IMG/VR virus record: IMGVR_UViG_3300042923_001833
Coordinates: 1 to 36,993 of that record
Source: a virus
Direction: 5' to 3' (one strand)
DNA length: 36,993 nt
The notes beneath the pieces are model-generated. The model was given only the letters and a program-made list of their open reading frames with translations. It searched no databases and was not told where the DNA came from. A program made the translations under genes and the position numbers. Of this stretch, positions 1 to 36,993 are shown piece by piece; position 1 is the stretch's first letter; the number at the start of each line of letters is the position of its first letter.

Positions 1-830
1 GTGGATATTCTGAAAAAGAGTATCTAAAATCAGCGATTCATCTGCGTGCTCTTAGTTACGAGGAAAATCCCATCGATTATGATGAACTGGAAAAAGTACT
101 GGCGGAAGCGATACATATGATACATTGTGATCGAAAAAAGCAGGAAGAGGCAATCTTGCAGGAACGTCTGGTAAAGAATTTTCCCTTACTTAAAAACGAA
201 ATAGCTCTTAAGCTAATAACAAATTATCAGGATACACAACCTTCTTTTAATTATACTCTTCTGGGAATTAAGCCAGAGTCCGACTTTGTTACGGTAGTAA
301 TTCAATTAGTTCAAGGTGAGAGTCTTACGAATCATGCTTATTTTGCACTTATGGAAGCAACCATGGAGCAGCTTATTAAGCAATTAGAGGTACATGGATT
401 AACGGGGATTACATCGGTAAAGGACGATCACTTTATTCTTTTACATATTACCACTCCGGTGGACTAGGTACATTTTCTGAAAAAAGAGGATTTCCTTAAG
501 GTTTTTTCGGAACTGGCGCTACTCTGGAGAAATATTTATTATTTTGTTGCCATATGGAAACAAGTCAGTAAAATTGAGAATATACCGGATTCCTACCGCA
601 GTGCAGTACTTACACTTCAGAAGATGTTTTTGCAGGATATGATCAGATTCTTTTATATGGCAGTAATAAGGGGGAAGCATATCTGCATTCGATGTGGGGT
701 CTATGATGAAACAAATTATTTTACTATTGTAGAAGAAAACAAGAGTGCTATTCAACGAGTTAAAACTCTCTAAGGAACAGATGGGTAAATTTATGAGCAT
801 ACCAGATATGAATCAACATAAAATATTTTG
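1..830 (+). pseudogene. Decayed YesN-like response regulator (host flank, partial)
   Basis: From base 3 to the TAG at 465-467 one frame is open off the left edge. Its start resembles the last part of a receiver domain (GYSEKEYLKSAIHLRALSY, then NPID where family members have KPID), followed by a coiled linker and a stretch like the middle domain of AraC-type two-component regulators. After the stop, similar sequence continues in shifted frames: IPDSYRSAVLTLQKMFLQ near 580-640, then YDQILLYGSNKGEAY near 640-685. This suggests frameshifts. No helix-turn-helix C-terminus appears before the tRNA remnant. It is probably a chromosomal gene remnant outside the prophage. The first 465 bases could still be read as a truncated protein. 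Confidence 0.55.
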
Positions 831-900
831 TCAGATGTCTAACAGATATATCTGTGAGATTTGAGACTATTAAAACTCATATAGTATTAATATAAAGCAA

Positions 901-936
901 AAAGCCTTGTAAACTCAACATTTACAAGACTTTTCT
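901..936 (-). terminator. Rho-independent terminator (probably bidirectional)
   Basis: The arms AAAGCCTTGTAAA (901-913) and TTTACAAGACTTTT (921-934) pair over about 12 bp with one wobble. There is a T-rich tract on each strand side. It lies just downstream of the tRNA 3' end on the minus strand, so it would end the tRNA transcript, and perhaps integrase transcripts. Confidence 0.75.
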
Positions 937-940
937 TTAA

Positions 941-997
941 TGCAGTTGAGGGGACTTGAACCCCTACTCCCTTGCGAGAACTAGAACCTGAATCTAG
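941..997 (-). tRNA. 3' half of tRNA-Leu(CAG), displaced fragment at attL
   Basis: Read on the minus strand, the anticodon arm (981-997) has a 5-bp stem CTAGA/TCTAG and the 7-base loop TTCAGGT with anticodon CAG. A class II variable arm follows (966-980). Next is a perfect T arm (949-965, loop TTCAAGT), then the acceptor strand CAACTGC and discriminator A (941). The D arm and 5' acceptor strand are missing: beyond 998 the sequence is unrelated AT-rich DNA. This is the usual mark left when a tyrosine integrase uses the 3' half of a tRNA gene as attB. The complete tRNA should exist at the other prophage end, outside this window. Confidence 0.85.
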
Positions 998-1000
998 TTT
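941..1000. other. Prophage attachment site attL (core within tRNA-Leu 3' half)
   Basis: The tRNA identity stops abruptly at about 997-1000, next to the integrase gene that ends at 1152. The crossover is therefore expected inside this roughly 60-bp stretch, most likely in the anticodon arm. The exact core cannot be fixed without the other junction. Confidence 0.7.
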
Positions 1001-1120
1001 ATTGCTTTTACTAAGTTCATTAATATATACGCTATGCAGCCATTTTGCTATATTTGAGCGTTTGCAATTAGCGTATAAATTCACTATACGCAACCATAAA
1101 AGACACATACAAAACAAAAA

Positions 1121-1156
1121 TGGCTACATTTTTTGGCTACATTTCGTTTGGCTACA
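1121..1156 (+). repeat. Three direct repeats TGGCTACA, probable integrase arm sites
   Basis: TGGCTACA occurs at 1121-1128, 1134-1141 and 1149-1156, spaced 13 and 15 bp and overlapping the 3' end of the integrase gene. Between these and the tRNA remnant, TATACGC/GCGTATA inverted motifs occur near 1026, 1072 and 1085. Short direct repeats next to the attachment core are typical arm-type binding sites of phage tyrosine integrases. The function is inferred from position. Confidence 0.5.
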
Positions 1157-2321
1157 CGACTTTAAAATTAGCTTTCTTTTCGTCCTTTTCTTTTTGCTTC
1201 AAAAACATTGCGTCGATTTCGTCGGCTGCCGTTTGATCCATATCCTTTAAAACATGCTGATAAACATTTCTTAGTGTACTTACTTGCGAATGCCCAAGCC
1301 GTTCTGCTGCAACCTTATCAGACACACCATACTTACACATAATAACCGCATTATAATGTCGTAAGTCGTGGAGCCTTATGTGTGGCAATTTAAACCTTTC
1401 CAACAAATCACTGAACCGCTCCGAATATGTTCCTGGCTTCCATCTGGTAATAACTTTTTGACCTGACTTTCCATTTACCCTCTTTTTGTAATTCTCTAAT
1501 ATATCCATTACATACTTAGGCGCCTTAAAAGTACGGCAACTGCTTTCATTTTTTGGTGATTTCTCTATTGTTCCTTTAAATCTTACCGTTGTTTGATTTA
1601 TGATAATATAACCACTTTTAATGTCAATGTTCCTCCAATATAATCCGAATATTTCACCCCTCCTTAAGCCACATCCACCACCTAATATAATCGGTATTTC
1701 GTCGTCCGTTCCGGCTACATGATTTAGTAATAGCAAGAATTGATCCTCATTATATACCTCCGGTAGATACTTCTCTTTTCGTCCTAGTTTGACTTTATCT
1801 GCAGGGTTGGTTTTCATCAGATCATTAGCAATGGCATATTTAAAAGCTGATTTTAAAAATGAGTTTAATTTTCTGACGGAATTTATACTTAGTGGCGGTG
1901 ATGTTTTTTCTTTTGGCTTACCTTTTATCATGACTGTATGTTTTCTAGGTGTCTTCATTTTATAATTATAGAAAGTGTCTAATACCATTGGCTTTATATC
2001 TGACAGCTTTGTTTCTTTGAAATACGGAGAAAAATGCACATCGATATACAGTCTGTAAAGGTCTGCCGTTGTACTTTCCCAATTATCACAGCATATTTTA
2101 TAATAATCATTAAGATAACTAATCAACATATCCTTATTTGGGGATATGTATTGATCTGTTTGAATCTCGTATAAAATTACATTGGTTTTTGCTACTACAT
2201 CCGGCTTAGTGTCTCCGTATACAGTTATCCTGTTTCTATTTCCGTTCGGCTTTTTGCCGTTTTCTATTACGCCAACCCATTTATTATCTGATTTTCGCTG
2301 ATATATTGATACACCCTTCAT
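1152..2321 (-). CDS. int: Site-specific tyrosine recombinase (phage integrase)
   Basis: The 389-residue protein catalyses integration and excision between attP and the tRNA-Leu attB. An N-terminal arm-binding domain (about residues 1-60) and a SAM-like core-binding domain (about 65-180) precede the catalytic domain. Visible catalytic motifs are the first arginine in GLRRGEIFGL, the box II HDLRH, the LGHS histidine and the nucleophile tyrosine in VYQHV. Length and motif order are normal for phage integrases of Firmicutes. The gene ends within the arm repeats and starts 8 bp after the repressor stop, so the two are probably co-transcribed from the lysogenic promoter. Confidence 0.95.
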   Translation of the reverse strand: MKGVSIYQRKSDNKWVGVIENGKKPNGNRNRITVYGDTKPDVVAKTNVILYEIQTDQYISPNKDMLISYLNDYYKICCDNWESTTADLYRLYIDVHFSPYFKETKLSDIKPMVLDTFYNYKMKTPRKHTVMIKGKPKEKTSPPLSINSVRKLNSFLKSAFKYAIANDLMKTNPADKVKLGRKEKYLPEVYNEDQFLLLLNHVAGTDDEIPIILGGGCGLRRGEIFGLYWRNIDIKSGYIIINQTTVRFKGTIEKSPKNESSCRTFKAPKYVMDILENYKKRVNGKSGQKVITRWKPGTYSERFSDLLERFKLPHIRLHDLRHYNAVIMCKYGVSDKVAAERLGHSQVSTLRNVYQHVLKDMDQTAADEIDAMFLKQKEKDEKKANFKVV

Positions 2322-2329
2322 ATAATCAC

Positions 2330-2647
2330 CTACTTTTTCATGATATCTATTAATTGTTCCAGTTGCTCGGGAGCTATATCCTTTTTAATGCATTTGTTAA
2401 TTGCACTAATATATTTTTCCTTGTTTGAAAATTGCACGTCGTCTATGTTTCCGTTTCCTGCAAGCCAATCCATCGTAACCCCAAAGTACTCTGCTAATTT
2501 TCTAAGTACGCTTAATCCGGGCTCCATTGCGCCGTTTTCATATCGAGATAAAGCTGATTTAGTCGTCCCAACCGCCTCTGCAAGTTTTGACATTGGTAAT
2601 TCACGCTCATCTCTTAACATTTTAAGACGCTTTCCAAACTCGTTCAT
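2330..2647 (-). CDS. XRE-family CI-like phage repressor
   Basis: The 105-residue protein has an N-terminal helix-turn-helix domain of the Cro/CI type (about residues 5-62; LAEAVGTTKSALSRYENG is the recognition region). A short C-terminal tail follows, with no LexA-type peptidase domain. Lacking self-cleavage, it would be inactivated by an antirepressor or by another route rather than by RecA alone. It is divergent from the early operon across a 190-bp switch region and lies upstream of the integrase on the same strand, the standard lysogeny module. A GGAG ribosome site precedes the ATG. Confidence 0.88.
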   Translation of the reverse strand: MNEFGKRLKMLRDERELPMSKLAEAVGTTKSALSRYENGAMEPGLSVLRKLAEYFGVTMDWLAGNGNIDDVQFSNKEKYISAINKCIKKDIAPEQLEQLIDIMKK

Positions 2648-2702
2648 TTATATAACTCCTTCTCTTTTCCCTTTATTTTATTGCGTTTCCATTACTATAA
2701 CG

Positions 2703-2731
2703 ATTGTAGCAAAAAAGTTTAGTATTTGCAA
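2703..2731 (-). promoter_or_regulatory. Lysogenic (repressor) promoter
   Basis: On the minus strand, TTGCAA (2731-2726) and TACAAT (2708-2703) are separated by 17 bp, upstream of the repressor gene. The palindrome CAAC-AAAAA-GTTG (2730-2742) lies against its -35 and overlaps the early promoter region by one base, so it is a candidate operator. Confidence 0.6.
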
Positions 2732-2741
2732 CAAAAAGTTG

Positions 2742-2770
2742 TTGACAAACAAAGTAATTAGTCCTATACT
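2742..2770 (+). promoter_or_regulatory. Early lytic promoter
   Basis: A consensus TTGACA (2742-2747) and TATACT (2765-2770) have 17-bp spacing and lie upstream of the Cro-like gene. This is one of the closest matches to the sigma-A consensus in the window. It faces away from the repressor promoter, and the CAAC/GTTG palindrome at its upstream edge suggests repressor control. Confidence 0.8.
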
Positions 2771-2779
2771 TTATTTAGG

Positions 2780-2796
2780 GTTGCGAATAGTGAACG
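2780..2796 (+). repeat. Leader repeat GTTGCGAATAGTGAACG, copy 1
   Basis: It lies about 10 bp after the early promoter -10, at the start of the early transcript. A copy differing by one base is at 3078-3094. Both copies are followed by a near-identical ribosome site, GAAAGGAGAAAA. It may be an operator, an RNA-level control site or a relic of leader duplication. Confidence 0.7.
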
Positions 2797-2837
2797 GCAC
2801 AACACCTAGGATAATTATGGGCGAAAGGAGAAAATCA

Positions 2838-3074
2838 ATGCATAACGGAAAAAAATTACACAAGCTAAAGTACTGGAGAGGCGTCTTGGGATTGAGACAA
2901 GAAGACGTTGCTACTCTGATAGGTTGTAAGAAAGCTTATTATTGCGAAAAAGAGAATGGTAAGGCAGAAATCGGATTAAGCGAAATGTTAACAATTCAAA
3001 AAGCTTTCAACAAAAAACTCGAGAAGATGGGCAGCGAGACTGTTCTTATATTGGATGATATTTTTTTACCCTAA
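2838..3074 (+). CDS. Cro-like XRE-family regulator
   Basis: The 78-residue protein has a helix-turn-helix domain, RQEDVATLIGCKKAYYCEKE being the recognition part. It is the first gene of the early operon and is divergent from the repressor, the position of Cro. The ATG at 2838 is chosen because AAAGGAG lies 8 bp upstream. An upstream extension exists in frame but crosses the repressor promoter and is not credible. It probably represses the lysogenic promoter or fine-tunes early expression. Confidence 0.75.
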   Translation: MHNGKKLHKLKYWRGVLGLRQEDVATLIGCKKAYYCEKENGKAEIGLSEMLTIQKAFNKKLEKMGSETVLILDDIFLP

Positions 3075-3077
3075 GCG

Positions 3078-3094
3078 TTGCGAATAATGAACGA
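3078..3094 (+). repeat. Leader repeat GTTGCGAATAATGAACG, copy 2
   Basis: This is the second copy of the early leader repeat (see 2780-2796), in the 47-bp gap before the Rha gene. As at copy 1, the repeat is followed by a GAAAGGAGAAAA ribosome site. Confidence 0.7.
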
Positions 3095-3121
3095 TGTGTT
3101 TTTAATGAAAGGAGAAAACAA

Positions 3122-3862
3122 ATGCAATTAGGACAGAAAACCATTACATCGGTAGAGGTTGCTGAAATGGTGGATAAGCAACACAACGAATTATTAAAGG
3201 ATATCCGTAGATATTCTGAAATGTTAGGAGAGGGGAAAATCACCCAGTCCGATTTTTTTACAGAGAGCACATATTTTAATTCGCAGAACAAAGAACAACC
3301 TTGTTACCTCGTAACCAAGAAAGGCTGTGAATTTATCGGCAACAAGCTTACCGGAACAAAGGGAGCAATCTTCACAGCGAAGTACATTAATAAGTTTAAC
3401 GACATGCAAGAGGTAATACAGTCAAAGCAAGTTGAGATACCGCAAAATTTGTTAATGCTCCAGGGGTTACTTGACCAGATGATACAACACGAAATTAGCG
3501 TAAGACAAGCCACAGAACAAAGCCAGAAAGCTATTGAGGAAGTCCAAACCATTAAAGAGACATTTGTAGAGACTTATGATAATTGGCGTGACGATATTAA
3601 GCATAAGATAGCATCCATTCAGCGAGGCTTAAATGAAAGCTATCAGGACACATACAACCGACTATATGATGATCTCGAAAAAAGAGCAAAATGTGATTTA
3701 TCTGCAAGAGTAAGAAATGGAAGGAGGCGTCTCGAAGATATTGGAGCAACAAAAAGCAAGGTTGAGGCTTATTGCCGTTTGGATGTAATTGAGGATGATA
3801 CAAAGCTGAAAGAGATATTCACAACCATTGTTAAGGAATACGCCGTTAAATATGCGGCTTAG
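3122..3862 (+). CDS. Rha-family phage regulatory protein with ORF6C-like C-terminus
   Basis: The 246-residue protein has an N-terminal Rha domain (about residues 5-95), with ITSVEVAEMVDKQHNELLKD, a YLVTKKGCEF motif and FTAKYINKFNDM. The central region (about 100-180) is coiled, and the C-terminal region resembles ORF6C (KLKEIFTTIVKEYAVKY). Family members are phage antirepressors or regulators. Because the CI-like repressor has no peptidase domain, an antirepressor is a sensible partner, but this is inference. Start and ribosome site (AAAGGAG) are clear. Confidence 0.88.
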   Translation: MQLGQKTITSVEVAEMVDKQHNELLKDIRRYSEMLGEGKITQSDFFTESTYFNSQNKEQPCYLVTKKGCEFIGNKLTGTKGAIFTAKYINKFNDMQEVIQSKQVEIPQNLLMLQGLLDQMIQHEISVRQATEQSQKAIEEVQTIKETFVETYDNWRDDIKHKIASIQRGLNESYQDTYNRLYDDLEKRAKCDLSARVRNGRRRLEDIGATKSKVEAYCRLDVIEDDTKLKEIFTTIVKEYAVKYAA

Positions 3863-3877
3863 GAGGGAGGACAAGCC

Positions 3878-4171
3878 ATGTACATGAAAATATCAAATTT
3901 CTTTTGCGGTTTAGGATTTGCCTGTATGTTTACCCTGATGTATTTCGCATTAATCATTGAGGACCGCACACCGCTAAACCATGGACAAGTTATCGTGTTT
4001 ATCGCTGTATGTTCACTTTTAGCAGTATCAACGATATGCATGACGGTATTTACTAGACTACATATAAAAAGCACCCAAGACGATCGCGAGTCGTTAGGGT
4101 GCAGAGATAAACATTCACGTCAATTATATCATGGGAGGGAAAATAGTCAATGGAAAATGAAAAAGTATTAG
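3878..4171 (+). CDS. Small membrane protein of unknown function
   Basis: The 97-residue product has two predicted membrane segments (about residues 6-27 and 36-60), with a short polar loop between, and a polar, basic tail. I do not recognise a family. A GGAGG site precedes the ATG. The tail is encoded across a strong hairpin (4071-4102), and the 3' end overlaps the next start at 4150. The tail sequence may therefore be a by-product of RNA structure rather than a selected domain. Confidence 0.6.
   Translation: MYMKISNFFCGLGFACMFTLMYFALIIEDRTPLNHGQVIVFIAVCSLLAVSTICMTVFTRLHIKSTQDDRESLGCRDKHSRQLYHGRENSQWKMKKY
4071..4102 (+). repeat. Hairpin inside the 3' part of the 3878 gene
   Basis: GCACCC (4071-4076) pairs with GGGTGC (4097-4102). 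Inside it, GACGA (4079-4083) pairs with TCGTT (4091-4095) around a TCGCGAG loop. No T-run follows, so it is more likely an RNA processing or stability element, or a protein-binding palindrome, than a terminator. Confidence 0.6.
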
Positions 4172-4392
4172 AATTATTGGATTTGTGCCTGAAAGCGAAG
4201 GAAAACGGTCATGATGTATTCTTTAGCTATTCTCCACATGTTAAAAGTGTCTCAATAGGCATTCACACTAATGGATGGTTACGTGGTGCAGATAGCGACG
4301 TATCAGAAACATTTTACACTGATTGCATGTGCCAGGAAAAAAACAGAGATAAGTATTTGAGTATTTTGGCTTATTTAAAGGAGCTGATTTGA
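4150..4392 (+). CDS. Hypothetical phage protein
   Basis: The 80-residue acidic protein (start MENEKVLELLDLCLKAKENG) resembles small conserved early proteins of clostridial phages whose function is unknown. It has no membrane segment. A GGGAGG site lies upstream. It overlaps the preceding gene by 22 bp, and its TGA shares bases with the ATG of the next small gene (ATG at 4392), which indicates translational coupling. Confidence 0.75.
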   Translation: MENEKVLELLDLCLKAKENGHDVFFSYSPHVKSVSIGIHTNGWLRGADSDVSETFYTDCMCQEKNRDKYLSILAYLKELI

Positions 4393-4511
4393 TGTACGTT
4401 CCGGATAATATAGATGAGTATGAAAATTATGAATCCGAGCAGGAGCGTATTCACAAGCTGCATCGGAGACTACAGTTAGAAATTGAAATGGAGGAAAAGA
4501 AGGATGAATGA
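4392..4511 (+). CDS. Very small conserved early protein (39 residues)
   Basis: It starts MYVPDNIDEYENYESEQERI and is highly charged. It begins at the stop of the previous gene and ends 8 bp inside the next one. Clostridial phages often carry a small gene starting MYIPDN in front of DUF1351, usually with a short cysteine motif. Here the cysteines are absent. Function unknown. Confidence 0.55.
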   Translation: MYVPDNIDEYENYESEQERIHKLHRRLQLEIEMEEKKDE

Positions 4512-5427
4512 TTTACAGATAGTAGTAAAACAACAACAAGGGGTTATCTCTACTAACTTCGATGAAATAAAAGAGGCTTTAACGTCTCAAATGGAAGTTT
4601 ATAAGGAACTAGCAGTTACGGAGGAAAACAAAACCGAGCGCAAAAAAGATATTGCTACTCTAAGGAAAATTATCAAGGCTGTCAGCGATAAGCGCATCGA
4701 GGTTAAGAAGGAGTGTCTTAAGCCTTATGACCTTTTCGAAAAACAGGCGAACGAGTTAGTTGATATCATCAATGAACCAGTAAAGATGATTGATAGCCGG
4801 GTGAAAGAGTTCGAGGACAAGCAGAGATTAGAGAAAATTGCAGCCATTAAGAATATTTTTGCTGAACTTATAGGCGATCTAGTAGATGTAATCTCATTTG
4901 AAAAGATTTATGACAGTAAGTGGGAAAGTGCAACAACTAGCATGAAATCAATTAAAGATGAGATAGCTGAAAAGCTAACCATTATATCAGGCAGTATTAT
5001 CTCGATTAAATCAATGCAATCTGAAAAGGTAGAAGAGGCTTTGAACCGATACTATGAAAACCTTGACTTTATGGGTGCTATCAATTTTATCAACCGGCAT
5101 GAACAGCAGAGGCGAGAAATTGAGCAACGAATGATTGAGCAGCAAAAAATTGAACGCGAGAAGGAAGCGGAGCAAGAAAGAGAACGTATCCGCAGGGAAG
5201 AACGAGAAATCATAGCCAGAGAGGAACGCATAAAAGCAGAGGCTACAGCAAAGGCAGAGCATGAACAGAGAACGAAAGAACTGCAAGAACAACAAGCTAT
5301 GGCGGTTAAAAAGCAGTCTTCCGTACAAAGCGATTATGTTTATGGTATTTCTGCTACCGAGGAAGAGATTGAACAAATTGAAATGTATCTTAATTCGCTT
5401 GGTGTAGAGTTTGAAAGGATAGGTTAG
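4504..5427 (+). CDS. DUF1351 domain protein, recombination-module coiled coil
   Basis: The 307-residue protein has the DUF1351 pattern in its first 120 residues (LRKIIKAVSDKRIEVKKECL, then a CLKPYDLFEKQ motif). A long, highly charged helix rich in E, K, R and Q follows (about residues 195-275). In many Firmicute phages DUF1351 precedes the single-strand annealing protein and may assist recombination, but its biochemical role is unknown to me. The ATG at 4504 follows GGAGG (4491-4495) at 8 bp. An in-frame ATG at 4483 lacks such a site. Confidence 0.85.
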   Translation: MNDLQIVVKQQQGVISTNFDEIKEALTSQMEVYKELAVTEENKTERKKDIATLRKIIKAVSDKRIEVKKECLKPYDLFEKQANELVDIINEPVKMIDSRVKEFEDKQRLEKIAAIKNIFAELIGDLVDVISFEKIYDSKWESATTSMKSIKDEIAEKLTIISGSIISIKSMQSEKVEEALNRYYENLDFMGAINFINRHEQQRREIEQRMIEQQKIEREKEAEQERERIRREEREIIAREERIKAEATAKAEHEQRTKELQEQQAMAVKKQSSVQSDYVYGISATEEEIEQIEMYLNSLGVEFERIG

Positions 5428-5430
5428 GCC

Positions 5431-6102
5431 ATGGATAATTTATTGATTTATAACAACGTCAGGGCTGTTCCTCAAACTGCTAAGAAAGATATTGTTGCCG
5501 GAAGAATGAAGGGCAAAACAGATATTAACCCAATGTGGCGTATAAAAGTATTAACCGAGCAGTTCGGACCGTGTGGTATTGGTTGGTATTATAAAACGAC
5601 CAATAAGTGGATTGAGCGATACGATAAAGAAGCTGCAGCGTTTGTAGATATTGAATTATTTATCAAGCTTGATAATGAATGGTCAATGCCTATCAGTGGC
5701 ACCGGAGGAAGCATGTTTGTTGCTGCAGAGAAGAATGGTCCTTATGTATCGGATGAATGCTACAAGATGGCTACTACTGACGCAATCTCCGTAGCCTGTA
5801 AGCAACTTGGAATAGGTGCTGATGTGTATTGGGATAAAGACAATACCAAATATACAAACACTGCAAGCGATGAAGATAAAGCAAATAATCAAGCAAAAGA
5901 TTCACAGAATAAACAGGATGGATTTGCGAAGCATGATGAATTAGTTGGCGTTTTTCACCAAGAGATATTAAGAACTGGTAAGTCATTGAAATGGTTTCTT
6001 TCGTCCTCTAAGGTCACAGATGCTAAATATATAAAGACCGCCGAATTAAATAAATATATTGACAGCTTAAAAAAATTACCAGATAAAGGAGCTGCTTCGT
6101 AG
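5431..6102 (+). CDS. Putative Rad52-like single-strand annealing protein
   Basis: The 223-residue protein contains DINPMWRIKVLTEQFGPCGI, then GTGGSMFVA, then SDECYKMATTDAISVACKQL and GIGADVYWDKD. This matches a phage family that occupies the RecT/ERF position and that I associate with Rad52/Sak-like annealing proteins. The C-terminal 70 residues are a polar linker and a small domain. It sits 3 bp after DUF1351 and 1 bp before a NinB-like gene, within a recombination cassette that also has RusA. The family assignment is from memory. The alternative is an uncharacterised DNA-binding protein. Confidence 0.7.
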   Translation: MDNLLIYNNVRAVPQTAKKDIVAGRMKGKTDINPMWRIKVLTEQFGPCGIGWYYKTTNKWIERYDKEAAAFVDIELFIKLDNEWSMPISGTGGSMFVAAEKNGPYVSDECYKMATTDAISVACKQLGIGADVYWDKDNTKYTNTASDEDKANNQAKDSQNKQDGFAKHDELVGVFHQEILRTGKSLKWFLSSSKVTDAKYIKTAELNKYIDSLKKLPDKGAAS

Positions 6103-6614
6103 TGCAATTTACAGGAACAATAGACGCCGCCATTCAATTAAAAAACGGTACATATTTAACCCTAGTGACAGGCGATAACTTAACCGAAGAATTCGAAAAG
6201 CTTAAGGGTAAAAAGTTATCAATAGAGATAAAACAATACCGCGAAAAGCGCAGCTTAGATGCAAATGCCTATATGTGGGTCCTACTTCAAAAGATGGCTG
6301 AACTACTTAAAACCTCGAAAGACGAGCTATACCTCGAAGTTCTTGGACGGTACGGAGTATTCACTCACATCATTGTTAAGCCAAATGTTGTTGACCGTGT
6401 GAAAGCCGAATGGCGTAATGTTCGAGATTTAGGCGAGGTTGTAGTAAATGGAGTAACCGGCATTCAGCTACAGTGTTATTTTGGATCATCTACCTACAAC
6501 ACAAAAGAAATGTCTGTACTAATTGACGGAGTTGTAAGTGAATGCAAAGAGTTGGGTATTGATACGATTTCCGACAACGAATTGCGGATTATGAAGGAGA
6601 AGTGGGGCGTATGA
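6102..6614 (+). CDS. NinB-like recombination protein
   Basis: The 170-residue product uses a GTG start that shares one base with the preceding TAG. The KRSLDANAYMWVLLQKMAEL segment (about residues 50-70) and the C-terminal GSSTYNTKEMSVLIDGVVSE segment match a phage family annotated as NinB/Orf-like recombination mediators, which help load annealing proteins or recombinases. The context supports this. The AT-rich ribosome site is AAAGGAG before GTG. Confidence 0.65.
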   Translation: MQFTGTIDAAIQLKNGTYLTLVTGDNLTEEFEKLKGKKLSIEIKQYREKRSLDANAYMWVLLQKMAELLKTSKDELYLEVLGRYGVFTHIIVKPNVVDRVKAEWRNVRDLGEVVVNGVTGIQLQCYFGSSTYNTKEMSVLIDGVVSECKELGIDTISDNELRIMKEKWGV

Positions 6615-6961
6615 AAAAACGTACACAGGCACTACAATTTTCTATCAAAACCAAAGCCGACTTATTAGACCGAGATAAAGGTTGTTTCTTCTGCAAGCGA
6701 GGCATACACATGATAGGTTCGCTACCTGAGGATAGATCAATACTGGACCCAATGCATATTGTTAATAAGTCTCAAGGTGGATTAGGAGTTATACAAAACG
6801 GAGTGATCGGCTGCAGATGGCATCACAGTTTAATGGATAATGGTCGGTACGGTCCAGAAATGCGTAGGATGGCAGAGGATTATTTGAAAATACTTTATCC
6901 GGGATGGACACCGGAAAGCGTTACATATAGCAAATGGAGAGATTTCAAGTATAGAAAGTGA
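6611..6961 (+). CDS. HNH-like nuclease domain protein (early)
   Basis: The 116-residue protein has a CFFCKRG zinc knuckle, a DPMHIVNKSQGGLG segment and a CRWHHSLMDNGRYG segment, laid out like a small HNH (His-Me finger) nuclease. Starting at ATG 6611 gives an ATGA overlap with the previous stop. A GTG three codons upstream is less likely. It lies among recombination genes, so structure-selective cleavage or zinc binding is plausible. Whether it is catalytic is uncertain. Confidence 0.65.
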   Translation: MKKRTQALQFSIKTKADLLDRDKGCFFCKRGIHMIGSLPEDRSILDPMHIVNKSQGGLGVIQNGVIGCRWHHSLMDNGRYGPEMRRMAEDYLKILYPGWTPESVTYSKWRDFKYRK

Positions 6962-6968
6962 GGTAGTT

Positions 6969-7178
6969 ATGAAGAAGGAAATTATAAATATTCTTACAAG
7001 AACTTTAAAAGGAAATGACAGGACAACTATTTATTGCCCAACATGTGTTGCCAATACATCAGAAAACGGAAGCAGATGTGAGTATTGCAACAGAAAAATG
7101 ATGGGATGGGGTATTAGCAATGAATATGCAGAAGAAATAGCAAGCGAAATATTGTCATTATTTATTCCACATCAATAA
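6969..7178 (+). CDS. Small zinc-ribbon protein
   Basis: The 69-residue protein has two CxxC pairs (CPTCVANTSENGSRCEYC) consistent with a zinc ribbon, flanked by short helices. A GAGGTAG ribosome site precedes it. No function can be assigned. It is the last gene before a 165-bp structured gap. Confidence 0.7.
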   Translation: MKKEIINILTRTLKGNDRTTIYCPTCVANTSENGSRCEYCNRKMMGWGISNEYAEEIASEILSLFIPHQ

Positions 7179-7180
7179 CT

Positions 7181-7343
7181 AACCCACTGGGTTGTTATAA
7201 ATGTAACTATTAATATTAGGGTAGTAATATGCAGATACCCTTCGGGATAACTGGAATTAGTCATAACATATCACAATGAATGACAACCTTATCCAATGAG
7301 TGCCGGGGTGGTTTCATAGGCCATCCCGGGGAAAGGGGCAACA
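7181..7343 (+). ncRNA. Structured non-coding stretch upstream of rusA
   Basis: This 163-bp gap has no gene but several helices: AACCC/GGGTT (7181-7193), AGGGTA/TACCCT (7218-7241), GGATAA/TTATCC (7245-7250 with 7289-7294) enclosing GTCAT/ATGAC (7260-7264 with 7280-7284), and a 9-bp G+C-rich stem (7303-7311 with 7321-7329). The last stem ends 14 bp before the rusA TTG start and could control its translation. I cannot match it to a known RNA class. Confidence 0.4.
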
Positions 7344-7763
7344 TTGATATCTTTTCAAATACCTGGACCGCCGCAAGGGAAGGCAAGAGCCAGAACATTT
7401 TTTAATTATAAATTAGGACATATGAGCAGTATTACACCAGAGAAAACGGTTCTGTATGAGAACCTAGTAAAAATGAGTTATCAGCTAGTATCACAATACA
7501 TATCGGTAAAGCCATTAAGGGTTTATATCAGAGCGTGTTTTGAGCCTCCAAGGAGTGCATCAAAAGCAAAAAGGCTAGATATGGTCACCGATAAGATTAG
7601 ACCTACTAAAAAGCCAGATATAGACAATATAGCAAAGGTTATATTAGATGCTTTAAATGGCATTGCTTACAAAGATGATACACAGGTTGTCACATTAGAG
7701 GTGCGGAAGTTTTATAAAGACACTCCATGTGTGATTGTAGATATTGAAGAGGTCGGTGATTAG
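7344..7763 (+). CDS. rusA: RusA-type Holliday junction resolvase
   Basis: The 139-residue endonuclease resolves four-way junctions made by phage recombination. The N-terminus IPGPPQGKARAR and the catalytic block KPDIDNIAKVILDALNG followed by YKDDTQV are the RusA signature, with the conserved aspartates. The TTG start at 7344 is chosen because AAAGGGG lies just upstream and the protein begins MISFQIPG as in the family. It ends directly before the replisome organizer ATG. Confidence 0.93.
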   Translation: MISFQIPGPPQGKARARTFFNYKLGHMSSITPEKTVLYENLVKMSYQLVSQYISVKPLRVYIRACFEPPRSASKAKRLDMVTDKIRPTKKPDIDNIAKVILDALNGIAYKDDTQVVTLEVRKFYKDTPCVIVDIEEVGD

Positions 7764-8561
7764 ATGGCAGATGTTAAATGGATAAAGTTTTATGTCAGCA
7801 TCCTCACAAGCCCAAAAATCAAACGCATAAGGAGAATGCCGGACGGAAACACGATTGCTCTTATATGGGCGTTCTTATTAGCACAGGCAGGCGAGAGTAA
7901 TAAGGAAGGTGCATTATATTTTACAGATGAAATTCCATATACACCGGAAGAGTTTGCAATGCAATATGATTTTGAAGTAGATACTGTAAGGCTTGCGGTT
8001 GCTACTTTTGAAAAATTTGGAATGATAGAAGTATTTGACGGAATTATCTACATAAAGAACTGGGAAGAGTATCAAAACACCGGCGGACTTGAAAAAATGA
8101 GAGAACAGAATCGCATCCGGCAGGCAAGATTTAAGCAAAAATTACTAAGTGTAAAGCAAAATAACGTTACAGTAACGTTACCAGTAACGCAAGGTAACGC
8201 AACAGATATAGATATAGATATAGATAAAGATAAAGATAAAGATATTAAAAGAAGTAATAGTCGTTTCACTCCACCAACACCAGAAGAAATCAAAGCATAC
8301 TGCAAAGAACGTAACAACCAAGTAGATGCAGAACGGTTTTATGATTTCTATTCTTCAAAAGGATGGATGGTAGGTAGGAATAAAATGAAAGACTGGAAAG
8401 CTTGTGTAAGGACATGGGAGAAAGTTAGCAAGACTAATCCACATGACAAGCCAGAGGATAAACCAAAATCAACAAATAAATTCAACCAATACCCACAGCG
8501 GACCTACACCGCACAGGATTACGCAGAGATCGAAAGAAAATTATTAAATAAGGGGTTGTGA
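7764..8561 (+). CDS. Phage replisome organizer / replication initiator
   Basis: In this 265-residue protein the N-terminal 120 residues match the phage replisome organizer domain (KWIKFYVSILTSPKIKRIRR, winged-helix fold). A low-complexity D/I/K linker follows (about residues 150-165), then a DnaD-like C-terminal region (about 170-235, with WKACVRTWEK). Such proteins bind the phage origin, often within their own gene, and recruit the host helicase. No DnaC-type loader, helicase, primase or polymerase gene appears in the window, so host replication proteins are likely used. See the repeats at 8162-8200. Confidence 0.88.
   Translation: MADVKWIKFYVSILTSPKIKRIRRMPDGNTIALIWAFLLAQAGESNKEGALYFTDEIPYTPEEFAMQYDFEVDTVRLAVATFEKFGMIEVFDGIIYIKNWEEYQNTGGLEKMREQNRIRQARFKQKLLSVKQNNVTVTLPVTQGNATDIDIDIDKDKDKDIKRSNSRFTPPTPEEIKAYCKERNNQVDAERFYDFYSSKGWMVGRNKMKDWKACVRTWEKVSKTNPHDKPEDKPKSTNKFNQYPQRTYTAQDYAEIERKLLNKGL
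8162..8230 (+). repeat. Iteron-like TAACG repeats plus AT-rich tract: candidate replication origin
   Basis: TAACG occurs at 8162, 8173, 8185 and 8195, spaced 11, 12 and 10 bp, i.e. about one helical turn each. The first two lie in overlapping palindromes (GTTACAGTAAC, TAACGTTA). A purine-rich, AT-rich hexamer tract (GATATA, then GATAAA units) follows directly. Repeats plus an AT-rich stretch inside the initiator gene are the layout of lambda-type origins. Confidence 0.5.
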
Positions 8562-8563
8562 CA

Positions 8564-8734
8564 ATGATATTAAAAATCAGATTAAATGATGACTTTGAAA
8601 AGGTGGCAGGGATCCTTGCGAAAAATGGATACGCTGTCAGAAGAGTAAAAGTCAAGGGAAATAAAAAGAGTGCAGAGCCTGGTATTGAGATTACCGGTTC
8701 TGGTGAACTAGAAGAAGTGGAGGACGAGGAATGA
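8564..8734 (+). CDS. Small hypothetical protein (56 residues)
   Basis: It starts MILKIRLNDDFEKVAGILAK. It is a small alpha/beta-type protein with a basic middle and an acidic tail. It follows the replisome organizer by 2 bp, and its stop overlaps the next ATG (ATGA at 8731). No family is recognised. The tight spacing supports real translation. Confidence 0.65.
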   Translation: MILKIRLNDDFEKVAGILAKNGYAVRRVKVKGNKKSAEPGIEITGSGELEEVEDEE

Positions 8735-9066
8735 GGCGTAATTATTATAATGTATACAAAGATGGAAAACTTATAAAAGCGAATGTGAACTGTTATGAGG
8801 TAAGCGATATCACAGGCATCAGTAAAGAAAAGATATCAAAAATAGCGTCTAGAGAGGCTATAGTAAACGGATTTCGTATAACACTAGGTGGAAAAAATGA
8901 ATTACGAGTAAGAAGGGTGCAAACGCCAGACAACAAAACATTAGTAGTTGTCGATTCAGAATTAATAATGCAATGGAATGAGGTAATGGCTGCAGCTGAG
9001 TTAATCCGCAAAGGCGGAAAGATAGTCTGTAAAAACGGCAAAAGATACGTGGAGGAATCGAAATGA
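8731..9066 (+). CDS. Hypothetical phage protein, possible DNA-binding
   Basis: In this 111-residue protein an ISKEKISKIASREAIVNGFRI segment (about residues 28-50) looks like a helix-turn-helix of the kind seen in phage accessory proteins. The rest is unremarkable. It overlaps both neighbours by 4 bp, so it belongs to the early operon. Function unknown. Confidence 0.7.
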   Translation: MRRNYYNVYKDGKLIKANVNCYEVSDITGISKEKISKIASREAIVNGFRITLGGKNELRVRRVQTPDNKTLVVVDSELIMQWNEVMAAAELIRKGGKIVCKNGKRYVEESK

Positions 9067-9449
9067 AATGTCCACACGTAACCCCAACAATATCACAGTG
9101 TCTAAATTGCAAGCTTAAAGATTGCGACAACAACAACCTTACAACCGACGATTTTAAAGCCGACAAGAAACTTGACAGATACATAAACGAGCCTGGATTT
9201 TTTCGAGAAAAAGAACGTAAAAGAGTAGCCGAATATGATAGCAACCACAGAATAGAAAAATGCGAGAATGCAAAAAGGTATTACTCGGAAAACAAAGACA
9301 GGGTTAAGAGGGTTAAAAAGGAATGGCAGCAATCTAACAAAGAATACATCAATGCCAAGCAAAGAGAATGGTATAGAAATCACAGAGAGCAAGAGTTAAA
9401 ACGAAATAAGGATTACAAAAGAAGATTAAAGGAAAGGCAGGCGGTGTAA
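9063..9449 (+). CDS. Cysteine-containing, strongly basic hypothetical protein
   Basis: The 128-residue protein starts MKCPHVTPTISQCLNCKLKDC, a zinc-binding-like cluster of four cysteines. A long basic helical region follows, with repeated YY/WY-x-x-N-K/R units (KRYYSENKDRVKRVKKEW, then REWYRNHREQELKRNKDYKRR). This pattern is common in phage proteins near methyltransferases and homing-type nucleases and suggests nucleic-acid binding. It shares 4 bp with the previous gene and one base with the methyltransferase start. Confidence 0.7.
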   Translation: MKCPHVTPTISQCLNCKLKDCDNNNLTTDDFKADKKLDRYINEPGFFREKERKRVAEYDSNHRIEKCENAKRYYSENKDRVKRVKKEWQQSNKEYINAKQREWYRNHREQELKRNKDYKRRLKERQAV

Positions 9450-10492
9450 TGTTTGACTATGAATGCAGTGGTAACATGACAATCTTTGATATGCTATATC
9501 CGACATTTGAGATTAACAATCCTATTCGCCTTATAGAGTTATTTGGCGGCGTGGGTAGCCAAGCCATGGCATTAAGGAATATCGGGGCTGATTTCGAGCA
9601 TTACAAGCTTGTAGAGTATGACAAGTACCCGGTTGCTTCATACAATGCCATACACGGAACAGACTTCAAGCCCACAGACATTCGAGAGGTACATGGCAAT
9701 GACTTAGGGATAGTCGATACAGACAAATACACATACATATTAACTTATTCCTTCCCTTGCCAAGATTTAAGTGTAGCCGGGAAGATGAAGGGAATGTCAA
9801 AGGGTAGCGGGACACGTTCGGGGTTGTTATGGGAAGTCGAAAGGTTGCTGACTGAAATGGATAATCTTCCGCAAGTTTTACTCATGGAGAATGTACCGCA
9901 AGTAATATCAGATGCAAACATAGCAGATTTCCGATTATGGCAAGACTTTCTAGAAAGCAAAGGTTATACGAATTATGTTGAGGTACTGAATGCCAAGGAT
10001 TACGGAGTGGCACAGAACCGGGAACGTTGCTTCATGGTATCTCTATTAGGACAATGGAATTATAAGTTTCCTCAACAGATACCACTTACTAAGACTATGG
10101 CTGAATATTTAGAGGATGAGGTTGATGAGAAATATTATATCAACACTGATAAGGCACAGAAGCTTATTGACGAACTTATAACATCGGGTAAAATCTCACA
10201 GACAGACAGACAGACAGACAGACAAGCCGAACCTGTGTTGATGGAACAATTAATAACCCTGGACCAAGAGAAGTTGCAAACTGTATCAAAGCAAGATATG
10301 ATGCCGGAATTTCAAACTTGCGTTCAGAGGGAAACATGGTTGTTGAGTGTCAATGAGTTGGGATTTATAGAAAAAGGCACAGGAAAACACCAAAGTAATA
10401 CTGTGTATAGCACAGATGGAATTTCACCTTGCCTTAATGCTGTAAATTACAAAGAATCTATAAAGGTGGTGTGTAATGAAAATAGTATGTGA
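9449..10492 (+). CDS. C5-cytosine DNA methyltransferase, N-terminal part (motifs I-VIII)
   Basis: In these 347 residues, motif I is LIELFGGVGSQ (SAM binding), motif IV is SFPCQDLS with the catalytic cysteine, motif VI is MENVPQ and motif VIII is QNRERC. The frame then passes through a CAGA repeat (QTDRQTDR), reaches GTGKHQSNTVYSTDGISPCL, typical of the segment before the target-recognition region, and stops at 10492. Motifs IX-X are missing here and are encoded in other frames downstream (10476-11218). By itself it cannot be a complete enzyme unless the parts associate. It probably modifies phage DNA to avoid host restriction. No restriction endonuclease partner is visible. Confidence 0.9.
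   Translation: MFDYECSGNMTIFDMLYPTFEINNPIRLIELFGGVGSQAMALRNIGADFEHYKLVEYDKYPVASYNAIHGTDFKPTDIREVHGNDLGIVDTDKYTYILTYSFPCQDLSVAGKMKGMSKGSGTRSGLLWEVERLLTEMDNLPQVLLMENVPQVISDANIADFRLWQDFLESKGYTNYVEVLNAKDYGVAQNRERCFMVSLLGQWNYKFPQQIPLTKTMAEYLEDEVDEKYYINTDKAQKLIDELITSGKISQTDRQTDRQAEPVLMEQLITLDQEKLQTVSKQDMMPEFQTCVQRETWLLSVNELGFIEKGTGKHQSNTVYSTDGISPCLNAVNYKESIKVVCNENSM
10198..10224 (+). repeat. Tetranucleotide (CAGA) tract in the methyltransferase gene
   Basis: The tract is 27 bp, about 6.75 tandem copies of CAGA, encoding QTDRQTDR. Gain or loss of one unit shifts the frame and truncates the methyltransferase. Tetranucleotide tracts in modification genes are the classic cause of phase variation in several bacteria. 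Confidence 0.85.
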
Positions 10493-10580
10493 AGAACGAT
10501 GCGATGAAGGACTTAGATTTTTTAAGGATGGCTGCATAGGCACAATCCGAACCATAGATGGGGGGGTGATAAAAGAGTGA
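10476..10580 (+). CDS. Methyltransferase middle segment (34 codons, own frame)
   Basis: It starts MKIVCEERCDEGLRFFKDGC and continues to TIRTIDGG, a sequence normally inside phage C5 methyltransferases, between the QSNTVYST segment and KRVIE. It has its own ribosome site (AAAGGTGGTG) and overlaps the first part by 17 bp. Its frame is lost after a G7 run (10560-10566). One more G (or two fewer) would join it to the downstream part (GGGDKRVIEINV). It is either the start of a second subunit that is currently out of phase or a decayed segment. Confidence 0.65.
   Translation: MKIVCEERCDEGLRFFKDGCIGTIRTIDGGVIKE
10560..10566 (+). repeat. G7 homopolymer at the frame break of the methyltransferase
   Basis: Seven G residues separate the 10476 frame from the 10577 frame. 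With eight (or five) Gs, the DGG..GDKRVIEI reading would be continuous. Poly-G tracts are common slippage sites. Confidence 0.8.
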
Positions 10581-11218
10581 TTGAGATTAATGTGATAGGT
10601 AATATATTTCAAGATAACGGACACGATTCACAAGCCGGTAGAGTATACGACATAAACGGATTAATCGCAAGTATAGGAGCGAATCACGGAATGCACGAAA
10701 AAATGATATTAGAACCAATCATTGTAGCATCAAGAGAAAGAAACAAAGAAAACCCATCCGATAGAACACCTGGGGCAGATGTAGAGCAGAGATTAGAACC
10801 GAACACACAAATGATATGCAATACATTAACAAGTGTGCAAAAAGATAATCTACTACTTGAACCAACCGTTAAAATCAAACAAGCCACCAAAGACGGTTAT
10901 ATAGAGTGTAAATTAGGCGGTGTAGCAGATTTATCCTATCCAGAAAGCAAGACACGCAGAGGACGGGTTCAGGACAACGGAGATACATGCCCCACATTGA
11001 CAGCAACGGAAACAGGGGTATGCAGAATTGAAACACCTTACCGCATTAGAAAACTCACTTCGCTTGAATGCTGGAGACTTATGGGATTTACAGATGAAGA
11101 CTTTCACAAGGCAGAAAAGGTAAATAGCAACACGCAGCTTTATAAACAAGCCGGAAATAGTATCTGTACACCAGTACTCGAGGGAATATTTCGGCAGATG
11201 ATACCCCATCACAGTTAA
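10577..11218 (+). CDS. C5-cytosine DNA methyltransferase, C-terminal part (target recognition, motifs IX-X)
   Basis: The open frame encodes up to 213 residues from a GTG. It carries a variable stretch (the probable target-recognition region) with DNGHDSQAGRVYD and RRGRVQDNGDTCPTLTATE, then motif IX (RIRKLTSLECWRLMGF) and motif X (QAGNSICTPVLEGIF). All of this is standard C-terminal C5-methyltransferase sequence. The GTG at 10577 lies in the stop of the previous frame, has no convincing ribosome site, and the frame is open upstream only to 10526. It probably depends on slippage at the G7 tract or on coupling for expression. Known two-subunit C5 methyltransferases make functional complementation conceivable. 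Confidence 0.85.
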   Translation: MIEINVIGNIFQDNGHDSQAGRVYDINGLIASIGANHGMHEKMILEPIIVASRERNKENPSDRTPGADVEQRLEPNTQMICNTLTSVQKDNLLLEPTVKIKQATKDGYIECKLGGVADLSYPESKTRRGRVQDNGDTCPTLTATETGVCRIETPYRIRKLTSLECWRLMGFTDEDFHKAEKVNSNTQLYKQAGNSICTPVLEGIFRQMIPHHS

Positions 11219-11234
11219 GGCAGGAGGGATTAAA

Positions 11235-11981
11235 ACGTTAGATTATGGATTTTACAATATTGATTGTCTCGAAGGGATGAAAGAGTTTCCTGACAAATAT
11301 TTTGAACTTGCGATTGTTGACCCTCCATATTTCTCTGGACCAGAGAAAAGAGAATTTTACGGACGTAAAATAAGCCCAATCGGAGTACAACGACACTATA
11401 AACCTTCTACAAATTGGGAAGTGCCTAATAAAGAATATTTCGACGAACTAGCCAGAGTATCAAAAAATCAAATCATTTGGGGCTGTAATTATTATCAATA
11501 TGTATTCCACGGAACCGGAAGGATAATTTGGGATAAATGCAATGGCGAGAGTTCGTTCTCGGATGCAGAAATAGCCTACTGCAGTATGCATGACAGCGTA
11601 AGAATGTTCCGTTTCATGTGGAATGGGATGCTTCAGGGAAAATCAATCAGTGAAGGTTATTTAATGCAAGGGGATAAATCCAAGAATGAAAAGCGCATTC
11701 ATCCTACTCAAAAACCAGTAGCACTTTATGAATGGCTACTCACAAAATACGCTATCATAGGTGATAAAATCCTTGATACTCACGTAGGTTCAGCATCCTC
11801 ATTAATAGCCTGTCACAACCTCGGATTCGACTATGTGGGCTTCGAAATAGATAAGACCTATTATGATATGGCTTCAAAGAGATTAGAGGCTGTAAAGGCA
11901 CAGAGAAGCTTATTTGATTTAGGAATTGAGAGGGTAGAACAAACAGAACTAAGCGAATTTATATCACCAATCAGAGATTAA
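11235..11981 (+). CDS. DNA methyltransferase, DPPY type (beta-class layout), non-standard start
   Basis: The 248-codon frame has motif IV first (AIVDPPYFSG) and the SAM-binding region late (DTHVGSASSLIACHNLGF, then DYVGFEID). This is the beta-class N6-adenine/N4-cytosine order, and DPPY favours adenine. Homologs usually begin just before FYNIDCLEGMKEFP. Here that stretch (11247-11282) is in frame, but no ATG, GTG or TTG lies between the upstream stop (11199) and the ATG at 11277. The ribosome site AGGAGGG (11222-11228) points to ACG at 11235. Starting at 11277 would lose about 14 conserved residues and has no spaced ribosome site. With the C5 enzyme, the phage could modify two target types. 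Confidence 0.85.
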   Translation, partial: TLDYGFYNIDCLEGMKEFPDKYFELAIVDPPYFSGPEKREFYGRKISPIGVQRHYKPSTNWEVPNKEYFDELARVSKNQIIWGCNYYQYVFHGTGRIIWDKCNGESSFSDAEIAYCSMHDSVRMFRFMWNGMLQGKSISEGYLMQGDKSKNEKRIHPTQKPVALYEWLLTKYAIIGDKILDTHVGSASSLIACHNLGFDYVGFEIDKTYYDMASKRLEAVKAQRSLFDLGIERVEQTELSEFISPIRD

Positions 11982-11994
11982 GGAGGGATGATTT

Positions 11995-12180
11995 ATGAGT
12001 AACCTAACAATCGGAGATAAAGTCTCCATGAACAATAAATATTATGTATCAGAGAAAAACAAAGGTGTTGTATTTATCGTCAGAAGCGAACCATTTGACC
12101 TATGTGGTACTGAATGTGTGATGCTTGAGAATTATCGGGGTGGTTATGCTGCCGACGGATTAATGAAAGTTGAGGGATAG
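11995..12180 (+). CDS. Hypothetical phage protein, beta-rich
   Basis: In this 61-residue protein, TIGDKVSMNNKYYVSEKNKG and a glycine-rich end suggest a small beta-barrel of the kind found in early accessory genes of clostridial phages. An AGGAGGG site precedes it by 7 bp. No function can be assigned. Confidence 0.75.
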   Translation: MSNLTIGDKVSMNNKYYVSEKNKGVVFIVRSEPFDLCGTECVMLENYRGGYAADGLMKVEG

Positions 12181-12182
12181 GC

Positions 12183-12482
12183 ATGAGTGATTTAATCAGC
12201 AGAAAAAATCTATTGAATGATATTGAAGAATACTTTGCCGTCAATGGAGCCGGATACCTAGGTAATATGATATTAACAGGAATGAAAATTATAATTGAGC
12301 GACAACCAACCGCCTATAATGTGGATAAGGTTGTGGAGCAGTTGGAAGAACGTAAAGCTGATAATATCAGAATATCAAAACTACAAGGCAATCCTAGCGG
12401 TAAAAAGATAGCTTGCGCATGCAGAGCAGATGAAGATGATTTTGCAATTCGGTTAGTGAAGGGAGCTGTTAAGGATGAATAA
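12183..12482 (+). CDS. Conserved phage accessory protein
   Basis: The 99-residue protein contains DLISRKNLL and IIIERQPTAYNVDKVVEQLE, a signature of a very common clostridial phage protein family with no known function. The tail is charged and has a cysteine pair (IACACRAD). Its start is 2 bp after the previous stop, and its end overlaps the DUF551 gene by 8 bp. Confidence 0.8.
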   Translation: MSDLISRKNLLNDIEEYFAVNGAGYLGNMILTGMKIIIERQPTAYNVDKVVEQLEERKADNIRISKLQGNPSGKKIACACRADEDDFAIRLVKGAVKDE

Positions 12483-12837
12483 GCAAGAGATTAAGAAAGC
12501 GATAAACGTTATTCAGAACATGGACCTATCTACATTTTGTGATAAAGAAGAAGCTGGCAAAGTAGTTGATGTGTTAACCGAACATTTGCAACAGCAATTA
12601 ACTAATGGATGGATACCATGCAAGGAACGGCTTCCAGAGGTAGAAAGAGTATATCTGATTTCTATTAAAAATGGAGCCCACAATATAATAGGTTTTGGAA
12701 TATATGACACAGAGAAAAAGTCATGGTTTGCTGATTGGCTGAAAAATACGAATTGGAAAACGCAAAAAGTAATCGTAACGGCATGGCAGGACACGCCAGA
12801 ACCATATAAGGAGGTATCCAATGACAGGAGCAATTGA
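12475..12837 (+). CDS. DUF551 domain protein
   Basis: The 120-residue protein has a helical N-terminus followed by a DUF551 domain (about residues 41-115): GWIPCKERLPEVERVYLISI, and at the end VTAWQDTPEPYK. The family is widespread in phages, has no known activity, and often occurs beside the 12183-type protein as here. The next gene's start at 12821 lies inside it. Confidence 0.85.
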   Translation: MNKQEIKKAINVIQNMDLSTFCDKEEAGKVVDVLTEHLQQQLTNGWIPCKERLPEVERVYLISIKNGAHNIIGFGIYDTEKKSWFADWLKNTNWKTQKVIVTAWQDTPEPYKEVSNDRSN

Positions 12838-13003
12838 GTTTTTACGCAAGGTAAAGGCAATATGTAATGACAAGAAATGCCTCAAATGTCCAATGCGAGA
12901 TATTTGCAGTGAAGGAATACCAAATATTAATGAAGCCGACCTTGTACGTAAGGTAATGGATTATAGATTGGAGGCTAAGGATGAACACCAAAACACTAAA
13001 TAG
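12821..13003 (+). CDS. Small cysteine-rich protein
   Basis: In this 60-residue protein, CNDKKCLKCPMRDIC looks like a metal-binding knot, followed by a helical tail. Related short proteins occur in clostridial phages, with no function known. It overlaps DUF551 by 17 bp and the next gene by 23 bp. A GGAGG site precedes its ATG. Confidence 0.7.
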   Translation: MTGAIEFLRKVKAICNDKKCLKCPMRDICSEGIPNINEADLVRKVMDYRLEAKDEHQNTK

Positions 13004-13262
13004 AGCCAATGAGATAAAAAGAGAAATTGAAACATATGAGGCAGAAATATCTCAACTTGAGTATCGCAAAGGATGTCGCTATACCGGAATAAGAAAATTA
13101 CTATCTAACCCGAAAAAGCAAACCTATAAGCATCTTTGGAGCCTTGAAGAAGTTGACAGTATTCGCAGTACGGTTTTAATAAGACATGATGAATTAGATT
13201 TAATGATTGGACATAGGAAACTTAAGGTTATGGATTTGAAAAAGGAACTAGAAAGCCTATAA
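12981..13262 (+). CDS. Coiled-coil hypothetical protein
   Basis: The 93-residue protein has helical segments at both ends (EIKREIETYEAEISQLEYRK and KLKVMDLKKELESL) that could form an antiparallel coiled coil. No family is recognised. TTGGAGG precedes the ATG. Confidence 0.65.
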   Translation: MNTKTLNRANEIKREIETYEAEISQLEYRKGCRYTGIRKLLSNPKKQTYKHLWSLEEVDSIRSTVLIRHDELDLMIGHRKLKVMDLKKELESL

Positions 13263-13275
13263 GGGAGGATACAAA

Positions 13276-13713
13276 GTGAAAGAGATATTTGAGAAGATAG
13301 ATGCAGAGATAGCAATGTATCGGCATCGCATTGAAAACCGCACAGGTCCATGTTATCACGATGAAAGCGAAAGATTAATGAGATATGAAGGGAGACTGCA
13401 TGAAGCTGAACGAATAAAAGAAATTATCTTATCTGAGCAGAAAGAACCGTGTTATAGCGAACATGATTGCGAAATGAAAGAGAACGGCAAGTGTTATCTT
13501 GACGGTCCATGTCCACATTTACGCAAACCACTCACCATCGGAGATAAAATCCGTGAGAGTAATGAGAGTTTAGCAGAAATGGTCTGGAAAAGAGAAGATG
13601 AAAGCATTTGCGTATATTGCATTCACAGAGGTAATAGTCGATGCGGAATGAACTGCAGACAAGGATTGATAGATTATCTCAACCAACCATACACTAATCA
13701 ACCCACCACCTAA
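13276..13713 (+). CDS. Hypothetical protein with cysteine clusters
   Basis: The 145-residue protein has a helical N-terminal half. Two cysteine-rich patches follow, CYSEHDCEMKENGKCYLDGPC and CVYCIHRGNSRCGMNC, consistent with zinc binding. The GTG start at 13276 follows AGGGAGG. The last 20 bp overlap, tail to tail, the minus-strand gene at 13694-13891. Function unknown. Confidence 0.7.
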   Translation: MKEIFEKIDAEIAMYRHRIENRTGPCYHDESERLMRYEGRLHEAERIKEIILSEQKEPCYSEHDCEMKENGKCYLDGPCPHLRKPLTIGDKIRESNESLAEMVWKREDESICVYCIHRGNSRCGMNCRQGLIDYLNQPYTNQPTT

Positions 13714-13891
13714 CCCCATTAAACTGCAACGATACAAATTCACCATCAATAACACAGTGATAAACAGTTAACCCACGGAGTTTCGTGACGGTATTAATCT
13801 TATCAATTTTATATTTTTTACCGTCACGGAGTATCCAAAGGGGTTTTACATCACCGATGGTATTATGGACAGCTATTACATCAATTTGCAT
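13694..13891 (-). CDS. Minus-strand beta-rich hypothetical protein (moron-like)
   Basis: The 65-residue protein starts MQIDVIAVHN and contains KPLWILRDGKKYKIDKI and a WWVD end. It resembles a small Firmicute family (DGKKYKID followed by YHCVIDGE) that also occurs on chromosomes. It is the only minus-strand gene between 2838 and 35254. It has its own consensus promoter (13911-13939) and an AGAGGTGA ribosome site 6 bp before the ATG at 13891. This layout fits a lysogen-expressed accessory gene. Function unknown. Confidence 0.75.
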   Translation of the reverse strand: MQIDVIAVHNTIGDVKPLWILRDGKKYKIDKINTVTKLRGLTVYHCVIDGEFVSLQFNGVRWWVD

Positions 13892-13910
13892 GGGATTCAC
13901 CTCTATGGGG

Positions 13911-13939
13911 ATTATATAGGATTTTTGAGAAATTGTAAA
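13911..13939 (-). promoter_or_regulatory. Promoter of the minus-strand gene
   Basis: On the minus strand, TTTACA (13939-13934) and TATAAT (13916-13911) are 17 bp apart, about 20 bp before the ATG at 13891. Confidence 0.7.
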
Positions 13940-13959
13940 TTAAGATTGGAGGAATTTGA

Positions 13960-14148
13960 TTGACACAAGAACAAGAATTTGAACTGTATGAGAACGGAAT
14001 CGTAGCAACTAATAATTATCTTAAAATGCATCATATACCAAAGAAAAAGCATGGATTAAATTACCGTAAGCATCATAGAAACGTGCATTGTTACTGTAAA
14101 CGTAGGGCGAAAAGGCATTGCAGAAAATGTGAATTGCCGTTTTGCTAA
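13960..14148 (+). CDS. Small basic Cys/His-rich protein
   Basis: The 62-residue protein has a TTG start preceded by TTGGAGG at 8 bp. The C-terminal half is rich in H, R, K and C (CYCKRRAKRHCRKCELPFC), suggesting zinc or nucleic-acid binding. No family is recognised. Confidence 0.6.
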   Translation: MTQEQEFELYENGIVATNNYLKMHHIPKKKHGLNYRKHHRNVHCYCKRRAKRHCRKCELPFC

Positions 14149-14191
14149 CCAATCCATCCGGTAAGTCCGGTATAGTTGATAAGGAGGAAAA

Positions 14192-14473
14192 ATGAAGGTT
14201 AAATTATTTTTTAGATGGTTTGATTTATGGATAGGCATTTACATAGACAGAAGTAGAAAAACAGCTTATATATGCCCAATACCAATGTTTGGAGTAAAAA
14301 TAGACTTGTGGGAATTGTTAACTCCACATTATCAGATCATAGGTAAATATACAAAGAAGCCTATAGGATGCTGCCGCGGAAAAGAAGGACTTGAGAACGC
14401 GAAGTTAGAAGAACCTGGAGCAACATTTAAAAAGATATCACGTAAAAAGTGTAATATTTGTAATCACGATTGA
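14192..14473 (+). CDS. Hypothetical phage protein
   Basis: The 93-residue protein has an aromatic-rich N-terminus (FFRWFDLWIGIYID), a middle part rich in P and I, and an end with KKCNICNHD. It looks soluble and beta-rich, possibly membrane-adjacent. AAGGAGG precedes the ATG. Similar proteins occur in clostridial phages, with function unknown. Confidence 0.65.
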   Translation: MKVKLFFRWFDLWIGIYIDRSRKTAYICPIPMFGVKIDLWELLTPHYQIIGKYTKKPIGCCRGKEGLENAKLEEPGATFKKISRKKCNICNHD

Positions 14474-14502
14474 TTAGCTGATAACAGCGGAAAGGAAAAT
14501 GT

Positions 14503-14739
14503 ATGGATTACGAAATAGAACAAGCATTTGGAGAATTGATAAGATTGTATGAGGGTAACGAGCTTCACGGTCATACGCAGTTTCTTAGCGAGGACGAGCT
14601 TGAAGATAATTATTCCCACAACGATATTGATGATATTTGGAGACAATTTGAACTGGTAGCACAGGAATATCTGGAAGGTGTAGCTCCGGGCAAATATAAA
14701 ATCACATATGGTTGGTGTGTGTTTATATCAGAGATTTAA
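14503..14739 (+). CDS. Acidic hypothetical protein
   Basis: The 78-residue, very acidic protein contains EQAFGELIRLYEGNELHGHT and SHNDIDDIWRQFELVAQEYL. Its charge is like that of DNA-mimic or inhibitor proteins, but length and composition alone do not prove that. AAAGGAAAA precedes the ATG. Function unknown. Confidence 0.6.
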   Translation: MDYEIEQAFGELIRLYEGNELHGHTQFLSEDELEDNYSHNDIDDIWRQFELVAQEYLEGVAPGKYKITYGWCVFISEI

Positions 14740-14746
14740 TCACACA

Positions 14747-14829
14747 GATATAGGAGTGACAGATAGCCTTATCATTTTCGTTATGGGAATTCACATATCG
14801 AACAACGTGCGGTTAGTTGCTCCTATATC
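14747..14829 (+). repeat. 10-bp perfect inverted repeat bracketing an 83-bp non-coding leader
   Basis: GATATAGGAG (14747-14756) is the exact reverse complement of CTCCTATATC (14820-14829). Between them is a smaller pairing, CAAC/GTTG (14803-14806 with 14816-14819). The second arm ends just before the ribosome site (GGAAAGGAAG) of the next gene, so the structure could affect its translation. Confidence 0.6.
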
Positions 14830-14841
14830 GGAAAGGAAGAT

Positions 14842-15006
14842 ATGAAATATAAAGTTGAATTTGCAAGATTTTGCACTATGGAAGTTGAAGCTGAAACCGT
14901 GCATGATGCCGAAGACATAGCATCGGTAATGGAGGATGAAGAAATTGAGAGAAAAGCAAAAGCAGATAATGGCTATGAAATATGGCAAGTTACTAAGGTA
15001 ATTTGA
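14842..15006 (+). CDS. Small hypothetical protein (54 residues)
   Basis: It starts MKYKVEFARFCTMEVEAETV and ends GYEIWQVTKVI. This is the pattern of a small phage family with one beta strand, an acidic helix (DAEDIASVMEDEEIE) and a final strand. GGAAAGGAAG lies upstream. The function is not known. Short, but well supported by the leader and spacing. Confidence 0.65.
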   Translation: MKYKVEFARFCTMEVEAETVHDAEDIASVMEDEEIERKAKADNGYEIWQVTKVI

Positions 15007-15033
15007 TTTATCAAGAAAGGAGATAAAGCCTAT

Positions 15034-15387
15034 ATGAATAAAGACGAACTTATTCAAGTCCTGGAGGAAGAGAACGCCAGAAGGATTGAATTAATAGAAC
15101 AGCAAGGAAAAGAACTTAACAGGCGGAATGATTTAATCAACAAACTCAATAAGGAATTAGACTATTACCGTCAAGCGGAGGAACAAGGGTTAATTCATAA
15201 AGCTCCTGTACCAAACGGAACAATTATATACCATATTACGGATAAAGATTTTATGGACTTTGAAAAAGTTATCAGGAGTGAATCGTATATTCACGGATAC
15301 ACGGAGTACTCCATCGGTGATATTAATAAAGATTGGTTCCTCACCAGAGAAGAAGCCGAGGCAGCATTGAAAGGTGGGACATCATGA
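15034..15387 (+). CDS. Coiled-coil hypothetical protein
   Basis: The 117-residue protein has an N-terminal coiled coil over residues 1-50 (ELIQVLEEENARRIELIEQQ). A small domain ending DWFLTREEAEAAL follows, typical of a frequent clostridial phage family of unknown role. AAAGGAG precedes the ATG, and the TGA overlaps the next ATG (ATGA at 15384). Confidence 0.75.
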   Translation: MNKDELIQVLEEENARRIELIEQQGKELNRRNDLINKLNKELDYYRQAEEQGLIHKAPVPNGTIIYHITDKDFMDFEKVIRSESYIHGYTEYSIGDINKDWFLTREEAEAALKGGTS

Positions 15388-15677
15388 TTAACATATGCAA
15401 AGATATATGTCCATGCCGAATATGTGATGTAGAGCCGGAGGAATGCGAATTAGCAAAGGCGTATGCGTCACACATAAATAAATACAGAGAGGTAATTAGT
15501 GAAATGGATGCAGTTAAAAACGATGTAATATGTTTAGTATTTAAAGAGCTTAAGTCGGCAAATGAAAAGTTTCCTCCGTTTAATTCAGATCATGAAGGGT
15601 ACGCAGTGATTAAAGAAGAGGTCGAGGAAGCGCAGGAGTGTTTCAATAATATTAACACGGCCATGAAAGAGATATGA
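15384..15677 (+). CDS. Conserved phage protein, apparently cut by an in-frame TGA
   Basis: The 97-residue product starts MINICKDICPCRICD (cysteine-rich) and includes a central block, ANEKFPPFNSDHEGYAVIKEEVEEAQE, that marks a common clostridial phage family. As I recall the family, this block is followed by a helix with W-N-S, then a segment ending in AAMAQKF. Here the frame stops at TGA 15675 exactly where tryptophan is expected and resumes NSIKRNSEF to VAAMAQKFM up to TGA 15810. It is therefore a truncated gene, a very recent nonsense mutation or a readthrough site. Confidence 0.7.
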   Translation: MINICKDICPCRICDVEPEECELAKAYASHINKYREVISEMDAVKNDVICLVFKELKSANEKFPPFNSDHEGYAVIKEEVEEAQECFNNINTAMKEI

Positions 15678-15812
15678 AATAGCATAAAAAGAAATAGCGA
15701 ATTTGGGTATGACATTGAAGCATTAAAGAGCGAGGCTATTAACGGAGCGGTTGAGCTAATCCAGGTAGCAGCCATGGCACAGAAATTTATGGACAGAAAA
15801 GATAAGGGGTGA
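15678..15812 (+). pseudogene. Same-frame continuation of the 15384 gene after TGA
   Basis: 44 codons continue in the same frame as the upstream gene after TGA 15675, through NSIKRNSEFGYDIEAL and GAVELIQVAAMAQKFM to TGA 15810. There is no start codon or ribosome site of its own at the beginning. It is best explained as the C-terminal third of the upstream protein. Confidence 0.6.
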
Positions 15813-15818
15813 TTAATT

Positions 15819-16229
15819 ACGACAGAGAAAGAATTAAACCAACTACACTGGATCAACAAAGAAATTGGAGTGTTAAAAAAACAGCTTGAAGAATTGAAGT
15901 CAAGATCATATATAAAAGGGCAAGAAATAACAGATATGCCATTTGGTAGCGGAACTAGTGATAAGACATGCGACAGAGCTATAGCCGAACTAGAGATTGA
16001 AGAGTTATATGATATTAAGCTAAAAGAACTATACCTTGTCAGAGGCAGAATAGAACGGTACATAAATGCGGTTGACGATACAGAGTTAAGGTTAATCCTT
16101 AGGTTGAGATGCATCAACAATATGAACTGGGATTGCATCGGGGATGAAATAGGTATGGACAGGAGAACTGCATCGAGAAAATATTATAAATACATCAAGG
16201 AAAATAAATGTTGCCCGCAATGCCCATAA
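15819..16229 (+). CDS. Late transcription activator-like protein (DUF1492/RinA/ArpU type), non-standard start
   Basis: The 136-codon frame has an N-terminal coiled region and a C-terminal sigma-region-4-like helix-turn-helix (about residues 90-130): DTELRLILRLRCINNMNWDCI then IGMDRRTASRKYYKYI. It is the last gene before the late operon, the usual place for the activator. The conserved N-terminus (TEKELNQLHWINKEI) is in frame from 15822. The only codons available upstream, after TGA 15810, are TTA, ATT and ACG, with AAGGGG (15804-15809) suitably spaced for ATT 15816 or ACG 15819. The first conventional start, GTG 15870, would remove 17 residues. Confidence 0.75.
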   Translation, partial: TTEKELNQLHWINKEIGVLKKQLEELKSRSYIKGQEITDMPFGSGTSDKTCDRAIAELEIEELYDIKLKELYLVRGRIERYINAVDDTELRLILRLRCINNMNWDCIGDEIGMDRRTASRKYYKYIKENKCCPQCP

Positions 16230-16291
16230 GATATGTGATAATATTAAATCATTAAAGGATAAACAAACACCTACAGGGGGTCCTCCTAGCG

Positions 16292-16346
16292 GTTGCCGGT
16301 CTGAATAAGTCCGGTAACTGATTACCATCACAAACCCCATGATGGT
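16292..16346 (+). other. Two hairpins in the early/late intergenic region
   Basis: GTTGCCGG (16292-16299) pairs with CCGGTAAC (16311-16318). ACCATCA (16324-16330) pairs with TGATGGT (16340-16346). Neither is followed by a T-run. They belong to a 400-bp gene-free zone (16230-16634) that also has two terminators and a tRNA-like element. Possible roles are activator binding, packaging recognition or RNA structure. No known class was identified. Confidence 0.5.
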
Positions 16347-16367
16347 CCAATACTTATACTCCCCATA

Positions 16368-16399
16368 AAAAGGCATTCGATTATAAAAGAGTGCCTTTT
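16368..16399 (+). terminator. Rho-independent terminator of the early operon
   Basis: AAAAGGCA (16368-16375) pairs perfectly with TGCCTTTT (16392-16399) around a 16-base loop, with T residues in the 3' arm and an A-tract in the 5' arm. It is probably bidirectional. Confidence 0.65.
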
Positions 16400-16457
16400 A
16401 TACAAATATCAGAGCCAAGAGGCCATAAGATAATTCAAAGCCTGTGAGAGTACAGGT

Positions 16458-16495
16458 AGGCATCGAAACGGGAATTCTCGTAACGGTGCCTTTTT
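16458..16495 (+). terminator. Rho-independent terminator just before the tRNA-like element
   Basis: AGGCATCG (16458-16465) pairs with CGGTGCCT (16484-16491). Nested within is ACGGG-AATT-TCTCGT-type pairing, and TTTTT follows. A small hairpin (CCTGT/ACAGG, 16441-16456) lies just upstream. Confidence 0.7.
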
Positions 16496-16498
16496 CAT

Positions 16499-16585
16499 GG
16501 GAAGTTGGCAGAGTTTGGTCGAATGCAATTGGTATACTAACCGATGTGCCTAAATGGTGACGTGGGTTCAAATCCCACACTTCCA
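16499..16585 (+). tRNA. Class II tRNA-like gene with abnormal anticodon loop
   Basis: A cloverleaf can be drawn. The acceptor stem has 6 bp (GGAAGT 16500-16505 with ACTTCC 16579-16584). The D arm is GCA/TGC with a GG-containing loop, and the anticodon stem is ATTGG/CCGAT (16528-16532, 16541-16545). A class II variable arm follows (16546-16561) and then a perfect T arm (GTGGG-TTCAAAT-CCCAC, 16562-16578). The anticodon loop is TATACTAA, 8 bases (or 6 if T-A pairs), with no clear U33 or anticodon, and position 1-72 is G:A. No CCA is encoded. It is either a degenerate phage Leu/Ser-type tRNA, a frame-altering tRNA or a tRNA mimic. Confidence 0.55.
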
Positions 16586-16634
16586 ACTATGTGCGAATGA
16601 TAAAACAATACAAATAAATAAGGAAGGAGACGAC

Positions 16635-16790
16635 ATGGAAAATAAAATATATTTATGTGATCCATCAAAAAACATCCAATGTAAGAAAACAAGATGCAAG
16701 TATAACAAAGATGTTAAATACCCAGTATGCGACAAAACAAAAAACATTAACTGTTCTACCAACGGAAAACCAATAGATAAGGCGTGGTGA
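16635..16790 (+). CDS. Small cysteine-rich protein (51 residues)
   Basis: It starts MENKIYLCDPSKNIQCKKTR and contains six cysteines, patterned like a small conserved clostridial phage protein found near the packaging genes. The ATG at 16635 is chosen for AAGGAGAC 6 bp upstream. Earlier in-frame starts fall inside the tRNA-like element. Function unknown. Confidence 0.75.
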   Translation: MENKIYLCDPSKNIQCKKTRCKYNKDVKYPVCDKTKNINCSTNGKPIDKAW

Positions 16791-16794
16791 GTAT

Positions 16795-16965
16795 ATGAAG
16801 GTATATAAGATTATAACAGATAAACAACCAACGAACTGTATTGAATGTCCTCTAATCAGTAGAAAGATATGCGGTAAGGAAGTAAAGATACAGGGTTCAA
16901 GCAGTGGCGCAAAGATAGAGATACAACCGGATAATAGATGCGTAGTGAGGGTTGGGCATGCTTAA
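16795..16965 (+). CDS. Small cysteine-containing protein (56 residues)
   Basis: It starts MKVYKIITDKQPTNCIECPL and contains a CxxC and two further cysteines. It begins 4 bp after the previous stop and overlaps the HNH gene start by 8 bp. It has no recognised family. Spacing and coupling support it. Confidence 0.6.
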   Translation: MKVYKIITDKQPTNCIECPLISRKICGKEVKIQGSSSGAKIEIQPDNRCVVRVGHA

Positions 16966-17374
16966 GTCATGCAGCTCATGTGGACATATACATGACAGCA
17001 AGCATATATGTGATCAGAAACAGAAACTAATAAATGAACGTCAGAAGAAGTTTAAAGAAAAGAATTTAGAAATATATCGGTTTCGCAACTCTAAAGCATG
17101 GCAAGATAAGAGAGAAGAGATTAAGGAACGTGATCTATACATATGTCAGATATGTATACGCAATCTTTATGGAACAACTAATCAGTTTACATACGACAAC
17201 ACGTCGGTACATCATGCTATACCGCTTCATAAAGACTTTGACAAAAGATTGGATAACGAAAACTTAATCACTACATGCGAGGTGCATCATGAGAAGATGG
17301 AGTGTGGAGAGATACCAACATTGGAAGTGTTAAGGATAATAAAAGAGCAGGGGAATGCAAATGTTAAGAGATAA
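16958..17374 (+). CDS. HNH endonuclease of the packaging module
   Basis: The 138-residue protein has an N-terminal zinc knuckle (CSSCGHIHDSKHIC), a basic linker, and a classical HNH core (about residues 65-125): CQICIRNLYG, then VHHAIPLHKDFDKRLDNENL and CEVHHEKME. In HK97-type cos phages an HNH protein next to the terminase stimulates specific DNA cleavage at cos. Its place before P27 TerS fits that role. The ATG at 16958 is preferred over TTG 16952 because GAGGG is better spaced. Confidence 0.9.
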   Translation: MLKSCSSCGHIHDSKHICDQKQKLINERQKKFKEKNLEIYRFRNSKAWQDKREEIKERDLYICQICIRNLYGTTNQFTYDNTSVHHAIPLHKDFDKRLDNENLITTCEVHHEKMECGEIPTLEVLRIIKEQGNANVKR

Positions 17375-17591
17375 AGACAACGAATTGATAATTGCAATTA
17401 AAGCGAATGAACCGCTGAACAAATTCATAATAGAACGAAATCACAATATAAAGCATGGAAAGTACATTGCCCATAAGTGCTATGATTGTGGTGAAATAAA
17501 CGTATATCCTACACACAAATCAGATGGACAATCATGTATTGCATGTGGAGGGCGCAACATACCGATAGGAACAGCCAGTATTTTTAAATAA
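17361..17591 (+). CDS. Zinc-ribbon hypothetical protein
   Basis: The 76-residue protein contains HKCYDCGEINVYPTHKSDG and CIACGGRNI, a four-cysteine zinc ribbon. The ATG at 17361 has AGGGG 6 bp upstream, and the ATG at 17355 is the alternative. It overlaps the HNH end and probably accompanies it in DNA packaging or cleavage. This is inference from position. Confidence 0.65.
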   Translation: MLRDKDNELIIAIKANEPLNKFIIERNHNIKHGKYIAHKCYDCGEINVYPTHKSDGQSCIACGGRNIPIGTASIFK

Positions 17592-17666
17592 ATATAAATA
17601 GTAAATGTATAAATGAATAAAAGTATTAGAAATTGGCTGTCAGTACAAAACGGAGCGCATAAACAT

Positions 17667-17680
17667 ACCCCCGGAGGGGT
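17667..17680 (+). other. Candidate cos-region palindrome
   Basis: ACCCC-CGGA-GGGGT is a perfect G+C-rich dyad in the otherwise AT-rich 180-bp gap between the HNH module and terminase small subunit. Cos sites of HNH/P27 phages lie in this neighbourhood. The cleavage site cannot be confirmed from sequence alone, and another G+C-rich spot at 16275-16290 is an alternative. Confidence 0.3.
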
Positions 17681-17771
17681 CAATGGTTATATTTCTAAAC
17701 ACTTCAACACCAACCTTGGGCATTCGTAAATAAAATATTCCCACATCAACATTTGAAAGGAGGTTCATACA

Positions 17772-18332
17772 ATGCCTACACCACCAAAGCCATTCACAGT
17801 ATTATCGTCAGAAAAGAAGTCACACCGCACTAAATCAGAATTAAAACAGAGAAAACAAGGTGAGAAAGCGCTTGCATCCGGACAAGCATTGAAAGAACGT
17901 CCGGAAGTTGCAAAAAACAAAATCGCTCATGATGAGTTTATAAGACTTGACATGTTGTTGACAGGTATCGACAAAAACGATGCTATATATGAAGTCATCA
18001 TCAATAGATACTGCTTAATGATAGCAGAATGCGTTGACATGGAAAGTAAAAAAGAGAGATGCTATGAGATCATAGAAAGCCTTAACGATGCTTTTGAAGA
18101 TGAAATAGACTCAGCTCCGGAAGAAGAAAGAGCAAAAATAATAAGAAGCTATTCAAAATCATACAACGAATCACTTAAAATGTTGCTTGGATACGATTCG
18201 TCGATACAATCTAAAAGGAAAATGCTTCTTGACATAGAGAAAGAAAACATCATGACAATTGCTGCAGCACTACGATCTATACCAAAGAAAGAAGATAAGA
18301 AATCTAATTTAAAGGATATCTTAAATGGTTAA
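17772..18332 (+). CDS. terS: Terminase small subunit, P27 family
   Basis: The 186-residue protein has a basic N-terminus (about residues 1-50) and a helical domain typical of P27-type small terminases: IRLDMLLTGIDKNDAIYEVI, then RYCLMIAECVD, and SIQSKRKMLLDIEKENIM. It binds the packaging site and recruits the large subunit. AAAGGAGG precedes the ATG. Its end overlaps terL by 8 bp. Confidence 0.85.
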   Translation: MPTPPKPFTVLSSEKKSHRTKSELKQRKQGEKALASGQALKERPEVAKNKIAHDEFIRLDMLLTGIDKNDAIYEVIINRYCLMIAECVDMESKKERCYEIIESLNDAFEDEIDSAPEEERAKIIRSYSKSYNESLKMLLGYDSSIQSKRKMLLDIEKENIMTIAAALRSIPKKEDKKSNLKDILNG

Positions 18333-20004
18333 AGAAGGTAGAGCATATAAATATTGCCTATGGTGTCTAGAAGATGGCAATAGTAAAGTTCCGAAGTATG
18401 TAAAAAAACAAGCAAAGTCATGGATAGATATTGTAGACGGAAACAATGCAGAAGCCGTAATCGACGAAAAGGCCTACAGTAAAATTTGTAAAGTACTCAA
18501 ATTAATGATTCATCCTGATTTGTTAGTACCAATGGATGAAGGGTTAGAAGATTATGCCTGGTTTTTAATAACCGCAATCTTCTGTACCAAGTTAAAAACA
18601 GATTTAAAAACTAGATATTACATAACCGCTCTATTGGAGATTGCGAGAAAAAATTTCAAGACATTCAATAGTGGGGTTATTTTTATATTATTAATGCTTA
18701 CTGATACACAGTTCAGTCGATTCTTTTCGGTAGCTCCAGACCTTAAGTTGTCAAGTGAGTTAAAGATCGCCATAAGAAAGATTATCAAATCAAGTCCGGT
18801 ACTAATCGAAGACGATGTGTTTAAAATCCTACGAAGCGAAGTAAGGTGCTTGCTTACCGAGAGCGAGTATATACCGTTAGCATATTCAGAAGATAGAATG
18901 GATGGTAAGTTAGCAAATGCATTCTTGGCAGACGAAGCCGGAGCCATGGATTCATATCCGGTAGAAGCCATGAGATCATCACAGATTACATTGTTTAACA
19001 AATTAGGAATAATCATAAGCACGCAATACCCGAACGACAACAACGTTATGATCGATGAAGTGGACAAGGGAAAGAAAACATTAGATGAATTAAGAGATAA
19101 CAAAAGAATGTTTTCACTTCTTTACGAACCTGACGATGACCTCTTAATAAACGATCAATGGAAGACAAACGACTTAGTGATATATCAGTCCAATCCGGTA
19201 GCCGTGGCGCATGATTACATATTTCAAGCGATTAAAGATATGCGCGAAGACGCAATTCTCTATGAGAATAAGCGAGAAAACTATCTTTGTAAACACAACA
19301 ACATTAAATACAAGGGCCTTGGTGTAGAGGGATATATCGAAGTAACCAAGGTAAGAGAATGCAAGGTAAAAGAAGACTTGTCTTCATGGAAGAATAAGAG
19401 AGTGTACATAGGCCTTGACCTATCACTATCCGATGATAATGTATCAGTCTCCATGGATTGCGAAAACGACGGTAAGATAAAATCTAAAGTATGGGCGTTT
19501 ATTCCAGAGGATAAGATCGACTCTAAAAGTAAGAAGGAAAACTTTGACTACAGACGAGCAATAAAAAACGGTGAATGTTTTGCGTGTGGCCAAGAGGTTA
19601 TTGATTATGGATTTGTTGAACGCTTCATAATAGGACTAGAAGACAAATACGGCGTTGAAATTATACAGATAGGTTACGACAGATGGAACGCAATAAGCAC
19701 CGTCCAAAAACTAGAAGAAGCCGGTTATGAATGCGTAGAGATCAAACAGCATTCCAGTGTACTGCACATGCCAACAAAACTTTTAAAAGAGTATATTCTA
19801 GAGAAATTATTCGAGTATGACGAAAACTTATTACTTGAAAACAACTTTGAAAATGCTCGATGTACAGAAGATACAAACTTAAATAAATACGTTAATAAAA
19901 AGAAATCCGCAGGGAAGGTCGATATGGTTGTTTCGACTATCAATGCGGTTTATTTATTGCAACAAGACATGTTATTTGGTTCTGATTTTGTGGCCCAATA
20001 TTAG
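18325..20004 (+). CDS. terL: Terminase large subunit (ATPase/nuclease)
   Basis: The 559-residue DNA-packaging motor has an N-terminal ATPase domain with a deviant Walker A (ARKNFKTFNSG, where many relatives have RKNGKT), FFSVAPDLKLSSELK and a Walker B ANAFLADEAGAM. The C-terminal RNase H-like nuclease begins YIGLDLSLSDD (about residue 355) and ends SAGKVDMVVSTINAVY. It belongs to the Terminase_1/YmfN-like group that pairs with P27 TerS. Length and order are normal. Confidence 0.93.
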   Translation: MVKEGRAYKYCLWCLEDGNSKVPKYVKKQAKSWIDIVDGNNAEAVIDEKAYSKICKVLKLMIHPDLLVPMDEGLEDYAWFLITAIFCTKLKTDLKTRYYITALLEIARKNFKTFNSGVIFILLMLTDTQFSRFFSVAPDLKLSSELKIAIRKIIKSSPVLIEDDVFKILRSEVRCLLTESEYIPLAYSEDRMDGKLANAFLADEAGAMDSYPVEAMRSSQITLFNKLGIIISTQYPNDNNVMIDEVDKGKKTLDELRDNKRMFSLLYEPDDDLLINDQWKTNDLVIYQSNPVAVAHDYIFQAIKDMREDAILYENKRENYLCKHNNIKYKGLGVEGYIEVTKVRECKVKEDLSSWKNKRVYIGLDLSLSDDNVSVSMDCENDGKIKSKVWAFIPEDKIDSKSKKENFDYRRAIKNGECFACGQEVIDYGFVERFIIGLEDKYGVEIIQIGYDRWNAISTVQKLEEAGYECVEIKQHSSVLHMPTKLLKEYILEKLFEYDENLLLENNFENARCTEDTNLNKYVNKKKSAGKVDMVVSTINAVYLLQQDMLFGSDFVAQY

Positions 20005-20015
20005 GAGGAAGCGCA

Positions 20016-20246
20016 ATGAAAATTAGAAAAATTAAGAAATTAGAATTTGCAGTTAACACAGCGATAAAAAACAATCAATCTTTAATGTTGTTTATAGAAA
20101 TGCCAGGATTTGAATGCCCTGAAATTATTATTAACCCGCCAGAAAATCTAGTGAAAAAATTAGAGTATTATAAAAATACTTATGACGATGAATTAGAACA
20201 TAAGCACTCAAAAGGCATTAAGATTATTGCATATAAGCTGATTTAA
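20016..20246 (+). CDS. Hypothetical protein between terminase and portal
   Basis: The 76-residue protein starts MKIRKIKKLEFAVNTAIKNN and is a small alpha/beta protein with INPPENLVKKLEYYKN in the middle. AGGAGG precedes the ATG. Small genes at this spot are common and variable in clostridial phages. No function known. Confidence 0.7.
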   Translation: MKIRKIKKLEFAVNTAIKNNQSLMLFIEMPGFECPEIIINPPENLVKKLEYYKNTYDDELEHKHSKGIKIIAYKLI

Positions 20247-20268
20247 TTAGCATGAAAGAGGTGATCAA

Positions 20269-21528
20269 TTGGGATACATACAAGACAGTGCAAACATATT
20301 AAAAACAAGAGCTGAGCCGGAAGAGAGGGCAGATGGATTTCCGGAATATGAAGATTCGCTCTTGCAAGCATTAATCGGTAAAACTACAGTTACGAAAGCA
20401 GAAGCACTTAGCATTCCATCGATACAAGGCTGCATAAGATTTGCAGCTGACACGGTTTCCATGCTACCAATTAAATTATACCGGGATAATAACGGAAAAG
20501 TCGAGGAAATAAAGAACGACAGAAGGGTGAGTCTGTTAAATGACGACACGGGTGATACGCTCGATGCTGCACAGTTTTGGAGAGCCTTAATAACCGATTA
20601 TTACCTTGGAAAAGGTGGATATGCCTATATCAATCGTGGTTTTGGTGTGGTAGAAAGCTTACACTACGTAAACGAAATGCATATTTCACACATAGAAAGC
20701 ACAGACCCTATCTTTAAAGACTACGATATCACGGTTATGGGAAAACGGTATAAGCCGTTTGAGTTTGTAAAAATACTAAGAAATACAATTGACGGAGCCA
20801 AAGGGTCAAGCATCATAAAAGAAAACTCATTATTTCTTAGTGTTGCGTATAACACGCTGATATTCGAAGAAAACCTTGTTAAAAAAGGCGGAAATCGAAA
20901 AGGGTTTTTAAAAGCCGAAAAAGAAATTTCTGAAAATGCAATGAAAGCGTTAAGAGAAGCATATGCCAGACTTTACAGCAATAATTCAGAGAACGTTGTT
21001 GTGTTAAACAAAGGAATAGAGTTCCAGGAAGCTTCTAACTCATCCGTAGAAATGCAATTAAACGAAAACAAAGAAACAAATTCGTCTGAAATTTGCAAGT
21101 TGTTTCTTTTCCCGGTAAATGTAATCACTGGAACCGGGACAGAAAAAGAGTACAACAACGCTTTTAAACTTGGAATAATGCCACTATTAAGAGCAATAGA
21201 ATGCGCTTTAAACAGAGACTTCCTTCTTGAAAAAGAAAAGAAGTCTTTTTATTGGGCCTTTGATACAAAAGAGATGCTAAAAGGTGACATTAAATCGAGA
21301 TATGAAGCTTACGGCATAGGAATTGAAAAAGGATTTCTGCAAATCGATGAAGCGCGGTATATGGAGAACATGGAAGCGTTCGGCATTGATTGGATTAACC
21401 TTGGACTTAACTCCGTGCTGTATGACACCAAAACTAAGCAGATCTATACGCCAAATACGGATAAGGCACAGACAATGAATAATGCATCAACAGGGAAAGA
21501 GGGTGAAGACAACGAAAATAGAGATTAG
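20269..21528 (+). CDS. Portal protein, HK97 family
   Basis: In this 419-residue protein, SIPSIQGCIRFAADTVSMLP and IKLYRD, then the GKGGYAYINRGF region and the VITGTGTEKEYNNAF block, are typical of HK97-like portals. It forms the dodecameric ring at the capsid vertex through which DNA passes. The TTG start at 20269 follows AAAGAGGTGATC at good distance. It overlaps the protease frame at its 3' end. Confidence 0.93.
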   Translation: MGYIQDSANILKTRAEPEERADGFPEYEDSLLQALIGKTTVTKAEALSIPSIQGCIRFAADTVSMLPIKLYRDNNGKVEEIKNDRRVSLLNDDTGDTLDAAQFWRALITDYYLGKGGYAYINRGFGVVESLHYVNEMHISHIESTDPIFKDYDITVMGKRYKPFEFVKILRNTIDGAKGSSIIKENSLFLSVAYNTLIFEENLVKKGGNRKGFLKAEKEISENAMKALREAYARLYSNNSENVVVLNKGIEFQEASNSSVEMQLNENKETNSSEICKLFLFPVNVITGTGTEKEYNNAFKLGIMPLLRAIECALNRDFLLEKEKKSFYWAFDTKEMLKGDIKSRYEAYGIGIEKGFLQIDEARYMENMEAFGIDWINLGLNSVLYDTKTKQIYTPNTDKAQTMNNASTGKEGEDNENRD

Positions 21529-22108
21529 GGCAGACGATAAAGTACAAATTACCGGATATGTAAATGTGACAGGTAAAAAGTCAAGGCCAGTTATCACAAA
21601 ACACGGAAGATGTATAGAAGTTATCGAAGAAAGAGCGTTTTCGGATGCAATCGAAAGAGCCGGAAACATATCGGTTACAGTAGATCACGATAGCACTCAC
21701 GTGTATGCAAGCACAGAAAAAAGCACGTTGACTCTTAGAGAGGATGCAATAGGACTTCACGCAGATGTGCTGATTGACGACAAGACGATTATTGAACTTG
21801 CAAAACAAGGAAAGATTAAAGGTTGGTCTTTTGGTATGTACAACGTGGTTGACAACCTGGAGCAAAGGGCGAACGAACTTCCAATAAGGCATGTTGAAAA
21901 GTTAGACCTTGACCATATCACGCTTGTGGTAAAGAAAAGACCGGTTTACTCCGCTACATCAGTTGAATTAAGAGCAGATATTGAGACAGAAATTGAAACG
22001 AGATCATCGGAAGATGAAATCGAATTAAAAATGGTTGAAACACCTAAGAAACCAATAAACATTTCGCAATACAAACACAGAATCAATAAATTAAGAGTCG
22101 GCAAATAG
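21503..22108 (+). CDS. Prohead maturation protease, HK97 type
   Basis: The roughly 200-residue serine protease processes capsid and scaffold. The fold markers are GYVNVTGKKSRPVI, EERAFSDAIERA, the histidine in VTVDHDST and the serine in KGWSFGMYNV, with a DHITLVVKKRPVYSATSVELR end. The start is ambiguous. GTG 21503 is the only conventional choice, but AGAGGG (21498-21503) overlaps it and is correctly spaced for ACG 21512, where the family consensus MKIEIRAD would begin. The N-terminus overlaps the portal gene. Confidence 0.9.
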   Translation: MKTTKIEIRADDKVQITGYVNVTGKKSRPVITKHGRCIEVIEERAFSDAIERAGNISVTVDHDSTHVYASTEKSTLTLREDAIGLHADVLIDDKTIIELAKQGKIKGWSFGMYNVVDNLEQRANELPIRHVEKLDLDHITLVVKKRPVYSATSVELRADIETEIETRSSEDEIELKMVETPKKPINISQYKHRINKLRVGK

Positions 22109-22143
22109 TCGGCTCATTTTTATGCAGAAAAGGAGAAAATAGC

Positions 22144-23316
22144 ATGAATTTAAAGAAGTTATACGAAGAAAGAAACGCAAAAGTAGCAGCAATGAAAGCC
22201 ATTCTATCCAAAATGGAAACAGAGGAAAGAGCCGAAATGACAGCAGAGGAAACAGCTGCATTCGACAAAGCAGAAACCGAAGTTAGAGCATTGGAAGAAA
22301 CGATTACCAGAGCAGAAAGAGCAAGAAGCTTAAACTTAAACGTTGTTACCGACGATAAGAAAGCGGAATTAAGAGCCGAAGAAGTGGCGGCAACAGAGGA
22401 AAGAGCCTTTGAGAATTATATTAAGTCTCAGTGTGGCGTTGCGGTCGAGATCAGAGCCGGCGAGCAAAACTTAACCATGGCTAACAATGGCGCAGTTATC
22501 CCGGTTACCATTGCAAACAGAATCATCAGCACAGTCAAGGAAATGTGTCCGATTTTATCTAAAGTTACCATGTTTGCTGTTAAAGGCACATTAAAAGTAC
22601 CCGTATGGGGCCTCGCAAATACAACCCACGACATTTCCGTAGGATATCAGGCAGAATTTACCGACATTACGGCAGATGCAGGCAAGTTCACAAGCGTTGA
22701 CTTAACTGGATATCTTGCCGGAGCATTAACCTTGCTTGGAAAATCAGTTATCAATAATTCCGAAATCAGCGTTGTTGACTTTGTTGTAAGCGAAATGTCA
22801 AAGAAGATTGCGCTGTTTATCGAAAAAGAATTACTGAACGGAACAACCGATAAAGCAACAGGAGCGCTTGCAACCACCACTACATTATTAGCAGGGTCAA
22901 CCACTGCTATTACAGCAGATATTTTAATAGAGTTACAGGCAAAAGTACCAACGGTTTATCAAACTGATGCTTGTTGGACAATGGCGCCTGCAACGTTTAC
23001 GGCAATTAGAAAGCTTAAGGATGGTCAAGGACAGTATTTATTACAGCCTAGCTTATCGCAGGCGTTCCCTTATACCTTACTTGGCAAGCCTGTTTACTTA
23101 TCAGACAATATGCCGGCGATTGCTTCTGCTGCAAAGGCAGTTTTATACGGAGATTATTCCGGTCTTGCAGTGAACATGAGAGAAAACATCGAAATCCAGA
23201 TCCTCAATGAAAAATATGCAACAATGCACGCAGTAGGCATTGTTTCTTGGTTTGAGTTTGATTCCAAGGTTATTGACAATCAGAAGCTTGCTACCCTGGT
23301 TATGTCAGTTAGCTAA
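22144..23316 (+). CDS. Major capsid protein, HK97 fold with N-terminal delta (scaffold) domain
   Basis: In this 390-residue protein, residues 1-85 are a highly charged coiled coil (LKKLYEERNAKVAAMKAIL and on), the delta domain removed by the protease. The remaining capsid domain has NGAVIPVTIANRIIS, VPVWG, the long GKSVINNSEISVVDFV helix region and the closing VSWFEFDSKVIDNQKLATLV. AAAGGAGAAAATAGC precedes the ATG. This is standard order after portal and protease. Confidence 0.95.
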   Translation: MNLKKLYEERNAKVAAMKAILSKMETEERAEMTAEETAAFDKAETEVRALEETITRAERARSLNLNVVTDDKKAELRAEEVAATEERAFENYIKSQCGVAVEIRAGEQNLTMANNGAVIPVTIANRIISTVKEMCPILSKVTMFAVKGTLKVPVWGLANTTHDISVGYQAEFTDITADAGKFTSVDLTGYLAGALTLLGKSVINNSEISVVDFVVSEMSKKIALFIEKELLNGTTDKATGALATTTTLLAGSTTAITADILIELQAKVPTVYQTDACWTMAPATFTAIRKLKDGQGQYLLQPSLSQAFPYTLLGKPVYLSDNMPAIASAAKAVLYGDYSGLAVNMRENIEIQILNEKYATMHAVGIVSWFEFDSKVIDNQKLATLVMSVS

Positions 23317-23328
23317 TCAAAATTACAT

Positions 23329-23350
23329 AGGGCGGTGTAACAACCGCCCT
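23329..23350 (+). other. Intercistronic hairpin after the capsid gene
   Basis: AGGGCGGT (23329-23336) pairs with ACCGCCCT (23343-23350), loop GTAACA. The following bases (ATTATG) are not a T-run, so it is more likely a mRNA stabilising or processing hairpin than a terminator. It could protect the abundant capsid mRNA. Confidence 0.65.
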
Positions 23351-23372
23351 ATTATGAAAGAGAGGTAATCAC

Positions 23373-23570
23373 ATGTATAATGCAAAAAACCACATGCAGC
23401 AGGGTGGAGAAGTATTCGTAGTTGGCGGTACAATTGTAAACGGCGATGGCGAATTACTTATTGCCAATCAAGCAGCAAGCACGGCAACCGATGTTGCAGG
23501 ATTAAAAGCTGATTTGAGCGCATTAATAGCAAAGCTAAAAGCAGCCGGTTTGATGGTAGCAGATGCTTAA
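23373..23570 (+). CDS. Head fiber-like decoration protein
   Basis: In this 65-residue protein, QQGGEVFVVGGTIVNGDGEL and then ANQAASTATDVAGLKADLSAL and LKAAGLMVA match the small proteins called head fiber protein that follow capsid genes in many clostridial phages. It probably decorates the capsid surface. AGAGAGG precedes the ATG. Confidence 0.8.
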   Translation: MYNAKNHMQQGGEVFVVGGTIVNGDGELLIANQAASTATDVAGLKADLSALIAKLKAAGLMVADA

Positions 23571-23588
23571 GAAAGGACGTGAAGTCCA

Positions 23589-24089
23589 ATGAAAGCAAGC
23601 GAGATTGAAATAAGCGACGTTGTACGCTATTTAAAACTCGAAGAAGACGAGTATCAGAGTGATGATATACAAATGCTTATTGACACAGCAAAAGCCTTTA
23701 TTTCGTCATATACGGGCATCAAGGAGAGTGTTGTATCGGGCGAGGCATTAGGCGTTGGAGACGGAGAAGCAGCAGAATTTTTGTTTTTAAAACATCCCGT
23801 GATTGTTGATACGATAGCAGTATCGCTAAATGGAGAACTTCAAACAAAAGACACAGACTATCATGTAAATAATGATAAAACCGGAATAATCTTTGCAACA
23901 ACTCCTCTAGAAAACGATACCGTAACAGCATCATATAAGACCGGGATAGACGCATTCGAAGAATTTTCAATTGCAATATATGTACTCTGCCAAGATATGC
24001 ACGATAACAGAAGCTTATATGTGGATAAAACCAATTTAAACAAGGTTGTAGACGCAATATTAGGAATGCATCGTGTAAATCTTTTGTAA
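23589..24089 (+). CDS. Head-tail connector (gp6-like)
   Basis: In this 166-residue protein, EISDVVRYLKLEEDEYQSDD and MLIDTAKAFISSYTG are the Phage_connect_1/HK97 gp6 pattern. An insertion with beta strands follows (about residues 55-115), then a C-terminal helix. It forms the ring beneath the portal. The insertion makes it longer than minimal gp6 proteins. Confidence 0.85.
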   Translation: MKASEIEISDVVRYLKLEEDEYQSDDIQMLIDTAKAFISSYTGIKESVVSGEALGVGDGEAAEFLFLKHPVIVDTIAVSLNGELQTKDTDYHVNNDKTGIIFATTPLENDTVTASYKTGIDAFEEFSIAIYVLCQDMHDNRSLYVDKTNLNKVVDAILGMHRVNLL

Positions 24090-24100
24090 GGGGTGAGCAG

Positions 24101-24427
24101 ATGAATATTAACCCGGGCGAGTTAAACAAAAGAATAAAATTCATAACCACAACAAGCGGTCAAGATGCAGACGGCTTTCCAATAGCCGAAGAAATAACAC
24201 ATCATGAGTGTTGGGCGAAAGTAACGAATACGAGCGGAACGGAATTAATCAAGGCAAATGCAGAGTTTTCCGAAGTCAAAACGAGGTTCCTTATACGGTA
24301 TACAAAGAAAAAAATAGAGAACTTCTGGACACTTGTATTTATTGGAAACCCGTATGATATTGCGTATACAAATGATTACGAGTTTTCGCATGAGTATATA
24401 GAGATATTCGCCACATTAAGGCGGTGA
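24101..24427 (+). CDS. Head-tail joining / head closure protein
   Basis: The 108-residue protein starts MNINPGELNKRIKFITTTSG and has CWAKVTNTSGTELIKA and TRFLIRY. This is the Phage_H_T_join family (SPP1 gp16-like), which seals the portal channel and binds the tail. It overlaps the next frame by 4 bp if GTG 24424 is used. Confidence 0.88.
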   Translation: MNINPGELNKRIKFITTTSGQDADGFPIAEEITHHECWAKVTNTSGTELIKANAEFSEVKTRFLIRYTKKKIENFWTLVFIGNPYDIAYTNDYEFSHEYIEIFATLRR

Positions 24428-24429
24428 CT

Positions 24430-24828
24430 ATGGGGAAATTTGATTTTCAATTCGACACCGCATTAATCCGGCAGCTCGAAAAACTTTCAAACTATGACGA
24501 AATAGCACCAAAGATATTAAGTGAAGCTATTCCCATACTTGAAAGGCATGTAAGAGGCGAAATAGCCAAACACAAAAAAACAGGCGCACTGCTAAAATCA
24601 ATCAAAGCCGGGAAGCCTGCTCAAAACAAGTACGGCTGGTATGCAACGGTATTTCCTACAGGCACAGATGAAAACGGCATGAGGAATGCAGAGAAGCTTG
24701 TTTACATGGAATATGGTACAAGTACGCAACCATCAATACCAGTATTGACAAAGGCTTTAAAAGATGCGGAGCCTAAAGTAACAGAGGTATTACAAAAAGC
24801 ATTTAATGAGGCGGTGAAAGTTGAATGA
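24430..24828 (+). CDS. Head-tail/tail-completion protein, HK97 gp10 family
   Basis: In this 132-residue protein, FDTALIRQLEKLSNYDEIAP, HKKTGALLKSIKAGKP and VYMEYGTSTQPSIPVLTKAL fit the HK97 gp10/minor tail completion family. I prefer ATG 24430 (AAGG 7 bp upstream). GTG 24424, overlapping the previous stop, would add two residues. The 3' end overlaps the next gene by 4 bp. Confidence 0.88.
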   Translation: MGKFDFQFDTALIRQLEKLSNYDEIAPKILSEAIPILERHVRGEIAKHKKTGALLKSIKAGKPAQNKYGWYATVFPTGTDENGMRNAEKLVYMEYGTSTQPSIPVLTKALKDAEPKVTEVLQKAFNEAVKVE

Positions 24829-25172
24829 ATGTAAACCCAATAATCAAAAGTGTATTAGAGCCAGAGGGATTACCAGTTGTTCCTGGAATATATACAGGCA
24901 CATCAGATAAATATTACACCTTTAATTATGAGGATGATAGAGCTATTGTATATGCCAATGACACCCCTCAAATTGATGTAGCAAGCATTCAAGTACATTT
25001 ATTCGTGCCGATTGACTTTAACTACATAGCACTAAAAAAAAGAACTCGTTCCCGATTATTCGGAGCGGGTTTTTCTTATCCAGTCATAACAGAACAGGAC
25101 GAAAAAGATACAAAGAAAAAACACATCATTTTTCAATGTGAAATTGATGGACAATCAGAAACGGAGGAATAA
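24825..25172 (+). CDS. Tail terminator / tail completion protein
   Basis: The 115-residue protein starts MNVNPIIKSVLEPEGLPVVP, with a VHLFVPIDFNYIALKKRTRS core. It sits between the gp10-like gene and the major tail protein, the standard slot of the tail terminator (gpU/gp11-like), which ends tail-tube growth. The call rests on position and general fold pattern. Confidence 0.72.
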   Translation: MNVNPIIKSVLEPEGLPVVPGIYTGTSDKYYTFNYEDDRAIVYANDTPQIDVASIQVHLFVPIDFNYIALKKRTRSRLFGAGFSYPVITEQDEKDTKKKHIIFQCEIDGQSETEE

Positions 25173-25173
25173 A

Positions 25174-25707
25174 ATGGCTAAAATAGGTTTACAATATTTG
25201 GTTTACAAAGGCGCGGGGGAAACACCCGCAAAAGGCGTACTTGCAGAACCCATTCAAGCTGACCTTTCTATTCAGCTTAATGAAGCGAAGTTATACGCAG
25301 GCGACAAGGTAGTGGAATCAGACAAGTCATTTAGGGATGGCACTTTAACATTAGGGGTTGATGATTCAAATGTTGTTATTCAAAAAGAACTTCTAGGTCA
25401 TACAATTGACGTAGAAACCGGTGAAATCACGGCAAACGGTAACGACAATAACCCATATGTTGGGGTTGGATTTATTTCTATAAGCAAAGTAACGACACAG
25501 AAATTTAGGGCAATATGGCTGCCGAAAGTACAGTTTGCGGAGCCATCCGAAACCAACCAGACAAAAGGTGAGAGTACTACTTTTTCCACACCGACAATGA
25601 CAGGCACGATCATGCTTGACGATACAGGTAATTGGAAATATGAAAACAGCTTCGCTACATTGGCAGAAGCTAAAACCTATCTTAATGGCAAGGCAAGTAT
25701 AGCATAA
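25174..25707 (+). CDS. Major tail protein (phi13-type)
   Basis: In this 177-residue protein, MAKIGLQYLVYKGAG, SIQLNEAKLYAGDKVVESDK, FRDGTLTLGVDDSN and VGVGFISISK are characteristic of phi13/SPP1-type major tail tube subunits. CGGAGG precedes the ATG at 25174. Earlier in-frame ATGs lie within the previous gene. A strong terminator follows. Confidence 0.92.
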   Translation: MAKIGLQYLVYKGAGETPAKGVLAEPIQADLSIQLNEAKLYAGDKVVESDKSFRDGTLTLGVDDSNVVIQKELLGHTIDVETGEITANGNDNNPYVGVGFISISKVTTQKFRAIWLPKVQFAEPSETNQTKGESTTFSTPTMTGTIMLDDTGNWKYENSFATLAEAKTYLNGKASIA

Positions 25708-25716
25708 TAAACATGT

Positions 25717-25743
25717 AGGGAGGGGGAAACCTCTCCCTTTTTT
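25717..25743 (+). terminator. Rho-independent terminator after the major tail gene
   Basis: A 9-bp stem (25717-25725 with 25730-25738) closed by a GAAA tetraloop is followed by six T residues. Being inside the late operon, it probably reduces downstream expression so that tail tube protein exceeds chaperone and tape measure. Confidence 0.85.
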
Positions 25744-25753
25744 AGGAGGGAAC

Positions 25754-26245
25754 ATGAGATATCTAAAACCTACTGGAACGCCAATTACTATAAACGAAAA
25801 AACATATAACATATTATACACACTTGATGTTATAGATGAATTGCAAGAAAAAACAAACATGCCGATGGGTGCAATTATTGAATCATTGACTAAGAAAAAA
25901 ACCATGAAAACAGCCGTGATGTGCTTATTGAAGTACATCACAGGAGAAGTAATTGAAACCGATAACGTTGAATATTACAGCATGATGCTGCTGAGTGCAT
26001 ACATAGAACAAATTAAATATAAAAATATGCCGAAAGTTATTGCTTCCGGAGAAGAAGTTGAACACGAGTTTATTGACGTTGAATACTGGTTTAATATTGG
26101 AAAAACTATACTCGGCTACAACACAGAAGAAGTGTGGGGCATGACATTGGGTCAGCTTAGAACCCACAAAAGAGAATATGACATATACAAGGGTTTTATC
26201 AAAGAAGATAAAGAAGTTAATATTGATGATGTAGTACCTTATTAG
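25754..26245 (+). CDS. Tail assembly chaperone (single-frame G/T-like protein)
   Basis: The 163-residue protein has an N-terminal tail chaperone domain (TYNILYTLDVIDELQEKTNM, KTAVMCLLKYITGE) and a C-terminal VWGMTLGQLRTHKREYDIYKGF segment. In many phages that segment is reached only by a programmed frameshift. Here both are in one frame, and no second overlapping frame is seen. AGGAGGG precedes the ATG. It coats the tape measure during tail assembly. Confidence 0.8.
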   Translation: MRYLKPTGTPITINEKTYNILYTLDVIDELQEKTNMPMGAIIESLTKKKTMKTAVMCLLKYITGEVIETDNVEYYSMMLLSAYIEQIKYKNMPKVIASGEEVEHEFIDVEYWFNIGKTILGYNTEEVWGMTLGQLRTHKREYDIYKGFIKEDKEVNIDDVVPY

Positions 26246-26255
26246 GAGGGTTACA

Positions 26256-29200
26256 ATGGCAAGAAAAGCAAATATAGGAGCAACCATAAGTTTAGATGGT
26301 GAAAAAGAGTATAGACAGGCAATATCGAACGTTAGTAAGTCAATGAACGTCCTTAAGAGTGATTTAAAGGCGGTTTCGGCAGAATATGAAGGTAATGCCA
26401 ATTCTATGGACGCGCTTAAGGCTAAAAACGATATTTTATCCAGACAACAAGTCGAACAAGAAAAGAGACTTGCCTTACTCCGTGGCGCACTACAAGATAC
26501 CACCAAGCAGTACGGTGAAAACTCAAAACAGGCACAGGATTGGCAAATAAAGCTTAACAATGCTTATTCTGAATTAACTAAAATTAACCGCGAGTTAGAC
26601 AACAATCAGAAATACATGAGGGAAGCCGAAACCTCAACCGATAATACCGCAAAATCTATTGATGAGTTTGGAAATAAAGTCAAAGAAACCAAAGAGGAAA
26701 CATTAAAATTCGGTGATGTATTAAAAGCCAATCTTGCAAGCGAAGCAATTATCCAAGGCGTAAAAACCTTGTTTAATGCCATTCAAGACGGTGGCCGTGC
26801 AATGGTTGACATCGTAAAAGAAACAGCTGCCTATGCCGATAATATGCTTACACTATCCACCCAAACAGGCATAGCAACCGATACTCTACAAGAATTAAAT
26901 TACATGGCAGAGTTAACAGATACTTCACTCGAAACAATTACATCTGCTATGGCTAGAAATATCCGGTCAATGTCAAGCGCGCAAGAAGGAACTAAGCTTT
27001 ACATAGACACCTACAGAGGTCTTGGGGTGCAAATAACTGATACGAACGGTCAATTAAGAGAAAGCCAAGAAGTATTTTGGGATACCGTGACAGCACTCGG
27101 AAATATCGCCAACGAAACCGAACGTGACGCAAAGGCAATGACGCTATTCGGACGGTCTGCACAGGATTTAAACCCGGTTATTAAGCTTGGCAAAGATGGA
27201 ATGGCAGAGTTCGCACAAGAAGCCAGAAACATGGGTGCTGTGTTATCCGGTGAAACACTCCAAAAGCTTGGAGAGACAGACGACGCTCTGCAAAGAATGT
27301 ATCAACAGATTGAAATAACCAAAAGAGAATTCGGAACAGCTCTTGCCCCTGCAATGACCGAAGCATTTGGAAAAATAGCCGATAAATTAGGCGAGGTTGA
27401 TGATGAATTTGCCGACTTTGCCGGTGGAGCGTTAGAAAATACAGTAGACGGATTCCTTTGGCTTGTTGATAACATTGACCTCGTTACATCCGGATTAAAA
27501 GGTGTAGCAGCAGCCTTGATTACAAAAAAAGCTGTAGACGGTATTACATTTGCGGTGCAAGCATATAAAACTCTAACCACGGCTACGGAAGTAGCCACAG
27601 CAGCGCAGACGGCTTTTAATGTTGCGAGCCAAGCCAATGTTATAGGTGTAATAGCAAGCTTGGTTGTTGGACTTGGTACAGCCTTGGTGACCTATGCAGA
27701 TAGCAGTGGTGATGCAGCGGAAGCAACCAAAAAGCTATCAGACGAAACACAAAATCTTTTAGATAACAGCAAGAAACTTACCGAGGAACTTAGTAAAAAA
27801 TCAAAAGCCTATGAAGAAGAAACACAAAATATAGAAGCAGAGTATGGCGCACTCGGGATATTGTCAGACCGACTATATGATTTGGCTGACAACGAAAAGA
27901 AAACTAACTCCGAAAAGCAACAAATGGTCTCACTGGTTAATCAATTAAACGATGCGATACCAAATCTTAATTTGTCCTTAGATGAGCAAACCGGAACGCT
28001 TAGTAAGCAAAGAGAGGAAATAGATAAATTAGTCTCGGCTCACAAAGACCTTGCACTTGCCAAGGCAGCCGAAAAGAATTTATCCGACATAGCAGAACAG
28101 CAAATTAAAAGCGAAGTCGCATTAAATCAATTGTTAGAAGAAAGAACTAAAAAACAAGAAGAATTTGACAAAGCCATGGAAACACACTTGAAAGTCTTAG
28201 ACCTTGAAAATAAGGGGTATGTCTGGCTGTCAAAATCTGAAAAAGAATACGTTAATAACAACCAAAGTGCTAAAGACGCAACGAGACGTTTATCAAATGA
28301 AATAATGTTGATGAACGATGAAATTACAGCTACGGAAGAAACGTTAAAAAGCCTTGATGACCAATGGAATAAAACCACTAAATACATTGGAGATACATCG
28401 TCTATTGTTTCGGCATCTGAAGCTTTTGAAAATGTAACCAGAAAGTATAAAGAGGCACTCGAAGCACAATCCGAAAACGAGATTGGCACAGTAGAGGAAC
28501 GCATTGAAACCATTAATAATCTTTATGAAGAGCAGGAAGACGCGCTCGAAAAAAGATTAAAAGCAGAAGAGAGAGTTTTTGCAAAGTCGCAGGAAACCAA
28601 ATTAAAAGCAGTTGAAACCGCGCAAGGCAAAGAACTTGATTTATTAGAAGCCAATCACAAAAAAAAGCTTGGTCTTATCGATGAAGAATATCTTGAAAAA
28701 ATGAAGACCGTTGATGAGGACCGGTACAATGCACTCAAATCCGTACAGGATCAAATTGACACCATAAATACACAGCAAGAGGCAGAAGACAGAGCTTTAA
28801 AATTAAAAGAAGAAGCCGAGAAAAAAGCTGAATTAAGGGCAAGAATAGAAAACGCTACCACCACAGAAGAACGCATGGATGCACAACAAGAACTTGCAGA
28901 TTTTGAAGCTGAAATTGCTAGAGAAAGGTTGAAAGCGGAGCGAACTCTTCAAAAGGACATTCTTGATACGCAAAAGAAAACCATTAACGATGAGTACGAT
29001 GCAAAGATTAAGTCTCTTCAAGCAGAACAAAAGCAGGAAGAGGATAAGGTTTCTTCTGATTATGAAAACGAAAAGAATTCAATTGAAGAACGCTATAAAT
29101 TAAAGGTAGCTGCTCTTAAGGAAGAACAGGAACTTGAAAGAGACACGTTTAAAGAAAAACAAAAAGACAACGAAGAGTACCTTGATAAACAAAAAGAACT

Positions 29201-29564
29201 TGCTATAAAAAGCGCAAAAGAAACCTACGAAGCCGACCTTGCAGAGTTAAAGCTTAACAATGCATTAAAGTATGATGCCGTGATTGAAAATGAAGAGAAA
29301 ATCAAAGAAGCTATGAAACAGTACGCAGCAGAGGCAGGAGTAACAGGGTTAAACGAAATGTTTAAAAATATGAATGCTGCCGATTCAAAATTATTGAATG
29401 TACCAAAGTTTGGCGGCAACCAATACACCGGAACAGCGGTAGATTATGACAAGATGGAGGATGCAATCGTAAATGGATTGAAAAAGTTAAACCTTTCAGT
29501 TGTTATGGATGGCAAAACAGTAGGAAAATTGATTGATGGGCGCATTGAAAGACTAATACAGTAG
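26256..29564 (+). CDS. Tape measure protein
   Basis: The 1102-residue protein sets tail length. Residues 1-130 are helical (ISNVSKSMNVLKSDLKAVSA). About 160-400 resemble the phage tail tape measure domain (VDIVKETAAYADNMLTLSTQ, ETERDAKAMTLFGRSAQDLN). About 425-490 are hydrophobic (ASLVVGLGTALVTYAD). About 495-700 and 715-1050 are long charged coiled coils dominated by E, K and Q. No muramidase or peptidase domain is visible. AGGAGGG precedes the ATG. Confidence 0.93.
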   Translation: MARKANIGATISLDGEKEYRQAISNVSKSMNVLKSDLKAVSAEYEGNANSMDALKAKNDILSRQQVEQEKRLALLRGALQDTTKQYGENSKQAQDWQIKLNNAYSELTKINRELDNNQKYMREAETSTDNTAKSIDEFGNKVKETKEETLKFGDVLKANLASEAIIQGVKTLFNAIQDGGRAMVDIVKETAAYADNMLTLSTQTGIATDTLQELNYMAELTDTSLETITSAMARNIRSMSSAQEGTKLYIDTYRGLGVQITDTNGQLRESQEVFWDTVTALGNIANETERDAKAMTLFGRSAQDLNPVIKLGKDGMAEFAQEARNMGAVLSGETLQKLGETDDALQRMYQQIEITKREFGTALAPAMTEAFGKIADKLGEVDDEFADFAGGALENTVDGFLWLVDNIDLVTSGLKGVAAALITKKAVDGITFAVQAYKTLTTATEVATAAQTAFNVASQANVIGVIASLVVGLGTALVTYADSSGDAAEATKKLSDETQNLLDNSKKLTEELSKKSKAYEEETQNIEAEYGALGILSDRLYDLADNEKKTNSEKQQMVSLVNQLNDAIPNLNLSLDEQTGTLSKQREEIDKLVSAHKDLALAKAAEKNLSDIAEQQIKSEVALNQLLEERTKKQEEFDKAMETHLKVLDLENKGYVWLSKSEKEYVNNNQSAKDATRRLSNEIMLMNDEITATEETLKSLDDQWNKTTKYIGDTSSIVSASEAFENVTRKYKEALEAQSENEIGTVEERIETINNLYEEQEDALEKRLKAEERVFAKSQETKLKAVETAQGKELDLLEANHKKKLGLIDEEYLEKMKTVDEDRYNALKSVQDQIDTINTQQEAEDRALKLKEEAEKKAELRARIENATTTEERMDAQQELADFEAEIARERLKAERTLQKDILDTQKKTINDEYDAKIKSLQAEQKQEEDKVSSDYENEKNSIEERYKLKVAALKEEQELERDTFKEKQKDNEEYLDKQKELAIKSAKETYEADLAELKLNNALKYDAVIENEEKIKEAMKQYAAEAGVTGLNEMFKNMNAADSKLLNVPKFGGNQYTGTAVDYDKMEDAIVNGLKKLNLSVVMDGKTVGKLIDGRIERLIQ

Positions 29565-29574
29565 GAGGGATAAT

Positions 29575-30237
29575 GTGAGCTACTTAATATTTAATGATAT
29601 CAGATCGGATGATATGGGTGTAATCATCGAAAGGTTACCACCAATTGTAAAGCCACCACTAAGATATAATCTGATTGAGTTAGACGGCAATAGTCGAACT
29701 GATGTTGAAACGCTTGGTTATAAAGCATATGAGAAGATTATCCCAATTGGATTCAAAGAAGATAATGTTGACTATGTTTTAAATTGGCTTACCGGAACCG
29801 GTAAATTAATACTTAGTAATGAACCTGATAAATATTACAATGTCTTCATTTTAGAACAGATTGATTACGTCAAGGCATTAAGATACCGCAAAGCAGATGT
29901 ACCATTTCTGATTCAGCCATACAAATACGCCGTCCATGAGTACGAAACAACTTCAACAGCATTAATAAACCAAGGCAATGTCGATTGTTTTCCTTTAATT
30001 ACAATATACGGAAGTGGAACAGTTGACGTATTAGTAAATAGTGTTGAGGTGTGCACGGTTACAATTGACGGATACATAACTTTAGATTGCGAAGAGCAAG
30101 ACGCTAAAAATGGGACAGTCTTAAAAAACCGTTCAATGGTTGGTAAGTTTCCGGTATTCGCACCAGGCTTAAACGCCTTAACCTTTAACGGAACCGTAAC
30201 GCAGGTCACAACATTGGTTAGGAGTAGATGGATATGA
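29575..30237 (+). CDS. Distal tail protein (Dit)
   Basis: In this 220-residue protein, IFNDIRSDDMGVIIERLPPI, the EKIIPIGFKEDN region, and a C-terminal galectin-like part with NQGNVDCFPLITIYGSGTV are typical of siphovirus Dit (SPP1 gp19.1-like). Dit forms the hexameric hub of the baseplate. The GTG start at 29575 follows AGGAGGG. The end overlaps the next gene. Confidence 0.9.
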   Translation: MSYLIFNDIRSDDMGVIIERLPPIVKPPLRYNLIELDGNSRTDVETLGYKAYEKIIPIGFKEDNVDYVLNWLTGTGKLILSNEPDKYYNVFILEQIDYVKALRYRKADVPFLIQPYKYAVHEYETTSTALINQGNVDCFPLITIYGSGTVDVLVNSVEVCTVTIDGYITLDCEEQDAKNGTVLKNRSMVGKFPVFAPGLNALTFNGTVTQVTTLVRSRWI

Positions 30238-32117
30238 TAAAAGCATTTAAAGCCACGGACAACGATTATACATCGAATGGCGATATCATCATAAAGCCAA
30301 TTAGTGCCGTGATAACAAAGAACACCGAAGATGAATATATCGAAGTCGAAGCTCCGCTGAAATATGCGGAGTTTTTGATTCAGGACAACATACTAATCGT
30401 TGACACCTTGACAGGTAAAAAAGGGTATCAAATATTTAACCCAAAAACTGGACGTACCGCGATAGTAAAAGGGAGATTAATTTATCAGGAAAACCAACCA
30501 GAACCGGCAGACAGAGGGGCAGTTATATCATATGGTAAAAATCTTATTGATTGCAATGTTTCAGAGAATTGGGATGATGTAGTCACTAAAATAATACCAA
30601 TCGGATATAACGAAGCAACGCTCCCAGAAGGTTATTTGTCAGTGACCACACCACACCAAAGAGTATATGAAAAAACGGTTGAGTTTGGATTGTCAGAAAG
30701 TATCGAAGATAATATCGAGTCATTGGAAACTGCTATTGATTCCGGAATAACTTTAGTTGCAGACCTACAGAATTTTAAAACGGTACTCGAAAACAGAATT
30801 TCAGCTTGCGACATGGCGGTAAGCAACCTTGAAGCAGATATATCCGTACTGCAAATAAGGTACAACGCGCTTGGAACCTCTGAACCAGAACTAAAAGAAA
30901 AGGCTGTAATAATTGCGCAGATATCAGAAATTAACACCGAGATATCATCGTTAGAAGCGAATAAGTCAGCTAATCAAGTGGTACTTACTCAAACTATATC
31001 AGACTTATCCACAGCGCAGGCAAGCTTATCTAACTTGCAATCAGAATATAGCGATTTAATAATTACCGACCTTAGGAGTCAAGCACAAGCTTATCTTAAT
31101 GATAATATTTATCCTCATATCAATTATGATTTAGATGCACACCTTACCGGGGTAGTTGAGGTTGGTGATACGGTCAAGGTAAAACATGAGCGATTAAACA
31201 TAGATATGCTTGCTTATGTCACTTCATATCAATACGATTGCACAACATCAAAATTCAATAACATTCAATTCGGTACACAAAGAACAACCCTTAAGAGCAA
31301 AATATCCGGCATAGAACAAAACATTAAGAGCGTGTCAGACAGCGTAAAAGGAGCAAATTCCTTACTTGAACAGTTAGCCAACCAATTTATACTTAAGGTT
31401 GATTCCAATGGCAAGATTGGTTTATTTAAGCTTTCCAGTGATGCAAGCGGATCACAGATTTTAATTAAGGCTGACAACATCAATATTGAAGGAATTGTAA
31501 CCGCCAACGAATACTTTAAAGTCTTAGAAGATGGCAGCATAGAAGCAGTTAACGGCACCTTCAAAGGGCGAATCATTGCATCAACCTTTATTGGAGGCGC
31601 GATTGAATCGGACAACTACCAACCGAATGTAAGCGGTATGAAAATTTACTTGTCGGACGGAACTATTGATTCCAAACATTTTAAAGTTAATAGTGACGGA
31701 AGTGTAGCAATAACAGGCGGTGCTATTAACATCGAAACAGGGTCAGATTCAACAAGCGTTATTACATTAAAATTCGGCACTAAAATAATGAGGGTGACAC
31801 CGACCTCTATAACATCCTACAACGAAACTACGGACAAGACAATTGGCATATCAAATAGTGGGTCAGAAGCATATATTTATTTCTTTGACGGAGAAGAGAA
31901 TGTAATGCAACTTAGCACACAAAGAATTTACATGCCGAACAGACCAATTGTATGTAGCGAGATAACCGTAGGTGGCTATGAGCCAATAACCCCGGCCAAT
32001 AAAAATAATTTTACATACCCGCCTTCGTCACACAATCAAAATATTTCTAGTATCACAGGATTAACAGATATACTGAATAATTTATCAAGTAGGATTTCGA
32101 CACTTGAAGGAGCATGA
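30234..32117 (+). CDS. Tail-associated baseplate protein (prophage endopeptidase tail, Tal-like)
   Basis: In this roughly 627-residue protein the N-terminal 110 residues resemble gp27-like tail hub domains. About 150-270 is an inserted coiled coil (SACDMAVSNLEADISVLQIR). About 280-365 returns to the hub domain (VVEVGDTVKVKHERLNIDML, YQYDCTTSKFNNIQFG). The rest is repetitive beta structure leading to a coiled end. No obvious peptidase active site is visible. ATG 30234 is chosen for AGGAG at 9 bp. ATG 30228 is too close. Confidence 0.85.
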   Translation: MIKAFKATDNDYTSNGDIIIKPISAVITKNTEDEYIEVEAPLKYAEFLIQDNILIVDTLTGKKGYQIFNPKTGRTAIVKGRLIYQENQPEPADRGAVISYGKNLIDCNVSENWDDVVTKIIPIGYNEATLPEGYLSVTTPHQRVYEKTVEFGLSESIEDNIESLETAIDSGITLVADLQNFKTVLENRISACDMAVSNLEADISVLQIRYNALGTSEPELKEKAVIIAQISEINTEISSLEANKSANQVVLTQTISDLSTAQASLSNLQSEYSDLIITDLRSQAQAYLNDNIYPHINYDLDAHLTGVVEVGDTVKVKHERLNIDMLAYVTSYQYDCTTSKFNNIQFGTQRTTLKSKISGIEQNIKSVSDSVKGANSLLEQLANQFILKVDSNGKIGLFKLSSDASGSQILIKADNINIEGIVTANEYFKVLEDGSIEAVNGTFKGRIIASTFIGGAIESDNYQPNVSGMKIYLSDGTIDSKHFKVNSDGSVAITGGAINIETGSDSTSVITLKFGTKIMRVTPTSITSYNETTDKTIGISNSGSEAYIYFFDGEENVMQLSTQRIYMPNRPIVCSEITVGGYEPITPANKNNFTYPPSSHNQNISSITGLTDILNNLSSRISTLEGA

Positions 32118-32136
32118 AAAAATTTACAGGAAAAGA

Positions 32137-32165
32137 TTGCAAAATAAACCAAAATTTTCTATAAT
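32137..32165 (+). promoter_or_regulatory. Consensus promoter in front of the BppU-esterase gene
   Basis: TTGCAA (32137-32142) and TATAAT (32160-32165) are exactly 17 bp apart. The expected start of transcription is at about 32172, just before the GAGGTGAT ribosome site of the ATG at 32183. The gap between the tail genes is only 65 bp and this fills it. Confidence 0.65.
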
Positions 32166-32182
32166 GTTACCGAGGTGATATT

Positions 32183-33916
32183 ATGAAAAAGAAGTTTATA
32201 TTTGAAATCATTTTCCTCTTAATACTTACAGGAGGAATATCAATGGCGATTAGCTTACAAAACAGTTACAAATTATTAACGTGGGATATTAGCGATAGGC
32301 TTGTTAATATTTCGTATTTCGGAAAGCAAGATGATTCTGGAAGAGGAATAAGGGTAAAAATAGTACAGAATGGTGCCTATATTGTGCCGTCAACCGAAAC
32401 ACTTAGAATATTTTGCGAAAAACCTGACGGAACAAGAGTTTACATCGATGCAACACCTGGGGCAGAACATTATGATATCAAATTAACCAACCAGGTTTAT
32501 GCAGTAGCCGGAACAGTAAAGGCAGAGCTACAGTTAAATGTAGGCGGTGAATGGATAACATCTGATACATTCTGGATTGTGGTTAATAGCAACTTGGTTG
32601 ACAGCAGTGTGATATCAAGCGACGATTTTAATTCTTTGCAAAATGCTCTTGCCGATGTTGATAGTGTTAAGTCGCAATTAGCAGATAAAGCAAACGATGC
32701 GGAAGTCAGAAAAAAAAGCGTTCCAATCGGAACAAATGATATTTCTAATGATTTGGCAAGTGCTATAACCGGTGGTGCTACTCTTAATGTGCTGTCCATT
32801 CCAAGGCAAAAAAGCGTGACACCAGAAAAAACTACATTTCTAGAATTTGGCAATAACTTGTTCAATAAAAATGATCCTGAAATCGAAAACGGTTTTTACC
32901 TTTCACAAACAGGTACGCATACCGCTAACGCTAATTTGTTCATTAGTGGTAAGATAGCAGTTGAGATTGGAGACATTTATTCAGTTCCATACATAAACCT
33001 AATAGGAGATGCTACAAGTGGTGCTTACTATAATGAAAATGATGAATTTGTAACCTATGTAACAGCAGTAGCACAATCTGGTAATACTCACAGAGTTATC
33101 ACAGTCCCGTCAAACGACACCATTAGTTATATGAGAGTAAACCTTCGAATCTTATTCAAAGACACTACCATGGTAGTTAAAGGAAATATATACCCATCAT
33201 CTTATAGCGAATATAAAATATCGCTATCAAATGAATTAAAACTGAATAATGCTCAAAAATCAGAAGTTTCTATTTTAGTAGGAGGAAACCCATTATCAGA
33301 AAAGATTGTTTCCTTTAATGGTGATAGTATCATGTACGGTCATGGATATGTTGGCGGGTTTGCCAAAATAATAGCAGACAGAAACAATATGACATATGAA
33401 AATATCGCAGTAAGCGGAGCAACGATTACTCCAAATCAATTACAAAGCGACGGGACGACTTTAAGGCACTCAATATCAGGTACAATCAATAATATGAGAG
33501 ACGATGCAGACTATATTATTTTGGAAGGCGGTGTCAATGATTCTTCATTGGGTGTGCCAATGGGCATGTTGACCGGTAAATTTGATTACACTAGCACATT
33601 AAATACGGACACATTTTGTGGAGCATTTGAAAACATGCTAAAACAAACAATCGCTCGCTATCCAGGAAAGAAAATAGGGTTTGTTATCACGCATAAGATG
33701 CTTAGTGCATTTGAAGCATACTACGTAAATATGATATCTGCTTTACAAAAGTGGGGGATTCCTTACTGTGATTTATACGTAGGAATACCGTCATTGAACT
33801 ACATAGCTAATTTAAAAACGACTTACACAGTTAATGCAGATGGGTGGCATCCGAACGAATTAGGTTATCGCAAGTTTTACGTTGATAGGGTAGAAGCTTT
33901 TATGCGTGGTCTTTAA
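32183..33916 (+). CDS. BppU baseplate protein fused to an SGNH/GDSL esterase (receptor-binding candidate)
   Basis: The 577-residue long form begins with a hydrophobic segment, MKKKFIFEIIFLLILTGGIS. The second ATG at 32243 (557 residues, MAISLQNSYKLLTWDI) has a perfect AGGAGG and is the normal BppU start. BppU spans about residues 21-150. A coiled linker (about 165-215) and a beta-rich domain follow. The C-terminal SGNH hydrolase (about 370-577) has block I GDSIMYGHG, block II SGATI, block III GGVNDS and the D-x-x-H of DGWHPNELG. It probably removes acetyl or similar ester groups from cell-wall polysaccharide during adsorption. Which start is used decides whether a membrane-targeted form exists. 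Confidence 0.88.
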   Translation: MKKKFIFEIIFLLILTGGISMAISLQNSYKLLTWDISDRLVNISYFGKQDDSGRGIRVKIVQNGAYIVPSTETLRIFCEKPDGTRVYIDATPGAEHYDIKLTNQVYAVAGTVKAELQLNVGGEWITSDTFWIVVNSNLVDSSVISSDDFNSLQNALADVDSVKSQLADKANDAEVRKKSVPIGTNDISNDLASAITGGATLNVLSIPRQKSVTPEKTTFLEFGNNLFNKNDPEIENGFYLSQTGTHTANANLFISGKIAVEIGDIYSVPYINLIGDATSGAYYNENDEFVTYVTAVAQSGNTHRVITVPSNDTISYMRVNLRILFKDTTMVVKGNIYPSSYSEYKISLSNELKLNNAQKSEVSILVGGNPLSEKIVSFNGDSIMYGHGYVGGFAKIIADRNNMTYENIAVSGATITPNQLQSDGTTLRHSISGTINNMRDDADYIILEGGVNDSSLGVPMGMLTGKFDYTSTLNTDTFCGAFENMLKQTIARYPGKKIGFVITHKMLSAFEAYYVNMISALQKWGIPYCDLYVGIPSLNYIANLKTTYTVNADGWHPNELGYRKFYVDRVEAFMRGL

Positions 33917-33949
33917 ATTACTATAGAATGATATTGCGAACTAAATAAC

Positions 33950-33971
33950 AGGAGCCTTCGGGCTCCTTTTT
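33950..33971 (+). terminator. Rho-independent terminator
   Basis: AGGAGCC (33950-33956), tetraloop TTCG and GGCTCCT (33961-33967) are followed by TTTTATT. It ends the tail operon before the lysis genes. Confidence 0.9.
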
Positions 33972-34002
33972 ATTATTAAAAAATAAGAAAGAAGGTAAAA
34001 TT

Positions 34003-34467
34003 ATGAACAAGGTTAAAACAATGTTTACTGCATTTTTTTCAGCCCTGGCTGGATGGCTTGGAATTTTAGCTATACCGGTATTTGTGTTGGTACTATGCAA
34101 CGTTATTGATTATGGTACTGGCTTAGCAGCTGCTAAATATCGGGATCAGGAATTAAATAGTTATAAGAGTTTTAGGGGAATTGCTAAAAAGGTGTGCATG
34201 TGGTTATTGGTAGGTGTGGGAGCTATGATTGATTGGCTTATTATATATGCAAGCGATACAGTGGGTATAAAATTACCTGTAAGCTTTTTAATAGCCTGTA
34301 TCGTAGCCATATGGCTTATAGCAAATGAGATTATCTCGATACTTGAAAACGTGGTGGATATCGGTACTCCGATACCGCCTTTTTTAATGCCATTAGTCAA
34401 AAATATTAGAAAACAAGTAGAGGACAAGGCAGAAATCAAGGAGGCGAGCAAAGATGAACCTGACTAA
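34003..34467 (+). CDS. Phage holin (toxin secretion/phage lysis holin family)
   Basis: The 154-residue protein has membrane segments at about residues 15-37, 65-82 and 88-110, with YKSFRGIAKKVCMWLLVGVG and a NVVDIGTPIPPFL loop typical of the Cph1/Holin_4 family. The tail is charged. It permeabilises the membrane at lysis time. AAGAAGG lies upstream. The 3' end overlaps the endolysin by 14 bp. Confidence 0.92.
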   Translation: MNKVKTMFTAFFSALAGWLGILAIPVFVLVLCNVIDYGTGLAAAKYRDQELNSYKSFRGIAKKVCMWLLVGVGAMIDWLIIYASDTVGIKLPVSFLIACIVAIWLIANEIISILENVVDIGTPIPPFLMPLVKNIRKQVEDKAEIKEASKDEPD

Positions 34468-35254
34468 AAAGTACATGACAAAAAACCGGTGTTATACCAA
34501 CGGTACAAAAATTCAAGTGACAAAGCTTGTATTACATTCCACCGGATGCGCTCAACCGGATGCAGACGTACATATCGGTAATTGGAACACGGCTATATCT
34601 TCCGCTTGTCCCCATGCCTTTATCGAGACAGACAGAGTAGTCCAAACTCTTCCCTGGGATTTTAAAGGATGGCATGTCGGGTTAGGAAGTAAAGGTTCAT
34701 ATAATTCATGTAGCATTGGCGTTGAGATATGCGAACCAAAAGGCCATACATATAAAAACGGCAGTACTATGGTAAACTACGATGTAAAAAAGAACGAGGA
34801 ATACTTTGCCAAGGTTTACGAAAATGCCGTAGAATTATTCGCCCGTTTATGCTATGACTTCTTACTAGACCCGATGAAAGATATCTTATGTCATAGCGAA
34901 GTACACGCCTTAGGATATGGGTCTAATCATGGCGACGTAATGCACTGGTTTCCGAAGCACGGCAAGAGCATGGATACATTCAGAGCCGATGTCAGAGCTC
35001 GCATTATGGCTAACGCTGTGCCTAACAGTACGATTACTGTCAATTCATCCACTGATGATATAAACTGGCTTAAATCAAAGATTAACAAGGTTATAGATGG
35101 TATTTATCCAAAGCTTGACTTAAACGGTGTATATGATGCCAAAACAAGGATTGCTGTGTTGATAACTTGGGAGTTGTTTGGGTGGAATAAAGATGGTCAA
35201 GATGATGGATGGAGAGCCGGAGCAAAGACAATTAAAAGACTTACACAATATTAA
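34454..35254 (+). CDS. Endolysin, N-acetylmuramoyl-L-alanine amidase (Amidase_2)
   Basis: The 266-residue zinc amidase cuts the bond between muramic acid and the stem peptide. Visible features are the ligand His28 in LVLHSTG, HAFIETDRVVQTLPW, GWHVG, SIGVEICEP, and the SEVHALGYGSNHGDVMHW region with the other ligands. About residues 195-266 form a small C-terminal domain (DDINWLKSKINKVIDGIYPK to the end) that probably binds the wall. No signal peptide, so it needs the holin. A minus-strand ribozyme lies 59 bp beyond the stop. Confidence 0.93.
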   Translation: MNLTKKYMTKNRCYTNGTKIQVTKLVLHSTGCAQPDADVHIGNWNTAISSACPHAFIETDRVVQTLPWDFKGWHVGLGSKGSYNSCSIGVEICEPKGHTYKNGSTMVNYDVKKNEEYFAKVYENAVELFARLCYDFLLDPMKDILCHSEVHALGYGSNHGDVMHWFPKHGKSMDTFRADVRARIMANAVPNSTITVNSSTDDINWLKSKINKVIDGIYPKLDLNGVYDAKTRIAVLITWELFGWNKDGQDDGWRAGAKTIKRLTQY

Positions 35255-35312
35255 ATTATCAAAGTACATTCTATGATAAAAGTGGCGGCGATTATCCACT
35301 ATGCCGACGGGT

Positions 35313-35372
35313 TCCCGTGACCTCCTATATGGAGGTTTCGGCTGTTGCCCGGACAGCCATCATCAGACGGGA
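35313..35372 (-). ncRNA. Type I hammerhead self-cleaving ribozyme
   Basis: On the minus strand: stem I 5' arm TCCCGT (35372-35367), core CTGATGA (35366-35360), one extra T (35359), stem II GGCTGT/ACAGCC (35358-35353 with 35345-35340) with loop CCGGGCA, core GAAA (35339-35336), stem III CCTCC/GGAGG with loop ATATA (35335-35321), then GTC as the cleavage triplet ending at 35319 (G is the last stem III base), and stem I 3' arm ACGGGA (35318-35313). Cleavage is predicted between 35319 and 35318. All conserved core bases are present. The only deviation is the extra U between A9 and stem II. It begins directly after the TAA of the 35373-35564 gene. Confidence 0.9.
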
Positions 35373-35564
35373 TTAAAACACAGGATTTGCCTTGCTTAAT
35401 TCACATTCTCCGTATTTTTCTAAGTGAGCTTTTTCGTAAGCTGTAAAAAATTCCTGTTCAGTTTCAAATCCAACATTGTGCAGTTCTTCTCTGATTTCAT
35501 CATCCATAAAACCTACTGCAACTTCAAAATCAATTTCTTTTCCATTCATGTTAACGATCATCAT
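35373..35564 (-). CDS. Small acidic protein (63 residues) linked to the ribozyme
   Basis: It starts MMIVNMNGKEIDFEVAVGFM and has DDEIREELHNVG and EQEFFTAYEKAHLEKYGE. I recall this type of small acidic protein from Firmicute mobile elements, but no function is known to me. GGAGG precedes the ATG at 8 bp. Its promoter (TTGAAT/TATAAT) carries operator 1. The mRNA would be cut by the hammerhead 53-54 nt after the stop codon, leaving a 3' end in the ribozyme. It is divergent from the RHH gene and convergent with the endolysin. It may be an inhibitor or the partner of the RHH protein. Confidence 0.75.
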   Translation of the reverse strand: MMIVNMNGKEIDFEVAVGFMDDEIREELHNVGFETEQEFFTAYEKAHLEKYGECELSKANPVF

Positions 35565-35608
35565 ATTAAAATCCTCCGTTTGTTTTATTTGTTGTTCCTT
35601 ATAAATTT

Positions 35609-35637
35609 ATTATATACTAACGCAAGTATATATTCAA
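35609..35637 (-). promoter_or_regulatory. Promoter of the 63-residue gene with operator 1
   Basis: On the minus strand, TTGAAT (35637-35632) and TATAAT (35614-35609) are 17 bp apart. ATACTAACGCAAGTAT (35614-35629) fills the spacer and is nearly the reverse complement of operator 2, so binding would block this promoter. Confidence 0.75.
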
Positions 35638-35682
35638 TGTACAAATTTACCAAATATAATTATGTTATATTGTATATTATGC

Positions 35683-35715
35683 ATACTTGCGTAAGTATAT
35701 CCATTGTTATATAAT
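35683..35715 (+). promoter_or_regulatory. Promoter of the RHH gene with operator 2
   Basis: TTGCGT (35687-35692) and TATAAT (35710-35715) have 17-bp spacing. Operator 2, ATACTTGCGTAAGTAT (35683-35698), has 6-bp palindromic arms and covers the -35. It suggests autoregulation by the RHH protein. Confidence 0.75.
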
Positions 35716-35736
35716 AAATACGAAAGGCGGTGTGAT

Positions 35737-35925
35737 ATGGATAGAAAAGGAACTGCAGCCACCAAGGCGAAGAACAAGTATAACCTAAATAATTACGATA
35801 GATTATATCCATATGTAGAAAAAGGCAAGAAACAATACTACGAATTAGAAGCCAAAAGGCAAGGATACGAAAGCTTTAATCAATTTATTATTGATGCAAT
35901 CGAAGAAAAGATAAAAAGAGCATAA
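35737..35925 (+). CDS. Ribbon-helix-helix (Arc/CopG-like) regulator
   Basis: The 62-residue protein starts MDRKGTAATKAKNKYNLNNY. A strand containing YPYVEKGKKQYYELEAKRQG is followed by SFNQFIIDAIEEKIKR, the RHH layout seen in many small phage and plasmid regulators. ATG 35737 is preferred, as AAAGGCGG lies 6 bp upstream. Earlier in-frame ATG 35704 falls inside the promoter. It probably binds the two ATACTT-type operators and represses both divergent genes. Confidence 0.82.
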   Translation: MDRKGTAATKAKNKYNLNNYDRLYPYVEKGKKQYYELEAKRQGYESFNQFIIDAIEEKIKRA

Positions 35926-35931
35926 ACAAAT

Positions 35932-35960
35932 CCCCAGGTTTAAACGCCTGGGGTATTTTT
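35932..35960 (+). terminator. Bidirectional terminator
   Basis: CCCCAGG (35932-35938) pairs with CCTGGGG (35947-35953), followed by TATTTTTG. A-rich bases precede it, so it can work in both directions. It lies between the convergent RHH and membrane-protein genes and overlaps the latter's last codons. Confidence 0.85.
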
Positions 35961-36227
35961 GTTATTTATAAGATGTTTCAATAACTTTTCTTGATTATCT
36001 AATATTTCTGCATTTTGTTCAATTAATGCCCTTGAACTTCCGGCTATTTCACCTATTCCGTAAATTATCATACATAACACACCCGCTGACAACATTGTCA
36101 TTAACATTACAGTGTAAGCTTCCGAATCGTTCGATTTAATGCTTATTGTTTCAGCTAAGTAAAACGATCCAAAGAATGCTAATACAAAAACACCTATAGA
36201 AAACCATTTGCACAATTTACTAAACAC
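35940..36227 (-). CDS. Two-TM membrane protein of unknown function
   Basis: The 95-residue protein has hydrophobic segments at about residues 8-26 and 38-60, then a polar helical tail (IAGSSRALIEQNAEILDNQE). The tail probably faces the cytoplasm. AGGAGG lies upstream on the minus strand. It follows the XRE regulator at 36315 on the same strand and may be expressed in the lysogen. Possible roles include superinfection exclusion, but nothing in the sequence proves it. Confidence 0.7.
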   Translation of the reverse strand: MFSKLCKWFSIGVFVLAFFGSFYLAETISIKSNDSEAYTVMLMTMLSAGVLCMIIYGIGEIAGSSRALIEQNAEILDNQEKLLKHLINNKNTPGV

Positions 36228-36314
36228 TAAATATTCCTCCTTTGTTTATTTTTATAAAAAGACATTGCCTGTCCTACTTTAGTACTATAATGTCAAAGCA
36301 CCCCAAAATTATCA

Positions 36315-36599
36315 TTATTTTCCACGAATGCTTATAATGTATTGCTTATATAATTCGATTTGTAATAATTCGTCTGCCGTAACGTCCGTGTCCGTTTCGC
36401 CTATAAGCCACGATACCGACACGCCTAACGTATTTGACAATATATATAAATGGGTAAGAGTAACCTCGCCTTTACCATTTTCGATTTTTGAGTATGTGGT
36501 TTGGTGTATTCCCAACAATCCGGCAATAACTGATTGTTTTAACCCCTTCTTTCTTCTGGCAACTGACAATTTGTTGCCGAATTTGATCTTGTCATACAT
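36315..36599 (-). CDS. XRE-family transcriptional regulator
   Basis: The 94-residue protein has a helix-turn-helix domain (about residues 8-62) with LKQSVIAGLLGIHQTTYSKI and LSNTLGVSVSWLIGE, followed by a short acidic tail. ATG 36599 is chosen for GGGGTG at 6 bp. The alternative GTG is at 36608. It is divergent from the last gene across a 200-bp region with three predicted promoters, so it probably controls them. This second regulator suggests a separate accessory module. Confidence 0.85.
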   Translation of the reverse strand: MYDKIKFGNKLSVARRKKGLKQSVIAGLLGIHQTTYSKIENGKGEVTLTHLYILSNTLGVSVSWLIGETDTDVTADELLQIELYKQYIISIRGK

Positions 36600-36617
36600 G
36601 TGCAACACCCCATGTGG

Positions 36618-36646
36618 ATAATATCACATAAAATTTTCCAGTTCAA
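36618..36646 (-). promoter_or_regulatory. Promoter of the right-end XRE gene
   Basis: On the minus strand, TTGAAC (36646-36641) and TATTAT (36623-36618) are separated by 17 bp, about 20 bp upstream of the ATG at 36599. Confidence 0.6.
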
Positions 36647-36653
36647 CACGGGA

Positions 36654-36682
36654 TTGACACAATATGTCGAAAGGCATAAAAT
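36654..36682 (+). promoter_or_regulatory. Rightward promoter, upstream copy
   Basis: TTGACA (36654-36659) and TAAAAT (36677-36682) have 17-bp spacing. It faces away from the XRE gene, and the spacer (with TATGTCGAAAGGCATA) may hold an operator. Confidence 0.55.
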
Positions 36683-36726
36683 ATTATACAGAACTATGTT
36701 TGTTAAAATAATAACTTAAAATATGA

Positions 36727-36755
36727 TTGATAACGAACAAATGTTCTGATATAAT
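36727..36755 (+). promoter_or_regulatory. Rightward promoter with LexA-like box
   Basis: TTGATA (36727-36732) and TATAAT (36750-36755) are 17 bp apart. The spacer contains CGAACAAATGTTCT (36734-36747), matching the Gram-positive LexA box CGAACNNNNGTTCG except for the last base. LexA binding here would block the promoter, so the next gene should respond to DNA damage. Confidence 0.65.
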
Positions 36756-36810
36756 GGTTATAATTTCACTGCTACAAAACACACAAAATCACTAAAGGGG
36801 GATAACTAGA

Positions 36811-36993
36811 TTGGAAAAGGATTTTGAAAACTTTATAGCAAAAAGGTGTGAGTCTGCATTATTGGAGAGTGACGAATACTTATTACTTGAAAAAGAAGAT
36901 AGCGATCCTGCAATGACGCAGGGACTAGCAGAAATAATATGTTACAAAAAAGGTTTTTCTGACGCAATGAAAATAATAAAAAACAATAATTGA
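36811..36993 (+). CDS. Small acidic protein behind a LexA-like box
   Basis: The 60-residue protein starts with TTG at 36811 (AAAGGGGG 9 bp upstream) and ends exactly at the window edge. It starts MEKDFENFIAKRCESALLES and has SDPAMTQGLAEIICYKKGFS, a two-helix pattern found in small Firmicute phage proteins. No function is known. The promoter architecture suggests SOS induction. Genes that follow it are outside the window. Confidence 0.65.
   Translation: MEKDFENFIAKRCESALLESDEYLLLEKEDSDPAMTQGLAEIICYKKGFSDAMKIIKNNN

Follow-up and report, generated by a model that had tools for sequence, protein, structure and literature searches.

The window, as we call the whole 36,993-nt stretch of viral DNA analysed here, carries on its minus strand a small anti-CRISPR gene that faces a convergent lysis gene. 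The 63-residue gene (35373-35564, minus strand) belongs to the AcrIC5 family (Pfam PF22147, 69.4 bits for a cut-off of 27, E 2.9e-19), and by sequence its product is an AcrIC5 anti-CRISPR, predicted to inhibit type I-C CRISPR-Cas. Type I-C Cas8c is present in several congeneric genomes and was not found in this genome, which is incomplete. The gene is preceded by a predicted promoter, TTGAAT-17-TATAAT (35609-35637, minus strand, 10 of 12 consensus matches), inside which lies an operator-like inverted repeat of 18 nt (35612-35629), 94% complementary to a second copy at 35683-35700. Beyond it, a divergent small gene (35704-35925, plus strand, likely ATG at 35737) falls in PHROG 13890, of unknown function, and has no Pfam match. 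Phage Castelnaud has at this position an Arc-like gene, which passes the Arc model, and by analogy the divergent gene of the window is a putative regulator resembling the ribbon-helix-helix genes found there in related loci. On the other strand, an amidase (endolysin) gene (34454-35254, plus strand, PF01510 Amidase_2) ends against the boxA-like element described below. A preliminary description of this DNA had placed a ribozyme here in a lysis-adjacent region; this is right as to position, but the lysis genes are on the other strand, and the gene that precedes the ribozyme is an anti-CRISPR gene. The identity of that gene, its promoter, the operator and the divergent gene had escaped it. Elsewhere, mid-prophage, a tRNA-like sequence with a long inserted region (16499-16586, plus strand) scores 35 bits with Rfam.

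A hammerhead variant and its relatives

Directly after the TAA stop codon of the acr gene (35375-35373), a type I hammerhead ribozyme occupies 35372-35313 of the minus strand. Stem I opens with UCCCGU (35372-35367), followed by the core CUGAUGA (35366-35360), an extra U between A9 and stem II (35359), GGCUGU of stem II (35358-35353), the loop II CCGGGCA (35346-35352), ACAGCC closing stem II (35345-35340), GAAA (35339-35336), CCUCC of stem III (35335-35331), AUAUA, GGAGG (35325-35321), UC and finally ACGGGA (35318-35313), the second strand of stem I. Stem III is extended by the A15.1-U16.1 pair, and the predicted cleavage site, with the expected UH, lies after C35319 of the GUC triplet (35319/35318). 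As judged by fold and covariation, the three stems surround the core and stem I is the open one, the arrangement of type I. All the elements named in the preliminary description were recovered at the same positions, as was the abutment of stem I on the stop codon, and the support for stems I-III among relatives that it had proposed as a check is present in 53 hammerheads. A 67-nt segment folds into exactly stems I-III (-25.5 kcal/mol, z -3.0), but a longer 97-nt fold, in which pseudoknots are left out, favours another structure. A loose core pattern hits a single site in the window, for 0.13 expected in shuffles. Our own covariance model gives the window hammerhead 78.8 bits, a score that is not independent because this 53-sequence model contains it.

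A search pattern in which nothing but the core and the junction-closing pairs was fixed returned 40 viral contigs and 16 genome contigs. In the alignment of 53 distinct hammerheads, 90.5% of cells are paired and 17 of 23 pairs change on both sides, with 209 both-side-changed cells where shuffles give 59.6 +/- 5.9. The alignment reaches a covariation score of 0.458, compared with 0.123 in shuffles (none of 500 reaches the observed value) and at most 0.108 in slid controls. The core is invariant in all 53, part of it being fixed by the pattern, and the covarying columns fall outside the letters so fixed. Because of this covariation, a chance origin of the hammerhead is excluded. Nearly all relatives, moreover, have loop II paired with the 3′ tail that succeeds stem I; in the window, CGGG of the loop faces CCCG at 35308-35311 (minus strand). 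These pairs covary as well (GGG/CCC in the window, elsewhere GGU/ACC, GGA/UCC, GGC/GCC, CGU/ACG and GAC/GUC). A pseudoknot contact between stems I and II is common in hammerheads and needed for speed (PMC3088659), and the loop II-tail pairing corresponds to it. By its covariation, this tertiary pseudoknot, overlooked in the preliminary description, is part of the hammerhead.

The extra U had been regarded as unusual. With the U, the pattern is found in 40 viral contigs, and without it in 5, a count valid only for hammerheads having the junction pairs of the window. On this sequence comparison the U is the usual state in this phage group, and L096, L099 and L122 are natural members lacking it, L099 having the same stem II and loop as L054, a member with the U. 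In Rfam scans at gathering and permissive thresholds, none of the hammerhead families reached even E = 10 in 251 nt of the region, and a whole-genome search with Hammerhead_1 gave no match. Nor did the Rfam hammerhead models match any hammerhead in 36 loci holding relatives, in scans that did recover twister, twister-sister, pistol and RAGATH-5. Since relatives without the U also go unmatched, the U alone is not the reason. A match to Rfam is a practical criterion outside the structural definition, and we take its absence to show where the models fall short for this variant; as a test of it, the Hammerhead_1 search once suggested for this locus gives a false negative, and the Rfam models in use miss an entire variant of phage hammerheads. 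The silence of Rfam and a U inserted at the core-stem junction could suggest a chance or decayed sequence devoid of activity. Set against the covariation of 53 relatives and a core that none of them has altered, if partly by construction of the search, such an inactive remnant is very improbable. We consider the element, carried by a prophage whose host is an uncultured Clostridium relative of gut type, to be very probably a working, self-cutting hammerhead. Members also occur in cultured systems. Phage Castelnaud (ON453903; recorded host Flavonifractor plautii) holds one, and the plasmid pSSP59 of Sporomusa sphaeroides DSM 2875 (L173, about 1505-1570) carries between small genes the same variant, extra U included and with GUA as cut site, a simpler relative.

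The downstream pseudoknot and boxA-like element

The tail is followed by an H-type pseudoknot (35281-35306, minus strand), made of a CGGC/GCCG stem (35306-35303 with 35289-35286) and a crossing AGUGG/CCACU stem (35300-35296 with 35285-35281). The same succession of hammerhead and pseudoknot exists in 13 distinct loci, window included, which is a small sample. Over these loci pairing is kept in all 117 cells (100%). Both partners vary in 4 of the 9 pairs, and covariation scores 0.340, where shuffles give 0.084. The crossing 5-bp stem appears as AGUGG/CCACU, AGAGG/CCUCU, CAGGG/CCCUG, CGGGG/CCCCG or CGUGG/CCACG.

Further downstream lies the boxA-like element UGUACUUUGAUAAUUUAA (35251-35268, minus strand). 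Its motif UGYACNUUGA is found 46-53 nt past the cleavage site in 12 of the 13 loci; L122 has hammerhead and pseudoknot without it, and boxA is therefore not obligatory. In the window, its first 10 nt are identical to the boxA of the 16S-23S spacer of an order-mate, TGTACTTTGAAAACTAAACA, and two further versions, TGTACTTTGA and TGCACCTTGA, are shared letter for letter by modules and 16S-23S spacers. Upstream of 16S, the pattern gives one match at 105-187 nt in 11 of 17 rRNA loci, the expectation being about 0.13 per 350 nt. One genome with a module of its own (L088), Pseudoflavonifractor An507, displays GTGTACCTTGTAAATTAAACAA 181 nt before 16S. The element, having the rRNA boxA sequence of the host clade, is by this sequence identity a boxA.

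No Rfam family matches the downstream element, and a scan of 392 genomes of the order for the pseudoknot without hammerhead returned only the window and one weak match that resembles mainly the boxA part. Ribozyme, pseudoknot and rRNA-type boxA form a larger RNA module, apparently undescribed and present in at least a dozen related phages. Both downstream parts are absent from the preliminary description.

Genes around the hammerheads

An upstream gene is present in 41 relatives; its stop codon falls within -4 to +1 of stem I in 24 of them and is the UGA of the hammerhead core itself in 9, hence tight against stem I in 33. Such strict placement fits an acr mRNA whose 3′ end would be set by cleavage. 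The relatives fall in two groups. Most sit between two co-directional genes, the next start being typically about 25-80 nt downstream, as expected for the splitting of a polycistronic RNA. In 9-10 of the 13 loci with the full succession, the module is the last element of a small accessory operon, and what comes next on the opposite strand is a lysis gene, directly or after Rha (Amidase_2, Amidase_3, holin, CHAP, peptidase M15, PG-binding). A co-directional gene comes next in L078, L085, L086/L088 and L093, and none follows the module in the window. Two operons of this kind in G003 are cut off by contig breaks that fall inside the hammerhead.

Small orphan genes precede the 13 modules, with AcrIC5 in the window and a Csx16-like gene in L122 (PADLOC E 3.4e-4, below the Pfam cut-off). 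Anti-defence genes account for 6 of 66 hammerhead-flanking proteins (AcrIC5, Csx16-like and four ArdC-like), against none in the listed families among 91 control ORFs (p 0.005), or 3 of 66 against none when only matches above the Pfam cut-off are kept (p 0.07); this enrichment, drawn from sequence matches, is suggestive only. We also examined the idea that hammerheads are a family trait of AcrIC5 genes and rejected it, none of the 15 other AcrIC5 loci fetched having one; the ribozyme therefore tracks operon position and not this acr gene.

The ArdC-like anti-restriction genes lie directly beside hammerheads in L040 (4894-6097), L053 (281-1280), L092 (4969-5387) and L048 (329-915), two of the four being below the Pfam cut-off; those of L040 and L048 are bracketed by a second ribozyme-family match (twister-sister, RAGATH-5). 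In all, the loci of hammerhead relatives contain 11 matches to other ribozyme families (twister, twister-sister, pistol, RAGATH-5), every one on the strand of the hammerhead and 0.2-3.5 kb away. In L040, L048 and L077 such a match also lies beyond the gene downstream of the hammerhead, so that single genes are bracketed by predicted self-cleaving RNAs, as reported for prophages (PMC3088659). One contig, L062, combines a ROOL RNA (1-556, minus strand) with a hammerhead, a pistol and two twister ribozymes.

Two other recurrent features were observed in these operons. L071 (2832-3176), L085 (6961-7353) and L012 (-557 to -204 from the hammerhead) share an upstream orphan family with an 'LNHVALNAWI'-like core; its L071 member has no Pfam match, and the family is a candidate new anti-defence family. 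A short hairpin-like intercistronic motif, GGTTTCCGGTCATCCTTWAACYGGA, separates small accessory-operon genes in L011, L012, L101 and L133 (about -844, -190, -462 and -230 from the hammerhead, respectively) and is absent from the operon of the window.

Proposed function and relation to known systems

Hammerhead cleavage leaves a 2′,3′-cyclic phosphate and a 5′-OH. We propose, with a probability of about 0.6, that the locus is an operator-controlled AcrIC5 operon in which cleavage fixes the mRNA 3′ end and frees an RNA headed by the pseudoknot and boxA. The operator-controlled promoter would drive a short operon encoding AcrIC5, and the transcript would run into the hammerhead, its loop II locked to the 3′ tail, and cut itself after C35319. 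The upstream product would be an acr mRNA with a defined 3′ terminus that stems II and III and the cyclic phosphate close off. The downstream product would begin with a 5′-OH and the compact pseudoknot, followed by boxA. Since boxA elements bind NusB-S10 (for example PMC4807359), this one would load these factors on the polymerase. The ribozyme would thereby uncouple the anti-CRISPR message from RNA transcribed past it, while pseudoknot and boxA would preserve the downstream RNA and sustain transcription. In published tests, phage hammerheads were active both in vitro and in E. coli, cleaving at high speed thanks to pseudoknots (PMC3088659; PMC11300833). The observed part of this scheme comprises anatomy, conservation, covariation, spacing and gene identity; we count in its favour the covariation, the placement of stops, the same-strand ribozymes, the spacing and rRNA match of boxA, AcrIC5 itself and the promoter with its operators. 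The 97-nt fold, L122 without boxA, the window without a co-directional gene and the 15 other AcrIC5 loci without a hammerhead count against it.

A convergent lysis gene is next in 9-10 of 13 loci and no terminator was found on the minus strand between boxA and the amidase, so that boxA-modified polymerase might pass the cut site into the lysis genes, the pseudoknot-headed antisense RNA repressing endolysin and holin while the accessory operon is on. We hold this antisense control of lysis to be unlikely, as the next gene is co-directional in L078, L085, L086/L088 and L093 and the position may simply be the usual accessory-gene site of the prophage. Slightly less doubtful is that the pseudoknot is a 3′-end or nuclease-block element and the boxA-like letters Rho-shielding or an accidental remnant, the ribozyme being only a 3′-end former. 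The UUUU that follows S2′ of the pseudoknot in most members is terminator-like, and 9-10 of 13 modules end an operon, but L086 and L093 have GAUGAUAUA in place of UUUU, and 12 of 13 preserve both the letters and the spacing of boxA.

The gene order also recalls the acr-racr locus of Bifidobacterium, where an RNA anti-CRISPR (Racr) is found 11 nt after AcrIC5 (PMC10651486). However, congeneric type I-C repeats (GTCGCACCCTTTACGGGTGCGTGGATTGAAAT and relatives) have no more than short stretches such as GTGGAT in common with the module, and the pseudoknot conserves pairing, not sequence. A mimic of the type I-C repeat, which the module does not resemble in this genus, is largely refuted and most improbable. 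As an extension of our preferred reading, cleavage followed by pseudoknot- and boxA-assisted transcription, and one that we hold to be rather unlikely, hammerhead, H-type pseudoknot and boxA may together be a composite RNA regulator of a new kind in temperate phages. The anti-defence mRNA would be freed by self-cleavage, and pseudoknot and boxA would make the polymerase processive, often antisense through lysis genes, possibly tying counter-defence to lysis timing.

Hammerheads are already known from prophages, along with their loop pseudoknots and neighbouring genes such as ardA. Those of type I described earlier (PMC3088659) share with ours the core, the three stems, the loop pseudoknot between stems I and II, the intergenic location in prophages and counter-defence neighbours, theirs being ardA in Agrobacterium and Legionella. 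Ours differ by the extra U after A9 as group norm, the failure of Rfam models to match them, the downstream H-type pseudoknot and boxA, and the position at the 3′ end of an anti-CRISPR operon. In the pseudoknot hammerhead of PMC11300833 the core is likewise stabilised by a pseudoknot, but there it replaces helix II, whereas ours keep helix II whole and use its loop to pair with the 3′ tail. The boxA of rRNA operons and lambda nut sites also adjoins RNA structure, and ours has the 10-nt identity to an rRNA-spacer boxA; here it follows a predicted self-cleaving ribozyme and H-type pseudoknot on the 3′ side of an operon, not in a leader. With acr-aca operons and the acrIC5-racrIC1 locus (PMC10651486) the window shares an AcrIC5 gene, a neighbouring small regulator and a structured RNA right after acr, except that this RNA is a ribozyme module and not a CRISPR-repeat mimic, and the regulator is divergent. 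In the open-access literature searched, whose coverage is incomplete, we found no paper joining hammerheads with boxA in phages, nor natural hammerheads with anti-CRISPRs; the composite module and the anti-CRISPR link appear to be new.

The role of bacterial and phage hammerheads has been named as an open question (PMC6155905). The group described here offers a concrete, testable setting for it, in which a ribozyme is fixed after an anti-CRISPR message and coupled to a conserved pseudoknot and to what is, by its letters, a host antitermination signal. With members in phage Castelnaud and in the plasmid of S. sphaeroides, the group is open to study.
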